DNA from: Lentisphaera profundi | Lineage (GTDB): Bacteria; Verrucomicrobiota; Lentisphaeria; Lentisphaerales; Lentisphaeraceae | Direction: 5' to 3' | NCBI RefSeq assembly: GCF_028728065.1 | Contig: NZ_CP117812.1 | Coordinates: forward strand, 124,001 to 188,000 | Length of the DNA stretch: 64,000 nucleotides | In this document: piece after piece, positions 1 through 64,000 of the stretch | Layout: each line of letters starts with the position of its first letter | How positions within the stretch are numbered: position 1 is the stretch's first letter | Position numbers and translations under genes: made by a program | Notes under the pieces: model-generated | Database searches by the model: none | The model's input: the letters and a program-made list of their open reading frames with translations, nothing else | What the model was told of the DNA's origin: nothing

Positions 1-329
1 TGATAGCCACTTACTTCTAGAAGATCTGTATAGGGAATTATGTTCTTGGGCCACTGACTCCAGTGAATCGCTGCCTCCTGCATTTCCCAAAAGTTACGTC
101 CGCCGAGAGTTGAAGCTCGAGAGGGCCCACACTTAGGATTGCTCACAAAAGCATTTTGAAAGAGGATTCCTTCTTTTGCGAGACGATCGAGATGAGGTGT
201 TTTCACCCAAGTATCACCAAAGCAAGCAGCATGGGACATATCATCCGCAATCGCGAATAAAATATTGGGACGCTCGCTCGCCATGAGTGAAGAAAAGAGA
301 AAACTGCTTAACAATAAAAACTTGTACAT
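1..329 (-). CDS. sulfatase, N-terminal part (runs off the window edge)
   Basis: The first 109 codons of a secreted S1-family (formylglycine-dependent) sulfatase. The N-terminus is a short Lys-containing hydrophobic signal peptide ending near SLMASERPN. It is followed by the metal-binding start of the family fold (NILFAIADDMS). The FGly signature CGPSR lies near residue 71, with the Cys as the residue converted to formylglycine. An AAGG ribosome-binding site lies about 9 bases upstream of the ATG. The rest of the gene lies to the left of the window, so substrate class and integrity cannot be judged. The sulfatase call is firm; substrate is unknown. Confidence 0.9.
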   Translation of the reverse strand, partial: MYKFLLLSSFLFSSLMASERPNILFAIADDMSHAACFGDTWVKTPHLDRLAKEGILFQNAFVSNPKCGPSRASTLGGRNFWEMQEAAIHWSQWPKNIIPYTDLLEVSGY

Positions 330-463
330 GAAAAATCACCTTTAATGAGGATTAGAAACTGAATTAAGATACGTATCTAAACGTTGAGTATTACAAAGAT
401 CTATACAGTTCATATAAAAAGCGTTCGCAGATTTTTATAGATCTTGCGTTTAAAATCAATAAA

Positions 464-491
464 TTGATGTTCTTACTGTTTATGATATGAT
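464..491 (+). promoter_or_regulatory. sigma70-like promoter of the protease gene
   Basis: TTGATG and TATGAT boxes are separated by 16 bases, 26 bases upstream of the GTG start. Predicted transcription would begin near 498, leaving a very short leader that contains the AGGAG ribosome-binding site. The boxes were read by eye and have not been tested. Confidence 0.4.
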
Positions 492-516
492 GGTTTAATT
501 AAACAGGAGCTCAGAC

Positions 517-1485
517 GTGAAATTCATATTTACCCTCTTCATTTTCGTATTATTATCCGCATGTACAAGCCTTAGTGAAAACCAGGATTCGCATACAAGC
601 ACTGTACTTAATGAGCCGGTATTGATTATTGACGATATCAAATTGCGTGGTGAATTTGAAAAGAAAATGACTACGCTCTTCAAAGAGGGTACGCCTAGCA
701 CACATGAAAAACTTCAGCAAGAGCTTTCTCGAAAAACGTGTAAATTGGAACTGCCGTCGGCAGGGATATTAAATCTTACTCCAGCAGAAATTTATCAGCA
801 TCGTGTTAAAAGTACGGTGATGGTGGGAGTCCTCTACAATTGTAAAAGTAAGACATGCAAAAAGATCCACAGTAGTATTGCTTCTGGCGTTATTATTCAT
901 GAAGATGGTATCGTCGTCACCAATTATCATGTGGTAGATAGTAAACAAACTAATCTCAAAGGCATGGGTGTAATGACTGCTGATGGTCACGCTTTCCTTG
1001 TAGATGAGGTCTTAGCGGCAGACAAAGTAAATGATATTGCGATCCTTAAACTTAAAGCCGCATCGGATTTAACGGCAGTACCGATTTCCCGTGATGAGCC
1101 TGTGGGTAATTCTGTTACACTTATTACTCATCCTATGGGGAAGTTTTACACCCTGACTCAAGGCTATGTATCACGGTACCATGTGGGAAAGGATAAGCGT
1201 TGCATAATGAATATCACCGCGGATTATGCAAAAGGTTCCAGTGGAGGTCCTGTTTTCAATAATCGTGGTGATCTGATCGGTCTCGTTTCGAGTACCTTTT
1301 CAATTGCGTATACCAATGTACCGTTGGTCACTGATGGTGAAACTAAATCCTTGGCAATGAAGAGTGGAAATGATAAAAAGCAGGCAATGTATAATGGTCG
1401 CCCAGTAATACTGGGGCTAAACCATCAGATGACCGTAAAGAATACAGTACCCTCACGTGCAATTCTTAAGCTAATTGAGAAGTAA
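517..1485 (+). CDS. lipoprotein trypsin-like serine protease (S1C/DegP-like)
   Basis: A 322-residue exported protease. The start is GTG, chosen because AGGAG sits seven bases upstream and the product begins with a lipoprotein signal (lipobox LSAC, Cys16). The chymotrypsin-fold triad is visible: His138 in TNYHVV, Asp173 in NDIAIL and Ser242 in GSSGGP. A Cys-rich insertion (CKSKTCKK) precedes the catalytic domain. There is no PDZ domain after the protease domain, unlike DegP/HtrA, so this is a stand-alone S1 protease anchored in an outer or inner membrane. Its substrate is unknown. It is monocistronic: a gene fragment follows on the other strand. A 5-bp hairpin (1494-1509) just after the stop lacks a T-run. 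Confidence 0.85.
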   Translation: MKFIFTLFIFVLLSACTSLSENQDSHTSTVLNEPVLIIDDIKLRGEFEKKMTTLFKEGTPSTHEKLQQELSRKTCKLELPSAGILNLTPAEIYQHRVKSTVMVGVLYNCKSKTCKKIHSSIASGVIIHEDGIVVTNYHVVDSKQTNLKGMGVMTADGHAFLVDEVLAADKVNDIAILKLKAASDLTAVPISRDEPVGNSVTLITHPMGKFYTLTQGYVSRYHVGKDKRCIMNITADYAKGSSGGPVFNNRGDLIGLVSSTFSIAYTNVPLVTDGETKSLAMKSGNDKKQAMYNGRPVILGLNHQMTVKNTVPSRAILKLIEK

Positions 1486-1519
1486 GTAAGGGAGTGCCTT
1501 ATCAGGCACATGATCGTTG

Positions 1520-1894
1520 AATTATTTCTTCGGGCTTTTGATTGATTGCTGTAAATATTTATCGAGTGGTACGAGTAGATTTTTCGCTTCAGAAAATTCA
1601 TCTGAGAGGGCTTGGGCTCCTTTGATCATATCGACCGAGAGGCCGCGGGTCGTACTTATATTTGTTTTCGCTTGGTTTTGAGGTGAAGAATCGAGGGTGA
1701 CGGACTGTAAAAGTAAGGCGAGCCCAGCAATTTTATTTTCTTTCACACCATCACCACGGATATAGAGCATACCTAGATTGCCGATAGCCCAAGCATCCCC
1801 TTGCACGGAGGCTTTACGATACCATTCATTGGCTTTGGCAAAGTCAACTTTAGTACCACGACCATTTTCAAACATTAAGCCCAAATTGAATTGA
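1520..1894 (-). pseudogene. truncated copy of the Sel1-repeat gene
   Basis: Near-identical in DNA and protein to the 3' part of the intact Sel1 gene at 10480-11154, down to the C-terminus QQSIKSPKK. The 5' part, including the signal peptide, is missing. Homology stops abruptly at 1894 after the codons for QFNLGLMFENG. Inside the copy one whole 36-residue Sel1 repeat is absent: the join falls in a 9-bp word (ACCATTTTC) that occurs twice, 108 bp apart, in the intact gene. An open frame continues to 1944 through unrelated sequence, but no start or signal peptide fits. It is therefore most likely a non-functional duplicate fragment. Confidence 0.85.
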
Positions 1895-1992
1895 TCACAT
1901 ACTTCACTATTCCCACGCCGTGTGTAACTGAGAATATTCAACAACTAATGCTTCCCTTTGATAATGACCTTTAGGCTCGTGCGGAAGTGAGC

Positions 1993-2077
1993 TGTTATGA
2001 GGAGTCCAGTGCGGTAGTACCGCACGCTGGGATCTGTGAGTGGGTAGTCGGGAGACCGGCTGTCCTACCTCGATAAA
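1993..2077 (+). ncRNA. 3' end of a group II intron (domains V and VI), relic
   Basis: Bases 2002-2034 can fold as a domain V-like hairpin: a proximal helix closed by CCAG/CUGG, a two-base CG bulge on the 3' side, and a distal stem UGCGG/CCGCA with a short loop. Bases 2040-2074 form a domain VI-like hairpin (GGUAG pairing with CUACC) with an unpaired A about eight bases from the expected intron end at CUCGAU. This order is characteristic of the 3' end of bacterial group II introns. No reverse transcriptase gene and no 5' domains are present, so it is a truncated remnant. The first helix has a G-A mismatch, which suggests decay. Confidence 0.55.
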
Positions 2078-2162
2078 AAAAATACATTTAAAAAGAAATC
2101 TATTGTAGTTCAATACTCCCGTTGTACTATTTTCTACATACAAATTATTAGGAGGGTTTTTT

Positions 2163-4775
2163 ATGCGGTGGATATTGATATTTATATGTGGATTGGCTTA
2201 TTCACAGGAATTACCTGTTCTGTTTAAAGTTAAGGGGTATTTAACATATGGTTATAAAATCAACGATGAATGGGTTTTAAAACCAAAATCATTTGAATTA
2301 GCAACTAAATTCTTCCAAGAAGGATATGCGATTATTAAAGAGGAAGGTTCATATAAAGATTATGTTTTTATAGATAGTAAATGTGATGTGCTCATTAGAG
2401 CTCGAGAAATTTTTTGCGTAGCACCTCATAAATATATATGTAAAGTTAAAAAGAGTGATGATGACGATGACTATAGTTTTTTTCTTTATGATGCAAAAAG
2501 ACAAAATCAACTAGGTGAACAATATCGTGCTATGGAAGTGATGGGACCAAATCATATAGCTATCTCTACAAATGATTTAAATAAAGGTAAAGATGTCGTT
2601 GGCCGTACTACCATAATTACTCCTAATAGACGACAGACAATTACTCATGTGGACAGTGATCGAAAATTCCTTAAATATAATGCCATTATTGATTTTTCAG
2701 GAAACCGACTCTTTAAAGAGTATGGAAGAATATCAATGCATGCATTTGAAAAGGGAATTGCAAAAATTTTTTGTGATGATGGAATAAGTTATATAAACGA
2801 ACAAAACGAGTTTTTAACTCCATTTTTCAAGGGTTTTCGATATTATATGCAACTCAATAGAATTTTTCCTTGTGTTCAAAAAGGTAAATGGGGCCTTAAA
2901 TATCCTTCGGGTAAATTCGCACTCAAGCCCATCTACGATAAACTAGAAGCATCGGGTAGTAATGGAGAAATGATACTTCATAAAAATGGGCTTAAAGGTA
3001 TATATGATTTAAACAAAGGTAAGCTTATAGTACCTGCTAAGTACAAATACGCCAGTATTGGAAGTATTGATAAAGGTGTTACTGCTGAAGGTAGAGTAGA
3101 TGTGTATTTTGATAACGGAAAGATCGTTAGATTACCTAAGGGGAATATGGCAACGGCAACGCAAGGGGAAAATATGGTCTATTTTTCCACTGATAATGAT
3201 ATACAATTTATGGATGATAATGGTAAAGTTTTTCTGCGTTTCCAAAAAAAGAAATATACTTGGACATCTATAGATTTAGTAAAAGATGGTTTTATTATTG
3301 ACTTCAAAGATTCCAAAAATCCTAAAAATAATACTAAGACTTTTTATAGCAATAAAAATAAAAAATTATGCAGTAACTATAGCAAAATCAGCGATTTTAT
3401 TAATGGACGCGCTGTTGTTACGTATAAGGATAAAAAAGGTAAGCCTTATTATAGGATAGTTAAAGATACTGGAGGGTTTTTAAATAAATATACCTTTGAA
3501 GAGGTTTTTTGTTTATCAAAATTACATAAAGATAACTTACTTGGGCTAAAATATAAAGGTAAATATGGCGTTCTAAATACCTTAGATGGAAAGTGGCTTG
3601 TGAAACCAATTATGTCTGGTCTTATGATTGACAACAGTATGACTTATTATTATGATTTAATTGGATTTTGGTACAAAAATACTTACTGTTTGTTTAATAC
3701 AGATGGAAAATTCATCTATAAAGGACCCTTTGTAAAAACGGTTGAACAATCATTCGAAAATCCTTCAAATTTCTCCGGGAAAAAAGATGAAAAATTTCGA
3801 ATTATTTTAACTGATGAGCAAGGGAAATTCGCAATTTTAAAAAACAATGGGCAAATTATTGTTCCATTTCTTAAAATTTCAAAATTTAATGTTGTTGAAT
3901 ATGTTAGGCTAGGTAAGGAAGATACACCTTCTACAGCAGCTGAATTTAGACATTACTTAGGGCGCCCATTAATTGATAAGTATGGCGCGGTTGAACAAAA
4001 AGATGGAACATTTTTAAAAACTGAGAAGTACCCGTTTAAATTTAAACACGGTGTATCAGTCTTTGCCACTCATGTAACTGATAATATAGGTGGTAAGTAT
4101 ATGAGAAAAAAGGGAGAATGGACATCTAAAGACAATAAAACTCTGTATATAGATTTTGATTCATTATTTGGGGTTATGAAGATTAATGGAGAGATTCTAA
4201 TTGAACCCAAATATAAATACATAAAATACCTAAAAAAAGATGTCTTTGAATTGAGGATGGATTCAAAAGAGCAACTAATAAATATAACAACTAAAAAAAG
4301 CCTAAATTTGTTAGATTATGAATCAATAACATGCGATGAAGAAGATGGAGTTCTAAGATATAATTATATGGGCCATAATTCCTTTATTAATGAGGATTTT
4401 GAGGTGGAACCAGGGTATAATGATGTGCAAAATTATTCTAATAAGTATCAAATTGATTATAAGTGGTATTATAACTTCAATCGTGAAGAGAGGTCATTTG
4501 TCATTAATTCTGATGGAAAAACAATTCTTCCATATTATCCAACAACAGACTGCAGTATAGGTGTATCGATGGGCACGGAGAGATCTTTTCCAAATGTGAA
4601 CAATGATGATTATAGAAAAGAATACTCTGTATTATTTAAAAATGAAAAATATAAAGGCTATCATAAGTATACAGAACCAGAATTCACAGATCATCCTATG
4701 CAATTACGACGCAGCGTCGGTGATACTACAACAAACACATCTATGCCTCCAACATTCCTTTTTAAAAGTCTCTAA
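2163..4775 (+). CDS. secreted WG-repeat protein
   Basis: 870 residues, starting after a strong AGGAGGG ribosome-binding site six bases from the ATG. A short signal peptide (to about AYSQ, residue 15) is followed by many degenerate WG/KWG beta-repeats. Examples are GKWGLKYPSGKFALKPIY near residue 240, GLKGIYDLNKGKLIVPAKY near 275, GKYGVLNTLDGKWLVKPI near 465, GKFAILKNNGQIIVPF near 555 and LFGVMKINGEILIEPKYKY near 670. Each follows the family pattern (WG or G.V...G...I.P.Y). Such repeats are thought to form beta-propeller-like binding surfaces; no enzymatic motif is visible. Base composition is more AT-rich than its neighbours, and debris flanks it on both sides, so horizontal acquisition is possible. 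The partner or ligand is unknown. Confidence 0.75.
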   Translation: MRWILIFICGLAYSQELPVLFKVKGYLTYGYKINDEWVLKPKSFELATKFFQEGYAIIKEEGSYKDYVFIDSKCDVLIRAREIFCVAPHKYICKVKKSDDDDDYSFFLYDAKRQNQLGEQYRAMEVMGPNHIAISTNDLNKGKDVVGRTTIITPNRRQTITHVDSDRKFLKYNAIIDFSGNRLFKEYGRISMHAFEKGIAKIFCDDGISYINEQNEFLTPFFKGFRYYMQLNRIFPCVQKGKWGLKYPSGKFALKPIYDKLEASGSNGEMILHKNGLKGIYDLNKGKLIVPAKYKYASIGSIDKGVTAEGRVDVYFDNGKIVRLPKGNMATATQGENMVYFSTDNDIQFMDDNGKVFLRFQKKKYTWTSIDLVKDGFIIDFKDSKNPKNNTKTFYSNKNKKLCSNYSKISDFINGRAVVTYKDKKGKPYYRIVKDTGGFLNKYTFEEVFCLSKLHKDNLLGLKYKGKYGVLNTLDGKWLVKPIMSGLMIDNSMTYYYDLIGFWYKNTYCLFNTDGKFIYKGPFVKTVEQSFENPSNFSGKKDEKFRIILTDEQGKFAILKNNGQIIVPFLKISKFNVVEYVRLGKEDTPSTAAEFRHYLGRPLIDKYGAVEQKDGTFLKTEKYPFKFKHGVSVFATHVTDNIGGKYMRKKGEWTSKDNKTLYIDFDSLFGVMKINGEILIEPKYKYIKYLKKDVFELRMDSKEQLINITTKKSLNLLDYESITCDEEDGVLRYNYMGHNSFINEDFEVEPGYNDVQNYSNKYQIDYKWYYNFNREERSFVINSDGKTILPYYPTTDCSIGVSMGTERSFPNVNNDDYRKEYSVLFKNEKYKGYHKYTEPEFTDHPMQLRRSVGDTTTNTSMPPTFLFKSL

Positions 4776-5219
4776 TATCATGTTTGTGTTTCTTTAAGAG
4801 ATATAAAGCCGATATAGCTCCAAATAAGGGCTAAAAGCATATCTGATATAGGATATCCCACTTAAGCTTGTGTACCTGAAAAAGCTTCGGGAAACTCTTC
4901 AAGATTTTACCTGTCCCCGTTTAAAATCTAACTCTGTGGAGAAAAGAGTTTTTCCTGAGTGATGAGCCGCGTTATTATGGCATTTACTACAGTCGCCACT
5001 TTCAAATCAAACAGTCGTTTGACATTCTCAATAGATGTTTATGTTATAAGCAATTAACAGAAGTGTTGCACTTATTATAAGAATACAAGAGAGAGTAATA
5101 TTCACACAGGGTTATTTAAATAATTTCTGAATATAAACAGTGCTATTACACAATCGAGATTTGTAAGAATTATTCGGTTGAATTATGTTTTCACTTCAAT
5201 AAAAATATGTGGGGATATA
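4776..5219. other. intergenic debris: cytochrome c gene fragment plus a repeated 42-bp segment
   Basis: No intact gene. Bases 4921-4991 match, with about five differences, positions 45375-45444 inside the pentaheme gene, where they encode part of a heme-binding region (CSKCH context). Homology breaks exactly after TTTACTACA. Directly adjoining, 4988-5029 resembles 7119-7160 (shared blocks CTACAGTCGCC, CTTTCAAA, CAGTCG and TTGACA). The rest shows no recognisable coding or structural signal. The 3' part must hold the promoter of the next gene, but no convincing boxes were found. Confidence 0.6.
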
Positions 5220-5861
5220 ATGTTTTATATACGTTTAATTTTGCTTGTTGTTTTTTCTTTTAATGTACACAGTAGTTCACTTGAGGGCATTTGGGTTGGA
5301 AGATGGTTTAAAGAACAACCTATCTATTATAAGATTTATTCTAAACAAAATGACTCTGGGCGACAAAGTTTATATGGCGATTACTATACAATTAATGACG
5401 CAGGGATGAAATTTATTAAAATCCATTCTGAACTCCCCTTAGAAATAAGAAAAAGCGAAGCGGAAATGAAGTATACTTTATTAGAAGCAATTAAGAATAA
5501 AAAAGGGGTAATGGTAGCTACAGCAATATTTGACAAGGTATATAAATGTAATTTATACAAGGTTAGTGAAAGTGATTTTTCTCACTTCTCATTATCAAAT
5601 TGGGATAACTTGATAAAGCTATGTCGAAAAAAATATCGTATATCTGGGGATTTCAAATCTACTGCGTCTAAAGTAAAGTTAGGCTTTGACTATCAGTTAA
5701 TAAACGAACCAGGAAATAGTGCTCATTCATTAGTAGTGACGTCTGTCTCTAAATATAGCCCCGCAGATCAGGGAGGAATGAAAAGAGGCGATAAGCTCAT
5801 TACATTTAATAAAAAAAATCTATCCACTGAATCAGAATTAAAAAAAATCTACGTTTCCTAA
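5220..5861 (+). CDS. secreted PDZ-domain protein, N-terminal part before a frameshift
   Basis: The start was set at ATG 5220 rather than further upstream because a signal peptide (FYIRLILLVVFSFNVHSS) follows at once and GGGG lies seven bases before it. The mature part (residues about 20-150) is a GIWVGRW-type domain I do not recognise. Residues about 155-214 are the first half of a PDZ domain (VTSVSKYSPADQGGMKRGDKLITFN). The reading frame then ends four codons after a run of eight A (5840-5847). The remaining PDZ strands and a further domain continue without interruption in the -1 frame. The protein as encoded would have a broken PDZ domain. See the following entry for the rest. Confidence 0.65.
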   Translation: MFYIRLILLVVFSFNVHSSSLEGIWVGRWFKEQPIYYKIYSKQNDSGRQSLYGDYYTINDAGMKFIKIHSELPLEIRKSEAEMKYTLLEAIKNKKGVMVATAIFDKVYKCNLYKVSESDFSHFSLSNWDNLIKLCRKKYRISGDFKSTASKVKLGFDYQLINEPGNSAHSLVVTSVSKYSPADQGGMKRGDKLITFNKKNLSTESELKKIYVS

Positions 5862-6697
5862 AAGAAAAATCGATAGTTTATATAACGGTCTTAAGAGCGG
5901 ATAAAAAACTTAAACTTAAACTTAAACCATTTAGAGTACCTGATGCAGATAAACCGAAATTTCATTTTTTTAAAAGAGCTGCACAAATCGTTGCCGGCAA
6001 TAGATTGATTATAGAAAAGAGGGACACACGAAATCAAAATCATGCTTCTATAGCTCCTATTAAACTATTAAGGATGAGAGGGGGAGCTATCAACTCTGGC
6101 AATTTCACTTCCGCAGAAGATTGGATTACAGTAAATTTTGGTAAGCAGTTTGGTTATAGAGGAATGTTTGGAGACCTAGGTGATTCTTACGGTAAAACTT
6201 ACATGACTGAACATGGTAGTTTTAAAGGGACATATGGATGGAATAAAAAATTAAAACCTAAAATCATTAATATTAATAAACAAAATGATTTATTGGGATC
6301 AAGAATTACAGATTTTTCTTGTGTATCACTAAGTTCAAATGAGAAACATTCCTCTTGGAAAATCCAAGTCGAAAAAAATAAAGACTATTATGTGGTCGTC
6401 CGATCCGGTAATGTTTTAAACAAAGCTTTCAAAGGATGTCATATTAAAGTAAATGGTGAAACAGCAATTCATATTGATAATAAAAATTCTCAGGAAAATA
6501 GATTAATAACAAGCAAACCTATAAAATTAAATGCGAAAGATGGTTTTATAACTCTAACGGGAGGATTAATCAATAATCCTTCTGAGGCTTATAACTTTAT
6601 AAGCCTAATCATGATTTGGCAGTTACGAGAGGTTAGTTCGGGCACAGTAAGAACAATTTTTGAATATGATGCCAGAGGAAGACAACTAAATTTTTAA
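5846..6697 (+). pseudogene. C-terminal part of the frameshifted PDZ protein
   Basis: In the -1 frame relative to the preceding gene the sequence stays open from the A8 run to the stop at 6697. It begins with the missing PDZ strands (NLRFLKEKSIVYITVLRADKK). A secreted domain of about 230 residues follows (GGAINSGNFTSAEDWITVNF onwards), which I cannot assign; beta-rich spacing suggests a sugar- or ligand-binding module. No start codon with a ribosome-binding site lies at its head, although a TTG at 6005 could initiate weakly. It is best read as the second half of one gene of about 490 codons, split by a homopolymer frameshift (mutation, sequencing error, or -1 slippage at A AAA AAA). Confidence 0.6.
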
Positions 6698-6929
6698 ACG
6701 TTTATAGCAAACCACTTGTTATCAATATTCAGTACAGGCGCCGTCGTATTTAGCACGTCTTATATAATTTATATCGCCTTCGTTCAAGTCCTCTCCCAGT
6801 ATAAAGCCGCTCCGCTATTTACATGGAAGAGTTCTTGATCTTCAGTTGATTTACTAACGTAATTCATCGCCATCGGGCAGAAAACCAAAGGTTTTTGTGT
6901 TATACTAGATTTCAAAAAAAGTGATATGA

Positions 6930-7049
6930 ATGAATAATCAAATCTTTGAAAAAGCCTTAAATCTAAATGCGCCTTGGTATATCAAAAACATAGAATTCTC
7001 AGCAGAGAATAAACAACTCGATATTTACATTGATTTCGAAAAAGGATAG
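6930..7049 (+). pseudogene. ISL3-family transposase N-terminal fragment
   Basis: Forty codons starting at ATG read like the N-terminus of ISL3-family transposases (ALNLNAPWYIKNIEFSAEN, then LDIYIDFEKG). In intact members this precedes a CxxC zinc-binding motif. Here a TAG interrupts exactly where that motif should begin, and no downstream transposase sequence remains. The 230 bases before it and the 220 bases after it contain nothing else I can identify, apart from one copy of a short repeat (7119-7160) also found at 4988-5029. Confidence 0.6.
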
Positions 7050-7270
7050 AATCCCGTTGTTTCTGTAAATTGATGTGACCAATTTTAGTTAAACAGAATA
7101 ATTTTTTTTGTAGTAATCCTACAGTCGCCGCTTTCAAAACTAGCAGTCGCTTGACAGTTTATTTAAAGTATCTTGTTTTCACAAGCTATTATATATTTTC
7201 GGATAAGCACTAATTACCTACGTGATATAGGTCAGATAAGAAAGCCATGGAGAAGCAAGTAAATTAACCT

Positions 7271-8509
7271 TCACGTAAACAGTTTGTGATGTTTTCGATA
7301 ACGTAATTCTTTTTTCATTTCTTTGTGATCGTAACGATGTGGACCAAATGCTTTTGAAGCGGTCAAAAAAGTCAATACTCCTAATGCACCTAGAACGGCG
7401 GTGAATATTGAAGTAAATAATAGACTGTAAGCGATTATTCCCAGATATCGACCGAGCGGCACACGCTTAAATAAAAACACAATAGCTAAGCTATTAATAA
7501 TGAGCGTGATACCTCCAAATGCGATTGAGTTATAATTCATTTCACCCCTAGTTAGATTCAAGAGTAAAAATAAACTCATGAAAATAAGCAGTTCACTTAG
7601 TGCCCATACACTCAAAGATTTATCATAAAGTTGTTTAAGTTTCTTATAAGGTAAATCGGCAAGAGGCTCTAAGTCTATTTGTGGGATATTGTCACACGGC
7701 TGTCCTACCGGGATCATTTTTTTGTAGGCGGTGCAAAGCTCTTTATAAAAATCAATGCATGAGGTATGATTTGAAGTTTTATGGAGCTTAAATAATTTTT
7801 TTAAAAGCTTACGCTGTTTACGATCAAATTGCATTTCTCCCAAGTCTAATGCTTGACTTAGTTTTTCCCCCGTCAATAACTCATACGCAATACTTCTGTA
7901 CACATTAATCAGTTCTTTAACTGATTCAGAACCACCTACTGATACGGAAGTAATCGTCTGTTTATTTAAAAATTTAGTCGCTAGCAACTTAAGTTCCCCG
8001 CCACTGGTCATGAAGATGTCATCCATGCTAAGTTGGGGATAGACGACAGAACGTGAATGAAGATAATCTAAGACTTGGCTAAGTTGATCACATAAATTCA
8101 AAGCTAAGGTCAAATCCAACTTTTTATTTAAGGTATTCAACCATTGCGTGAGATTGATACCTTCAAAATCATCCAATAATACGCAATAATCGCCATACTC
8201 AATGGGTTCATTTTGAGCATTGAAATTCAGCGTTTCTATACGGTGTAAATATTTAAGGGACGCCAAATAGGGATGAGCTAAAGTGGAAAATAATTTAAAG
8301 TTTTCTTGTAGATTTTGAATTTTCTCTTGGTTTTGTTGAGTATGAGGAAGGACAATTTTTATAATAATATCAGAAAATGATTCTGTATCATATCCTCTAT
8401 AAAGTTGATGTTCACCTGCAATCCGATCTTTCAAAAGAAAGTGATCAAAACTGGCTAAAGCAATAGCTTCATCAAGTGTATTAAGTTCCCCTATACTAAC
8501 ATCCATCAT
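7271..8509 (-). CDS. membrane pseudokinase paired with the upstream Ser/Thr kinase
   Basis: About 412 residues with a Ser/Thr-kinase fold whose catalytic residues are gone. The N-lobe lysine is kept (IIIK). The catalytic loop HRDIKPGN of the neighbour is replaced by YPQLSMDD, and DFG by ATK. Alignable stretches such as LKYLHR and GINLTQW show that it is a paralogue of the adjacent active kinase. The C-terminal 100 residues hold three or four hydrophobic membrane segments and end in a basic tail. I chose the start at 8509 because AGAGGG lies five bases upstream and the product then begins MMDVSIGEL, matching the kinase's N-terminal repeat. An upstream ATG at 8569 would overlap the kinase gene by 32 bases. 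It probably scaffolds or regulates the kinase. Confidence 0.75.
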   Translation of the reverse strand: MMDVSIGELNTLDEAIALASFDHFLLKDRIAGEHQLYRGYDTESFSDIIIKIVLPHTQQNQEKIQNLQENFKLFSTLAHPYLASLKYLHRIETLNFNAQNEPIEYGDYCVLLDDFEGINLTQWLNTLNKKLDLTLALNLCDQLSQVLDYLHSRSVVYPQLSMDDIFMTSGGELKLLATKFLNKQTITSVSVGGSESVKELINVYRSIAYELLTGEKLSQALDLGEMQFDRKQRKLLKKLFKLHKTSNHTSCIDFYKELCTAYKKMIPVGQPCDNIPQIDLEPLADLPYKKLKQLYDKSLSVWALSELLIFMSLFLLLNLTRGEMNYNSIAFGGITLIINSLAIVFLFKRVPLGRYLGIIAYSLLFTSIFTAVLGALGVLTFLTASKAFGPHRYDHKEMKKELRYRKHHKLFT

Positions 8510-8537
8510 TCCCACCCTCTTACGACTCAATAATATT

Positions 8538-10235
8538 TTATTTTCGCGATTTGATCCATTGTTCGACATCTTCCGCCGTTTTCATATGGGATACTTCTTC
8601 TACCCAACCTTGGCCATATAAGGCAAAAATTTTATCTCCTCCAATCAAACCAGGTTTTGTACTAATGATGATGGTGTCCATGTCAGCATTAGATTCATAA
8701 GTCTGTCCGGGTTTTAAGTGGATGACAAAATCGGACTTATTCGCTAGTACCTCTTCCCAACTGGGTTTAGGGTTATTTAATGTTGTAAATAAAGATAAAT
8801 CGCCCAGCATTTCATCCATCTTTTTGGGGACGGGTCCTCGTCCAGCATAAAAATAATTATTAATATGAGAGGCGACATTTTTTAGTTGATTTTTTATACG
8901 ACTTTGCTGACTAGCTGCAATAGCCGCAGCAACTTCACTATTATTGGCTAAGGATTTTGGTAAGCCTAGCTCGACCATCAAGTTTTCACTAATGCTATTT
9001 TCACCCCATTGCGATTGCTGATAAACTCGAATACCCACCCAGGTGAAAAAACCAAGAAAAATAATGCAGGCTAGTCGAACTAATGGGTTCGCTTTTAATA
9101 GCTCAAATTTACTTATTGGCGGTAGTTCGTCTAATTGACTTTCATTAACTTTTTTTGTTTCAAATGAATGATCACCTGCCAAAGCAGCTAAAAAATCTGT
9201 GCAATTCCCAAATCGCTGCTCACGGGTTTTTCCTAATGCGCGTTTCAGAGCTCGATTCGCTGCGGTATTTAAAGCATTTAAATCTTCAACGTCATTATTG
9301 GCGACTACCTGACAAATGAGTCCACTATCACCCGTTGCAAACACACTGCTGAATGGGACCTTTCCGTTAATTAACTCGTAAAATACAACGGCTAAGGAAT
9401 ATTGGTCGGCGCTACTAGTTTGTGCCTTACCTAATAATTGCTCTGGAGGCATATAAGGACGTGTGCCAGAGGTGGAACCTTTATCAGTAGTCAATTGGCT
9501 TAAACTTGCTCGGACTTCGCTGGCTAAACCAAAATCAAGTAATTTGACGTCGCCTTCTAAACTCATCATAATATTCCCCGGTTTGATATCTCGGTGAATG
9601 ACATTCTTGATATGCGCAAAATCTAAAGCGGAGGCGAGCTTTTTACATACTTTCAAAGCTTCAGAAAAAGGAACCTGTCGCTGTGGAAATTGTTTTGTCC
9701 ATTGTTTTAGTGTTATACCTTCGACATACTCCATGACCAATACATAATCACCCGCTTGAACATGTACTTGACCAGAACGAACCTGCTTAGCGCGGTGGAG
9801 GTATTTTAACTGAGCAATATTGGGGTGAGTTAAATTTGAGACTAAATTGAAATTGTCGCGAATCGCCTCCATGTCATCATCGGAGTGATTCAATTCACTC
9901 GGTAAGGTTTTGAGTGCAACTAATGAATTTGCAACGGTATCTTTCGCCAAATAAACAGCGCCAAAACCACCCCTGCCTAATTCCTGAATGATTTCATAGC
10001 GATCAATAACAGCCAAAAGCTGCTGTGTTTCCTCCCCTTGTGTGAGCAGATCACCTAAGCTCACATCTTGATCAGTAAAGGAAGGAGAGCTAACAGGTCG
10101 CCCCATGGTGGGCAGATCACCTAAGCTCACATCTTGCTCTAGTCGTGGGTTAACATCGCCCATAGTAGGCATATCACTTATGCTTAAATCTACGTCATCC
10201 GAATTCATCAATACTACCTTAGCTAAATCGCTCAA
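8538..10235 (-). CDS. transmembrane Ser/Thr protein kinase (PknB-type)
   Basis: 565 residues. The N-terminus carries three copies of a D(V/L)S(L/I)(G/S)D(L/M)xTxG unit. Two of these share an exact 25-bp DNA repeat (10046-10070 and 10112-10136), so the duplication is recent. The kinase domain (about residues 80-350) is complete: glycine loop GRGGFGAVY, VALK lysine, HRDIKPGN, DFGLA and GTRPYMPPEQ in place of the usual APE. A single membrane segment (ACIIFLGFFTWVGI, near residue 390) leads to a 160-residue C-terminal domain of unknown fold, predicted to face the periplasm. It is followed after 28 bases, or with an overlap, by a paralogous pseudokinase. The repeats may be docking or phosphorylation sites (inference). 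Confidence 0.9.
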   Translation of the reverse strand: MSDLAKVVLMNSDDVDLSISDMPTMGDVNPRLEQDVSLGDLPTMGRPVSSPSFTDQDVSLGDLLTQGEETQQLLAVIDRYEIIQELGRGGFGAVYLAKDTVANSLVALKTLPSELNHSDDDMEAIRDNFNLVSNLTHPNIAQLKYLHRAKQVRSGQVHVQAGDYVLVMEYVEGITLKQWTKQFPQRQVPFSEALKVCKKLASALDFAHIKNVIHRDIKPGNIMMSLEGDVKLLDFGLASEVRASLSQLTTDKGSTSGTRPYMPPEQLLGKAQTSSADQYSLAVVFYELINGKVPFSSVFATGDSGLICQVVANNDVEDLNALNTAANRALKRALGKTREQRFGNCTDFLAALAGDHSFETKKVNESQLDELPPISKFELLKANPLVRLACIIFLGFFTWVGIRVYQQSQWGENSISENLMVELGLPKSLANNSEVAAAIAASQQSRIKNQLKNVASHINNYFYAGRGPVPKKMDEMLGDLSLFTTLNNPKPSWEEVLANKSDFVIHLKPGQTYESNADMDTIIISTKPGLIGGDKIFALYGQGWVEEVSHMKTAEDVEQWIKSRK

Positions 10236-10415
10236 GTTAACTTAAGGTCGAAAGTATTGCTAGTCTATAAATAATAAGGCAAGTATAAAATTCCGTATTT
10301 CATACTCATCCGTCCACGCTTTGTGTGTATAACTCGGGTTCAATGAGTCAGCAGTGATTCACTGTTAATTTCGAATAAGTTATTTAAAAGAGAGTGACTT
10401 GCTTTTGAAGCTGTA

Positions 10416-10438
10416 TAAAAAGACCTCCTATTAGGAGG
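10416..10438 (-). terminator. Rho-independent terminator of the Sel1 gene
   Basis: On the minus strand CCTCC-TAATA-GGAGG forms a hairpin followed directly by TCTTTTTA. It lies about 40 bases after the stop codon of the Sel1 gene and would isolate it from the kinase genes further along the same strand. Confidence 0.6.
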
Positions 10439-10479
10439 GGCTAAGAATGAGTATAACGTTTAGCTATGGGTGAATTTAA

Positions 10480-11154
10480 TTATTTCTTTGGGCTTTTGAT
10501 TGATTGCTGTAAATATTTATCGAGTGGTACGAGTAGATTTTTCGCTTCAGAAAATTCATCGGAGAGGGCTTGGGCTCCTTTGATCATATCGACCGAGAGG
10601 CCGCGGGTCGTACTTATATTTGTTTTCGCTTGGTTTTGAGGTGAAGAATCCAGTGTGACGGACTGTAAAAGTAAGGCGACACCGGCAACTTTGTTTTCTT
10701 TCACACCATCACCACGAATATACAGCATGCCTAGATTGCCGATGGCCCAAGCATCCCCTTGGACGGAGGCTTTACGATACCATTCATTGGCTTTGGCAAA
10801 GTCAACTTTAGTTCCACGACCATTTTCGTAGAGTACACCAAGATTGTATTGCGCGGCAGCATTGCCCTGAGTAGCGGCTTTTTCATACCAAGTAAGGGCT
10901 TTCGCCATATCTTTGCTGACGCCAATACCATTTTCAAACATTAAGCCCAAATTGAATTGAGAGTCGACGTGACCATCTTTGGCGGCGATGAGAAATTCCT
11001 TGTGAGCGAGTGGTAGGTCATTGGCTTGATAAGCCGTAATTCCCGCCTTAAAATGGCTATTTTCCAGTGCTTGTGCATGAGTTTTTGTGCTAAAGAGCAA
11101 ACTTGCAAATAGGCAAGCACCCAAAGTAAAGATTTGTGGTTTAAAAAGTTTCAT
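10480..11154 (-). CDS. secreted Sel1-repeat (TPR-like) protein
   Basis: 224 residues: signal peptide (hydrophobic LGACLFASLLFS, cut near THAQA), then consecutive Sel1-like repeats of about 36 residues. These have the typical A.Y.LG..Y..G.G...D...A..WY.KAA pattern, e.g. QFNLGLMFENGIG and QYNLGVLYENGRG. Sel1 repeats form alpha-alpha superhelices that bind other proteins and often occur near signalling or envelope genes. A Lys-rich tail (KSPKK) closes the protein. It stands alone with its own terminator. A damaged second copy lies at 1520-1894. Its binding partner is unknown; proximity to the kinase pair may be coincidental because the terminator separates them. Confidence 0.85.
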   Translation of the reverse strand: MKLFKPQIFTLGACLFASLLFSTKTHAQALENSHFKAGITAYQANDLPLAHKEFLIAAKDGHVDSQFNLGLMFENGIGVSKDMAKALTWYEKAATQGNAAAQYNLGVLYENGRGTKVDFAKANEWYRKASVQGDAWAIGNLGMLYIRGDGVKENKVAGVALLLQSVTLDSSPQNQAKTNISTTRGLSVDMIKGAQALSDEFSEAKNLLVPLDKYLQQSIKSPKK

Positions 11155-11540
11155 TTTCAGCTCGCTTTAATTATTTATTATTCAGATTGAGGACTGTAAA
11201 AAGAACATGATTACACAGATGAGAGCTCCCTTCAGCAAGATACTGCCGTCTGGATAACACCTCTATGGCAAGAGCTTAGGTCAAGTATCTAGGTTTTTGT
11301 TACTTATCGTAGGTAATCGTGAAAAAATGAGTCCTTGCACTGAATTACGTGGGATCAGATTATTTTCAATCCTTATTAAGACTAATAAGCCCTTTAATCC
11401 TTAGAATTAATCTCACACAAATATAACAAAGCAATCAAACAGATGGGAGAATCACCCAATGTTGAGTAAGCCTTATATCTTGTACACTTCGCTTCCCATT
11501 CCCAATGTTTATTGCGGTCGGTAGCGTGTGGTAAAACTAG
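11155..11540. other. intergenic stretch, nothing recognised
   Basis: The region must carry the promoter of the Sel1 gene on the minus strand, but I found no convincing pair of boxes. No conserved short ORF or RNA fold was recognised. It ends at a tandem hairpin block. Confidence 0.5.
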
Positions 11541-11594
11541 CAAACTAAAGTTTGAACTACATACCCTTATGTATGTAGTCCACGATTTATCGTG
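11541..11594. repeat. tandem hairpins resembling IS200/REP-type ends
   Basis: Three adjacent perfect inverted repeats: CAAACT-AA-AGTTTG, ACTACATAC-CCTTAT-GTATGTAGT and CACGAT-TT-ATCGTG. The loop context CTAAAG recurs in the hairpins bounding the IS200/IS605-like relic at 14038-14057 and 14555-14574, and the arrangement of two hairpins in series is the same. It may be a solo end of such an element or a REP-like sequence moved by a related transposase. No transposase gene lies beside it. Confidence 0.45.
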
Positions 11595-11662
11595 CGAAGT
11601 AAGTCTAAAACCTGAATCCCTTCGAGATTAACTTAATGTAGCTCACGGATTTAGGTGAAACC

Positions 11663-12034
11663 TTATAATTCCTGGAAGTCGTAGACGACGACTTTGGCGA
11701 GGGCAGGTTTTAGTGTAGTCTTCACGGCTTCGACGTGCTTGGGATGATCGAGGTAGACTTTTAGATCGTCGTTATTTTTGAAAGTGACGATGAAGGAGAT
11801 ATCGAAAGTATTGTCAGCGACGGGTTCCACACTCTCTAATTTTGTACCAATAGAAACATTTTGTACTTCTTCAATTTTTTTAAGACCTTTGACTGCTTGG
11901 ATAAATTCGGTCTGTGAGGCACCGGGCTTTAACCAGCACATGACAATATGTTGAACTTGCGGCTTCGCTTGATTTTCTAGAGTGGAACATGAGCTCATAA
12001 TGACGACCATTAAAATTATTATTACTTTATACAT
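11663..12034 (-). CDS. Dabb-domain (stress-responsive alpha/beta barrel) lipoprotein
   Basis: 123 residues: a lipoprotein signal peptide with lipobox MSSC (Cys16), a short linker, then a Dabb ferredoxin-like domain. Typical features are QHIVMCWLKPG, the central SFIVTFKNNDDLKVYLDHPKH and the final VVVYDF strand. Dabb proteins are small dimeric barrels; many have no known substrate and some are cyclases or stress-induced. Export as a lipoprotein is less common than the cytoplasmic form but recurrent in PVC bacteria. The family assignment is good; the function is unknown. Confidence 0.85.
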   Translation of the reverse strand: MYKVIIILMVVIMSSCSTLENQAKPQVQHIVMCWLKPGASQTEFIQAVKGLKKIEEVQNVSIGTKLESVEPVADNTFDISFIVTFKNNDDLKVYLDHPKHVEAVKTTLKPALAKVVVYDFQEL

Positions 12035-12192
12035 AAGATTATCTCCATAAGGATTTACGATGCTTTAATAGGCCACCGCCACAATAAATTGAATAGGAGA
12101 AAACTCGCAAAAAATAGGTAAAAAACGATAAGTTTTGCGCTTTTCGCAAAGATCTAGATACTTCGAAAAGGCTTATAAATGAGCCTAGAAAC

Positions 12193-12221
12193 TTGAAAAC
12201 AATCCTAATAAGTAGTAATAT
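12193..12221 (+). promoter_or_regulatory. hipBA promoter
   Basis: TTGAAA and TAATAT boxes are separated by exactly 17 bases, 44 bases upstream of the hipB-like start codon. There is no Shine-Dalgarno sequence before that ATG. The -10 box is the first half of a palindrome (see the operator entries), which suggests repression by the product. Confidence 0.55.
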
Positions 12222-12225
12222 ATTA
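12216..12225. promoter_or_regulatory. operator candidate 1 (palindrome over the -10 box)
   Basis: The perfect 10-bp palindrome TAATATATTA coincides with the -10 element of the hipBA promoter. An identical copy lies 41 bp downstream, close to four helical turns, so both would face the same side of the DNA. HipB antitoxins bind paired palindromes in their own promoters; use of this one is inferred. Confidence 0.45.
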
Positions 12226-12256
12226 ACGTTTATGTGAATTTTTAACCACTAATTGA

Positions 12257-12266
12257 TAATATATTA
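12257..12266. promoter_or_regulatory. operator candidate 2 (palindrome touching the start codon)
   Basis: Second exact copy of TAATATATTA. Its last base is the A of the hipB-like ATG, so protein bound here could block transcript elongation, and its presence takes the place of a ribosome-binding site. Confidence 0.45.
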
Positions 12267-12559
12267 TGTATAGATTAGATACTCCAGATGAAGTGGCTTT
12301 GAATTTAGCTCAGAGAATGAAATCTAGGCGCTTAGCTCTGGCTTGGAAGCAGCAAACCTTAGCTGAACGCTCTGGAGTGAGTTTGGCGTCCTTGCGTCGT
12401 TTTGAGAAAAGTGGTCTTATTTCTCTTGAGTCGTTATTGAAGCTAGCCTTTGCTCTCGATCACTTAGATGATTTCGAGAATATATTTAAAGCTCCTTTAG
12501 CACAGAGTCTGAAAGATTTGGAAGTTCGTGAAGATAAACCGCAGCGGGGGCGCTTATGA
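12266..12559 (+). CDS. hipB: HipB-like antitoxin, Cro/CI-type helix-turn-helix
   Basis: 97 residues, mostly one XRE helix-turn-helix domain (about residues 12-70; QQTLAERSGVSLASLRRFEK is helices 2-3). A charged tail follows (LEVREDKPQRGRL). Its stop overlaps the start of the HipA-like toxin gene in ATGA, so the two are translationally coupled. By family it represses its own operon as a dimer and holds the toxin inactive. Two identical palindromes sit at the promoter and start codon. Other XRE proteins look alike, but the pairing with hipA makes the role clear. Confidence 0.85.
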   Translation: MYRLDTPDEVALNLAQRMKSRRLALAWKQQTLAERSGVSLASLRRFEKSGLISLESLLKLAFALDHLDDFENIFKAPLAQSLKDLEVREDKPQRGRL

Positions 12560-13782
12560 AAAAGTTAGAGGTTTATTATCAGCAAAGTGAAAGTGATTCA
12601 CAACTCATTGGAACTTTAGCTGAACAGGATAGAAAAATTTACTTTGAGTACGCAAGTGACTTTTTATCTGAGCCCTTGTGGTTATCTCCTTTTAAATTAG
12701 CTCCTAAATCGGGTCTTTATGAATTTAAAGATTATGATTTTGGACAAGTTTTTGGTCTATTTGATGATTCTTTACCGGATGGCTGGGGACTTCTTTTAAT
12801 GGATCGTATGTTTCGTAAACAGGGGCTTAATCCTAATCACTTGTCGATACTGGATCGCTTGGCTTATTTGGGTTCACGAACGATGGGTGCCTTAAGCTAT
12901 CGCCCTTGCTCGCAGTCCGAAGATGTATTGCAAGAAGTGCTAGATTTACAAGTCATGACTGGTGAAGTAGAGAAAGTCTGGCAAGGTTCACTTAGCGATG
13001 TATTGCCTCAATTGCTCCACCATGGAGGCAGTCCTGGGGGCGCACGGCCCAAAGTTTTAGCAGGAATTAAGGGTGATGAAATCATCACGGCAGATATTTT
13101 ACCGGATGGCTTTGAAGCGTGGATTTTAAAGTTTATTGCGCCTAATGAGCACAACGATTCCGGGAAGCTTGAGTATATTTACTCACTAATGGCGCGAAAA
13201 GCAGCGTTAAGAATGCCTGAGACGAGACTCTATAAAAGTGCTGATAAATCTTATTACTTTGGGATTAAACGCTTTGATCGTAAAGCAGGCAAGCGGGTCC
13301 ATATTCATACTTTTGGGAACTTAATTCATTCCAATTATCGTATTCCTTCAAGTGATTATTTAGATCTACTTAAAGTCACTCGAGTCTTAACAAAAAATCA
13401 AGAAGATGTGGAACAAGTCTTTAGGCAGGCGGTATTTAATATTGCTAGTCATAATCGCGATGACCATGTGAAGAATTTTTCCTTCATCTATGACAAAGAG
13501 TGGTCAGCAGCACCGTCCTATGATTTAACTTTTAATAGTGGTCCAGGTGGTGAGCATAGTATGAGTATTTGCGGAGAAGGCAAAAATCCCAGGGGGCAAG
13601 GCTTAGTCAAACTGGCGGAGAAATCTGGGATTTCAGTCAAAAAAGTAAAAAGCACAATTGAAGAAGTCTCTGAATCACTTAATCAATTTTCGAGCTTAGC
13701 AAAAGAATACGAAATTGAAGCTAAAGAGATCCAAATGATTGATAAGCACATTCAAGCAAATCTCAAGCGTCTCAGACTATAA
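12556..13782 (+). CDS. hipA: HipA-family Ser/Thr kinase toxin
   Basis: 408 residues with the HipA N-terminal domain (about 1-110; LFDDSLPDGWGLLLMDR) and the kinase-like C-terminal domain. Conserved sites are the P-loop-like GGSPGGARPK near residue 155, a lysine in FGIKRFDRK near 235, the catalytic loop HNRDDHVKNFSF near 300 (Asp as base, Asn as metal ligand) and the DFG-equivalent APSYDLTF near 320. Members phosphorylate translation components (E. coli HipA acts on GltX), producing growth arrest and persistence. It overlaps the antitoxin gene by four bases. All key residues are present, so it should be active. The exact target cannot be told from sequence. Confidence 0.88.
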   Translation: MKKLEVYYQQSESDSQLIGTLAEQDRKIYFEYASDFLSEPLWLSPFKLAPKSGLYEFKDYDFGQVFGLFDDSLPDGWGLLLMDRMFRKQGLNPNHLSILDRLAYLGSRTMGALSYRPCSQSEDVLQEVLDLQVMTGEVEKVWQGSLSDVLPQLLHHGGSPGGARPKVLAGIKGDEIITADILPDGFEAWILKFIAPNEHNDSGKLEYIYSLMARKAALRMPETRLYKSADKSYYFGIKRFDRKAGKRVHIHTFGNLIHSNYRIPSSDYLDLLKVTRVLTKNQEDVEQVFRQAVFNIASHNRDDHVKNFSFIYDKEWSAAPSYDLTFNSGPGGEHSMSICGEGKNPRGQGLVKLAEKSGISVKKVKSTIEEVSESLNQFSSLAKEYEIEAKEIQMIDKHIQANLKRLRL

Positions 13783-13805
13783 ATACCAAAAGGAAGTATA
13801 AAATA

Positions 13806-13993
13806 AGGCCTAATGGAGTTTGAAAATTTTCGTAAAACGCGAGACAATTGCAGAGGCGACTTGTGAGGTTTTCTTAAGGGGGGACATTGAGAAGTTCTTT
13901 GCGATATTCCGCGGTGTCAAGAGAAATGAGCCGAGGAATAAATTGTGAAAAGAGTTGTTTGACCTGTTCGCATTCTTCACTACTCAAACTCAT
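13806..13993 (-). pseudogene. probable AraC-family regulator remnant
   Basis: A 39-codon frame (start 13993, stop at 13874) reads ECEQVKQLFSQFIPRL, like the linker helix of AraC regulators. It runs directly into LDTAEYRKELL, which resembles the final PREYRKE helix of the DNA-binding domain, as if the middle had been deleted. Beyond the stop, out of frame, the DNA resembles the end of the better AraC fragment at 16404-16586. The similarity is short, so this call is tentative. Confidence 0.4.
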
Positions 13994-14035
13994 TCTTGGC
14001 TACTAATTCATAGAGATCAATTAGTAGAACTCAAC

Positions 14036-14576
14036 GACCCTGCACTAAAGTACAGGGGTTCCGGACTGGAAGTCCGGGGTATTGTCATTCAACAATAAAA
14101 TTATCATCGCTAGCATCATCTGGTTTACCGTGGTGTTCTAAGTACGCATTAACTAATTCTTCGGTCAAGTCACCTGTACTCCATGCATCTAGCCTGTTGC
14201 CAAAAAGTGCGGACCCCAATATTGTTTTTTCAAATGCGGAAATTCTTTTTGGAGCAAACGTGAACTCCGACCTTTCAACATTTTCACTATATCGCTCACA
14301 CTTACATTCGGTGGATACTCAATGTGCATATGGTCTGTGCTAACGGCTCCTTTCAAAATACGAACATCAAGTGCTCCACAGCCTTGTCTCAGCAACTCTC
14401 TACACCTAAGCTTGAGATCGCCTGTCAAAACCTTATATCTATATTTGGTAACCCAAACTATGTGTACACTTAACTTGGTAACTGTATGATGTCCATTTCT
14501 TGCTCTTTTTATCTAAGTAGCATACCTCAAATTCCGCGCTTTTTTATGATAAAGCCTTCCACTAAAGTGGAAGGTT
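14036..14576 (-). mobile_element. decayed IS200/IS605-type insertion sequence
   Basis: A tnpA pseudogene lies between hairpins typical of single-strand transposition. On the 3' side are CCCTG-c-ACTAAAGT-a-CAGGG (14038-14057) and CCGGACT-gga-AGTCCGG (14061-14077). On the 5' side is CCTTCCAC-TAAA-GTGGAAGG (14555-14574). There are no terminal inverted repeats or target duplications, as expected for the family, and no tnpB. Exact cleavage sites cannot be set without a relative. Confidence 0.55.
14085..14512 (-). pseudogene. tnpA: Y1-transposase TnpA (IS200/IS605), frameshifted
   Basis: The N-terminal strands (KLSVHIVWVTKYRYKVL) and the HUH metal-binding motif (DHMHIEYPP) are intact, as is the region SDIVKMLKGRSS to LKKQYWGPHF. 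After ATG (Ala-Thr-Gly) the frame hits a TAG where a GYWxMSTG-like segment is expected. The C-terminal helix resumes in another frame (STGDLTEELVNAYLEHHGK), ending with stop codon 14085. The probable catalytic Tyr is in NAYLEHH. No ATG start remains at the 5' end; an in-frame stop lies just upstream. It is therefore inactive. Confidence 0.75.
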
Positions 14577-14968
14577 TTACACCCGCGTCCGGGGACTAAT
14601 AAATGGCTGCCGATGGGCAGAAATCCTTTAAATGGATTTTGTACTTTCTGGGGTGATAAAAGGATGAATTACTCCTTAGAAAGTTGATAATGAAGTCTAT
14701 AGTGATTTTACTCAAGGGTTTAATTCGTAAAACCACGCTCATGGAGTGAAATACTATAATTTATTTGATTAAGCATTGAGATAGCGTATAGATTTATTTA
14801 AGGCTCCAGAAACTATCAAATTTCATTCTGCACCTGCGGCTGTTTTGGCCAATTGAAGGAAGAGCATATTATGTAATGACTTATTTTATTAAGGGAATAA
14901 TGCAATTCATTAATGATTTTTACCTAAAAAATCTCATCGTATTAAAGTTTGTAAAAGAGGGTGAATAA
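14577..14968. other. intergenic stretch, nothing recognised
   Basis: Apart from a small hairpin (AAATCC and GGATTT near 14630) there is no coding pattern or known element here. It separates the IS relic from the stop codon of the HNOBA-HTH gene. Confidence 0.5.
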
Positions 14969-15697
14969 TCATTGTAGGATTTCTTGAATGTTTACATCGA
15001 GAACATTGGCAATGTCTAGAGCAGTTTTAAAATAAACTTTGGCTCCAGCTTCGGCTCTTTTGATGGTAGATAATGAAAGAGGGCATTTACGATTAATACT
15101 TTGATTGACAAAATTATCTACACTCATTAACTTTGACTGCCTGATTTGTTTTATTTTCTCACCATTAACAAAGACTCGCCCTGAAGATATTTTTTTATTT
15201 TCTTCTACTAAATCTCTAGCCCTTTTTTCAAGTTTTCTAATGAGATTTAAGCTTTTTTTAGACTCTGCTTCTTGCATTGCTTTCAAAAAAAACATATCAA
15301 GAGTTTGATTATAAGGCTCAAAGTTTTTTGATTGTATCTTATTAGTAATGTCTGGATTGTGTATTGATATACTTGTTAGTAAAAGCATTGAATTTACATC
15401 TGAAAAAAAATAGGCTTTCCCTTTTATAGTTATAGAGTTTTGATGATCTTTAAAAACGACCTCTTCGTCTGAATCATTTTTAATAAAATCATATGTTAAT
15501 TCTTTAAAAAAATAAAAGGGAGTAAACGTATCTGATATATAATCATCAAGTTCAAATTTTACATCTAACCAACTAAAACCAGGGCCCTTGTCTAAAACCT
15601 TATTTTCATCAGAAATTAGTAAATAAAAGGGAAAAATTTTGTTTAACCAATCATAACTAATTCCAAATTTTTTCACATAATCATCTCGGTGTATCAT
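14969..15697 (-). CDS. HNOBA-domain protein fused to a Cro/CI-type helix-turn-helix
   Basis: 242 residues. Residues about 8-150 look like the HNOBA (H-NOX-associated, PAS-like) domain of soluble guanylate cyclases and bacterial partners: FPFYLLISDENKVLDKG, then ITIKGKAYFFSDVNSMLLLTS. They are followed by a helical coiled-coil segment (SKKSLNLIRKLEKRARDLVEEN, split here only for description). Instead of a cyclase, GGDEF or kinase output, residues about 180-242 form an XRE helix-turn-helix (GEKIKQIRQSKLMSVDNF, STIKRAEAG, ALDIANVLDVNIQEIL). The start codon is one base after the stop of the H-NOX gene, so the two are coupled. Inferred role: a transcription factor controlled by the gas state of the H-NOX partner. 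Domain calls are by eye. Confidence 0.72.
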   Translation of the reverse strand: MIHRDDYVKKFGISYDWLNKIFPFYLLISDENKVLDKGPGFSWLDVKFELDDYISDTFTPFYFFKELTYDFIKNDSDEEVVFKDHQNSITIKGKAYFFSDVNSMLLLTSISIHNPDITNKIQSKNFEPYNQTLDMFFLKAMQEAESKKSLNLIRKLEKRARDLVEENKKISSGRVFVNGEKIKQIRQSKLMSVDNFVNQSINRKCPLSLSTIKRAEAGAKVYFKTALDIANVLDVNIQEILQ

Positions 15698-15698
15698 A

Positions 15699-16238
15699 CT
15701 AAATATATTTAACTTTTAGTAATACCTTTTCTGAATCCTTGATCACGTCAGTAATACTGATAGTTTTGTTGAATTTCGTAGCTAGAGCTTCAACTAAACC
15801 AATAACCATAAACTCTAACCCGTCTCTCGTTGATCTATAAATCAGATCAAAATCCTGTTCACTTTCATTAACTACCTGAAAGTGTGGAGGCTGTAAATTT
15901 GAAAATGAGGTAGCAACATAAAGGTGTAATTTATTTAGGTTCTTAAGGAAATCTATAAATGAATTTCCTCCAATTTTATATGCTTCACCATATCCCTCTG
16001 ATATAGCAAAATCTATCCAATAATGACCAAATTTTTTTAGTACTTCGTCAGTGCTTGTGTTTAATTTATCACTAACTTGCTGAACCAATTCAAATATTAA
16101 TTTATCGTCATAATAATCAGTTTTTATGAAATCTCTCTCAGGAAATTCAGCTTTATCACATATTTCTACCCATGCTTGAGCACCCATTTCTGTTTCTACT
16201 AATTTTTTTACAGCAATACCTATCAATCCATACATCAT
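15699..16238 (-). CDS. H-NOX heme gas sensor
   Basis: 179 residues, the usual size of a stand-alone bacterial H-NOX. It has the N-terminal MYGLIGIAVKKLV, FGHYWIDFA near residue 70, the proximal heme-ligating His105 in NKLHLYV, the PPHF turn, and the heme-propionate motif Y-x-S-x-R at 134-138. The residue five after the motif Arg, where O2-binding members carry a distal Tyr, is Phe143; this favours NO (or CO) sensing over O2. GGAG lies five bases before the first ATG and eight before the second, either of which may be used. It forms an operon with the HNOBA-HTH gene, its likely signalling partner. Confidence 0.9.
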   Translation of the reverse strand: MMYGLIGIAVKKLVETEMGAQAWVEICDKAEFPERDFIKTDYYDDKLIFELVQQVSDKLNTSTDEVLKKFGHYWIDFAISEGYGEAYKIGGNSFIDFLKNLNKLHLYVATSFSNLQPPHFQVVNESEQDFDLIYRSTRDGLEFMVIGLVEALATKFNKTISITDVIKDSEKVLLKVKYI

Positions 16239-16292
16239 TTATCTCCATAATTTCTGTGATGTTATCGTTTATATACAACAATCAAATGGCAT

Positions 16293-16316
16293 TGTTACAT
16301 TAATTTAAACATTACA
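16293..16316. promoter_or_regulatory. imperfect dyad, candidate operator of the H-NOX operon
   Basis: TGTTACAT...ATTACA has matching ends (TGT/ACA) and 7 of 12 symmetric pairs. It starts at the predicted transcription start of the minus-strand operon. An HTH dimer bound here would block initiation. The match could be chance in such AT-rich DNA. Confidence 0.25.
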
Positions 16317-16322
16317 TCTCAA

Positions 16323-16351
16323 AAGATATTACTTAACGTTCATGAAGTCAA
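16323..16351 (-). promoter_or_regulatory. promoter of the H-NOX / HNOBA-HTH operon
   Basis: On the minus strand TTGACT and TATCTT are separated by 17 bases. The predicted start is near 16316, giving a leader of about 75 bases before the H-NOX start. Read by eye. Confidence 0.45.
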
Positions 16352-16403
16352 CTATCTAATTTTTTTTAGTGTTTTTTATGAGGTTTATTATTTAAAAGCT
16401 TGT

Positions 16404-16586
16404 TCAGAGAGATTTGTTTTCATCAATCCTAGTGAAACCCCAGGCAATTTCTGCGGAGACTTGAGAGGCTTTTTTAAGTGGGGCTTTTTTAAAGGCAGAG
16501 AGAACCTCTTTGCGGTATTCGCGAGGACTGAGGTAAAAGGCTTTAGAGAAGCAATGGGAATAGTGCTGTGAGCTAAGTACATTCAC
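16404..16586 (-). pseudogene. AraC-family regulator, C-terminal fragment
   Basis: The open frame reads SSQHYSHCFSKAFYLSPREYRKE, matching the second helix-turn-helix of AraC/XylS regulators (pattern S.F.R.FK...G.SP..YR). It runs to a stop at the expected end of the domain. All upstream parts are missing, and a hairpin CACCCTC-TTC-GAGGGTG (16584-16600) lies at the break. A poorer relative of the same sequence is at 13806-13993. AraC regulators often sit beside sulfatase genes, so it may have travelled with the sulfatase fragment next door. Confidence 0.65.
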
Positions 16587-16744
16587 CCTCTTCGAGGGTG
16601 TAAATCATGCCCCCTTTTTTTCAAAAACAAGAAATTTTAGTCCTTTAAGCTATTAATCAGACATTGAATTAGATATATGATGACGACCTTTAATTTGACT
16701 CATATATTCCATCTATATTGTCGCCAAATTAATAGTTAAAAATG

Positions 16745-17261
16745 CTATTTAATGGGAGTGGCGTAGTCTTGACCATTGAGGCTCCTGATGACGGAACGCA
16801 TCCACAAGTCTAGCTCTTTTTTCATGCTTGCAAGGCGCTGCTTATGTTGATCATTTCGAGATAAATCTCTAGTCTCCATGGGATCATCTTGTAAATTATA
16901 GAGTTCAAATTTCGTGCCATTAATGCGATGGAGTTTCCATGGCCAGTCATTCCATGCAGCGTGACCTGTTACGGAGTCTTCAGGGAATTGTGGGAAGTCA
17001 TAGACATCTTTATTGATTCGCAAAGCATCGTGTGGGAGTGGACTATTGGCTTTTTGTTTTTTCATGATCGCTTTTAGAATCTTGTCGCTCCAGGTGCCTT
17101 GACCCGACTGAAAGTTATGCCAAAAACCTATGGGCTTTTTACGTTCGTCTTCTGTGCCCATAATAATACCGCTGACATCGCTACTGATGAGCGGCCCTTG
17201 ATTTTATGCGCAGGCCATTCAATAATGCTCGGCACGCGTAAGCCACCTTCATAAATACCTA
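16745..17261 (-). pseudogene. sulfatase C-terminal fragment, copy of the gene at 42417
   Basis: DNA almost identical to the 3' half of the intact sulfatase at 42417-43847. It encodes FWHNFQSGQGTWSDKILK through WMRSVIRSLNG, with a different last few codons (QDYATPIK). The N-terminal half with the FGly site is absent. An 82-bp deletion between two TGACATC words present in the intact gene (42833 and 42915) shifts the frame, so only 138 codons stay open from an internal ATG. The copy abuts the 3' end of the sulfatase-fucosidase gene. High identity indicates a recent duplication. Confidence 0.85.
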
Positions 17262-17292
17262 TAGGAAGATGGCTATAGCTAGAATGATACTT

Positions 17293-20200
17293 TTATTTAA
17301 TTTGTGTAATTTTAAGTGTAAAAATATCTTTGCATGGTAGACGCGTCGGGTTGAGTTGAGGTAGGGTGATCTCTACTCCTTTTGCAGTCTTAGTGTATTG
17401 TAGATCACCTTCTACGCCCAGCAGGGTTACTTTTGAATTAGAACTTACTTCGAGGTCACGAATTTCTATTTTTCCACTACTTGGCCATACTGGCATTAAG
17501 CCATAAAGAGTCTGATCCTTTTGTGTGAAGTAGAGTTGTTTATGAGCGTTACCTGGTTTTGGGTTGAGAGTTACTTCGAAAATAGGGAAGCCTGATTTAT
17601 AATTTGACGTACTGAATTTAGGTATTTTTCCTACACTCCATTGGCAAGATTTTTCCCAGGTTTTAGTCCCATAGATTGCTTCGCCATTGACGTCTAACCA
17701 GTGGCCTATTTCAATAAGGCGATTTTGCATAAAAACAGGTATGCGACCATCAGCAGTAGGTCCAATATTCAACAATAAGTTCCCTCCGCGACTGACTAAG
17801 TCAACGAGCATGAACACTAATTCTTTGGTACTGTTATATTGAGTAAAATCCTCATTTCTATTGAATCCAAAAGAATGGCCCATGCCGCGATTTTCTTCCC
17901 AAGGTTTATCTACGTTTTCAAAGCCAGAGCCATATTCCGTGGTGAAGTAGCCCCCATTTTTACCACGACCCTTACCCCATCGGTCATTAATGATGACTTC
18001 ATCACGATTGATTGCACTATTATAGAGCTGTGCGAGAAGAGGCTTGGTTTCCCAATAATTATCATCGGCTAACCAATCCCCATCGGAGAAAAGTAAGGCA
18101 GGTTTATATTTTTCCACGAGTTCGCGGAACTGAGGATAAAAAACTTCTTTTATATATTTCTTGTAACGATTGTTATTTCCAGAGCGAATTTCTTTCATGT
18201 TATCATTGTAGGGATTAAACCAATCCCAGAGTGAATAATAATAACCCATTTTCACACCTCCAACGGAGCGAACTGAATCAGCTAACTCTTGACAGAGATC
18301 ACGTCCTGGACCTGAATCGACAGAGTTCCATGGCATGCCAAATGATTTACTCGCCTGCTTATTTGGCCAAAGGGTATAACCATCATGGTGCTTTGAAGTT
18401 AAAACAATGTATTTTGCACCGGATTTTTTGAAAATGTTCGCCCATTGATCGGGCTCGAACATTTCGCAATTAAATTGATCACGAAAGTTTTTGTAAGGGA
18501 AGCCTTTGCCATAGACGCGATCATGGAACTTATTAACTTCTTGATGGCGATAAATCTTGTGCTTAACACCCTCTGGTGGTGTAGAAATAAGATCATACCA
18601 ATACCATTCAGCATAATGACCTTTTGGCGCATAAGAAGGAACTGAATAAAGGCCCCAATGGATAAATATCCCAAACTTTGCATCACTATACCATTGGGGT
18701 GCTTGGCGTGAATTCAACGAGTCCCAATTAGCTTCGTAGCGAGGTCTGGCTGTCTGTTTAGCGTAGTTATTTGATATTTGAATTGCCTTAAGTTGATCTT
18801 CTTTATCGTAATCCCAGTAATCTTCAATAATCTCATTGAAGGGGTATTTTTGATCGTCTTCTTTATACTTTTTACGCATCGCTTTAAGCTGAATTTTCAA
18901 GTCTTGAATAAGCTCGATATTACTCGGTTTATTATAGATGTTATTCATTTCTTTAGGATCATTAATTAAATCGTAGAGCTCCCACGCTGGAGGCGTGAGT
19001 GGATCGTTAGACCAAGCAGAGCCATAAAACAAAATCAGTTTGTGTGTTTTTGTACGAATGGCAATATGGGCTGGGTTGTCATGATGAAACATGCTCATCC
19101 AATAGTGATAATAAGCCGCTTGCTTTGAATTTTCATTTTCTTTCCCAGTCTCTAGTTCGTCTTTGAAACTGGTCCCTTGCATATATGTGGGTGTCGCTAC
19201 ACCTGCAAAATCCAACATAGTGGGAGCAAAATCGACATTTTCAGTCATAAAATCAAATGTACTGCCCGGTTTAATGCTTTTTGGATAACGGATTATAAAT
19301 GGCATGCGCATACTTTCTTCATAGGCCCATCGCTTGTCAATGTAATCGTGTTCGCCAAGCATAAAGCCTTGATCACCGGTGTAAATAATCACGGTATTAT
19401 CGTAGAGGCCTTCATGCTTTAAATAATCGACTACACGTTTAATATTATCGTCCACGCCTTTGACACAGCGGAGGTATTTTTTAAGATATTTTTGATAGGC
19501 TTGACGTTTATATTCTTTGTCAGATAAATTAGAATCAATTTGTTCATCAGGAAAGGTATTGTTTAAATCTAAGCCCATATTGCGGCGCGGATTGCGCTTG
19601 CCAACAGATGTGCCGATTTTTGCTTTTAGTTCATCATTGTGCCCACGTGTCGCAATTGATCCGTGATTACCTTGTTCCCATAAGCTCTCCGGTTCTGGGA
19701 TGTCTACATCCTCTAAATACGTATCGTAACGCGGGGCATTCTCAAACATGTCATGGGGTGCTTTAAAGTGATATTTCAAGAAGAATGGTTTGGTTTTGTC
19801 CCTTACCTTTAAGTAGTCTAATACGGAATCAGTAATACAGTCAGAACTGTGCCCTTGCATCTTCACCATCTCTTTCTGTCCTTTAAGAAAAAATGATGGA
19901 TTGAAATAATCGCCTTGGCCCTTGAGTACTTTATAATAGTCGAAGGCCTCTGGGCGTGATTTTAAATGCCACTTGCCGATGACGGCAGTTTGATAGCCAG
20001 CACTTTTCATTTCACTTGCCAAGAATTGCTTCTCTAGGGGCAATGGCTGAGCTAGAATGGACACTCCATTTACAGCGCTATATTGGCCCGTCATAATACT
20101 CGCTCGGCTAGGACTACAGATCGAATTAGTACAGAAAGTGTTGCTTAAAATGGCGCCTTCACGAGCTAATTTATCTATATTAGGAGTGGGGTTGAGCTTG

Positions 20201-20346
20201 GCTAAGTGGCTGGAATAAACGCCAATGGCTTGACTGGTATGGTCATCTGACATGATGAACAAGATATTTGGCTTGCTTGTTTCTGCTTGACTTATGAGGC
20301 TGGTGAAAAAAGCAATGTAAATAAGTAGCGTAGGGGATGATTTCAT
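17293..20346 (-). CDS. secreted sulfatase / GH29 alpha-L-fucosidase fusion
   Basis: 1017 residues with two enzyme domains. After a signal peptide (to about SQAETS), residues 25-505 are an S1 sulfatase: NILFIMSDDHT metal site, FGly motif CSPSR near residue 77, KWHLKSR, and TGDQGFMLGEHD. Residues about 540-1015 are a GH29 fucosidase: KFGIFIHWGLYSVPSYAP, SKHHDGYTLWPN, the nucleophile-type FSDGDW, and NLLLNIGPTADG, followed by a beta-sandwich end. The joining segment is short, and no frameshift or stop lies between. Such a protein would remove sulfate and fucose from the same glycan, fucoidan being the obvious candidate (inference). It has no operon partners on its strand. The sulfatase fragment lies just downstream. 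Confidence 0.92.
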   Translation of the reverse strand: MKSSPTLLIYIAFFTSLISQAETSKPNILFIMSDDHTSQAIGVYSSHLAKLNPTPNIDKLAREGAILSNTFCTNSICSPSRASIMTGQYSAVNGVSILAQPLPLEKQFLASEMKSAGYQTAVIGKWHLKSRPEAFDYYKVLKGQGDYFNPSFFLKGQKEMVKMQGHSSDCITDSVLDYLKVRDKTKPFFLKYHFKAPHDMFENAPRYDTYLEDVDIPEPESLWEQGNHGSIATRGHNDELKAKIGTSVGKRNPRRNMGLDLNNTFPDEQIDSNLSDKEYKRQAYQKYLKKYLRCVKGVDDNIKRVVDYLKHEGLYDNTVIIYTGDQGFMLGEHDYIDKRWAYEESMRMPFIIRYPKSIKPGSTFDFMTENVDFAPTMLDFAGVATPTYMQGTSFKDELETGKENENSKQAAYYHYWMSMFHHDNPAHIAIRTKTHKLILFYGSAWSNDPLTPPAWELYDLINDPKEMNNIYNKPSNIELIQDLKIQLKAMRKKYKEDDQKYPFNEIIEDYWDYDKEDQLKAIQISNNYAKQTARPRYEANWDSLNSRQAPQWYSDAKFGIFIHWGLYSVPSYAPKGHYAEWYWYDLISTPPEGVKHKIYRHQEVNKFHDRVYGKGFPYKNFRDQFNCEMFEPDQWANIFKKSGAKYIVLTSKHHDGYTLWPNKQASKSFGMPWNSVDSGPGRDLCQELADSVRSVGGVKMGYYYSLWDWFNPYNDNMKEIRSGNNNRYKKYIKEVFYPQFRELVEKYKPALLFSDGDWLADDNYWETKPLLAQLYNSAINRDEVIINDRWGKGRGKNGGYFTTEYGSGFENVDKPWEENRGMGHSFGFNRNEDFTQYNSTKELVFMLVDLVSRGGNLLLNIGPTADGRIPVFMQNRLIEIGHWLDVNGEAIYGTKTWEKSCQWSVGKIPKFSTSNYKSGFPIFEVTLNPKPGNAHKQLYFTQKDQTLYGLMPVWPSSGKIEIRDLEVSSNSKVTLLGVEGDLQYTKTAKGVEITLPQLNPTRLPCKDIFTLKITQIK

Positions 20347-20436
20347 AGAGCTCTCTCTGTAATAAAGTGTTTGTTTATTCTTAATGACTAAACATCAGAG
20401 TGGCTTTAGACAAGCACCAGAAAAAAAAGGATAGTT

Positions 20437-22515
20437 TTATTTATGCCGCTTAAAATATTCAGTTGAAGCGACTTCTTTAATTTTGAATTTAGTACGAAAG
20501 TAAGCAAGATCACTTTTACTAAAAAGCTTGGGGTTTAAAGTAATTTCTTTAACGCCAATGAGATCACTAAAAACCTTGATTTTATAGCCAAAGTAATGAT
20601 CAACAGATTGTACATAAGGTAGCTTGAGGCCAAGAAGCGCTTCTAAATCATCAACTTTTGATTTAGAAATATCGATTGAATTTAAATTTAAGACAGATAA
20701 AACATTAAGGGACTTATCAGTTGGAAGAGGCAACATAAAGTTTGAGTATGGAGTCCCCTGAAGAGACAAGTGATTAAAAGTATTTCCTATCGTGAAACGT
20801 AATGAATCCACATCCTCGTGACTTACATTATTCAATAAGTCCAAGAGATTTTTTACGGCAGAGACATAGTGTTCAGGATAAATCTGCTTCATTCTTTTAG
20901 TGTGAAAGTAGAAAACTTTGTAGTAAAGCATTTTGCCAAGCTGCACAGTATTTTGCGCGAATAGTAGACTTAGTTGATTCCCAGTTAAAAGTATATTGTC
21001 ATTGGGTTTTATTTTACCAAAGCGCTGAGCTACTTGAGAAAGAGCTGTATCGCCAGATTTTTCTAAGCAATGATATGCTTGATTAAATTCTTCTAGACTG
21101 AAGTGGAATTCTCCCTTTTTTTGCCACAACTTCTTTAGTTCCTGGGGGGAATTTTCTAAGAGGAGAGCTTCATCCAGCTTACCAATCATCAACTGAATAG
21201 TGTCTACTTCTTGGATCCATCCACTCTGATGAATAATACCTCTAATTTCATTGCTTAGTTTATGTGTACTTGCTACCTGTTTTTTGTAGAGTTTAAAATT
21301 GTTGAGTGTTTGTTTTTGTTCCTTATCAAGTTTTTGAAATGCTGTGTAAATGATTAAATTTATCAGGATAAGGAATAAAGCCATGAGAAGAGACAGGCGC
21401 TGATTACGCTTGATTAATAATTTAATTTGTTTGATGAAACTCGCATTTTCCGCTGCAGTTGCGAAGCCATCTAGGTAGTTTTGTAAGTCTTGTCTTAATT
21501 CAGAGACAGCTTTATATCGGTCATTAGAATCTAAGCTCAATGCCTTGTGAACAACTGCGCATAAGCCAATTGGAAGTTTATTGTCATATTCGTTAATAGG
21601 GGTGATCTTACCCTTTAATGTCTGGGCTATAATTGTTTTTAAATCTGAACAATTCGTCTGTAATGGCAATTCATGTACTAGTATAATATACAGCATAACT
21701 CCGAGCGAATATATATCATCACTAAAGGTAGCAGAGCCTCCTTCAGCTTGATTAGGGGACATAAATCCCGGTGTCCCTTTTAGTTTACCTTTTATAGTAA
21801 AGTCATTCAAGGTTTCGGCATCTAGCGTAAGCTCATTATCAACTTTGATTTCTGAGCTAGAACATGATCTATCTATGACTTGCGCGAGGCCCCAATCGAA
21901 GACTGTGACATCCCCAAAATAGCCGATACTTATATTCTCTGGTTTTAAATCAAGATGAACAACCTTTCTAGAATGAGCGTATGCAATAGCGTCGCAAACT
22001 TTCATAAATATTTGCAAGAGTTCGAGTCGTGAATACTTACTTGTTGAACTAGAGACTTTAAGTTCATTAATTAATTCTTTTAAAGTCTGTCCCTGTAGTA
22101 GCGCCATAATAAAATAGACGTCATTATTGGAATCTATGCCCATATCATAAATACTGATAATGTTGGGGTGCTGAAGGGCCGCGGTTAATCTAGCTTCTCG
22201 TAAAAAATGTTCTTTTTCACTATCTAAGGATGATTTTGGAGCTTTTGCCATGGCGACACAACGGTCGGCCGCTGAATCGTAGACTTTATAGATTCGTTTT
22301 TCCCCACCTTCGGCGAGAAAAGTTTCTTTGGAGTAATGCGTTTTTGGCTCTATTAAAGAGTGATAAATGGGAGAAATAAAACGTTTTTCTTGATCGTTCA
22401 AATCACTTTTATCCGAAGAGTAAAATGAGGCTAAATTAATTTTCGCTTGCCAACCTTGTTCTAAAGCATTGATATCTAGATCTTGTTCAGCATTGAGTTT
22501 GGCGGGATTAGCCAT
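20437..22515 (-). CDS. membrane Ser/Thr protein kinase coupled to an ECF sigma gene
   Basis: 692 residues. The kinase domain (about residues 60-355) has altered signatures: EGGEKRIYKVYD as the ATP loop, VAMAK lysine, HLDLKPEN instead of HRD, DWG instead of DFG, and TPGFMSPNQ in the activation segment. Catalytic Lys, Asp and Asn all remain, so activity is likely. One membrane helix (LSLLMALFLILINLIIY, near 380) leads to a long helical, TPR-like part and a weak leucine-rich C-terminus (LNVLSVLNLNSIDIS). The first base of its ATG is the last base of the sigma gene's stop (TAATG). This sigma-kinase pairing is recurrent in PVC bacteria, and here it presumably controls the flanking sulfatase genes. 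Confidence 0.88.
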   Translation of the reverse strand: MANPAKLNAEQDLDINALEQGWQAKINLASFYSSDKSDLNDQEKRFISPIYHSLIEPKTHYSKETFLAEGGEKRIYKVYDSAADRCVAMAKAPKSSLDSEKEHFLREARLTAALQHPNIISIYDMGIDSNNDVYFIMALLQGQTLKELINELKVSSSTSKYSRLELLQIFMKVCDAIAYAHSRKVVHLDLKPENISIGYFGDVTVFDWGLAQVIDRSCSSSEIKVDNELTLDAETLNDFTIKGKLKGTPGFMSPNQAEGGSATFSDDIYSLGVMLYIILVHELPLQTNCSDLKTIIAQTLKGKITPINEYDNKLPIGLCAVVHKALSLDSNDRYKAVSELRQDLQNYLDGFATAAENASFIKQIKLLIKRNQRLSLLMALFLILINLIIYTAFQKLDKEQKQTLNNFKLYKKQVASTHKLSNEIRGIIHQSGWIQEVDTIQLMIGKLDEALLLENSPQELKKLWQKKGEFHFSLEEFNQAYHCLEKSGDTALSQVAQRFGKIKPNDNILLTGNQLSLLFAQNTVQLGKMLYYKVFYFHTKRMKQIYPEHYVSAVKNLLDLLNNVSHEDVDSLRFTIGNTFNHLSLQGTPYSNFMLPLPTDKSLNVLSVLNLNSIDISKSKVDDLEALLGLKLPYVQSVDHYFGYKIKVFSDLIGVKEITLNPKLFSKSDLAYFRTKFKIKEVASTEYFKRHK

Positions 22516-23114
22516 TATTCAAGTTCTTGCCTTAGACGACGAACTTCTTGAATTAATCGTTCTTTTACTCGGCTTCGCAAGCGGTAAACGGAATGTGATT
22601 TTATACCGAGTTTTTCTGCAATATCTTCTGAACTAAGCCCCTCCATAGACATTTTAAAAGCTTCAATTGCGTGACCGGAAAATTGCGTACTGATATTTTC
22701 AAATGCTAAGTTGCTCAGGTGCTGTTCCCATTCTTGTTGTGCGATTTCATTGATTTCGGGAAGGTCCATAGTTTTCAAACTGGAGGCCTCGGGGTTCGAT
22801 GCAATATTTTCCATCCGTTGAGCTTGTGTTGTTTTAATCTTAATAAAATCAAAAATAGCATTTTGGCAAATTTTACCTAGGTAACTTCTAAAACGACGGA
22901 TTTCATCGGTATCCATTTTCGGAAGCTGGGTCCAAATTTTTATCATGATACGTTGCATGATATCTTCAATATCGTCTTGAGGGACGCCCACTTTACGAAT
23001 GATGGCATAAATATAATTTTTATAAATTTCTATAAATTCTTCCCAAGCAGCTTCATCATTCTTATCTTGAATTTTTTTTAAAAGCGTAAGGCGCGTTTTA
23101 TATATATCATCCAT
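22515..23114 (-). CDS. ECF-type RNA polymerase sigma factor
   Basis: About 199 residues. Region 2 is at about 15-85 (AWEEFIEIYKNYIY, DIMQRIMIKIWTQLP, RFRSYLGKICQNAIFDFIK) and region 4 at about 140-195 (SSEDIAEKLGIKSHSVYRLRSRVK). I placed the start at 23114 because MDDIYKTRLTLLKKI then aligns with the start of the second sigma factor at 63340 (MGQESLHTRHTLLQKI). An ATG at 23135 is also in frame. Neither has a clear ribosome-binding site. It overlaps the kinase gene by one base. Probable role: activates the local glycan-degradation genes; its anti-sigma may be the kinase or its phosphorylation state. Confidence 0.85.
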   Translation of the reverse strand: MDDIYKTRLTLLKKIQDKNDEAAWEEFIEIYKNYIYAIIRKVGVPQDDIEDIMQRIMIKIWTQLPKMDTDEIRRFRSYLGKICQNAIFDFIKIKTTQAQRMENIASNPEASSLKTMDLPEINEIAQQEWEQHLSNLAFENISTQFSGHAIEAFKMSMEGLSSEDIAEKLGIKSHSVYRLRSRVKERLIQEVRRLRQELE

Positions 23115-23284
23115 AATTTTAGTACATATTCTCATTTTGAAAAATCTGTTAACCGATAGTGAAAACTCGAAATATAAAAGTTTTCAAAAAATCTTTATCC
23201 CCTTGTCTAAAAAAGACTGTTATGAAGGTCTGTATTATACAGCAAGTATATTTATTACTATAATTAATTAAATCAAGGTATCTG

Positions 23285-23719
23285 ATGAAGCAACTTATTC
23301 TATTGTTCTTAACCCTAAGCATTACCTCTTTTGCGGGAGTTCAAGAAACTTACAAACAAGAACAAACAAAACAAAATAAAATGAGAACCTCATTATTAAA
23401 TGAACATAAAGATAACAATGAAGAACTAAAGGCTGTTAATAGTCAGTTATCAGAACTCCACATCAAGATCTTTGCCATCATTGATAGCGCTCATCCAGAA
23501 TTTGCTTCTTTAGCAAAGTCTCAAAAATGGACAGAATTCAATAAATACACTAAAGAACTCATAAAATCAAATAAAGAATTTGTGGCACTATGGAAGCAAC
23601 GAGAAGATGGCTATCAGCAACAACTACTTATTTTAGCTAAACTGAGCCCGGCTTTTGAGCAACAAATGGCGCTCACTCGCAAAGCAAAATTAGCAACTCA
23701 CAAAAAAGTACAAATCTAA
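23285..23719 (+). CDS. small secreted helical protein
   Basis: 144 residues: signal peptide (LILLFLTLSITSFAG), then an entirely helical, Lys/Glu/Gln-rich mature part with heptad-like spacing (ELKAVNSQLSELHIKIF; LLILAKLSPAFEQQM). There are no cysteines in the mature part and no known domain. It is divergent from the sigma gene and is the first gene of a run with three sulfatases on the same strand (next gene 40 bases on), so it may serve as a periplasmic helper or sigma-response target. The function is unknown. Confidence 0.7.
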   Translation: MKQLILLFLTLSITSFAGVQETYKQEQTKQNKMRTSLLNEHKDNNEELKAVNSQLSELHIKIFAIIDSAHPEFASLAKSQKWTEFNKYTKELIKSNKEFVALWKQREDGYQQQLLILAKLSPAFEQQMALTRKAKLATHKKVQI

Positions 23720-23759
23720 GTTTATTACAAAAATCGAATTCCAATTCATAGGCGCTAAA

Positions 23760-25208
23760 ATGATTAAATACCTCTTAATTCCCTGTTTGTTAATGTTTGG
23801 GACTCTCCAAGCAAAAGAAAATAAACACCCCAATTTTTTGTTCATTTTTGCCGATGACATGAGCTTAGATACAATTGGTGCAATGCAACGAGATGTCTGC
23901 AAAACGCCTAATTTAGATAAACTTATGGCTTCTGGTGCCAGCTTTAATCGAAGCTATAACATGGGTGCTTGGAATGGCGCTGTATGTATGGCTAGTCGCT
24001 CTATGTTAAATTCAGGGCTCTTTGTTAATCGCGCTCAAGAAGGAATAAATAAGTACCCTCATTGGTCTGAAATCATGCGTGATAATGGTTATACTACATA
24101 CATGACAGGGAAATGGCATGTGCCTGGTAAACCTCGCTTTGATGTTGTGCGGGATGCAAGACCAGGTATGCCCAATACCTTTCCCCACAATCAACCGGAA
24201 GCTTATAATAGGCCTAAGTCACCAGAGCATTATGCAAAAGGATGGAAACCGTGGGATAAGACCAAAGGTGGTTTTTGGGAAGGGGGAACTCATTGGTCAG
24301 AAGTCGTCGCTAATCATGGTGTCGATTTTATTGAGATGGCAAAAAATGATGATAAGCCATTTTTCATGTATATTGCCTTCAATGCTACTCACGATCCAAG
24401 GCAGGCACCAAAAGAGTACATCGATATGTACCCCCTTGATTCAATAAAAATCCCAGAAAACTTTCTTAGTTCATACCCCTATGCAGAGCCTATGGGAGTT
24501 CCACATTCATTACGAGATGAATACCTTATGCCCATGCCTAGAACTGAATATGCGGTAAAAGTTCACCGTCAAGAATATTTTGCCCTTGCGACACATATGG
24601 ATGAGCAAATAGGGCGAATTCTGAAAGCTTTAGATGATAGTGGTATGGCAGATAACACTTACATAATTTTTACTGCAGATCATGGTTTAGCGGTTGGTCG
24701 TCATGGTTTAGTGGGGAAGCAATGTATGTACGACCATAGTATGCAAGTTCCCTTTTTTATTGCGGGCCCGCAAATCAAAGCCAAACAGCAATTTGATATG
24801 CCTATATATTTGCAAGATGCCATGGCAACCACTTTAGATTTAGCAGGTATCAATAAACCAAAGCATGTTCAGTTTAATAGCGTCATGCCTTTAATTAATA
24901 AAAAGCGCAAACAACAATACCCTCTTATTTACGGGAAATACACTCATACTCAACGCATGATTCAAGATGGTGATTATAAGTTAATCGTGTACCCAAATGC
25001 ACAGGTATATCGTTTATTCAATACAGCGAAAGACCCATTCGAAATGATTGACTTGGCCAAGAACCCTGAATATGCTAACAAAGTCAAAAAACTGACGAAA
25101 AAGCTAAAAAAATTAATGCTCGATATGGATGACACCTTAAATCTTGATCAAGCTAAAAATCTTAGTCAAGAGGCACAAAAAAAAATAACTAACCCTGATG
25201 GGCATTAA
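23760..25208 (+). CDS. secreted sulfatase (S1 family)
   Basis: 482 residues. A signal peptide ends near LQAKENK; then FLFIFADDMS, and the FGly motif in its alanine form CMASR (GAVCMASRSML), which FGly-generating enzymes accept. Other conserved parts are GKWHVPGKP, FFMYIAFNATHDPRQAP, FTADHGLAVGRHG and GKQCMYDHSMQVPF. The C-terminus has the usual YKLIVY...RLFN...DPFEMIDL substructure. It resembles the sulfatase at 59809 (shared HGLxVGRHGLxGKQ layout), suggesting the same subfamily. It is second in an operon-like run of four genes. The substrate is not deducible. Confidence 0.92.
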   Translation: MIKYLLIPCLLMFGTLQAKENKHPNFLFIFADDMSLDTIGAMQRDVCKTPNLDKLMASGASFNRSYNMGAWNGAVCMASRSMLNSGLFVNRAQEGINKYPHWSEIMRDNGYTTYMTGKWHVPGKPRFDVVRDARPGMPNTFPHNQPEAYNRPKSPEHYAKGWKPWDKTKGGFWEGGTHWSEVVANHGVDFIEMAKNDDKPFFMYIAFNATHDPRQAPKEYIDMYPLDSIKIPENFLSSYPYAEPMGVPHSLRDEYLMPMPRTEYAVKVHRQEYFALATHMDEQIGRILKALDDSGMADNTYIIFTADHGLAVGRHGLVGKQCMYDHSMQVPFFIAGPQIKAKQQFDMPIYLQDAMATTLDLAGINKPKHVQFNSVMPLINKKRKQQYPLIYGKYTHTQRMIQDGDYKLIVYPNAQVYRLFNTAKDPFEMIDLAKNPEYANKVKKLTKKLKKLMLDMDDTLNLDQAKNLSQEAQKKITNPDGH

Positions 25209-25229
25209 CTTTAATTCTAGGTCCATTGA

Positions 25230-26666
25230 ATGAAGTATTTATTAAGTATAATTTTCACATTAACTATTTTTGGAAATGATAAACCAAATATCATTTTTAT
25301 TGCTATAGATGACTTGCGTAATGAACTGGCTTGCTATGGTGTCGATAAAATCAAGACTCCCCATATCGATAACTTAGCTAAACACGGTCTGATTTTTGAT
25401 AATGCTTATTGTCAGATTGCAATTTGTTCTCCATCGCGAACAAGTGTATTAACTGGACTTCGACCACAATCTACAAAAGTATTTGATTTAACAACTCACT
25501 TCCGAGATACCGTGCCAGATGTTATAACACTGGGGCAGTTCTTTAAACAAAAAGGATATATTACTCAAGGATTTGGGAAGATATATCACAATAGTTTAGA
25601 TGATCCTAGATCTTGGAGCATAAAGCATTTTATGTCTAAAAATTCACTCTATCAAAGAGCGGAAAATCAGCAACTAATCAAGAACCAGGTCAAAGCTGCA
25701 AAAGAAAAAAAACTTAAAGGTCATGAATTTCGTTTTGCAACTATGGGCCCTGCATATGAATCTGCGGATGTACCCGATGAGGCTTACCCCGATGGAGAAA
25801 ATACAAAATTAGCCATAAAGGCACTCAAGGGCTTTGTTCAAAAGAAGCAGCCCTTTTTTTTAGCTTTGGGCTTCTCAAAACCACACCTCCCCTTTAATGC
25901 ACCAAAAAAATACTGGGACCTATACGAGGAGGATAAATTGGATCCTCCAGCAATATCTCATCGACCCCTTGACTCTCATCCACGTTTGACCCTAACTAAA
26001 TCGGGCGAAGTTAGATCTTATCATGGCGTTGTAAAAGAAGGCTCTTTAGGCGCTGAAATGAGCTCGAAACTTAAGCATGGTTATTATGCGTCAGTATCGT
26101 ATATAGATGCGCTAATTGGTAAGTTTTTACAAAGTTTAAAAGATACTGGTTTAGACAAAAATACGATTGTTATTTTATGGAGTGACCACGGTTTTAAGTT
26201 AGGTGAATACGATTCATGGGTTAAACATTCAAATATGGAAATCGATGCTCGAGTACCACTTATTATATCTTCACCTTGGATGAAGGTAAAAGGTGTGCGA
26301 ACTAATGCTTTAGTAGAACTGGTAGATATATATCCTAGCTTAGTAGACCTGAGTGGTTTTACAGTGCCTACTTTTCTCGAAGGCACATCTTTTGCGCCCT
26401 TACTAAAGAAGCCAAATACACCTTGGAAAAAAGCCGCTTTCTCACAGTATAATCGTGGTTCTAAAATAATGGGTTACTCTGTACGAACTGCTTATTTTAG
26501 ATACACTGAATGGCGTCTTGTAAAAAATAATAAAGTTATTTTTAAAGAACTATATGACCAAGTAAACGATCCTTTGCAATCACGAAACATTGCAAAGAAA
26601 GAAGAGGTAAAGATAGTTCAGGCTGAATTACATGAAATGATAAATCAACAATGGGGACTTAAATGA
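25230..26666 (+). CDS. iduronate-2-sulfatase-like sulfatase
   Basis: 478 residues with a signal peptide (to about IFGND). IFIAIDDLRNELACYG and the FGly motif CSPSR (AICSPSRTSVLTGLRP) are followed by TTHFRDTVPDVITLGQFF, GFGKIYHN, GFSKPHLPFNAP and WSDHGFKLGEYDSWVKHSN. This set is typical of the iduronate-2-sulfatase-like branch of S1 sulfatases. In marine bacteria that branch also acts on non-uronate sulfated glycans, so the name does not fix the substrate. It begins 21 bases after the previous sulfatase and overlaps the next gene in ATGA. Confidence 0.92.
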   Translation: MKYLLSIIFTLTIFGNDKPNIIFIAIDDLRNELACYGVDKIKTPHIDNLAKHGLIFDNAYCQIAICSPSRTSVLTGLRPQSTKVFDLTTHFRDTVPDVITLGQFFKQKGYITQGFGKIYHNSLDDPRSWSIKHFMSKNSLYQRAENQQLIKNQVKAAKEKKLKGHEFRFATMGPAYESADVPDEAYPDGENTKLAIKALKGFVQKKQPFFLALGFSKPHLPFNAPKKYWDLYEEDKLDPPAISHRPLDSHPRLTLTKSGEVRSYHGVVKEGSLGAEMSSKLKHGYYASVSYIDALIGKFLQSLKDTGLDKNTIVILWSDHGFKLGEYDSWVKHSNMEIDARVPLIISSPWMKVKGVRTNALVELVDIYPSLVDLSGFTVPTFLEGTSFAPLLKKPNTPWKKAAFSQYNRGSKIMGYSVRTAYFRYTEWRLVKNNKVIFKELYDQVNDPLQSRNIAKKEEVKIVQAELHEMINQQWGLK

Positions 26667-28062
26667 AGTTACTGATATTCCTCTTGATAAGTAATTTTTG
26701 TTTAGCTTCAGATAGACCTAATTTTATTTTTTTTTAAGCGATGATCAACTCAAATTAGATTATTCAATTTATGGTAACAAGACAATTCAAGATACGACCA
26801 TTGCTAAACTAGCGGAAGAGAGTCTTGTTTTTGACAACGCTTTTACAACACAAGCTATTTGTGCTCCCAGCCGAGCATCTTTGTTCACAGGTCTTTATCC
26901 GATAAGAAATGGTTTGTTTATTAATCATACAGAAATTCGCAAAGGGACAAAGACTATTGTAGAATTTTTAGCGCCCTTGGGGTATGAATTAATCCGCGCT
27001 GGCAAAGAGCATGTAAGTCCTCGTAATATGATAAAATGGAATTACGAATTTAATTCAGTTAAAAATAATGACAATTCAGGTTCAACGATACCTATTGAAG
27101 AGATTGATCAGTATTTAAAAAATGTAGCTAACAAAAATTTTTGTTTATTTATTACTTCCAGCCTACCCCACGGGCCTTACCCTAAGGACTCTAAGTACTC
27201 TTTCGATGATATCACAGTTCATCCATTTCAACAAAACAAAAGAATAAAATCTACTCTTGGATATTTTGATAATATTGACAATAAAAACCAAGAGTTATCC
27301 AAAGTCTTGGCGCTAATAGAAAAATATAAGCTTAAAAACAATACTGTGTTTATTTATTCTACGGATCACGGCAATGGTAATCGAGCTAAATACACAGTTT
27401 ATGATGCGGGTTTGAATGTGCCCTTCTTAGTTCGTTGGCCAGGTCATATTAAGCCCGCTAGAACTGATGCGATGATTAGCTTTGTTGATGTGTTGCCTAC
27501 GTTTATTGATATAGCGGGAGGGAAAGCCGTTACAGGTTTAGATGGAAGTAGTTTTAAAAAGGTACTGTTTAATAAGGCTCAAAAACATAATAAAGCAGTA
27601 TTTGGGGTGGCAACTAATCAAGGGATCTGGAAGTGTAAAGTATTTCCTCAAAGAAGTATTAGAACTGAAAAGTATAAGTTAATAGTCAGCTTTAATACAC
27701 TCGACAAATTAAATAAAGACAAGGCGGTAAATGGACAAAATACTCATCCATTCCTGCTTATTGGTGCATTACAATATAAGGATATTCCAGAGCTTCAGTT
27801 ATTTGATATAAACAAAGACCCTCACGAACTGAAAAATTTAGCAACAGACCCTGATTACCAGGCAGTTATTACACAATTGAAAGATAAATTAGCCAAATGG
27901 ATGAAAGATCAAAATGATTTTTTAGTTTTTGGAGGTCCTATCCCCTTTTTGAAAACTAAACATCCTTTGGATCAAAACAGTAAATTGAATCAAGTTCCAG
28001 ATCATCTTATTAATACAATCAAAAATTATACGGATCCCCATAGCATTACGAAACAAAAATAA
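26663..28062 (+). pseudogene. sulfatase interrupted by a frameshift in a T9 tract
   Basis: The ATG overlaps the stop of the preceding sulfatase (ATGA) and starts a signal peptide (LLIFLLISNFCLAS). Then DRPNFIFF runs into TAA because the T tract at 26727-26735 is nine long; a tenth T would give FIFFLSDDQLKLDY and restore the full sulfatase. The downstream frame is intact: FGly motif CAPSR (AICAPSRASLFTG), GKEHVSPRN, STDHGNGNRAKYTVYDAG, and a normal C-terminus. An internal ATG at 26881 could only give a protein lacking the active site. It is either a recent mutation, a sequencing error, or a phase-variable on/off switch. Confidence 0.85.
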
Positions 28063-28351
28063 TGCTCTTTAATAGAAGTGTCGAGGCTCTTATCGGTCTT
28101 TATTTTCTCTAATGGAATTAATTCATCCAAAGACTGTGAATTCAAGAAGTATAAAATCCCTCATAACCAGAAAGAGCTGAAATCTAACACACTTAGCTTT
28201 ATGAGAAAACTTCAAAATCAGTCAAACAAAGTGGCAAAGTATTTCTGTCATCCAGCTGTTAAACATGCCTTTTAATAGTCTTATAATTAATCACCGTAAT
28301 AATACATCAGTTAGTGGAATTTTTACGGGGATCTCCTACTTGTGACTTCCT

Positions 28352-30538
28352 TTATTTACTGACTTTTTCTATTTCTAGTAATGACCATGGTTTTTTTCGG
28401 TTACTAAATCGTCCTCTTATACGGCGAACATCTTGCCAAGTGACGATTTTAGATTTGTTTCCCCACGAATTGCTGATGTAGGTAAGTACATCTGCGATGT
28501 ATTGGTTATCATGAGAGGCTAAAGATTCCATCGCGCCAGGATATGTTTTACCATCGACTGGTCCAATTAAGCCGTGTAAAGCTATTTTAATTAAAGCATC
28601 ATGTGGGCCAAGAACTCTTTTAGAGCCTTTTAAAGCTGGTGCTAGAGTGATGCTTGTTCCTGCCATTGCTACGCCCTGTCCATCTTTGCCATGGCATGCA
28701 AAACATAAAGAATTATAATGTTTTTCACCATTTTTCATGACTTGTTGAAAAAAGGGTCCTTTGCCCTCTAGGGCTTTTAGAAATTCTGCATGTTTTCTGT
28801 TGTCATCTAGATCTTTTTCTTTTTGCCCTACGTTGAGTTTGACGAGGGGGTCTGATCCATATTTTTCAATGAATTTATCTAAATATGGTGAGGAAAAATC
28901 ACGGGAGCCAAATTTGTTAAGACTTAAAAATACTTGTGCTAATATTTCACTAGTGGCTGAATCTTGATAAATTTTTTCATAGATTCCGTGTATTCGAGAA
29001 TCGTTTTTTAACCAACGGTCACTAATGCGTAGTGCTTGAAGGGCTATTTGTTGATTGTCTCCAAAAATAAGATTTTTGATGAGCTCAAAATCAATGCTAT
29101 CAATACCATCTAAAGTCCATAAAATCTCAATCTTTTCTTGAGTGTTATGAGATTTATAAAAAGCTTCAAGGTATATGTTTTTTAAGTTTTGCTGATATCG
29201 CAAAACTAATATTTTTCTCACTGTCGTTCGCATCCATCCATTCTTTGAAGCGAGTAAAGGGAGGAGTTCTTGAGAACTTAGATTCAAAAGTTGAGGCGCC
29301 TGATATTTAGAATTATGATTTTCTGGGACTAAACGATAAATTCGCCCTCGTTGTATGTTATTAGCCAAGCCATATTTATCAATTATATGCCTTAAATAAG
29401 TCCCTTGAGTCGTCCAGTTTGCCTCTTGAATAACACCGCGATACATATCAACTATGTAAATAGCTCCATCAGGCCCTGTCTTAACATTTACAGGTCGAAA
29501 GTTGGCGTCACTAGAACGGATAAATTCGCTTTTGGGGAAGGAGTTTTTTAACTGTTTAAACACCGTACTTGGGTTAAATTCTGCCATGCGAATGAGCCTC
29601 CCAACTGGCTCACAGACTAAATAGTTGCCATAAAATTCAGGCATCAATGCTCCACGGTATACTCCATGACCACAAGCGGCAGTAAAATGATTAAGAGTAT
29701 TGTTAGTTCTTAAACGCAAAAGTCCCCCTTGCGTATCTGGTATGTCGTCAATTGGCCAAACGGTATTAAAGCCTTCTTCGAGTTCCTTCGGGAAGGTGCT
29801 CTGAGAGTAAATTGTGGGCGTCTGGAAAAACTGAAAGCTTTCTTCTGCACCTGATTGAGCAGAAGAAAAATGTCCTGCGTCATCGGCTGCTAAGCCCCAT
29901 TGTGATTTTATCGCTGGGTGTTTTTCAACAATGACTTGGCCGTTTTGGATTTTAAAGCGTTCACGCCCTTTAGTTATGTAAATCCAGTTATCTAAATTCC
30001 AAATTAGTCCACTAGCTTGATGTTCAAGATTCCCTTTACGAGCTCCACCTTGATACCAAATTGTTTTTTCATCGGCTTTCCCATCTTTATTGGTATCTCT
30101 ATATGAGTAAATATTTAAGTTATTAGTTTCGCATACTAAAATTCTGTCGTCCAAAGGTAATATCATGCGTGGCAGAAGTAAATTATCAATAAATACAGAT
30201 GATTTATCCATTTTACCATCACCGTTTACATCGGTCAATTTAATGACACGACTGGATTTATTGAATTCACCTTTTGCATCTGCATCTTGCATATAAGTAG
30301 ACATTTCGATAACATACATATCTCCATTAGCGTCCCAAACACAATCAACAGGTTCTTTGATCATGGGCTCTGAAGCAACTAGTTGGATTTTATAGCCTTT
30401 TGGGACCTGTATGGTTTTTATACTTTGACTTGGAGTAAGCGGCTTAACTTTATCGTATAAACCGGGGGCAAGATTTGCTCCCTGGCTCCACGCAAAACTT
30501 GTAATAGTACTGATAATAAGGGTGCTTAATAAACGCAT
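28352..30538 (-). CDS. PVC-type secreted beta-propeller cytochrome c protein
   Basis: 728 residues. A signal peptide (to SFAWSQG) is followed by a six-bladed propeller resembling membrane-bound glucose/sorbosone dehydrogenases (about 40-390: DCVWDANGDMYVIEM, DVNGDGKMDKSSVF, GHGVYRGALMPEFYGNY, GPDGAIYIVDMYRGVIQ). After it come HEAT-like helices (about 400-590) and one c-type cytochrome domain with heme motif CFACH (about 620-720). This architecture is common in planctomycetes and relatives. It is thought to oxidise sugars or alcohols in the periplasm and pass electrons on, but substrates are unproven. It is transcribed alone, convergent with the sulfatase run. Confidence 0.88.
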   Translation of the reverse strand: MRLLSTLIISTITSFAWSQGANLAPGLYDKVKPLTPSQSIKTIQVPKGYKIQLVASEPMIKEPVDCVWDANGDMYVIEMSTYMQDADAKGEFNKSSRVIKLTDVNGDGKMDKSSVFIDNLLLPRMILPLDDRILVCETNNLNIYSYRDTNKDGKADEKTIWYQGGARKGNLEHQASGLIWNLDNWIYITKGRERFKIQNGQVIVEKHPAIKSQWGLAADDAGHFSSAQSGAEESFQFFQTPTIYSQSTFPKELEEGFNTVWPIDDIPDTQGGLLRLRTNNTLNHFTAACGHGVYRGALMPEFYGNYLVCEPVGRLIRMAEFNPSTVFKQLKNSFPKSEFIRSSDANFRPVNVKTGPDGAIYIVDMYRGVIQEANWTTQGTYLRHIIDKYGLANNIQRGRIYRLVPENHNSKYQAPQLLNLSSQELLPLLASKNGWMRTTVRKILVLRYQQNLKNIYLEAFYKSHNTQEKIEILWTLDGIDSIDFELIKNLIFGDNQQIALQALRISDRWLKNDSRIHGIYEKIYQDSATSEILAQVFLSLNKFGSRDFSSPYLDKFIEKYGSDPLVKLNVGQKEKDLDDNRKHAEFLKALEGKGPFFQQVMKNGEKHYNSLCFACHGKDGQGVAMAGTSITLAPALKGSKRVLGPHDALIKIALHGLIGPVDGKTYPGAMESLASHDNQYIADVLTYISNSWGNKSKIVTWQDVRRIRGRFSNRKKPWSLLEIEKVSK

Positions 30539-30771
30539 AAATTTCCTCTCGTGTATTAGAATCGGTTAAAAGTGATTAATACTTAAGTCTATGGAAAGGT
30601 TTTTCTTTATACAGCTATAAGTGATTTATTGTTATAATTAGACGCCGGCAAAGGCATTATTTGTATAGATATATAAAATAAGCCATGATTTTCATGCGTA
30701 GCTGTCTATAAAGTTTTTATATTTTAGTCATTTAGGATATACCAATTTTTAAATTAACTAGGGATACAATA

Positions 30772-32817
30772 ATGTTGAAGTACCTATTGCTCATCGTTTC
30801 AGGATTTATTACCATTCTCGCTGGGGAACCTTATCATATATATGTTTCTCCAATAGGAAATGATCAATGGACTGGAGAGATAAAAGATCATAAGCCCGGA
30901 AGCAAGGAGGGGCCTTTTTCTAGCTTAGCTAGAGCGCGCAAGAAAGTCCAACAATTGAAAAATAATAGTTTGATCAAGGATCACAACATTATAATTAATG
31001 TTGCTGAAGGAGAATACTTTTTTAATCGTTCCTTATTTTTAGGAGAAGAGTCATCTGGTACAGAAGCGAACCCGATCCATTACATTGCTCAGGGAAATGT
31101 ACTTTTAAGTGGCGGATCTCAAGTCAATAACTTTAAGCTTGTGACAGATCTAGAGATCCTTGACCGTTTAGCAGCAAGTACTCATGGGAAAGTGTATTGT
31201 GCTGATCTCACAGACTTAGGTATTACCGATTATGGGACAATAAAATCGACCGGCTTTGGCCTGCGCAATAAGTTATCTCATATGCAAGTTTTTATTGATG
31301 GTAAAAAAATGCACTTAGCCCGGTGGCCAAATGAAGGTTGGCTTAAAGTGGCCGATGTGGGCAATAAAGAAGCCAAAGTTGATGAGTCCGGTAAAGTCCG
31401 TGGGATTGCTACTGACCGTTTTACATATGATCACCAGCGCCCTAATACCTGGGCTGAGTCAGATGATATCTGGATGCATGGTTACTGGTCAGAAGAGTGG
31501 GCAGATCAATATTTAAAAATAAAAAATATTCAAAAAGACAAGCAACAAATAGTTATAGCTGCCCCTCAAAGTAAGTACGCTTACAAAAAGGGAAAACGTT
31601 ATCATTTTCTTAATATTTTAGAGGAGCTAGATAGGCCTGGAGAATACTATATAGATCGTTTAAACGGACTTTTGTATGTGTATCCTTATCAAGATATAAA
31701 GAATAGTAAAGTTTACGTATCCATCCTTAATAAGTCTCTAATTCATTTTAATAATGCAAGCAATATTATTTTTGATGGTTTTACTATTGCCCATACTCGA
31801 GATACGGGTGTTTTTATTCAAAATGGAACAAATGTACACATCAAAAATTGTGTAGTAGAAAATATTGGTAATTCCGGGGTTTTTATTAGAGGAGGGCTGA
31901 ATCACCAAGTACTTAATACTCAAGTTAAAGAAATTGGCGGTGGTGGCATCTCTATTATCAGTGGGGACTTAAAAACATTAACACCATCAAATCATTTAAT
32001 AAAAAACTGTAAAATTCATCATTTTGGGCAATGGTTTAGAACCTATAAGGTAGGTATATATCTGCAAGGTGTAGGTAGTACTGTAAATCATAATCTCATT
32101 CATCACGCTCCTCATACAGGGATTTTATACGGTGGCAATGATCACCTTATAGAATATAATGAAATTCATAATGTTGGTGATGATGCAGATGATGTGGGCG
32201 CTATATATACAGGACGTGAGTGGGCTGCGAGGGGGACTGTTATTCGCTACAATTATATTCATGATATTGGTGGTGGGCACGCAAGACATGGTTCAAACGC
32301 AATCTACTTAGATGACTTAGCATCAGGTCAAATTATTCATGGAAATGTGATCAACAATGTTCAAAGAGGCATATTACTTGGAGGCGGACGCGATAATCAA
32401 ATCATCAATAATTTCTTTTTGAATTGTGCTAAAGAAGCCTTGCATTTGGATGCTAGAGGTAAAGGCTGGTCAGGCAAACTTATAATGAAGGCCCAGGGCT
32501 CTTGGGATATGTTTGGGAGATTAGAAAAAACGGCTTATCAATCAAAAATATATCAGGATAAATATCCTAATTTATCAGTTATGTTAGAGCAAGATCCTTT
32601 AGCACCTATCGGTAATGTCATTAAAAATAATGTTTTTACTTGCTCTACTTGGCGCCGATTTATCAATCAAAAGAAAGAAGAATGGTTTTCCTTTCAGGAC
32701 AATATTGTGGAAGCTAATTCTGATCTAATAACTATTAAAGATAATAAATTAATTATCAAATCACCATTAAATAATATTAAAGATCTCCCATTTAGTGAAA
32801 TGGGCTTAGAGCAATAG
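30772..32817 (+). CDS. secreted right-handed beta-helix protein, possible GH141-like enzyme
   Basis: 681 residues with a signal peptide (to about ILAGEP) and AGGGA upstream. It opens YHIYVSPIGNDQWTG and continues GPFSSLARARKKVQQL, NVAEGEYFFNRSL and HYIAQGNVLLSGG, the usual head of beta-helix glycosidases or lyases with a preceding lid domain. From about 320 on, beta-helix coils are obvious (HIKNCVVENIGNSGVFI, GILYGGNDHLIEYNEIHNVGD, NAIYLDDLASGQIIHGN, GILLGGGRDNQIINNF). The head resembles GH141 proteins, some of which are fucosidases, but a polysaccharide-lyase fold cannot be excluded. A sulfatase gene follows 12 bases later, so both likely act on one sulfated glycan. Confidence 0.75.
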   Translation: MLKYLLLIVSGFITILAGEPYHIYVSPIGNDQWTGEIKDHKPGSKEGPFSSLARARKKVQQLKNNSLIKDHNIIINVAEGEYFFNRSLFLGEESSGTEANPIHYIAQGNVLLSGGSQVNNFKLVTDLEILDRLAASTHGKVYCADLTDLGITDYGTIKSTGFGLRNKLSHMQVFIDGKKMHLARWPNEGWLKVADVGNKEAKVDESGKVRGIATDRFTYDHQRPNTWAESDDIWMHGYWSEEWADQYLKIKNIQKDKQQIVIAAPQSKYAYKKGKRYHFLNILEELDRPGEYYIDRLNGLLYVYPYQDIKNSKVYVSILNKSLIHFNNASNIIFDGFTIAHTRDTGVFIQNGTNVHIKNCVVENIGNSGVFIRGGLNHQVLNTQVKEIGGGGISIISGDLKTLTPSNHLIKNCKIHHFGQWFRTYKVGIYLQGVGSTVNHNLIHHAPHTGILYGGNDHLIEYNEIHNVGDDADDVGAIYTGREWAARGTVIRYNYIHDIGGGHARHGSNAIYLDDLASGQIIHGNVINNVQRGILLGGGRDNQIINNFFLNCAKEALHLDARGKGWSGKLIMKAQGSWDMFGRLEKTAYQSKIYQDKYPNLSVMLEQDPLAPIGNVIKNNVFTCSTWRRFINQKKEEWFSFQDNIVEANSDLITIKDNKLIIKSPLNNIKDLPFSEMGLEQ

Positions 32818-32829
32818 GATTTCATTCAA

Positions 32830-34122
32830 ATGAAAAAAGTATTTTTTATTACTACGCTATTAACTTTTATTGCCCTCGCACAAGCAAAGCGGATGAATGT
32901 CATTTTAATTATGGCAGATGACTTGGGTTATGAATGCTTAAATTCTTATGGAGGCGAATCATATAAAACACCCCATCTCGACAGGTTAAGTGAAGGGGGA
33001 ATGACCTTTTTGAATGCGCATTCTCAGCCTATTTGCACTCCCTCTAGAGTTCAAATTATGACTGGTAAATACAATGTGAAAAATTATAAAAAATTTGCGT
33101 ATTTAGATCCTAATGAAAAAACATTTGCGAACTATTTTAAAGATGCTGGTTATAAAACATGTATGGTCGGTAAGTGGCAGTTAGCTGGGGGTGTTGACCA
33201 ACCTTATCATTTTGGTTTTGATCAATATTCGTTGTGGAGAATCATGAAAAATGATAATCAAAGTCGCTACCCTAATCCTGGCATTGTGGAAAATGGCAAA
33301 TTCAAAAACTATCAAAACGGGGAGTATGGACCCGACCGCATGAATCAATTTGCCTTAAAATTTATTGAAGATAATAAAGACGAGGCCTTTATGTTATATT
33401 ACTCAATGCTTTTAGTGCACAATCCCTTTGAGCCCACCCCAGATTCAGAAGATTGGGATCCAGAAGCTATCGGCTTGGATAATTTAAAAGATGGCTTTAA
33501 AGGAAAAGATAACACTAAATATTTTTCTGATATGATGTCTTATATGGATAAACAAGTAGGTCGTTTAGTTGCTACTCTAGAACGTTTAGGTCTACGCGAA
33601 AATACTTTAATTATTTTTACTGGCGATAATGGTACAACTCGTGGAATTACTTCACGTTGTCAAGGAAAGGAAATTCAGGGAGGTAAAGGCCTAACAAGTG
33701 ATGCGGGTACTCACGTTCCTTTAATTGTAAACGGACCGTCATACGTCTTAAAAGGGGTGAAAAACAGTAACCTTATTGACTTTAGTGATATTTTACCAAC
33801 AATTTGTGAAGCCACTGATATAAGTATACCCACGGAAGAGTTGGATGACTTAGATGGTTTAAGCTTTTTACCGCAATTAAAGGGTCAGAAAAGTCAAGTT
33901 CGAGAGTGGGTGTATTGCTGGTATCAGAAACGTACCGATGCGAGTAAGGTCATACAATTTGCCATGAATAAAGACTATAAACTCTATGCGTCGGGCCCTT
34001 TTTTTAACTTGCAGAAAGATATCCTAGAAAAAAACCGATTGAAATACGACAAGTTGAGTCCAGAGGAAAAGAAAATACGTCAACAACTTAAACAAGTTTT
34101 AAAAAAATATGAAAACAACTAG
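32830..34122 (+). CDS. secreted sulfatase (S1 family)
   Basis: 430 residues; signal peptide to about LAQAKR. NVILIMADDLGYE is the metal site, CTPSR the FGly motif (QPICTPSRVQIMTG), followed by VGKWQLAGG, MLLVHNPFEPTPDS, FTGDNGTTRGI and QGGKGLTSDAGTHVPLI. The GDNGT and GGKGxTxDAGTHVP pattern is that of the arylsulfatase A-like branch. It forms a two-gene operon with the beta-helix protein. The C-terminal region is short and Lys-rich. The IS1634-type relic begins within about 20 bases of the stop, so anything downstream has been lost or displaced. Confidence 0.92.
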   Translation: MKKVFFITTLLTFIALAQAKRMNVILIMADDLGYECLNSYGGESYKTPHLDRLSEGGMTFLNAHSQPICTPSRVQIMTGKYNVKNYKKFAYLDPNEKTFANYFKDAGYKTCMVGKWQLAGGVDQPYHFGFDQYSLWRIMKNDNQSRYPNPGIVENGKFKNYQNGEYGPDRMNQFALKFIEDNKDEAFMLYYSMLLVHNPFEPTPDSEDWDPEAIGLDNLKDGFKGKDNTKYFSDMMSYMDKQVGRLVATLERLGLRENTLIIFTGDNGTTRGITSRCQGKEIQGGKGLTSDAGTHVPLIVNGPSYVLKGVKNSNLIDFSDILPTICEATDISIPTEELDDLDGLSFLPQLKGQKSQVREWVYCWYQKRTDASKVIQFAMNKDYKLYASGPFFNLQKDILEKNRLKYDKLSPEEKKIRQQLKQVLKKYENN

Positions 34123-34139
34123 TTGTCTAAGGCATCGCG

Positions 34140-35251
34140 GATGTAGTAAAACCTAATGAAACGCCATACGTAAATAATAAGAACTCGAGGAACCGCAATC
34201 AAAATGCTCTCGTAAGTTTAGTTCTTATCGTTGATGAGCACGGCTTCCCTGTGAAAAGCGAGGTTTTTGAGGGTAATGTAGGTGAGCCGAGTACCTTAAA
34301 AGAGATTCTCTCCAGCTGCGGGCTGCTCGAAGAAAAGCAGGATGAATTGCCATTTCGACCCATTTCAGCTATGGATCGTGGCATCGCCACCAAGGAGAAT
34401 ATCGTTCTCATAAAAGAATTACATTTTCCCTATACCGTCATTCAACGAGCCAATAAAACGCCCAAATTTAAAGATGAATTCACTCAGCTGGATGGCTTTA
34501 AGCAGATTAGCGATGCCAAGGGTCAGACGATCCACCTCAAAAAATCGGCAATCAAGTTCTTTGCCGCAGTGAAGCGTGTGAAGAGAAAGAAAAAGCTATG
34601 CGTGAGCAAAAAATTAAGCGCGCAAGCAAAGACTTAATGCACTGCTTAAATCAATTAGCTCAGGGCGAGTGAAGAATCAATGACAATCCATGAGCGTTTA
34701 GGACGAATCAAAAAAAACATACAGTGGCTTCAATAAACTTTTTGCGTTCCATCTAGCCGAAGATCACTCAAGCCTCACTTATACGGTTAAGCCGGCAGAA
34801 ACTCATTTGACAGGCTGCTACATCATCGAATTTGATGGAATAGAAGGCAATGAAGAACTCATTTGGAGAACTTACACGACACTCACTCAGGTCGAGAGTG
34901 CCTTTTGCTCAATGAAAACTGATCTAGGGACTCGTCCCGTTTATCATCAAGGCGCTGAACGCACCAAGGCTCACTTGTTCCTCTCCATTCTTGCTTATCA
35001 TTTATTAGCGAATATTGAGCACCGCCTTTTATTGGCAGAAATGGTATAAACTACGCATGAGCCTTCAGAGTCACCGACGCTCCACCCTGCAATGGCAGGA
35101 TGAGTCTGGATCTACTTTCTTCAAAAAAATCAGCACACTTCCGGAGCTAGTTCATATGGATATCTATTCCCACCTAGCTATTAAAAACCCGCTCAAGGAT
35201 ATGGTATTTTCAGCAAAATGTAGTACTGGAAAAATAAGTTTTGTTGATTAA
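34140..35251 (+). pseudogene. IS1634-type (IS4 superfamily) transposase relic
   Basis: Broken DDE transposase in at least three frames. NQNALVSLVLIVDEHGFPV and SEVFEGNVGEPSTLKEIL carry the first catalytic region, followed by PISAMDRGIATKENIVLIK. After a disrupted middle come ETHLTGCYIIEFDG and EELIWRTYTTLTQVESAFCSMKTDLGTR (Glu region, described in two parts), then HLFLSILAYHLLANIEHRLL. The tail (LPELVHMDIYSHLAIKNPLK) is in yet another frame. The N-terminal third and any inverted repeats are missing. It is inactive. It separates the first sulfatase locus from the pseudopilin/cytochrome region. Confidence 0.75.
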
Positions 35252-35407
35252 CAGGGGTTTATGACTCTAAGTGTGGGAAATTGAGCTAAATAACCTCGTG
35301 TGTGAATAAAGTATGAGCCTACTCAAGAAGCTGATTGAATAGACCCGCTGAGGTCAAAATTTTTTACTGCGAAATAGATCTTTAGCTGGCTTAGTCAAAG
35401 GATTTTA

Positions 35408-36352
35408 TCACTCTATAGATGGATATGAATTAGCCGTGACAAGATTTAAACTACTGGGTTTATCTAGACCAGTGTCTTTATTACGAGGTAGTTTCCAGAC
35501 AAGAGTTTTTTCACGAGTGATTTCAAACATTGGATATGTGCTCTTATAGGCAGTGGCAATAATATTACCATTGTCTCTTACAATAAATCCACCGAGATAT
35601 ACTAAGCCTAGATCATGTTGATCTTTCGGTCTTAGAGACCAGCTTATTTCATTCTTCTCATTGACTTCAATTAGACTAGCACCATAGCCAGTAGAAACCA
35701 TGATTCGTCCATTTTTCAGAAGTTCGACATCGTGAATTCGGTCAGTTTTCACAGTGGCTTTAATTAGGTTTAATTCAATGATTCTTTTTACGACGCCTCT
35801 TTTATCGAGTCGATAGATTTTATTTGGTCCACAGGATGAAATAAGATAGCCCCCATCAGCTAATTTTTTGATCGACTTAATCTGAAGTCGAGATTCCTCT
35901 CTCAAAAAATTAAGTTTAATGCTTTTTTTAATTTTCCCACTTGGCGATAGTTCCAAAATATATTTATTGACAGCGACCACCATATCACCATTACTTAGGG
36001 GTTCACAAGAATGAATTTCTAATGTGCGCAATTGTGGTTCAAAATAAATCTCCCGAGTGTTAGTCTGGTCATATTTCCAAATCCCTAAGCTACCACAGAC
36101 GATAGTGGACGAAGGCGTTTGCCACGCTTCTTGACATTTTCCATAAGAAGAAAAACGCTTACTAATTTGACCCTTTTTAATTAACTTCGCTTGTTGTTTA
36201 AGGTGTTCAGTAACAATCATGTTCGGAACTTGACTTGCATCATATGGAGTTCCATCAGCCTTTCGGAAATCGAGTTCTTGGGCACCCAAGTTCATTAATA
36301 GGCTGATATAAATGTAGAGTGCAAGAGTTTTTATTTTATATTTAATACTCAT
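35408..36352 (-). CDS. secreted beta-propeller protein
   Basis: 314 residues with a signal peptide (LALYIYISLLMNLGAQ). The mature part has repeated blades of the form LSNGDMVVAVNKYILELSPSGKIKKSI, LADGGYLISSCGPNKIYRLDKRG, LLKNGRIMVSTGYGASLIEVNEKN and VRDNGNIIATAYKSTYPMFEITR (each quoted only in part). The pattern is that of arylsulfotransferase-like or PQQ-propeller-like folds. No catalytic residues could be placed with certainty. A fragment of a close relative lies at 38172-38463. It follows two pseudopilin genes on the same strand after a 167-base gap, so co-transcription is uncertain. Confidence 0.6.
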   Translation of the reverse strand: MSIKYKIKTLALYIYISLLMNLGAQELDFRKADGTPYDASQVPNMIVTEHLKQQAKLIKKGQISKRFSSYGKCQEAWQTPSSTIVCGSLGIWKYDQTNTREIYFEPQLRTLEIHSCEPLSNGDMVVAVNKYILELSPSGKIKKSIKLNFLREESRLQIKSIKKLADGGYLISSCGPNKIYRLDKRGVVKRIIELNLIKATVKTDRIHDVELLKNGRIMVSTGYGASLIEVNEKNEISWSLRPKDQHDLGLVYLGGFIVRDNGNIIATAYKSTYPMFEITREKTLVWKLPRNKDTGLDKPSSLNLVTANSYPSIE

Positions 36353-36519
36353 TTAGTTCTATCCGTAATAATTCATTAGTGGTGAGAAAGCTAGACAGAG
36401 TAAAATTAGTTTTTTTACTAACTTTTATTGACCTGCAAAACCTTAAAGTTAAACTTGACCTTGTTAAGATCATATTTGCAGTTGTGCTTATTGATAATGA
36501 TTAAGAGAGATTTCATATT

Positions 36520-37194
36520 TTATTTCCTTGGACGAAAATAATAGTCGATATCTCCATTTAAGCCGGATACTATTTGTAAAGAGCTTGTCCTTTTCGCACT
36601 GCCATCAACATTGACATGATTAACTCCGACTTGATGCCTGTCGCCAATCTCTTCTAGGCCCTTGGAAGCTTTGCTGAATACAAATTTACGCCAATTAGAG
36701 AGTGGAGAGTCAGCTGAGTCACCACTAGCATAGGTTTCTGTAGGTTTTTCGACCTCATTAATATTTATCGTTGTTTGATCTATTGCATTTCCCAAATAAT
36801 CTTGATTCCAGCCGTAGCCACCTCCACTATAATCATTAATGCCATTGTCAGTAAGTGGGCAAGCAAAGACGCCTTCAGCAAAAGAGTCGGGGTAATTAAA
36901 GGCTGTTTCCGTGATATAATCATCTGGTATCAAGTAGGCAGCTAGTTGATTACGCCACCATAGGTGTTGTGCCCCATTTTGTCTTTTTGAATAGGGGAGT
37001 GTGCCATCATTATCATCACTATAGAGTAATGTTGCGGTACCAAAATTTCTTAGATTCGATATACAAGTACTGCCCTGAGCCTTTTTACGTGCTTGAGCTA
37101 GGCTTGGTAAAAGAAAGGAAGATAAAATACCTATAATTGCAAATACCACTAATAGTTCAATTAACGTAAATTTATATGAATTATTATTTTTCAT
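36520..37194 (-). CDS. prepilin-like protein (type II secretion / pseudopilin)
   Basis: 224 residues. A class III signal follows the short basic leader: [16 protein letters not shown], with processing expected before Phe10 and Glu at position +5. A Lys-containing helix follows ([10 protein letters not shown]), then a globular domain with Cys pairs (ACPLTDNG) and the terminal H..G.N..N.DGS motif ([13 protein letters not shown]). In Lentisphaerota and planctomycetes such proteins occur in dozens per genome, often beside secreted enzymes. A pilus or secretion role is likely but the cargo is unknown. It overlaps the upstream pseudopilin gene by 11 bases. Confidence 0.85.
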
Positions 37195-37879
37195 CGAATG
37201 TCATCCACCCATATATTTCCATTTCGTCATAACCATGAAAAGCATTAGTTGTGACTTGGCTATGAATTACAGAAGTTTGAAAAAGACTTGCGCTACCATC
37301 TAAATACGCAACATTAAAACCCGGCTTATATTTATTATGTGTCCAGGGATGATTATTCGAAAAATGGTCTGCAGTTACTGATGTGCTCCCTGGGTCAGTC
37401 AACTTTAAGACTCTGCCATTGTTGCCCGGTTTATCTCTGTCTATTGTTGCACGATAATAATAAGATGTTCTTAACCACTGACCTTTTTGCTTGTTTTGGG
37501 TGAAATCCCAACCTTTTGGCCCGTCCTTTCCCCAATCTGGATCGTCATTTGCTGGGCAGAACACAAAATCGATGGGTATGTTGTATCCTTCATCGCGGCA
37601 AATACCTATGCCAGTAGGATTACCCCAGTCATTGTATATTGACTCAGGACCCTGCCAAATATTGCCCCCCATTTGGGGTGAATGATTGGGGAGATTTTTC
37701 TTATTATCTACCGCGTAAGTAATAAAAATTTCAACTTGTTGACGTTGCTGACTTAGGCAGGCTGTACTTTTTGCGATGTATCTTGAACGAGCTAATCCTG
37801 GCAAAAACAAAGAGGCTATAATAGCAAGAATTGCCAATACTACCATGAGCTCAATTAAACTAAATCTACTATGTTTCAT
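37184..37879 (-). CDS. prepilin-like protein (type II secretion / pseudopilin)
   Basis: 231 residues starting [21 protein letters not shown], with prepilin-peptidase cleavage expected before Phe6. The globular part carries CLSQQRQQ and a terminal [14 protein letters not shown] variant of the H..G.N...DGS motif. It differs from the downstream pseudopilin in the middle ([19 protein letters not shown]) and in length, so the two are not simple duplicates. The 11-base overlap implies coupled translation. No other secretion-machinery gene is present in the window. Confidence 0.85.
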
Positions 37880-38171
37880 ATGACAATCCCATACTTAATT
37901 TTCAGATATCTTATCCTTGTATAATCCTAAAGACTGTGATATTTATTTACTTTAGACAGATGTTTTATTAATTTATTTAAAATAAATAAATAACCATGAC
38001 ACTCATCGGGGCAAGCCCTATCGCCTTGGCGATCCTTCGCATTGCGAAGCGAAGTATCTTCATAAGGATGGCATAGTTGAGATCGAGCCAAGGGTCGGGG
38101 AATTAAACCCTCTAAAGATTAAAAAATTCACTATAACAAAGACACAAAATTGACTTTCTGTAAAGCTCGAA
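37880..38171. other. intergenic stretch with a small hairpin
   Basis: No coding pattern. CTTCGCATTGCGAAG (38034-38048) is a perfect inverted repeat in a GC-richer island unlike its surroundings. Its origin is not recognised and it may be part of a lost element. Confidence 0.4.
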
Positions 38172-38463
38172 TTAAGGTCTTACACTGTGATAGGCTAACT
38201 CATATTCATTGATGACTTGTACTTGAGTCGGTTTGTAGACACCACTCTCTTTGTCACGATCAACTGACCAGAGGGTTTTTATCCTTACTCACTTCAAATA
38301 ATGGTTTATCACTATGGTAAGCAGCAATGATGGTATGGCCATTCTTAAGCTCTGTAGCACTATGAATATTGCGAATTTTTAAATCATTTTCTAAATTCTT
38401 AACATATATTCTACGTCTCAACTTCCCCTTCTTGGTAGTAAGAGACACATCAATATTTTCAGT
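38172..38463 (-). pseudogene. beta-propeller gene fragment
   Basis: Reads IHSATELKNGHTIIAAYHSDKPLFEVSKDK in one frame, then TLWSVDRDKESGVYKPTQVQV in the next, ending in a stop at 38172. This matches the last blade and C-terminus of the intact propeller at 35408 (NGNIIATAYKSTYPMFEITR, then TLVWKLPRNKDTGLDKP). The one-base frameshift and the missing N-terminus show it is a remnant. It sits just downstream of the cytochrome gene, at the position the intact propeller occupies behind the pseudopilins. Confidence 0.7.
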
Positions 38464-38545
38464 ATTCAGAGCTATTTAGTGACTTCGAGCTTCAATATAA
38501 TCAATCAGATTTTTTAATTGGAGCTTGTTAAGATTAGCCGCAAAG

Positions 38546-40702
38546 TTAGGCTTGATAGCCTTTAGAGACTTGAGCGCTTGGATTGTTGATCGACTGAGTA
38601 ATATAATGACGATTAAATACGATTTCTTTTTCCTGTCCATTTTCGATTACTGTCTGCTTACGCCCCAGCATATTTTTGAAGCTAGGCCCAACCAGTTTAC
38701 TGCCATCAAGACTATGACACGACATACACATCGTGCGATAGAGTGCCTCACCTGGATGGGACTTCTCTTCAACTTGTGTTATTTTCGCTAAAGTAATACT
38801 CACAGGCTTTTTGTTGAGCCTCAAACTTTTGTTATGGGGGATTTGGTTTAGAGTGTAGTACGCATCTCCTACAAATAATTTTTCGCCTGTATTAGCTTGG
38901 AAACTATTACTTAAACGAAGATAGAGGACTTTGTTTGCTTTCATTCCATTCATTTTCAGGGAAGCTTTTTTGCCATCAGGTGAAATCGAAACTGCGGTTA
39001 TTTTTAACTTTTGAGGATCAATTTTAGGTCCTCCATATTGATGAGTGGGCTTATAAGCCCATTGAGTCACTTGATAATGTTGAATATTCCATGCGAGTTC
39101 AGGTTTTATTCTTTTCGAAAAATGAATCGTTAGGCCGTCTGAGTAGGCTTCTATTTTAAGCATTTCGAAAGGTTTAGTTTTATAAAGCTCAACTTTCATG
39201 AGCCCATCATTCTTTTGATTATTTGTTTTCCAATTGCCACTGACGCCTGCCCCACCAAGGTAGAGCGTATTATTTGAATCGAAAGCCATGCGATTTACCC
39301 CGGCTCTTAGGCCTTGCGTAAATCGAAAAAGACTGCCTTGGTATTGATCGTTTACCTTTTCAAAAACAACGCGTTTCAAGCCGCCATGATGGATATCCCC
39401 AATGAGTAAATGCCCTTTATAAAGACCATGAGGAACAAATACTCCTTGAGTTGGTGAGTTGCCAATTTCTCCCTGTTGGAGCCAAATCGCAGGCTGTGTG
39501 ACAGTTTTTTTTGTATAAGGGTGAGCCGGCTTATAAGTATGATTATAAAAAGCTCCCTGCTTTATATGCATGATTTTTGAGGCGGGCAAATAATCACCTT
39601 GGTTATCTGCAACAAACATTTCACCTTCTGTATTCATCATTAATCCATTGGGAGTACGTAAACCCGCGGTCACCACTTTATAATCCCCTGTTATTGGATC
39701 AATTTCAATAATTGTCCCACGGTCTTTCATCTGAGGGTTCGTTGTGGCTCCTCCAGGGTTGACTGCTATTGCTAATGAAATATAAAACTTACCGTCTTTA
39801 AAAAGAGGTCCAAAGGAAAACTCATGAAAATTGGAGCTAACTGGCCATTTATTAGAAATACAGATATATTCATCTGCACAGCCATCATTATCTTGATCCT
39901 CGAGTAAAGTTAATTCACTCTTTTGCACAACATAAACTTTATCATCGACGATTTTTAGCCCAAGCACCTCTTGTAATCCTTCTGCAAACACAGTGTATTT
40001 ATGTTCCTCTTTAGGGGCATTTGGATTTTCTAAAATATAGACTCTTCCTGCGGAATCCCAAGATGATATGGCCAAGCGTCCATCGCTAAAAAAATCTAAT
40101 CCCGATACTCTAAATTGTTTTAAATCGGGGCTTATGTCGCTATAGGATATTGAGGGGTTCATCGATTTCAATTTATCGCCAAAACCCGCTTGTCGTGCAT
40201 ATTCATTGGAACGATTCTTATAGTCAAACATACTACCGGTAAAAGGACGATTCATGATTTTTATGTTCTTAGAAGCAGTGCCCGTAAAATGGAGCGCTTT
40301 ATAATTCATTACACAGCCCCTAGGAATTGTGAGCGGCTTTATAGTGAGCGTATACTCACCTGCTTTCGGGATATTGATCGAACCTATATTTTCTTGGATA
40401 TAAGTCTGCCAGCCCTTGGTATTTTTAATCTCATATTTAATCTTTTGATTTGCTAAAGAAAGTTCTACAATAGCACCGTGTTGATGTTGAGTGGCATATT
40501 CTATTACACAGTTGAGTATGCCGGGATTCACTATTTTTATTTTATAAAAAATCCAAGAATCCTTAGTACTCCAGTATTCAATGGCCTTGGCTTCTGTAAC
40601 ATGAGCTTGTGAGTCGCTTATGATGACTGCTTGTTCAGCATTTAGGATGCTATTTGCAATAATATTCAAAGAAAAGAGGAGATAGATAAAGAAGTATTTC
40701 AT
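38546..40702 (-). CDS. PVC-type beta-propeller cytochrome c protein, frameshifted near its end
   Basis: 718 residues. Signal peptide, a beta-sandwich sugar-binding-like domain (about 25-145), a glucose-dehydrogenase-like propeller (about 190-510: GLDFFSDGRLAISSWDSAG, DQDNDGCADEYICISNKW, SNFHEFSFGPLFKDGKFYI, TPNGLMMNTEGEMFVADNQGD), an Ig-like part, and one cytochrome domain with CMSCH. The frame stops after VSKGYQA; the expected end (PNFAANLNKLQLKNLIDYIE) continues in another frame to 38476. In that tail the usual axial-ligand Met (MPxF) reads KPNF. The protein may therefore be heme-ligand defective. Its ATG directly follows the stop of the upstream gene. Confidence 0.78.
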   Translation of the reverse strand: MKYFFIYLLFSLNIIANSILNAEQAVIISDSQAHVTEAKAIEYWSTKDSWIFYKIKIVNPGILNCVIEYATQHQHGAIVELSLANQKIKYEIKNTKGWQTYIQENIGSINIPKAGEYTLTIKPLTIPRGCVMNYKALHFTGTASKNIKIMNRPFTGSMFDYKNRSNEYARQAGFGDKLKSMNPSISYSDISPDLKQFRVSGLDFFSDGRLAISSWDSAGRVYILENPNAPKEEHKYTVFAEGLQEVLGLKIVDDKVYVVQKSELTLLEDQDNDGCADEYICISNKWPVSSNFHEFSFGPLFKDGKFYISLAIAVNPGGATTNPQMKDRGTIIEIDPITGDYKVVTAGLRTPNGLMMNTEGEMFVADNQGDYLPASKIMHIKQGAFYNHTYKPAHPYTKKTVTQPAIWLQQGEIGNSPTQGVFVPHGLYKGHLLIGDIHHGGLKRVVFEKVNDQYQGSLFRFTQGLRAGVNRMAFDSNNTLYLGGAGVSGNWKTNNQKNDGLMKVELYKTKPFEMLKIEAYSDGLTIHFSKRIKPELAWNIQHYQVTQWAYKPTHQYGGPKIDPQKLKITAVSISPDGKKASLKMNGMKANKVLYLRLSNSFQANTGEKLFVGDAYYTLNQIPHNKSLRLNKKPVSITLAKITQVEEKSHPGEALYRTMCMSCHSLDGSKLVGPSFKNMLGRKQTVIENGQEKEIVFNRHYITQSINNPSAQVSKGYQA

Positions 40703-41212
40703 TTATTTATCCTCCAGTTTATACGTAGAATTTTCAGTGAATTCTTGATCTCCAAGAGTGAGGATTTCATTATTTTTCAAACCCTCAATAGTCACAGAAC
40801 GATAAATTGTATCAGCTGTAAAAATCGGCTGTTCTATTATCGCAATATAAGTCTTATCTTGCCTATAGATTCTTAAAGTGATTGTTTTTCTAATTGGTGA
40901 ATAAGAGTAATAGCGAGCTCTTTTTTGTTTCACACGCCAGTGAAGACCTTGGCTATTTTCAAGTAATTTCACCCCAATTGTATTTGGCTGTGGCCCATGT
41001 CGTCCATCGTAAACGGCTCCCGTGAAGTTAATGATTTTATTTGTAGGTGCTTTCCAGGCTTTCCAGAATTGCCCTGTATTTGTATCGTATGCACAAGCAC
41101 GATCATTTGATTGAAACACAAGAACTCGGGGATGATTATCTAAATTGCAACGAAACACACTCTCATTTGAAAAAATGCTATTTGACAATAAAAGAAGAAG
41201 GAGAAATTTCAT
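40703..41212 (-). CDS. secreted protein, stand-alone version of a domain of the giant cytochrome
   Basis: 169 residues with a signal peptide (LLLLLLSNSIFSN). RACAYDTNTGQFWKAWKAP, FTGAVYDGRHGPQPNTIG and GLHWRVKQKRARYYSY parallel the segment of the 1609-residue pentaheme protein around FRGTVYDGSHGSYP. There the segment precedes the propeller, a domain frequently found at the head of PVC dehydrogenase-cytochromes. Here it is a separate gene whose stop touches the start of the propeller cytochrome. The pair therefore looks like a split form of that architecture. Its function is unknown, presumably periplasmic. Confidence 0.65.
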   Translation of the reverse strand: MKFLLLLLLSNSIFSNESVFRCNLDNHPRVLVFQSNDRACAYDTNTGQFWKAWKAPTNKIINFTGAVYDGRHGPQPNTIGVKLLENSQGLHWRVKQKRARYYSYSPIRKTITLRIYRQDKTYIAIIEQPIFTADTIYRSVTIEGLKNNEILTLGDQEFTENSTYKLEDK

Positions 41213-41283
41213 AAAAAACTCGGCATGCAGTAGTTAAAAATATACTATATCTATATTAGTATATTTAATCTAATCAGGGATTT

Positions 41284-41991
41284 TTACTTATCAACCTTAT
41301 AGTACCAATTTACATCGCCATTTGCTCCACTTAAGACACTGACTTGCTTTTTATAAATAACACTGCCATCTGCGTGCACAATATTGATGCCATTTTTATG
41401 CCGATTGCCCACTTCCGTGACCCCTAGAGAGGCGCGCCGGAGCAAACCCAATTTCCAAGAGGGCAAGCTTTGCTCATCAGATCCATCACCCATAGCATAA
41501 GTTTGTGAAGGATTTGTTAAATCGTTAATACTGAGTTGATCGTCTGATGACGAACCTAATAATGTATTATAGCCATAGCCTCCAGCATATAAGTCTGTGA
41601 CTCCATTGTCTACCAATGGGCATTTAAATTCATCTTGTGTTACAGCATCGGAAATAAAATTTGACCCATTATCAAAGGCTTCGACCCGTTCATTGGGTCT
41701 CAGTTGCATCAACATTTGCGCTTTCCACCACAAATGTTGATTTGATGTAAGTCGCCTCGAAGTAAGAAGGTAACCATCATTATCATTGATGTACATATTC
41801 ATCGCAAGAGATAAGTTTTTCAAATTAGAAATACATACCGCCGCTTGAGCAGACTTCCTAGATTTACCTAAGCTAGGTAAAAGCAATGAAGAAAGTATGC
41901 TAATGATCGAAAGTACAACGAGGAGCTCAATTAAGCTAAAACACTGAGAAAACCTTGGAGTCATAATGCGTGAATCTAGTGATTTCATCAA
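41284..41991 (-). CDS. prepilin-like protein (type II secretion / pseudopilin)
   Basis: 235 residues. The leader ends before FSLIELLVVLSIISILSS, a canonical class III signal, followed by SLGKSRKSAQAAVC. The protein closes with HKNGINIVHADGS, the PVC-type H..G.N...DGS motif. It is closely similar to the protein at 36520 (shared VTDLYAGGYGYNT against [13 protein letters not shown], and DGSDEQSLPSWKLG). It lies 71 bases upstream of the split cytochrome genes on the same strand. A start slightly downstream (MTPRFSQ) is also possible, because the leader before Phe is long (about 17 residues). Confidence 0.85.
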   Translation of the reverse strand: MMKSLDSRIMTPRFSQCFSLIELLVVLSIISILSSLLLPSLGKSRKSAQAAVCISNLKNLSLAMNMYINDNDGYLLTSRRLTSNQHLWWKAQMLMQLRPNERVEAFDNGSNFISDAVTQDEFKCPLVDNGVTDLYAGGYGYNTLLGSSSDDQLSINDLTNPSQTYAMGDGSDEQSLPSWKLGLLRRASLGVTEVGNRHKNGINIVHADGSVIYKKQVSVLSGANGDVNWYYKVDK

Positions 41992-42416
41992 ATACCCTCC
42001 ATTCGTGATTTATAAGGAGGGGTACTACAGATGTGAATATTTTGTTGATTCGAGCAGGTGAAATTCAAAGCTTCTATTTTAGTGAATTTGAGTACAAAAT
42101 TAAGATATTTCATCGTACAATCCGTCATTATAAGTTCAAATAATTACTAGGTATACATGAACTAGACTATGAGGAAGTATGAAACTAGACAGCATATATG
42201 TAAATAAATGAACTTTTTTATTGAAAAACGTGATTGAGTAAGGTGCTGAATCCGTGATCTGAATCTAAAAATGAGTAAGCCTGTTGGTTTATAGTAATTT
42301 AAGTTACCACGCCAAAATCACCTAACAGGTTCACTACGAATAAAGCATTCAAATTAGATAAAGGAAATGATTCCTTACACAGCGTAGGAGGAATTTATCT
42401 TGCCGGACAGATGACC
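41992..42416. other. intergenic stretch, no gene recognised
   Basis: Contains short inverted repeats (AAGGAA-ATGA-TTCCTT near 42360; CCTGTT and AACAGG near 42280 and 42335) and an isolated AGGAGGAATTT without a following gene. It could be the remnant of an insertion element, but nothing identifies one. The promoter of the pseudopilin gene should lie in the first 100 bases. Confidence 0.4.
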
Positions 42417-43847
42417 TTATTTATAATCCTTGCCATTGAGGCTTCTGATGACGGAACGCATCCACAAGTCTAGCTCTTTTTTCATACTTGCAAGGCGCTG
42501 CTTATGTTGATCATTTCGAGATAAATCTCTAGTCTCCATGGGATCATCTTGTAAATTATAGAGTTCAAATTTCGTGCCATTAATGCGATGGAGTTTCCAT
42601 GGCCAGTCGTTCCACGCGGCGTGACCTGTTACGGAGTCTTCAGGGAATTGTGGGAAGTCATAGACATCTTTATTGATTCGCAAAGCATCGTGTGGGAGTG
42701 GGCTATGGGCTTTTTGTTTTTTCATGATCGCTTTTAGAATCTTGTCGCTCCAGGTGCCTTGACCCGACTGAAAGTTATGCCAAAAACCTATGGGCTTTTT
42801 ACGTTCGTCTTCTGTGCCCATAATAATACCGCTGACATCAATTCCATCTAATGGATGTAGGGGACTTAATTCTATTCCCGCCATAGCCAATAGAGTTGGA
42901 TACATATCACAAGTTGACATCGCTACTGATGAGCGGCCCTTGATTTTATGTGCAGGCCATTCAATAATGCTCGGCACGCGTAAGCCACCTTCGTAAATAC
43001 TGCCTTTCTTCTTACGCCCACCAGAAGTTTTTTCATTGAGTCCTCCATTATCACTGCAGTACCAAAGGATAGTATTTTTGGCAATGCCCATATTTTTGAG
43101 TTCAGTGCGTAGACGACCTAGCTGTTGATCGACTAAAGTGATTTCTCTATAATAACCGCGATGTTTTTTATGTTGATTATCGTAGAGGCTGGGCCCTTCA
43201 GGTAGCTCGACGTGCGGATCGTGAGGAGATGGAAACCAGATGACCGTGAATAGAGGCTGACCCTTATCTTTATTTTTGTTTAGGAAGGAAATGGCATCAT
43301 CCATAATGATAACGGAGCCTTTGCCCTTGCGTTGTTTGATAATTCCCTTGTGACTTAAGTAGGGATTATTATCAAAAAAGTTGAGACCAATAATCCATTC
43401 ATCAAAGCCCATGCCAGAAGGATTGCAGGGTGAATTGACTTGTCCAGAGCCCATGTGAACCTTACCAAAGATGCCATTGATATAACCAGCTTTTTTCAAA
43501 GTATGGGCAATCGTTATTTCCTGAGGGCGCATGTAGCGTCCATGATTGGTGACTTTTGTTCGTATCGGAGTTCGACCGGTCATCACACTGGCGCGAGTTG
43601 GAGAGCACACAGGTGCACCAGCATAAAAGAGATCAAGTACGAAAGAGTTTTTAGCCATGGCATCAAGTTCTGGCGTTAGTACAAATGGGTGACCATTATA
43701 CGCGGTATCACCCCATCCTTGATCATCAGACATGACAAGAATAATATTGGGCTTATCAGATTGGCTGGCCGCTTTTGCAATGTAAGAAAATCCGCATAAG
43801 TAGATCATCAAAAATAAGGGTGTCGTTAAAAAGAAATGTCGAATCAT
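42417..43847 (-). CDS. secreted sulfatase (S1 family)
   Basis: 475 residues from the start chosen at 43847, where a signal peptide begins (HFFLTTPLFLMIYLCGFSYI) and AGGA precedes it. An earlier in-frame ATG at 43901 would put 18 charged residues ahead of it. FGly motif CSPTR (GAPVCSPTRASVMTG); other sites are ILVMSDDQGWGDTAYNG, GKVHMGSGQ, PSPHDPHVELPE, CSDNGGLNE and YEGGLRVPSI. The C-terminal part is duplicated almost perfectly as a fragment at 16745-17261. It lies after the glycosyltransferase operon on the same strand, with a 77-base gap. Confidence 0.92.
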   Translation of the reverse strand: MIRHFFLTTPLFLMIYLCGFSYIAKAASQSDKPNIILVMSDDQGWGDTAYNGHPFVLTPELDAMAKNSFVLDLFYAGAPVCSPTRASVMTGRTPIRTKVTNHGRYMRPQEITIAHTLKKAGYINGIFGKVHMGSGQVNSPCNPSGMGFDEWIIGLNFFDNNPYLSHKGIIKQRKGKGSVIIMDDAISFLNKNKDKGQPLFTVIWFPSPHDPHVELPEGPSLYDNQHKKHRGYYREITLVDQQLGRLRTELKNMGIAKNTILWYCSDNGGLNEKTSGGRKKKGSIYEGGLRVPSIIEWPAHKIKGRSSVAMSTCDMYPTLLAMAGIELSPLHPLDGIDVSGIIMGTEDERKKPIGFWHNFQSGQGTWSDKILKAIMKKQKAHSPLPHDALRINKDVYDFPQFPEDSVTGHAAWNDWPWKLHRINGTKFELYNLQDDPMETRDLSRNDQHKQRLASMKKELDLWMRSVIRSLNGKDYK

Positions 43848-43924
43848 GGGTATTCGTCCTGAGTATAGTTTATTATATTTTTTGCATGACTCGAAGGCCA
43901 TGAGCTCATTAACTCTAGTGCAAA

Positions 43925-44656
43925 TTATTTATGTGGATGGGCTTTAGAAAAGTGTAACTTATTACTGGGTTTTAAGTTCAGGTGATGGCGATAGAGTTGA
44001 CTCAAATGAATTAAAAAGAGGAGGCGTTGTTTCATGTTCAATTTGCTAGAACCTTTAAAGCGATGTTGGAAAGTAAAGGGGATTTCAATGACTTTGATTT
44101 GCAGTTTCACAATGAGTTCGAGAGCAATTTTATAACCGAGTGGCTTATAGCTAGAGCGTTGCTTGAGGTAAGTTTCGCGAGGCAGGCCGAAAAATCCGGA
44201 CATGGGATCTTTGATACTTGTGAGTGACTTTGTTAAGTAAGTGGGAAGAAGTGAATTGATGTGCCGTAAGAATCCCCAGCCCTCTTGAATGGAAGCACCT
44301 GAAATATAACGGGAAGCCAAAGCAAATTGTACGCCTTTTTTGAGTTCATGATGAAGTTTAAGTAAGACTTCGGGAGGATGGGATAAGTCGGCATCCATAC
44401 AAAATAAGTAGTCACCTTTGGCCTGATCAAAACCTGCGAGGACCGCAGTGGCCAAGCCACGTTCAGTACGACGTTTGATAAAGCGTAGTGGCAGCTCACG
44501 AGCGAGCTGCTTACAGAGTTCTTCGCTACCATCTTTTGAGTTATCATCGACCACGATGATTTCATGGCGCTCGGATTGGAGAACTTGATGAATCTGAGGC
44601 AGTAAAACCCTTAGGTTTTCGGCCTCTTTATAAGTGGGTAGGATAATGGAAATCAT
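43925..44656 (-). CDS. family 2 glycosyltransferase, dolichol-phosphate mannose synthase-like
   Basis: 243 residues. The GT-A signatures are all present: SIILPTYKEAENL at the N-terminus, VVDDNSKDGS, the metal-binding CMDADLSHPPE near residue 90, and PMSGFFGLPRETY near 160. There is no C-terminal membrane domain, only a basic tail. Proteins of this type load a sugar onto a polyprenyl phosphate at the inner membrane, which GT39/GT83-like enzymes then use. The operon supports this: a GT39-like gene lies two genes upstream. It overlaps the giant cytochrome gene in ATGA. Confidence 0.85.
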   Translation of the reverse strand: MISIILPTYKEAENLRVLLPQIHQVLQSERHEIIVVDDNSKDGSEELCKQLARELPLRFIKRRTERGLATAVLAGFDQAKGDYLFCMDADLSHPPEVLLKLHHELKKGVQFALASRYISGASIQEGWGFLRHINSLLPTYLTKSLTSIKDPMSGFFGLPRETYLKQRSSYKPLGYKIALELIVKLQIKVIEIPFTFQHRFKGSSKLNMKQRLLFLIHLSQLYRHHLNLKPSNKLHFSKAHPHK

Positions 44657-47600
44657 TTTTCTGTTAGCCCCTGTAAATAATTCCAGATATCATCGAATTG
44701 CTTTTTAGCATCGCCTGAGTGAATGTCTTTCAAAAAGGTGGTCTTGTTATCATTACTAAAACGCGTCATGGGAGTAGATTTCACCAAGCGCTGAGGATTG
44801 AGCATCCAGCGCAGGTAATAATTATAGCGCAAGCGTTGAGCCGAGTATTTGAGATCGACACCTGGGGCACCGAAGGGAGCAATAGCCTTGGTGGAACCGA
44901 CATCGTGACAAACGATACAGGAAAAGCCGCCATTCATACCCAGAAGTTTGAGTCCGAATTTTGATTCGGGAATTTCAGTTTGGGGCTCTAGGTCTGAGAA
45001 GCCATGCTCATGAGCAAGGCCCTCGGCAAGTGCATCGGCGCGAGATTTAAAAGCGGGCATGCGGGCTTTCATCCAAGGACGCATTTTCGTGCTTTCACCT
45101 TTGAAGATATCTTTTAAATGCGAAGGCTTGAGTTTTTCACCAATGAAAGAAATATGTGGTGGCAAATCTTTGGGATCGAGGTGAGGAGATTTCCACTGAC
45201 TCGGGGAATCATCACGACCATGACAATGGAGGCAATTTAATTGCTGGACTTGATCTTGGGCAAATTCGATTGATGAGTGACGATTGAGTGAACGACCATC
45301 ACTGGCGAGGAAATTATGAAGAGCTTGAGTTTCACTAGTACTGAGTGCGAACTGTTGATTCGGGTGAGCTTTTTCAAAATCCAACTCTGTGGAGAAAAGA
45401 GTTGTTCCTGAGTGATCAGCCGCGTTATTATGGCATTTACTACAAGCGAACTTTTCATAGGCGAGTTTACCCTTGGCAGCATCACCCTGGATTTGTGGGA
45501 TCACCTTGTGTGAAGCCTGACTACGTAAATAGCTTGCAAGCGAAGTGGCTTCTTCTGAGCTGAGATTAAAGTCAGGCATCGTTCCCGCAGGCTTATATTT
45601 ACCTGGTTCGATTAGGTAATCACGCAGTGAATTCGGAGCAAACTTTTGATCAACATAAAATAATGAGATTTGATTGGCTTCGACCTCTTGCTTGAAGTCA
45701 TGGCAGGAAGCACAGCCGAGATCAGCAAAAAGCTCCTGTCCATGATCACTACTTGTTTGATAGCTTGGCGCTGAAGTCACCGTGGGACTTGGTTTAGGAC
45801 TCAAATAAGCCGCTATATCCGCAGCCGTTTGCGTCGCTTCGCTTTCGCTTAGTTGAGAAAGTAGATGAGGCATGGTGCTCGAGGGCTTGAGTTTGTGGGG
45901 ATTACTAATCCATAAACGCATCCAGTCGGCTTTGAGATGTGAAATTGAGCTTTCAAACTGAGGAGGGGCAAGTTTTAGTCGAGTCATTTTTAAGCTATTA
46001 ATGGTGGTGGAACTATGGCACTGAATACAGTTGTTTTCAGCAAAGATTTGACGTCCGGTACGAAGCTGCTGAGCGGTTTTTAAAGCCGTGTTTTTGGCAG
46101 CTTCATAAACAAGTGAGCTAGGAGGAATCGGCTCAAGAGGCCAGTCATCAGATTTCCAGAGCAGGCGTAGCTGAGAATCACCTTCAGAGGGAGATTTATA
46201 TTGTAAAAGAACTTTATTTAAGCCTTTATTTAAAGTGGCAGGATAAGACTTATTTGGATCAATGGGCAGATAATCAGCAAGAGTAATGCCATTGATGCTG
46301 AGTTTCACTTCGCCTTTGCCGACGAGTTTGAATTCCACGGATTTATTTTGATCCACTTTTATATAGCCATCGAAATGAGCTTCGAACGGGCCGTGATCAA
46401 GGAAGGGAGTGATATCGCTTTTTTCTTTGACATAGAGGGCTAGCAGTCGCTGAATGCGGAGATCAGTAGTTTTTTGTCCGAGGTGCTTAAATTTGACGAG
46501 AATACCTGCTTGTTCGTCTAGCAGTTGTTGAGTCTTTTGCGCTTTGCCAGGAGTTCCACTCCAAGTGCCAAGCTGGTGGATAGTATTGTAGATCTCATGC
46601 TTGACTTCTTGGCCTTGGCTATCGTTTAGCTTAAAGGCAATTTTCATTTGCATCACGGGTGCAATAGCGGGGATCTCGAGGAAGACCGATTTCTTGTCGT
46701 CTGAGATTGAAATGGATTTAATTTTGACTTGATCCTGACCTTGAGCTTGCTCGAGAAGAGTTTCGAGTGCGGCTTTTCTCTTATCTTCACTTGTGAATTC
46801 TTGCTGATTGAATTGAGTGAGGAGGTCTTCATCTAGTGGAAGCCATGAAGATTCAAAATTCCAAGGCTTTTTATTGGGCACACGGTAGTGCTTGGAACCA
46901 TATTTTTCTGAGACTTGGTAAACCCATTGTTCAATGGCGTAATTCCCTGAATCGAGTGCGGAAACTTCGTCGAGTGCTTGAGAAAACGTGAGACGTAAAC
47001 CATTTTTTCCCGCAGCTAAAGCAATGGGACGACAAAGAGCTTTTTGCGTATAGCGCATACGATACAAACCGCCGTCTTTAACGCCATTAGTTTGCCAACC
47101 CTTGAGGCCACATACGTAGAGTGCTTGATCGTGCTTATTAAAACGAGCGCGCATGATGCCGGCATCGAAACCACCCGCGGGATCAAAAGCGACCACGCCG
47201 CCTTGGATTTTGCCATTGACTTCTTCTTTGAGTACGTGAAAGACTTTGGCTTTGCCATAGGAAAGATGAATCAATTCACCTCCATAAGGACCCCAGCTGC
47301 CTTTGGGAATCCAGGCTTGGCCACCCGCTGAGTTATCGACACTATGGGGAATATAGCAGATAACTTGATCGCGTTTTTTGGGAGAGATCTTTGCTTGTGC
47401 AGTGGGGATGACGCCATAAAATCCGCCTTCACTTATCCAGTTAATGGGAGTCGCAGGAACCCAGTTCCCTTCGTTATCAGAAACGGTAATTTGTCCACTG
47501 GAGCTCATACCCATGCCATTTGGAGCACGAAAACCGGTAGCAATGACATCTAATTTTTTGCCGTCAGGCGAGACTCGCATGAGCGAGCCATGATGTTTTG

Positions 47601-49482
47601 TTAAAGTATCAAAACCTTCACCACCTGCTTTTACGGGAGCGCCTTTGACGAAGTAAAGATTTTTTTGTGGATCTTGATGCAGTTCAAAACTAAATTCGTG
47701 GAAGTTGGTCGAGATTTTGACATCGTTATTGAAGCATTCGTAGAAATCTGCTTCACCATCCTTGTTGATATCATGGAGGCGCGTGATTTGATCTCGTCCT
47801 TGGACGTAAACGAGGCCATCAATGACTTTAATACCGAGGGGATGGAAGAGTCCCGTGGCATAACGAGTCCAAATAATATTATCCAGTTTTTCGTTGAGGT
47901 TTTTGGCAATCCAGATATCACCACTCCAAGTAGATAGGGCGAGGCTTTTGCCATCGTCAAAGAAATCGAAAGCGGCGGGGCGCATCCAAGATTGCCAAGG
48001 GTTCTCTACGGGCAAGGTAATTTCGTCTACCGCAAAAGTTTGCGTGCTATCTTTATTGATCAGCCCTTGAGTACTAATGCTCTGATCCCAGCGTTTTTCT
48101 CCACCGAGAGTCATTTTTTCAAAGTCGCTAGCTTGCTTGAGAATAGATTTCTCGAGCTGTGTTTTGAATGGCTCATGCTCACTAGAAAGCGAGAACATGA
48201 TTTTATAGTTGAGCGCGGTGTGAGCAGGGAGCGAGACAAGTAGGGCATAGCGACCGGAATCGAGTTTGACGCTGCTGAGTTTGACTGTACTTGAAGCTTT
48301 GATACCGACGAGCAAAGTTTGATCATCTGCGGTGATGGTGGCAATTGAACCCTTGATTTGAGCCGGTAAAATACTCTCTAATAAGACTTGGCGGTAAGGC
48401 TGCTTTAAGGCAGTGACTTGCATATCGCGAACAAAGGTTTGGCTCAAGTCAGATATTTTTTCAGTGGAAGGCAGGTCAAAAACGGCACTGCCATTTAAAT
48501 CATAAGTAAGTAGAGTTTGCTGACCGAAGGCATAGAAGCCTTTAAAACGAGCCCATGCTTGGGGCAGAGGGCCACTAGCTTGATCTCGTGGGTCAAAGGC
48601 AAGTTTTTGATTTGCGGGAATCCATCCAGGAATGACCGAAGTCCCGAAAGCTTGATCACCGGAAATTTCGGGATAGCTACCATGAGAACCATCATAGACC
48701 GTTCCGCGAAATTTCATCAGACCATAGGACCAAGCGGCGGAATAACGCAATAATTCGGTATCAAAAAGCATGCCAGAAGTGTAGGGGTCCTCGAGGTATT
48801 CTTTGGTGCTCCAGTCAGCTTCGAAATCATCAAATTTTTTGCCTCCACAATTGATTTTTTTAGTAAAGTCTTTGCCGACAATACTAATGCCGGCAATTGC
48901 GGGGGTAGAGCGCGTCGATTTTTGGACGAAGTCGAGTTTGATGTGGCCATCGGGGCAAGCAATATTTTTATAAACTAAATCCAAGGGTATTTCAAAGCCT
49001 GCACGAGCCAATACATCGAAGTCTGTTTCCATGACTTGATCCTGTAGCTTAATATCAAAAACGCGCTCACCAGAGGCTTTGCGCTTAATTTCGGCAAAAT
49101 GTAAAGTGATCGCGTACTCACCTTTGGGCACAGTGATTAAATAACCCACAGAACGTTCGCGTTGGTATTTATAGAGTGGCGGTAAATCGGGGTTCGTTAA
49201 TTTACGTGAGGCACGAATCGCACGGCCCTTACCGACGGGGGTGCCGGTGGCGGGAAAAATCTTATTATCCAAACGTATAACAAGTCCCTTTTTAGTGACA
49301 TTGCCCTCAGGGTAAGGGGCGTCAATGGAACTTGAAATAAGGGGCCCATAATTCATTTCGAGGTGTTTATTGTCGAGCGCAAAAAGTGAGCCCCCAAGTA
49401 AAAGTAATAGGGCGAGAATAGTAAAGGAAAAGAAGCCTTTTTTTACGTAGGAGTCGCATGGGTTAGAGTGATGAGATTTCAT
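44653..49482 (-). CDS. giant secreted pentaheme cytochrome with malectin-like, propeller and PA14-like domains
   Basis: 1609 residues. After the signal peptide (FTILALLLLLGGSLFAL) come a malectin-like carbohydrate-binding domain (about 55-210; PKGEYAITLHFAEIKRKASG), a domain around FRGTVYDGSHGSYP, and a glucose-dehydrogenase-like propeller (about 490-850; DINKDGEADFYECFNND, TGFRAPNGMGMSSSGQ). A PA14-like region (about 1030-1160) and then five heme motifs follow: CIQCH, CASCH, CSKCH, CLHCH and CIVCH. It probably oxidises a bound sugar and passes electrons through the hemes. Overlaps of four bases with both neighbouring glycosyltransferase genes make it the centre of one operon. A 71-bp fragment of it recurs at 4921-4991. 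Confidence 0.85.
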   Translation of the reverse strand: MKSHHSNPCDSYVKKGFFSFTILALLLLLGGSLFALDNKHLEMNYGPLISSSIDAPYPEGNVTKKGLVIRLDNKIFPATGTPVGKGRAIRASRKLTNPDLPPLYKYQRERSVGYLITVPKGEYAITLHFAEIKRKASGERVFDIKLQDQVMETDFDVLARAGFEIPLDLVYKNIACPDGHIKLDFVQKSTRSTPAIAGISIVGKDFTKKINCGGKKFDDFEADWSTKEYLEDPYTSGMLFDTELLRYSAAWSYGLMKFRGTVYDGSHGSYPEISGDQAFGTSVIPGWIPANQKLAFDPRDQASGPLPQAWARFKGFYAFGQQTLLTYDLNGSAVFDLPSTEKISDLSQTFVRDMQVTALKQPYRQVLLESILPAQIKGSIATITADDQTLLVGIKASSTVKLSSVKLDSGRYALLVSLPAHTALNYKIMFSLSSEHEPFKTQLEKSILKQASDFEKMTLGGEKRWDQSISTQGLINKDSTQTFAVDEITLPVENPWQSWMRPAAFDFFDDGKSLALSTWSGDIWIAKNLNEKLDNIIWTRYATGLFHPLGIKVIDGLVYVQGRDQITRLHDINKDGEADFYECFNNDVKISTNFHEFSFELHQDPQKNLYFVKGAPVKAGGEGFDTLTKHHGSLMRVSPDGKKLDVIATGFRAPNGMGMSSSGQITVSDNEGNWVPATPINWISEGGFYGVIPTAQAKISPKKRDQVICYIPHSVDNSAGGQAWIPKGSWGPYGGELIHLSYGKAKVFHVLKEEVNGKIQGGVVAFDPAGGFDAGIMRARFNKHDQALYVCGLKGWQTNGVKDGGLYRMRYTQKALCRPIALAAGKNGLRLTFSQALDEVSALDSGNYAIEQWVYQVSEKYGSKHYRVPNKKPWNFESSWLPLDEDLLTQFNQQEFTSEDKRKAALETLLEQAQGQDQVKIKSISISDDKKSVFLEIPAIAPVMQMKIAFKLNDSQGQEVKHEIYNTIHQLGTWSGTPGKAQKTQQLLDEQAGILVKFKHLGQKTTDLRIQRLLALYVKEKSDITPFLDHGPFEAHFDGYIKVDQNKSVEFKLVGKGEVKLSINGITLADYLPIDPNKSYPATLNKGLNKVLLQYKSPSEGDSQLRLLWKSDDWPLEPIPPSSLVYEAAKNTALKTAQQLRTGRQIFAENNCIQCHSSTTINSLKMTRLKLAPPQFESSISHLKADWMRLWISNPHKLKPSSTMPHLLSQLSESEATQTAADIAAYLSPKPSPTVTSAPSYQTSSDHGQELFADLGCASCHDFKQEVEANQISLFYVDQKFAPNSLRDYLIEPGKYKPAGTMPDFNLSSEEATSLASYLRSQASHKVIPQIQGDAAKGKLAYEKFACSKCHNNAADHSGTTLFSTELDFEKAHPNQQFALSTSETQALHNFLASDGRSLNRHSSIEFAQDQVQQLNCLHCHGRDDSPSQWKSPHLDPKDLPPHISFIGEKLKPSHLKDIFKGESTKMRPWMKARMPAFKSRADALAEGLAHEHGFSDLEPQTEIPESKFGLKLLGMNGGFSCIVCHDVGSTKAIAPFGAPGVDLKYSAQRLRYNYYLRWMLNPQRLVKSTPMTRFSNDNKTTFLKDIHSGDAKKQFDDIWNYLQGLTEK

Positions 49483-51134
49483 AGATGAGGTCCGAGATTT
49501 TCACGTTGTTTGAGTAATTGCTGCCACAGGTCATTTCGGCAAGCTAAATTGAGGTGAGTGGCCGTTCTGAGTCCATAGAGGCTAGACGTATGAGTAGAAG
49601 CTAGCTCATCGCTTAAGGCTTGGTTCTCAGTGGAATAAATGATAATGGGCAGCTCGCTTAGTTGAGTAGATGGTCGTGAATGATCCCAGTAAGCTACCTT
49701 ATTATATTTTCTTAAGTACCAAGGCAGGGGCCAGTAATCATGAGTGATAAAATGTATAGGTAAATTATAATTTAAATCGGAAGAAAAGGCAATGTCATCG
49801 ACTTGTTGATTGAGGTCTTCGATATTAAAAACAGGGTGGGCATAAGCATAGGGGTTTTTTGTGGATATGAGATCACTTAATAAAATATTTTGCCTGATGA
49901 GATCAATCGAACACAAAGCAAGGAGCGAAAATATGATGACTTGGGATTTTACAGAGCTAAATTTGACGAGCAAAACTTTTATGGCATAGGCGGCAAGGAA
50001 GTATAAACCCAATAAAATGGAAAGCACACACCAAGGGGTTTTATAGGGGATGAGGCTATAAATCAAGAAGATTGAAAGAGTATAAATAAGACAGAATAAG
50101 GAGAGTGGGGAATCTTCTTTTTTGAGAAGAATAAAAAGGCTGCCTAAAAGTGCGAGTGCGCAAAGAAATAGCTCGTTTATGGGGCGACTCGGCTGATTAC
50201 GCCAGATTGACTTAATGATCTTTTGCGGTGAACGGCTGCGCTGATTAATATCAGTTTCAGCTAATTCATTAAAAGACTTAGTCCACGAACCAATGAGTAA
50301 GTATGCGTAGTAGTTAAATGGTTTTGTATGGGCAGCACCTGCGGTGGTGTTTTTGGGTAAATCACTTGAGCCAAGACCGCGCTGGATATGAGTGCTTATC
50401 GCCTTGAATGGCTCGATGACTCCTTTGGGATTTGAGCCAAAAGAAGAGTAAAAAAGTGTATAAACAAAGATCATTGCAAGAGCGGCGTAAATCAGGTTTC
50501 TCTGTTGTTCCTTGATTTTTTTCAGGGGGATTTTGCTTTTAAATTGGAAGAAGAATAAGGCGATGCCAAAAGCCATGAAAACAAAAACGGAAGTTTCTTT
50601 AGTGGCAATCATGAGACCAATGGCTAAGCCGATGCCAATGGTATAAAGCCGTGAATTCTTTTGATTTTTTTGGATGAGGCTTTGTCTGAAATGCCAAGCG
50701 CAAGCGAAAAAAGCGAGGGTGAAGCAAATGAGTAAGCTCTCTTGGATAAAATACGTGCTATAAAATACATTGGCGGGTGAGATCGCCATGAAAAAGGCGA
50801 GGGCCAAAGTGGGGATAGATCCGAGGGCATCTTTAAATGCGAGGCAGAGTAAAATACTTAACAAGGAGAAGATTGTGGTGAGTAGGCGGTAATCAGATTT
50901 GTCGAGCTCGCGGTAATCTTTTCCCGAAAGCCATGCGAGGGGACGCATCGCGTAATAGAGCGTGGGGCCATGGTAATCCCGTGCATCATAAATCGGAATA
51001 GATTTTTCGTGGAGTAATTGAAAGCGGTAAGCCTGATTCGCTTCATCACCATGCATTGGGCGAACATCTATATTATGAACTCGGCTAAAAATAGCTAAGC
51101 AGAAGATGGCAATGAAGATGATTTTAAAATACAT
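49479..51134 (-). CDS. Agl23/GT39-like polytopic membrane protein
   Basis: 551 residues with about ten membrane segments. The N-terminal loop MHGDEANQAYRFQLL carries an acidic DE pair typical of GT-C transferases such as GT39/ArnT. The next motif, ARDYHGPTLYYAMRPLAWLSG, is the hallmark of the family annotated as flippase-associated protein Agl23 (TIGR03663). These enzymes use polyprenyl-phosphate sugars to glycosylate acceptors outside the membrane. It is first in the operon and overlaps the pentaheme gene by four bases; the DPM1-like gene two positions on would supply its donor. Its acceptor could be the cytochrome itself (inference). Confidence 0.8.
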   Translation of the reverse strand: MYFKIIFIAIFCLAIFSRVHNIDVRPMHGDEANQAYRFQLLHEKSIPIYDARDYHGPTLYYAMRPLAWLSGKDYRELDKSDYRLLTTIFSLLSILLCLAFKDALGSIPTLALAFFMAISPANVFYSTYFIQESLLICFTLAFFACAWHFRQSLIQKNQKNSRLYTIGIGLAIGLMIATKETSVFVFMAFGIALFFFQFKSKIPLKKIKEQQRNLIYAALAMIFVYTLFYSSFGSNPKGVIEPFKAISTHIQRGLGSSDLPKNTTAGAAHTKPFNYYAYLLIGSWTKSFNELAETDINQRSRSPQKIIKSIWRNQPSRPINELFLCALALLGSLFILLKKEDSPLSLFCLIYTLSIFLIYSLIPYKTPWCVLSILLGLYFLAAYAIKVLLVKFSSVKSQVIIFSLLALCSIDLIRQNILLSDLISTKNPYAYAHPVFNIEDLNQQVDDIAFSSDLNYNLPIHFITHDYWPLPWYLRKYNKVAYWDHSRPSTQLSELPIIIYSTENQALSDELASTHTSSLYGLRTATHLNLACRNDLWQQLLKQRENLGPHL

Positions 51135-51272
51135 AGTGGGAAGCGTGGGCTATATGATTAAAATTTATTATTAGCGAAGCTAGTAAGATCGCGGAGGCAT
51201 TCCGCCCGCCAGCGGCATACATTGTTTTAATATATAGGGAGTTTGTCCCTGACCCTACTCAAGCTGCTGTCG

Positions 51273-51299
51273 TACGGGCAAAAAAGCTTATTGCCCGTA
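51273..51299 (-). terminator. hairpin after the DUF1080 operon
   Basis: TACGGGCAA and TTGCCCGTA form a perfect 9-bp stem with a 9-base loop, 12 bases beyond the stop codon of the HEAT-repeat gene, the last gene of the operon. There is no U-run after it on the minus strand, so it may work with Rho or only protect the mRNA end. The following 140 bases to the next gene show further GC-rich inverted repeats. Confidence 0.4.
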
Positions 51300-51310
51300 G
51301 GAGATGAAGT

Positions 51311-53125
51311 TTATCTACGTTTCTTTTTCTTGCTCGGAGTACTTAGTTTTTTGAGCAAGTCATCCACTTTCTGAGTTTCAGTAGCAGGAGCCTTCAGCTT
51401 CAATTGCTGCAAGAAATCAATTTTAAGCTCATTGTTCGCAGTAGAGTTTACGACTAGCGTAAGTGCAGCACGCGTTGCGAGGATCGCAATTTTCGAGTCT
51501 TTATCTTGGCAGGCTTGCAGCAGTAGTTTTCCGGCATCAAGGCTTGTCATGGAGCCCAATGATTTGACGCAAGCACTACGTAAATCAATATTCTCGTTTT
51601 TTAGATAGGGAGCTAAGAGTGCTAGAGTTTTGCTATTATCGCATTGACCTAAAGCCGTAATGAGTGAGGCCTCACTCTGCTTGAGAGCGAGTCTTTTTTG
51701 CACAAGGGCAATATTATTATCATCGAGTTTTAGATCAGTCGCCAAGGCATTGATCAAATAACGTTGCTCGCTTCTAGAGGCTGTTTTAATGAGGTCGAGA
51801 ATTTGATTTGTATCATCCTGGACAACGTTTTTTAATTCTTTAATAGCACTAATACGGAGTTTTTTATCTTTCGATGCAATAGCGTCAAAAAAGAAGACTG
51901 CACTTGCGGTATCGCGGCGCTCACTAAAAATAGTGATTAAGTCGACCTTACTGGCATCACTTGGGGCCAGCTTCCAGGCATCGTGTAAGTTTTTTGATAT
52001 GGAGATATTTAAGCTTACAATGGTCGAGATCAAGGTTTTATTTTTTGGAGAGGCAAATAATCTGTTCAAGAGCGGACGTATCATTTGTTCAGCAGGTAAC
52101 TTTGAGACAAGGGCTAAAGCTTGCTTCTGGAGAAAGCTGTCTTGAGAGTTAAGTGACTGAGCAATAAGAGGACTGAGTTCCGTACTCGTCGGATAGCGCT
52201 TATAGATGAGGTACAATAAAGCGGCGTTCGGAGAATCTTGGAAGCGCTTCAGTAAAGCGTCTTTTTGAAGACTTTGATCTTGACTGACTAAGAGCAGGTT
52301 AGCGGCGCCATAAGCACGACGGATACTGGGCTTATTGAGATCAGAGAGCAGTACGCTTTCTTGCTTTTGACCAAGGTCCAAGAGCACGCTCTGTGCCTGA
52401 AGATAAAAAGCGACTTCGTCTGGTTTGATTATTTGCATGACTTTCTTTGTTAAAATAACCCCTTTAGAAGCTGAGATATTTTGCGCGAGAAGCAAAGTTA
52501 ACTTGAGGTTACGTGAACGCAAATACCCCTTCTCAGCAATACTGCCAAGCAGTTTCCCTGCACTGGCTTCATGACCACAGTTCGCTAAAGCTTCAAAACT
52601 ACTTTGCTGTGTTTTGGGGTTCGCTGAAAGCTTCATGATCAGCGCTAAAGTTTTTTGATCCTGAATTTTGAGATTGGAACAAAGTTTAATGAGATGAACA
52701 ACGGTTTCTGCAGTAGCTTTGGGAAGTGCGGCAATCGCAACAGCAGAAACTTGTTTATGATTGTCAGCGCTCAAATCAGAAAGAGTCGCTAAAGCAGTGG
52801 AGGCCTTGCCAACAACTTCTTTATCCTTTAACAAAGCAGCAAGCTGCGGAATATTTTTTTGCTGGCCGCAAATCTGCAGTGCTGTCAGCATATAATTTCT
52901 TAACTGAGTAGAGTTTTTAGCATCGAGGCCAAGAGCTATAGCCTGATAATGTGCTGCTTGCTCAGCAGCGTTTAACTTATCGAAATTATAAGAACGCATA
53001 TTAAAGCTTGTTTGAGCTTTGACATCGTACATGTTTTTGCTGAGGTCTTGATACAGTTCTTGACTCGACTGAGCGATCGTAAGTGTACTTGTTATAAACA
53101 AGCTAATAAATAAAAGTTTTTTCAT
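51311..53125 (-). CDS. secreted HEAT-repeat protein
   Basis: 604 residues. A signal peptide (LLFISLFITSTLTIAQ) precedes an all-helical solenoid of HEAT-like repeats (ALATLSDLSADNHKQVSAVAIAAL, SFEALANCGHEASAGKLLGSIA, NIDLRSACVKSLGSM, DSKIAILATRAAL). It ends in a basic tail (TPSKKKKRR). HEAT repeats bind proteins; in PVC bacteria they are often fused to cytochrome-propeller proteins, as in the gene at 28352. Here the domain is free and is the last gene of the sugar-oxidation operon, 12 bases after a Gfo/Idh/MocA gene. It may act as a scaffold for the operon's exported oxidoreductase. No enzyme motif was found. Confidence 0.75.
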   Translation of the reverse strand: MKKLLFISLFITSTLTIAQSSQELYQDLSKNMYDVKAQTSFNMRSYNFDKLNAAEQAAHYQAIALGLDAKNSTQLRNYMLTALQICGQQKNIPQLAALLKDKEVVGKASTALATLSDLSADNHKQVSAVAIAALPKATAETVVHLIKLCSNLKIQDQKTLALIMKLSANPKTQQSSFEALANCGHEASAGKLLGSIAEKGYLRSRNLKLTLLLAQNISASKGVILTKKVMQIIKPDEVAFYLQAQSVLLDLGQKQESVLLSDLNKPSIRRAYGAANLLLVSQDQSLQKDALLKRFQDSPNAALLYLIYKRYPTSTELSPLIAQSLNSQDSFLQKQALALVSKLPAEQMIRPLLNRLFASPKNKTLISTIVSLNISISKNLHDAWKLAPSDASKVDLITIFSERRDTASAVFFFDAIASKDKKLRISAIKELKNVVQDDTNQILDLIKTASRSEQRYLINALATDLKLDDNNIALVQKRLALKQSEASLITALGQCDNSKTLALLAPYLKNENIDLRSACVKSLGSMTSLDAGKLLLQACQDKDSKIAILATRAALTLVVNSTANNELKIDFLQQLKLKAPATETQKVDDLLKKLSTPSKKKKRR

Positions 53126-53137
53126 CTGCTTATACCT

Positions 53138-54406
53138 TTAAATTAAGTTCCATGGCGCACGCATGGGCTGGTGAATGTATCTATTGGCGGCATCATCCTT
53201 GATAAAAACTTCTTTAATCGGATCATAGTGAAGAGTTCGATTAAGGCGAAGTCCGATTTTGGAGAGATTTACAAGCGTACAGGAACGATGTCCATTCACT
53301 TCATTGAGGGGGAACTTTTGACGATTTTTGACGTTTACATGGAAATCACTATTGAGATCTACTGGATCAGGAATCGCCGCAAGCTTACGATGGAAATCGG
53401 GGATATCTGACTGAAAACCACGATCGATTTTGCCTTTAGATCCTTGGATGTAGGGATCGTTTTTGAGTGAGCCATCACCATCAAGAACAATTTTACAGCC
53501 ATCCGCATAAGTTAACGTGACTCGTTTCCAGGGGCCAACAGCATCAGGGTGTTGATCATCGGTCATGACTTCAACTTTGATAGGACTTGTTTTATCTTTA
53601 CCGAGGAAGTGTTGAACGGGATCTAAATAATGCATTGCCATATCACCAAGGCCACCACCATCATAATCCCAGTAGCCACGAAAGTTAGGGCTTGTGCGGT
53701 CATGGGTAAAAGGTTTTAAAGGAGCAGGACCTAACCACATATCATAATCAGTATGGCCTGGTATCTCTTGTGCTTCTTGTAGAGGCTTGCCTTTCCAGTT
53801 ATGTTTCCATGCAAAGCCCTGACCACTGCCGACCGTTACTGTGAGCGGCCAGCCAAGCATGCCGCTATCAACAGCTTTTTTGACTTGTTTGACAGGTGCG
53901 CCCATGCCATAAAAATTACCGGTCATTCGGAACCAAGTATTGATGCGCAGAATGGTGCCATTGCGACGGCAGGCATCAACTAAGCGTTGTCCTTCGCCAA
54001 TAGTTCTTGTCATGGGTTTTTCGCACCAGACATCTTTACCCGCTTCTGCAGCTAAGATGGCCATAGTGCCATGCCAGTGGGGAGGAGTTACAACCGAGAT
54101 GATATCAATATCGGGACGCGCGAGCATATCTCTGAAATCAGCATAGCCATCGACGTGTTGCTTTTTGGCTTTAAATTTATTAATGCCTGCATTTAAGGAA
54201 CCTTGTTTGACATCGGATAAGGCGAGGACTCGTGATCCTCGATACCTCATATGGCCATTTCCCATGCCACCACAGCCAATGATACCGCGGGTAAGTTCGT
54301 TACTTGGAGCGGTGTAACCCTCTCCGCCGAGTAGGCGACGGGGAACGATTTGAAAAACACTAGCAGCTGTAGCCGCACTTAAGAGTTTACGACGGTTGAA
54401 TTTCAT
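53138..54406 (-). CDS. Gfo/Idh/MocA oxidoreductase, Tat-exported
   Basis: 422 residues. The N-terminus NRRKLLSAATAASVF is a twin-arginine-type signal, consistent with a cofactor-loaded export substrate. Then GIIGCGGMGNGHM is the dinucleotide loop and WCEKPMTRT the conserved EKP motif. WKHNWKGKPLQEAQEIPG and WDYDGGGLGDMAMHYLDPV are typical of the exported Gfo/Idh/MocA proteins of PVC and Bacteroidetes. Family members oxidise or isomerise sugars at C3 with bound NAD. Its start overlaps the end of the discoidin-like gene (ATGA). With the DUF1080 genes upstream it suggests periplasmic 3-keto-glycoside chemistry. Confidence 0.9.
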   Translation of the reverse strand: MKFNRRKLLSAATAASVFQIVPRRLLGGEGYTAPSNELTRGIIGCGGMGNGHMRYRGSRVLALSDVKQGSLNAGINKFKAKKQHVDGYADFRDMLARPDIDIISVVTPPHWHGTMAILAAEAGKDVWCEKPMTRTIGEGQRLVDACRRNGTILRINTWFRMTGNFYGMGAPVKQVKKAVDSGMLGWPLTVTVGSGQGFAWKHNWKGKPLQEAQEIPGHTDYDMWLGPAPLKPFTHDRTSPNFRGYWDYDGGGLGDMAMHYLDPVQHFLGKDKTSPIKVEVMTDDQHPDAVGPWKRVTLTYADGCKIVLDGDGSLKNDPYIQGSKGKIDRGFQSDIPDFHRKLAAIPDPVDLNSDFHVNVKNRQKFPLNEVNGHRSCTLVNLSKIGLRLNRTLHYDPIKEVFIKDDAANRYIHQPMRAPWNLI

Positions 54407-55074
54407 TTTTTCACCTCTTTGCCATGAATTTGTATTTCAATATAGTGGTTGGCTTTGTCGCCTGATGAACCCTTGGAGTAAAAACGGACATGCTGTCCTT
54501 TTACACCTTTGGCATCAATAGTTTTGCCATAGAATTCTTCGATGTAGTTTTTGTCAGTGCCTTTGCCTAAACCAGAGGAGTTATCGTGGTCATTATTAAA
54601 AATAGTGGTGACACCCTCAAGGAAATCGGGATCATCGGATACTTGAATAATGATGTCGTAATAAACGCGTGCTTCGGCATGGTAATGCCAGAGCTGTATA
54701 GCGTAGAGTTGGGCGATTTCTTCTAAGTCAATTTGAACCCATTGCAGTCCAGATTTTAATTGCACGTACTCATTGCCATCGGCGTCACCATCGACAATCA
54801 TATCGAGGTCACCTTCACTAGGATCTTCGTCTGAGGCAGTTACATACTTTTCTTCCGCTAAATTGCTGCAGCCCTTGGGGATCATAAAAGGTGCAGGCGC
54901 ACTGCCTTTAGCGCGTGATTTTTCTAGATTCTTTTGGCCTTTGGGGATTTCCGTGCCCTTCACGAGAGGCTCGGGGTATTCAATTTTTAATTTAACTTTA
55001 TCGACTTTCTCAGGGGCAGCATTAAGAGCGAGGGTCGAGATCATGGCAAGTAATAAGAGGTGTGTATTTTTCAT
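54403..55074 (-). CDS. secreted discoidin-like (F5/8 type C) protein
   Basis: 223 residues with a signal peptide (LLLLAMISTLALNAAP). A Lys/Pro-rich linker (EPLVKGTEIPKGQKNLEKS) precedes a beta-sandwich of the galactose-binding type: CSNLAEEKYVTASDEDPSEG, DMIVDGDADG, WVQIDLEEIAQLYAIQLWHYH and the final HYIEIQIHGKEVKK. The V.IDLG-like strand identifies the discoidin pattern. It probably binds carbohydrate rather than cutting it. It sits within the operon between a DUF1080 gene (33 bases upstream) and the Tat-exported oxidoreductase, which it overlaps by four bases. Confidence 0.75.
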   Translation of the reverse strand: MKNTHLLLLAMISTLALNAAPEKVDKVKLKIEYPEPLVKGTEIPKGQKNLEKSRAKGSAPAPFMIPKGCSNLAEEKYVTASDEDPSEGDLDMIVDGDADGNEYVQLKSGLQWVQIDLEEIAQLYAIQLWHYHAEARVYYDIIIQVSDDPDFLEGVTTIFNNDHDNSSGLGKGTDKNYIEEFYGKTIDAKGVKGQHVRFYSKGSSGDKANHYIEIQIHGKEVKK

Positions 55075-55107
55075 GATAATTCCTGAGGGATTAGTGATTT
55101 GTAAGTA

Positions 55108-55773
55108 TTATTGAGTGAGGTCTTTTATATAGATCTCACGTAAGCTAACACCTGCTCCGTGCCCAGCAAAACACAGATGTCCTTTTGGTCGTTGAAAAGT
55201 AGCTTTTTTATAATCTTTTAAATTGGCTTCTAAAATCACGGTGCCATTGAGGATAACTTTAACTTCTGTGCCAATAATACTGACTTCTTGTGAGTTCCAT
55301 TCGCCTAAAGGCTTTAGGAAGCCGCGTTTAGCAGCCTTTTGGCCATAAAGAGAACCGTGGTACTGGTAGGGTTTGAGTTTCGCATATTTTTTAGAACTGT
55401 TATCGAGGATCTGAAGTTCAAAATTGGCGTAAGCGGGGATACCTTTCAAAGGGGCTCTTAAAGCTAAGCCATTATTAGCGGCGGCCTCCAGTTTAAATTC
55501 AAAGCGTAGTATATAATCACTGTACTGCTTGGTCGTATAGAGATTACCTGGAGCTGCTTGGGTAACAATGGCTCCATTTTTGATAAGGTGACCAAAATTT
55601 TCATCCTGAACTATTTTTTGATAGCGTTTATGAGGATGTTTTAAAATTGTCCAACCATCAAAGTTTTCGCCGTTGAAGATTTTAGTAAAGCCATCATCAG
55701 TCGTAGAGGCGCTTGATGAACAAGTGAATAGGACTGTGAGAAAAGTAAGTGTGAGACAATTAATTAATTTCAT
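55108..55773 (-). CDS. DUF1080 protein (3-keto-disaccharide hydrolase family)
   Basis: 221 residues: signal peptide (to about CSSSAS), then one DUF1080 concanavalin-like jelly roll. Signatures are FNGENFDGWTI, SDYILRFEFKLEAAANNGLALRAP, FELQILDNSSKKYAKLKPYQYHGSLYG and the closing GHLCFAGHGAGVSLREIYIKDL. Pfam names this domain 3-keto-disaccharide hydrolase; it is expected to split glycosides already oxidised at C3 by a Gfo/Idh/MocA enzyme, two of which are in the operon. It resembles the first half of the neighbouring two-domain protein, so the two arose by duplication. Confidence 0.88.
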   Translation of the reverse strand: MKLINCLTLTFLTVLFTCSSSASTTDDGFTKIFNGENFDGWTILKHPHKRYQKIVQDENFGHLIKNGAIVTQAAPGNLYTTKQYSDYILRFEFKLEAAANNGLALRAPLKGIPAYANFELQILDNSSKKYAKLKPYQYHGSLYGQKAAKRGFLKPLGEWNSQEVSIIGTEVKVILNGTVILEANLKDYKKATFQRPKGHLCFAGHGAGVSLREIYIKDLTQ

Positions 55774-55794
55774 GATGGCTACCTTTGTTTGAGT

Positions 55795-57117
55795 CTAGAG
55801 TTCGCGAATGGAGATATTTTTGAACCAAACGGGATCGCCATGGCACTGAAGTTCGATTTGTTCCATGACTGGAATCGGCTTACCTTTTTCCCAGAGATTC
55901 TCGAGAGGAGCATCATTCACAATAAGTTTAGAATTGAGCCAGATAGTGACACGATCACCGATCATGCGAATGAAAAAGTGATTCCATTCACCAGCGGGCT
56001 TATCCGCCACAACTAGAGGCCATCTGCCAAGTTTTTTGTTATTCCAAAGACCACCAGAGCCTTTGTCTGAACCATGTTTATGAGCTTTAACGTCGGCAGG
56101 ATCCCAAATTTGTACTTGTGGTAAGCCACGTAGATAAAGACCTGAATCACTATTTGGGGCAATTTTCCATGAACAATGAAACTCAAAATTTCCGTATTTT
56201 TTAGCTGTAACGAGGCTGTGGCCGCCTTTTCCACCATCAAAGAAGAGAACGCCGTCTTGAAGGTGCCAATGCTGATTCATAGACTCGTCTGCTTTAGCCT
56301 GAAGTGCTTTTAATTTCTCTGGAGCCAGGCCTCTGCGCTTGTGGGGTTTATCGAAAGGACGTTCGAGCAAACCTTTCCAGTTAGTAAAAGACTTGCCATC
56401 GAAAAGAGCCGTGAAAGCTTCTGGTGCGATATTATCTTCTTTAGCGAGCGTGAAAGAATTATCTAATTCTGCGACTTTTACATTGCGAATAGCAACGCCA
56501 GGACCATGTCCAGCAAAACAGATATGACCACTAGCACGATTGCGACCAAGAGCGTATTTACCGGCATCGCCTTCGGAGATATCGGTATCGAGAATGACTT
56601 GATTATTGAGGGTGACGATCAGGTGATTGCCCTGCAGACGAATCTCTTGCTGGTTCCATTCACCTAAAGCTTTTTCTGCACCTTTTTTGGCTGCAGCAAT
56701 ACCATAGGCGGAACCATGAAATTGATAATCTTTCAGTTTAGCATATTTGGGAGCGGTATTATCTAGGATTTGAATCTCTACTGTTGAGTAAGCGGGATCG
56801 TGACGCTTAATGGTTCTGTCTTGTGGGTGGGGGGCACGAATACCAACTCCGTTATTGGCTCCAGCTTCGAGTTTGAATTCAAATTGGAAAACATAGTCTT
56901 GATAAGCTTTCTTGGTGTAAATATTACCACCTCTATTTTGAATCACTAAGGTATCATCAACAACTTTATAACCAGGAAAATTACCAATCCAGTTTTGCTC
57001 GAGATCAGCGCCTTTTTCAAAGAGCGTGGTGAATTTTAGGTCTTGATTATTTGTGCTCGCATAGGAAGTGCTGATAAGAATAAAGAGTAATGCACTGCAG
57101 GTTTTTAATAAATTCAT
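55795..57117 (-). CDS. tandem DUF1080 protein
   Basis: 440 residues with a signal peptide and two DUF1080 jelly rolls. Domain 1 (about 30-215) has YQDYVFQFEFKLEAGANNGV, YSTVEIQILDNTAPKYAKLK and GHICFAGHGPGVAIRNVKV, close to the next gene. Domain 2 (about 235-440) is more typical of planctomycete DUF1080 (FDGKSFTNWKG, FHCSWKIAPNSDSGLYLRG, EWNHFFIRMIGDRVTIWLN). It could act on two positions, or one domain may bind and the other cut. It is in an operon, 16 bases after a cytoplasmic oxidoreductase gene and 21 bases before the single-domain DUF1080 gene. Confidence 0.9.
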   Translation of the reverse strand: MNLLKTCSALLFILISTSYASTNNQDLKFTTLFEKGADLEQNWIGNFPGYKVVDDTLVIQNRGGNIYTKKAYQDYVFQFEFKLEAGANNGVGIRAPHPQDRTIKRHDPAYSTVEIQILDNTAPKYAKLKDYQFHGSAYGIAAAKKGAEKALGEWNQQEIRLQGNHLIVTLNNQVILDTDISEGDAGKYALGRNRASGHICFAGHGPGVAIRNVKVAELDNSFTLAKEDNIAPEAFTALFDGKSFTNWKGLLERPFDKPHKRRGLAPEKLKALQAKADESMNQHWHLQDGVLFFDGGKGGHSLVTAKKYGNFEFHCSWKIAPNSDSGLYLRGLPQVQIWDPADVKAHKHGSDKGSGGLWNNKKLGRWPLVVADKPAGEWNHFFIRMIGDRVTIWLNSKLIVNDAPLENLWEKGKPIPVMEQIELQCHGDPVWFKNISIREL

Positions 57118-57133
57118 TGTTGTCGTCCTTTAA

Positions 57134-58204
57134 TTAGAGTTGAATTGTGAGACCCGTTTTAAAGGCTTCGTCAGCCGCTAAAACGATTTTGAGGGAGTTG
57201 ATAGCATCTTGCATGTGATCAGTAAGATCGGTATTATTTTGAATGGCTTCGAGGAAGTACTTTTGTTCACGTTTGCAAAGGCCATCGTGATCGGGTTCAT
57301 CTTCGGTAGAAATCCATTCGTCTGGTTTAGTAAATTCGTTATTGGAATCAATCTCCGCATGATGAAGGCGGATTTGCTCAGTTTTTGTATGGGCATCGAC
57401 ATTGTCGGATTGATCTTCACTAGAGGCATTTTGGGCAGTAATAGTAGCACTACCTTTTGGTCCCCAAACATCTTTAATAAAAAAGGCCTTGGTAGAGGCC
57501 ATGGGGCCCCAACCAGCTTCGTACCAACCCACTGAGCCGTCATCGAAACTTACCTGTAGCTGACCATAATTGTACATGCCAGGATTGAGCTCTTCACTCA
57601 AACGTGCACCAATGGCACTGACGCGAATCGGTTTTGCTTTGGTCATTTGGCACATGACGTCAATATAATGAACCCCACAATCCACGATGGGAGACATAGA
57701 ATTCATCAGGTTTTTATGTGTATCCCACATTTTGCCATGTGACTGTTGATTGAGGTTCATGCGCATGACGAGTGGTTTACCGAGATCTTGAGCGAGATCG
57801 ATAAATTTAATCCACGAAGGGTGGTGGCGTAAAATGTAACCCACAACAAGTTTCTTATTGGCTTTAGTGGCGGCGGCAACTACGCGTTCGCAACCTTCAA
57901 CAGTGGGGGCAACAGGCTTTTCAAGAAATACGTGAGCGCCGGCTTCAAAAGCTTCGACCGCATAAGCTTCGTGGGTATCGGGGTAAGTCGAGATACAGAC
58001 CGCATCAGCTTTGGTTTCTTTGAGTGCGAGTGAGTAATCGCTAAAGAGTGGATAGCCTCCACCGAGTTCTTTATTGAGAGTTTCTTTGCTATCGCCACGT
58101 GAGACGATGCCACAGATTTCAAAGCCATCTAATTGGTGGTAGGCGAGAGCATGGGAACGGCCCATATTACCACAGCCGACAACAAGTATTTTAATATTTG
58201 ACAT
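57134..58204 (-). CDS. Gfo/Idh/MocA oxidoreductase, cytoplasmic
   Basis: 356 residues without a signal peptide. ILVVGCGNMGRSHALAY is the NAD(P) loop and HVFLEKPVAPT the EKP motif. ILRHHPSWIKFIDLAQDLGKP and DCGVHYIDVMCQM carry the catalytic-type His/Asp region. It ends in a standard TGLTIQL helix. It is second in the operon, 15 bases after the MFS transporter gene, which suggests it oxidises an imported sugar. The Tat-exported relative at 53138 would do similar chemistry outside. The exact sugar is unknown. Confidence 0.9.
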   Translation of the reverse strand: MSNIKILVVGCGNMGRSHALAYHQLDGFEICGIVSRGDSKETLNKELGGGYPLFSDYSLALKETKADAVCISTYPDTHEAYAVEAFEAGAHVFLEKPVAPTVEGCERVVAAATKANKKLVVGYILRHHPSWIKFIDLAQDLGKPLVMRMNLNQQSHGKMWDTHKNLMNSMSPIVDCGVHYIDVMCQMTKAKPIRVSAIGARLSEELNPGMYNYGQLQVSFDDGSVGWYEAGWGPMASTKAFFIKDVWGPKGSATITAQNASSEDQSDNVDAHTKTEQIRLHHAEIDSNNEFTKPDEWISTEDEPDHDGLCKREQKYFLEAIQNNTDLTDHMQDAINSLKIVLAADEAFKTGLTIQL

Positions 58205-58219
58205 AAGGATTACCTAAGA

Positions 58220-59614
58220 TTAATGAGTGAGTTCAGCTTGTGGATCATCCGCATTTTGCGGTTCTTTGAAAAAGAGAGTGAAGAAAATCAGTACGATCAG
58301 AGCCATGACTGCAGGGATGCCCCAAATCATTTTCCAGTTAAGAGCTTTTAAATTGCTCATTGCCAAATCACCTTGTTGCTTACTTAGAGTAGCGATTTCT
58401 TTTTCGATATTTTCTAATTCAGCTCCTTGTAATGTAGAAGTAGATTCCGTCAGGGATTTTATTTCAATGGCCAATTCTTGTATCATTTTACCATTTTCAG
58501 CGACAACTGGAGGAGTATATTTCGCTTCGACTTTACTAGCTACTTGAGCGCCGATAAACATTCCTACGCCAAGAGTTAAAAGTACTAATAAGCCTTGAGC
58601 TTGCCCCTTTAATTTTTCAGGTGCGACTCTGTCTGTATAAATTTGTCCAGTAACAAAAAAGAAATCATAACAAATACCGTGAATAATAATACCTACAATA
58701 ATCATCCAGGAAATTTGCTGTGGTGTACCAATAGCAAATAAAGCGTAACGAATAACCCAGCAAAGCATTCCGAGGAATAACATCTTTTTAATTCCTAGAC
58801 GGGCAAAAAATAGCGGCATTACAAGCATGAAAAGCACTTCTGACATTTGACCGTAAGACATAGTTTGGCCAATGGGGAGGCCCACAAGTTGAACGATACG
58901 ACTAGTCATTTGATAGTAAAAAGCAAGTGGGATACAAATGAGAATTGAGCTGATCATGAAGATAAGGTAGGAGCGATCTTTTAAAAGAGCGAGCGCGTTG
59001 AGTCCGAGTAGTTCTCCTGCAGTGATTTTTTTATCAGATTTAACTGGTGGAGTATTGGGGAGCATAAAACTGAAAACACCGAGTATAGCAGCCGCCGAAG
59101 CTGAGATTTTAAACATATTTATGCTGTTATCAAAAGCGAACCAGCTCAATGAAAGGCCTGCGACAATCCAACCTGCTGTTCCAAAAACACGAACAATAGG
59201 AAACTGCTTTTCCGAATTGGTCATATTTTTCATGGCAATTGTATTGGTGAGTGCGAGAGTTGGGTAAAAACTCAACATGTGTCCGAAGAAAAACCAGTTA
59301 ATAGTCGTTGCAGAGGCATTTCCGTCCATATATCCGGTAGCTAAGAACATAAATGTTGCCCCAAGTAGGTGCATGACACCCATGACGATTTGAGCTGGGA
59401 AAAACCGATCGGCAATCATTCCTACAAATAAGGGAGTGATCATTCCTGCAATCGGGCCTACTGAATAAGTCCAACCAAAATCTTCAGCGCCAAAACCAAT
59501 TGTCACCAAAAAATTTGGTGCTGTAACGTACCAAGCTCCCCAAATAAAGAATTGCAAAAACATCATTATTGAGAGTTTGGTAATGATAGACTTATTTTGT
59601 GGATCAGGGCTCAC
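58220..59614 (-). CDS. MFS transporter, nucleoside/sugar:H+ symporter type
   Basis: 464 residues with twelve predicted membrane helices and an unusual polar insert of about 50 residues (VAENGKMIQELAIEIKSLTES) between the last two. The N-terminal MFLQFFIWGAWYVTAPNFL and YGQMSEVLFMLVMPLFF are characteristic of the NHS (NupG/XapB-like) group, whose PVC and Bacteroidetes members carry sugars. The start is GTG, supported by GGAG seven bases upstream. First gene of the eight-gene operon; the promoter lies about 35 bases upstream. It likely brings in the mono- or disaccharide released by the exported enzymes. Confidence 0.85.
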   Translation of the reverse strand: MSPDPQNKSIITKLSIMMFLQFFIWGAWYVTAPNFLVTIGFGAEDFGWTYSVGPIAGMITPLFVGMIADRFFPAQIVMGVMHLLGATFMFLATGYMDGNASATTINWFFFGHMLSFYPTLALTNTIAMKNMTNSEKQFPIVRVFGTAGWIVAGLSLSWFAFDNSINMFKISASAAAILGVFSFMLPNTPPVKSDKKITAGELLGLNALALLKDRSYLIFMISSILICIPLAFYYQMTSRIVQLVGLPIGQTMSYGQMSEVLFMLVMPLFFARLGIKKMLFLGMLCWVIRYALFAIGTPQQISWMIIVGIIIHGICYDFFFVTGQIYTDRVAPEKLKGQAQGLLVLLTLGVGMFIGAQVASKVEAKYTPPVVAENGKMIQELAIEIKSLTESTSTLQGAELENIEKEIATLSKQQGDLAMSNLKALNWKMIWGIPAVMALIVLIFFTLFFKEPQNADDPQAELTH

Positions 59615-59647
59615 AAGGATCTCCAGGATAAATTATATTTTCCTTAA

Positions 59648-59675
59648 GATATAGGATAATTGCCTAGATTGTCAA
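59648..59675 (-). promoter_or_regulatory. promoter of the MFS / DUF1080 / Gfo-Idh operon
   Basis: A perfect TTGACA -35 box, 16 bases, then TATATC. Transcription would start near 59641, 27 bases before the GTG start of the transporter gene. This looks like a housekeeping-sigma promoter rather than an ECF one. Confidence 0.5.
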
Positions 59676-59808
59676 ATCAAAATTGTATTATTTTGCATAT
59701 TTATAAAAACATTAAGCTTATTTAATTGTGTTAATCTATTTAAAAAGAAGCCTATTAAGACATTTGGGTAGAGCTTTAAAAGCATCAGGTTTAAGCCGGT
59801 TAAGTTTT

Positions 59809-61338
59809 CTAATGGGTCTTTTTTACTAAGCCTTCATCAGCTTGATTCCAAAGGCGGTAAGGGTCATCAAAATCACGCATATGCATGAGTAAAGCTTGCT
59901 CCATTTCAGCTAATTTACGAGAGTATAGAGGGTTTTTCGCAAGGTTGATTTGTGTTGGCTTGGGAGTATTTCCAGTTAAACTAATGATTGGCTGCTGGTG
60001 GTGATCGAGAAGAAGTTCATCGGGATTTTCTTTTAAGTTAAAAAGTTGTGTTTTTCGAACTGTGCCATCTAAGGTATCGTATTTAATTAATTTCCAATCT
60101 CCTTTTTTTACACAACGCATGCCGGGCTTGGTACCACCGGCATAAACGCCATATAAGGAATCTCGAACAGTTTCTTTCTTTCCTATGAGCACATCTTTAA
60201 AGGACAGGCCTTCATTAGTTTTTGGAATCGGGACATTTGCCAAGTCACATAGAGTGCTCAAGACATCGAGTAAATATATATTGCCTTTAACGCGCTTTCC
60301 TGCGGGGATGCCAGGGCCTTTCACGATAAAAGGCACGCGAAAAGTATGTTCATAGAGGTTTTGTTTTCCTTGTAGACCGTGGCGTCCAATAGCGATGCCA
60401 TGATCTGAGGTATAAATGATGTAAGTATTGTCGAGTTCGCCCATGGCTTCAAGCTTTTCGAGTACGCGTCCAATTTGGATGTCTATATTTTCGCTACAGG
60501 CATATTCACGACCAAGTTCATTGCGAATGGTAGCTTCATCACGACGTTCCCAGATGCCGGGTGCGTGTACTTCGTCACGGAGACCTGGATGGCCATGGGG
60601 GAAGGGATGTCGAGCTAAGTAATTGCTCTGTAATTTAGGCGTAGGGATTTCGGGATTAAGTTGTGGTGGATGATCTTTACTTAGTTGATTAGTAGCCCCA
60701 TATTTACGGAGTAGCTCAGGCTTACCTTCGCGATTATCATGCGGGTGAGAAAAGCCATAATAGATCAAGAAAGGATCTTGGTCCTTAGTTTTCTCCCTTT
60801 GATTTAAGTAATTTAAAACTTGCTGCCCATGCCAGGCACTGCCAGTTAAATCAGTAGCGCCACGTTTGGTGGCATCATGGCGGACGGTAAACTTTTCATT
60901 AGCTTGAGGATAGCTATTACCATTCTTACAGGTTCGCATGGTATCGTAGCCGGCCTTATTAAAGACTGCGGCCATGGTGAAGTTTGCTAAATCAGAAGGG
61001 CACATGGCATCTTTTTCTGCTTGGCTTGAATTAGGGGCTAATTTTTTAATACTGCCATGAGGAAGATGCCAAACGGTGCGACCAGACATAATCATGTGAC
61101 GAGAAGGATTACAGACGGCACCTTGATTTGAGCCCATGTGATGAGCCGCATCAAAGACGACGCCTTCTTTTGCGAGTTTGTCTAAAGCGGGAGTATCGAG
61201 TGGTGATTTTGGATCATAAATTTTTAAATCAAAAGGAGATTGATCATCGGCTAAAATGAAAAGTATATTGGGACGATCTGTTGCATGAATGAAGCTACTT
61301 AAACTAAGTATAAAAAATATGGTGAATTTTATTTTCAT
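59809..61338 (-). CDS. secreted sulfatase (S1 family)
   Basis: 509 residues; signal peptide to about FIHATD. Metal site NILFILADDQSPFDL, FGly motif CNPSR (GAVCNPSRHMIMSG), then MRTCKNGNSYPQANE, YYGFSHPHDNREG, YTSDHGIAIGRHGLQGKQNLYEHTFRVPF and the C-terminal KGDWKLIKYDTLDG...LFNLKENPDE (quoted in parts). It shares the HGxAxGRHGLxGKQ layout with the sulfatase at 23760. It lies 62 bases after the GH144-like gene on the same strand, so both probably form a small operon and treat one glycan. Confidence 0.93.
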   Translation of the reverse strand: MKIKFTIFFILSLSSFIHATDRPNILFILADDQSPFDLKIYDPKSPLDTPALDKLAKEGVVFDAAHHMGSNQGAVCNPSRHMIMSGRTVWHLPHGSIKKLAPNSSQAEKDAMCPSDLANFTMAAVFNKAGYDTMRTCKNGNSYPQANEKFTVRHDATKRGATDLTGSAWHGQQVLNYLNQREKTKDQDPFLIYYGFSHPHDNREGKPELLRKYGATNQLSKDHPPQLNPEIPTPKLQSNYLARHPFPHGHPGLRDEVHAPGIWERRDEATIRNELGREYACSENIDIQIGRVLEKLEAMGELDNTYIIYTSDHGIAIGRHGLQGKQNLYEHTFRVPFIVKGPGIPAGKRVKGNIYLLDVLSTLCDLANVPIPKTNEGLSFKDVLIGKKETVRDSLYGVYAGGTKPGMRCVKKGDWKLIKYDTLDGTVRKTQLFNLKENPDELLLDHHQQPIISLTGNTPKPTQINLAKNPLYSRKLAEMEQALLMHMRDFDDPYRLWNQADEGLVKKTH

Positions 61339-61400
61339 AAAAACCTTTTATTTAAAGATGATTGCATAGAGTTGAGAGAAGGCTCGATTGGAGCGCTTAA

Positions 61401-63197
61401 TTATTGTGTGAGTAAGTGTGCATGGTTTATTTCAGTGGCTTCTAGGATATTCATTTTTTTGTCAAAGTCAGTCCAGAAACGGACCTTACTTAGCTGTAGA
61501 CTTAGCTGCTTAGCTTTTAATTTATGCTCTTGATAATACCATGGATTCGTCCAGAAAATGAGTTCCAGTGATTTTATATTTTCTTCTTGGATATGGATAC
61601 CCAAGAGCTGATCACTATCAATACGGTATGTTTTTTGATCCTTCTTCAATTCAAAATGAGCATAGCGTTTTTGATCATGTTGATCGATTATGAGTAGGCG
61701 TAGAGAGCCAATATTTTTCTGGCTAGCTTGAAGGACATCAATATCTATTTCCAGTGCTTTTAAGCCTCGTAGGTTTACTTTGGGGAGTTTAAAGTTAATG
61801 GCAATGGGCTGATCGTTAGCTTGAGTATCAACATTGATTTGGGGCGTCTTATTAATATTTTTTGCGCTAACTTGGATAAAAGGTTTAGCCCGAAAATTTA
61901 TTTGATTAAGAGGTATTTCGATATTATCGCCTTTCTCTTGGAGAAGAATAGGCTGATCTTGAGTTGAGTCACGCTTAGCCCACAAGTCGAGCAGGCTAGG
62001 GTCTTCTTTCATATAAGGACTGACTAAGTCTAAACCTTTTTGTACGAGTGGATCAGCTGCGTATATATTTCTAACGAGGCCTTGATGAAGATAATTGGAG
62101 ATGGCTAAAAATAACATGCCTTGATCCAGTGATAAGTAGTGATCATCCCACTGTTTTTTCTTCATGTCGTAGGCATCACGTAAGCCCCAATTTTTATTTT
62201 CATAACCTTTAGGGCCTTGTGTGCCACCGGTATCGACTAAGCCCCGTAGTGCAGAAATCGCATGTTTTGGGTAATGTTCAATCATGAGTGCAATCGCATG
62301 AGGAGTAATCACATTTTCTGAGAGATGACCACCTTCAGTATAGCCACTACCAGGCATATATGAGTTTGACCAACCCCAAAATGGGTAGCCGCGTTTTTTT
62401 GAAAATCGAATTTGCTGCCAAGCTAAATTGCCTGAAGATTCTCCGATTTCAGTAGTGATCTCAGGTAAAAAAATACTATCCATGGCCATCATGAAAAGGC
62501 CGCCCATACCATAGCCAGTTAAGATATTGCCGTAAGCCGTGCGCTTGAGGTTTTTCTCCATTTTCGGCCATATATTTGCGGGGGCCGCATCGTTTGCAAT
62601 CATGAGAAATGCAGCGGATCGAGTATCGGCAGCTAGCCATAAAGAACCCCATCCGGTGACGGTGTCATTATCAAAGTCATAACCCCAGCTCACTTGGCCA
62701 GTATCCTTATTATAGAGACGATGCCATTCTATCGCCCCAATAAACGTATCAATCCGTGTTTGAAGTTGTGGCCACACTTGGCGAACCATAATGAGCCCTA
62801 CGACAAGTTTATTGAAATCTGATATGGCGACAATACCGTGAGCTTTACGCGACTTTAATTGTACATCAATGATATGTGGCATAAAGCCATGCATACGATC
62901 AAAACTTTCGAGCGAAGTCAGTATTTTTTCGGCGCGTGCATAAGCGTGTTGATCTGAGCTGAGTCCGGTTTTTGTGGCGACACAGAGCGAGGCCAGATAA
63001 AGGCCGATATTAGTGGTGTTGGTATGCCCTCCTGGGGATTGTGTGTCTTGAGGAAAGCCGGTAGTCTCATCAATCATAGCATCGAGGCAGTGCCAAGTAT
63101 CAGTAGCAAGTTGAGTTAAAAATTCATTGTCCGCAGAATTTTGTCCTTTGATCGAAACGGAAAGGATGAGTATTAAAAAAAGAAGTGTGTGTTTCAT
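61401..63197 (-). CDS. secreted GH144-like (glycoamylase-domain, PF10091) glycosidase
   Basis: 598 residues: signal peptide (LLFLILILSVSIKGQ), an (alpha/alpha)6-type barrel (about 25-400), and a C-terminal beta-sandwich with sugar-binding look (about 430-590). Family signatures are HTNTTNIGLYLASLCVA (compare TSPTNIGLYL in relatives), HGIVAISDFNKLVVGLI, WGWSNSYMPGSGY, NWGLRDAYDMKKKQWDDHYLSLDQGMLF (quoted in parts) and HGFMPHIID. GH144 enzymes cut beta-1,2-glucan, but many PF10091 proteins have other or unknown targets; here the pairing with a sulfatase argues for a sulfated glycan. Divergent from the ECF sigma gene. Confidence 0.8.
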   Translation of the reverse strand: MKHTLLFLILILSVSIKGQNSADNEFLTQLATDTWHCLDAMIDETTGFPQDTQSPGGHTNTTNIGLYLASLCVATKTGLSSDQHAYARAEKILTSLESFDRMHGFMPHIIDVQLKSRKAHGIVAISDFNKLVVGLIMVRQVWPQLQTRIDTFIGAIEWHRLYNKDTGQVSWGYDFDNDTVTGWGSLWLAADTRSAAFLMIANDAAPANIWPKMEKNLKRTAYGNILTGYGMGGLFMMAMDSIFLPEITTEIGESSGNLAWQQIRFSKKRGYPFWGWSNSYMPGSGYTEGGHLSENVITPHAIALMIEHYPKHAISALRGLVDTGGTQGPKGYENKNWGLRDAYDMKKKQWDDHYLSLDQGMLFLAISNYLHQGLVRNIYAADPLVQKGLDLVSPYMKEDPSLLDLWAKRDSTQDQPILLQEKGDNIEIPLNQINFRAKPFIQVSAKNINKTPQINVDTQANDQPIAINFKLPKVNLRGLKALEIDIDVLQASQKNIGSLRLLIIDQHDQKRYAHFELKKDQKTYRIDSDQLLGIHIQEENIKSLELIFWTNPWYYQEHKLKAKQLSLQLSKVRFWTDFDKKMNILEATEINHAHLLTQ

Positions 63198-63248
63198 GTT
63201 TTTCTCATTATTGATTTTACCAATGGTACGTCGAGCTGAGTTCTTTTT

Positions 63249-63277
63249 TTGACAAGAGTGAGATATATATCTAAAAT
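63249..63277 (+). promoter_or_regulatory. promoter of the second ECF sigma gene
   Basis: TTGACA, exactly 17 bases, TAAAAT: the best sigma70-type match in the window. The predicted start is near 63284, 56 bases before the ATG. A strong constitutive-type promoter suggests the sigma factor is controlled after synthesis. Confidence 0.6.
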
Positions 63278-63339
63278 TTTATTGGTTTGACAAAAGAGTG
63301 TATTGGTTTTAGGGTTTTGAAAATAAGCAAGGAAATTTT

Positions 63340-63942
63340 ATGGGCCAGGAATCACTTCATACGCGTCATACTTTACTGCAGAAAATTTGTGATCGTCACG
63401 ATGATAAAGCCTGGGAAGATTTTGTTTATTATTACGAAAAATATATCTATCTCATCTGCCGTCGAACTAATTTGAATCATCTTGAAGCGCAAGAACTTGT
63501 ACAACAGGTCATGGTGAAATTGTGGACGAAACTCCCCGAGTTTAAACTGGATGTAAACAAGCGTTTCCGCAGCTGGTTATGCCAGGTGACTAGAAACACG
63601 GTGATGGATCATTTTCGGGTCATACAACGTCGTGAAAAAAGGCTTGAAAAGGCTTATGATAGTGAGCACTGGGCCTATTACCGAGAAGATAGTTTGCCAG
63701 AATTTGAGGCTCTTGCCGAAAAGGAATGGGAAAATTACTTAGTAAATATGGCTTTACAGAATTTGAAGAATAAAGTTTCTGAAAAAATGTTTAATGTTTT
63801 TCTAGAGTTACAAAAGGGGAAACTTCACAAGCAGATTTGCGAAGAAATGGAGATGCCACTCAACTCTGTCTATGTTTATCAAAAGCGGATGATGGCTAAA
63901 ATCAAAGAAGAAGTGAGTCGTTTAAGCCAGGAATTAAGCTAG
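63340..63942 (+). CDS. ECF-type RNA polymerase sigma factor
   Basis: 200 residues; AAGGA six bases before the ATG. Region 2 is at about 15-85 (AWEDFVYYYEKYIYLICR, ELVQQVMVKLWTKLPEF, RFRSWLCQVTRNTVMDHFR) and region 4 near the C-terminus (KGKLHKQICEEMEMPLNSVYVYQKRM). It is about one third identical by eye to the sigma factor at 22515 along its length. Here no kinase gene follows within the 58 bases left in the window, though one may lie beyond. Divergent from the sulfatase/GH144-like operon, its likely target. Confidence 0.88.
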   Translation: MGQESLHTRHTLLQKICDRHDDKAWEDFVYYYEKYIYLICRRTNLNHLEAQELVQQVMVKLWTKLPEFKLDVNKRFRSWLCQVTRNTVMDHFRVIQRREKRLEKAYDSEHWAYYREDSLPEFEALAEKEWENYLVNMALQNLKNKVSEKMFNVFLELQKGKLHKQICEEMEMPLNSVYVYQKRMMAKIKEEVSRLSQELS

Positions 63943-64000
63943 CATTTTATTTGGAAATGAAGTGCAAGTGCAGTAAGCTCTATTTAAATTCAATGATTAA

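Follow-up and report, generated by a model that had tools for sequence, protein, structure and literature searches.

The genomes of Lentisphaera species contain a gene pair in which a stand-alone H-NOX gas sensor is followed by a protein whose HNOBA domain leads not into an enzyme, but into a predicted helix-turn-helix (HTH) domain of the Cro/C1 (XRE) type. Judged from sequence comparisons, this combination is a genuine and new variant, at the level of the genus, of the H-NOX/HNOBA systems, with a putative DNA-binding domain as its output. What has been observed are the domains of the two proteins, the order in which they occur, the co-conservation of the pair and the selection acting on both genes. 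The interpretation that we regard as probable is that the two genes form an operon, encoding a two-protein, gas-responsive transcription switch that works without a phosphorelay.

The window (i.e., the whole stretch of 64,000 nucleotides that was analysed) comes from a Lentisphaera genome of 5.46 Mb. The two open reading frames, both on the minus strand and one base apart, are found where an earlier note on this DNA had located them, and their main features are as follows:

15699..16238, minus strand: H-NOX (HNOB) gene, stand-alone haem gas sensor, 179 aa
15924..15926, minus strand: codon of the proximal haem ligand His105, invariant in the aligned H-NOX proteins
15825..15839, minus strand: haem-propionate motif Y134-x-S136-x-R138, identified by alignment
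15698: one-base gap separating the stop of H-NOX from the start of its partner (TAG-T-ATG)
14969..15697, minus strand: HNOBA-HTH gene, 242 aa
15185..15649, minus strand: HNOBA domain (PAS-like part and long helix), residues 17-171, from a clade profile
15185..15310, minus strand: predicted coiled-coil-like long helix, residues 130-171, inside the HNOBA profile match, from a low-confidence model
14972..15181, minus strand: predicted Cro/C1 (XRE)-type HTH, residues 173-242, net charge +5, from a model, structure alignment and a STAND paralogue
15050..15076, minus strand: recognition-helix stretch SLSTIKRAE, residues 208-216, from an alignment

The TAG-T-ATG layout suggests that translation of the two genes is coupled. 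The second Met of the H-NOX reading frame (16235) is probably its true start, as in L. marina.

The H-NOX sensor

The first protein matches the Pfam HNOB domain over the entire domain (148.9 bits against a cut-off of 25.5; E 1.6e-43), and a PDB sequence comparison placed it closest to the solved structures of Alr2278 (E 2e-30) and of guanylate cyclase (beta subunit). The residues H105, Y134, S136, and R138, which make up the His105 and Y-x-S-x-R motif at 134-138 named in the earlier note, are invariant in all four aligned H-NOX proteins, and its Trp74 and Met144 are the same residues as in Alr2278. A search of the genome indicated that this is its only H-NOX. The protein does not contain the distal Tyr of the O2-binding type, a residue that is required for O2 binding by H-NOX according to a review (PMC8738867), and NO is therefore its likelier ligand.

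The signal for such a switch could also be other than NO, viz. O2, CO or redox state. The choice of ligand by H-NOX proteins differs among clades and some of them are redox-responsive (PMC8738867), and Hcp, a common NO-stress gene, was not found in the genome. However, besides the absence of the O2-type distal Tyr, the sequence of this H-NOX (P0002) contains no Cys-rich motif, and its nearest solved relatives are the two proteins named above; hence, we consider a signal other than NO to be unlikely. The genome also contains COX1-type oxidases, which may be either nitric oxide reductases or oxidases.

The HNOBA Domain of the Partner Protein

The HNOBA domain is said to have been defined by Iyer et al. 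in 2003. In searches with the Pfam model of this domain (PF07701), the 242 aa protein scored 18.7 bits, which is below the gathering cut-off of 23.4, as was also observed for its orthologue from L. marina (20.0), whereas the orthologue from the third species, G002, was above it (P0006; 29.3). A clade profile, which was constructed from six H-NOX-linked HNOBA kinases belonging to the GTDB phylum of Lentisphaera (E-values at Z 1e6), matched residues 17-171 of the 242 aa protein with 56 bits and an E-value of 1.6e-13, and it had no other match in the 183 ORFs of the window and none in 2000 shuffled copies. The HNOBA domain of another protein (P0005) showed 26% identity to the 242 aa protein (4e-11). 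Because the clade profile matches residues 17-171 and an orthologue passes the Pfam threshold, the HNOBA domain is by these comparisons real over its whole length, despite the sub-cut-off score. The earlier note had assigned an HNOBA domain to residues 8-150 and proposed an HMM search as a check; the domain itself is upheld by the clade profile and by the G002 orthologue, but it starts at about residue 17 rather than 8, and a literal application of the Pfam threshold fails.

The coiled coil that had also been proposed corresponds to the predicted coiled-coil-like helix at about residues 130-171. A full-length AlphaFold model of the protein, which was based on an alignment of two sequences and had a pLDDT of 42, was left out of the conclusions. 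Searches of the 242 aa protein gave no match to HisKA, HATPase_c, or GGDEF in Pfam, no match in NCBIfam and only chance-like matches in a sequence comparison with the PDB. The protein contains no kinase, GGDEF or cyclase part and, as previously claimed, an HTH replaces the enzymatic output. In the Lentisphaera branch the hallmark residues of HNOBA have changed, SPW to SIS and HD to YN, and the contact with H-NOX may therefore have altered.

The HTH Domain and its STAND Relatives

The C-terminal XRE-type HTH described in the earlier note does not reach the Pfam cut-off (HTH_26, 14.8 against 22), but it is supported by a Cro/C1-like predicted fold and by a related HTH-AAA protein from Vibrio (tblastn, 30% identity), which passes HTH_3 with a score of 23.6 against a cut-off of 23. 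All seven close relatives match HTH_3 weakly, the best with 3.9e-4. A model of the HTH part (pLDDT 75, i.e., of moderate confidence) consists of five helices, with the HTH at helices 2-3. VIA-align matched this model to TP901-1 CI, 434 Cro, SinR, and C.AhdI with Z-scores of 7.7-8.8 over 59-67 residues; SinR (Z 8.0) and 434 Cro (Z 8.2) aligned with an rmsd of 1.7-1.8 over 60 residues, although a Z of about 8 is common for helical folds. The same list of matches includes the enzymes HppE and HEPD, which carry an HTH fold that is not used on DNA, and the fold by itself is therefore no proof of DNA binding. The binding of DNA by this domain is favoured by its net charge of +5 and by its recognition-helix stretch, where S208, S210, T211, K213, R214, A215, and E216 are invariant in the three HNOBA-HTH proteins and four STAND relatives.

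These STAND relatives, proteins of about 1000 aa from the same genomes, carry the closest relatives of the HTH at their N-termini, with 48-53% identity in this genome. The HTH is followed in them by an ATPase, TPR and a domain of the amide/urea-binding type, the last being assigned from Pfam runs on the first two proteins listed here, and they contain no HNOBA:

L010:2144-5131, minus strand: HTH-STAND-TPR protein with C-terminal Peripla_BP_5, amide/urea-binding type
L011:4895-8002, plus strand: HTH-STAND-TPR protein with C-terminal Peripla_BP_5, amide/urea-binding type
L014:3811-6927, minus strand: HTH-STAND-TPR relative
L015:2651-5746, minus strand: HTH-STAND-TPR relative

A small lipoprotein-like gene is found near each of these four STAND genes, and the presence of Peripla_BP_5 on HTH-STAND-TPR proteins is unusual in that it puts a periplasmic-binding fold to use inside the cell. 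The simplest reading of these relationships is that the HTH was gained by a domain shuffle inside the Lentisphaera lineage. In the plasmid collection only the HTH part found matches, mostly AAA ATPases, and the viral-contig collection contained no relative of the 242 aa protein. A remnant of a STAND gene, as a trace of a fusion origin, is not present behind the HTH.

Another possible function of the HTH is that of a docking module, where the HNOBA-HTH protein would relay the H-NOX signal by binding a protein, e.g., one of the HTH-STAND regulators. As the nearest relatives of the HTH form the beginning of large proteins of the same genome, such hetero-association is conceivable, and HTH folds do occur in enzymes that do not act on DNA. 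However, the charge, the invariant recognition-helix stretch and the Cro/C1 fold all suit DNA binding, and the related Vibrio protein is placed within a metabolic gene cluster, as would be expected of a regulator. We accordingly hold docking to be quite improbable and retain the transcription switch as the preferred reading.

Conservation and Distribution of the Gene Pair

The two genes are adjacent in all three Lentisphaera species, i.e., the present one, L. marina and G002, with the partner starting one base after the H-NOX stop in L. marina and five bases after it in G002. The orthologues of the HNOBA-HTH protein are 89% (L. marina) and 57% (G002) identical to it, and no genes other than these two are common to the surroundings of H-NOX in the three species. 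Comparison with L. marina gave dN/dS values of about 0.25-0.27, indicating that both genes are under purifying selection; for the individual parts the values were 0.27 (H-NOX), 0.28 (HNOBA), and 0.19 (HTH). The retention of the pair in three species together with these dN/dS values excludes chance. Even though the HNOBA hallmarks have changed and the Lentisphaera HNOBA-HTH lineage forms a long branch, it is highly improbable that this protein is an ordinary XRE regulator, no longer linked to H-NOX and lying beside it fortuitously, since the pair has stayed together under purifying selection while its other neighbours changed. In G002, a second, separate H-NOX occurs with an HNOBA histidine kinase (L052).

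The distribution of HNOBA proteins was surveyed in the GTDB phylum of Lentisphaera using a nine-row HNOBA profile, and relatives of the 242 aa protein were also sought in plasmid and viral-contig collections. The 388 phylum genomes contained nine HNOBA proteins, viz. the three HNOBA-HTH proteins and six kinases, and full-length HNOBA-HTH proteins were limited to the three Lentisphaera genomes (198 genomes of the class). In 384 genomes from another class of the phylum, a set overlapping the first, there were 17 HNOBA matches, four of which were already known and are all kinases. Among ten further matches analysed with Pfam, six are kinases (L083, L084, L086, L087, L088, and L090), three combine HNOBA with PAS/GAF in an ORF that lacks a kinase (L079, L080, and L085), and one, a weak match, has HNOBA with a receiver and Hpt (L081); this classification of outputs leaves out L089, L091 (equal in length to L090) and L082, a fragment at a contig end. 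No other HNOBA protein scanned in the phylum survey contains an HTH. The pairing of HNOBA-HTH genes with H-NOX genes, for which a survey of genomes had been suggested, was seen among the proteins scanned in this phylum in the three Lentisphaera genomes only. The earlier note knew of no described fusion of this kind; beyond these three genomes, none was found in the phylum survey or in the plasmid and viral-contig collections, and no description of an HNOBA joined to an HTH was found in the open-access papers searched. In another genome (G110), an HNOBA histidine kinase adjoins a protein that by eye resembles FIST/NosP (L053:1361-2500 and L053:2549-5554, both on the minus strand), with no H-NOX seen next to it; a swap of the NO sensor is possible for this pair.

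Proposed Mechanism and Relationship to Known Systems

In the transcription switch that we envisage, the ferrous haem of H-NOX, anchored by His105, would bind a diatomic gas (NO being the likeliest), as suggested by the family and motif of the protein. Binding of the gas would shift the fold of H-NOX and, on the model of soluble guanylate cyclase and the H-NOX/HNOBA kinases, this change would be passed to the PAS-like HNOBA domain of the neighbouring protein. In related proteins the coiled coil drives a kinase or cyclase; here it would set the spacing of the two C-terminal HTH domains in a dimer, and this spacing would turn DNA binding on or off. Since the HTH is shared with the STAND proteins and its recognition helix has been kept, gas and amide/urea-type inputs may compete at one operator. 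A scheme of this kind, where H-NOX is the allosteric subunit that places a DNA-binding protein under gas control and the same site receives both inputs, gas by way of H-NOX and an amide/urea-type ligand by way of STAND, is conceivable but not likely.

Several known systems share parts of this architecture. NorR, NsrR, and DNR connect NO to DNA without a phosphorelay, with the sensor and the DNA-binding part in one chain; the Lentisphaera pair would follow the same phosphorelay-free plan, but its haem sensor is a separate protein. Soluble guanylate cyclase likewise arranges a sensor, HNOBA and a coiled coil one after the other, in a single chain ending in a cyclase, whereas in Lentisphaera this arrangement is split over two proteins and ends in an HTH. 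In the pairs of H-NOX and HNOBA hybrid histidine kinases (e.g., G015 L013, G268 L054, G279 L056, and G002 L052), H-NOX is likewise followed by HNOBA and a coiled-coil-like helix, but the output is a histidine kinase with a receiver and sometimes Hpt, in contrast to the HTH of the Lentisphaera pair, which has no phosphorelay part. The stand-alone H-NOX proteins of Shewanella, Vibrio, Legionella, and Paracoccus also have sensor and effector encoded separately by adjacent genes; unlike in the scheme proposed for the Lentisphaera pair, they reach transcription via a kinase or c-di-GMP (PMC8738867).

The same review lists kinases and DGC/PDE enzymes as characterised H-NOX partners and the FIST and Nudix families as neighbours, describes HnoC of S. 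oneidensis as a transcription factor controlled by phosphorylation, and records that as of 2022 no bacterial H-NOX had been solved at high resolution together with its signalling partner (PMC8738867). Within c-di-GMP signalling, HNOBA has been linked to GGDEF proteins (PMC8846402). The plan of sensor, helix and HTH is known in general, because the signalling helix joins signalling domains to HTH domains at low frequency (PMC1592074). If the proposed switch is correct, no shorter H-NOX pathway would be known: it would lead from gas sensor to DNA with neither a kinase nor a second messenger, a direct route that is undescribed for the H-NOX family in the open-access literature searched. It would also mean that a DNA-binding output can be driven by the HNOBA/coiled-coil relay, which has been studied in soluble guanylate cyclase, and it would provide a small, soluble two-protein system where a simple DNA-binding assay could report on signalling from H-NOX to HNOBA.

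Upstream DNA and Flanking Genes

A motif scan of the DNA upstream of H-NOX identified the following site:

16323..16351, minus strand: candidate sigma-70 promoter TTGACT-17-TATCTT

The number of sigma-70-like sites in this region is not above that in shuffles; in L. marina, the alignment places TTGACT-17-TATTTT at the same position. A search upstream of H-NOX in the three species and of the four STAND relatives showed inverted repeats and k-mers in common at close to chance levels, and it revealed no convincing operator or shared site upstream of H-NOX. G002 alone exceeded its shuffles in inverted repeats (14 vs 7.2), all of these being overlapping hits in AT-rich runs. Direct repeats of 10-11 bp, of the type ACAGCTAAAA, are present upstream of the STAND genes in L011 (upstream of 4895), L014, and L015, and they constitute a possible operator of these genes. 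In this genome the paired repeat has a single exact match, which precedes one of the STAND genes, and the repeat is not present upstream of H-NOX.

Upstream of H-NOX, L. marina has an intact AraC gene (L001:4336-5295), of which the window retains a remnant encoding the C-terminal residues 264-319 of an AraC-type regulator (16407-16574, minus strand); neither form was seen in G002. A HipB/HipA-like pair, recognised by eye (12266-13782, plus strand), is convergent with the HNOBA-HTH gene and is also found in L. marina (L001:6923-8439), with none seen beside the HNOBA-HTH gene in G002. The window also contains a fragment resembling an IS200-type transposase (14189-14428, minus strand) and an ORF of 1017 aa in one frame (17293-20346, minus strand), in which a sulfatase is followed by an alpha-L-fucosidase-like part, both assignments being made by eye.
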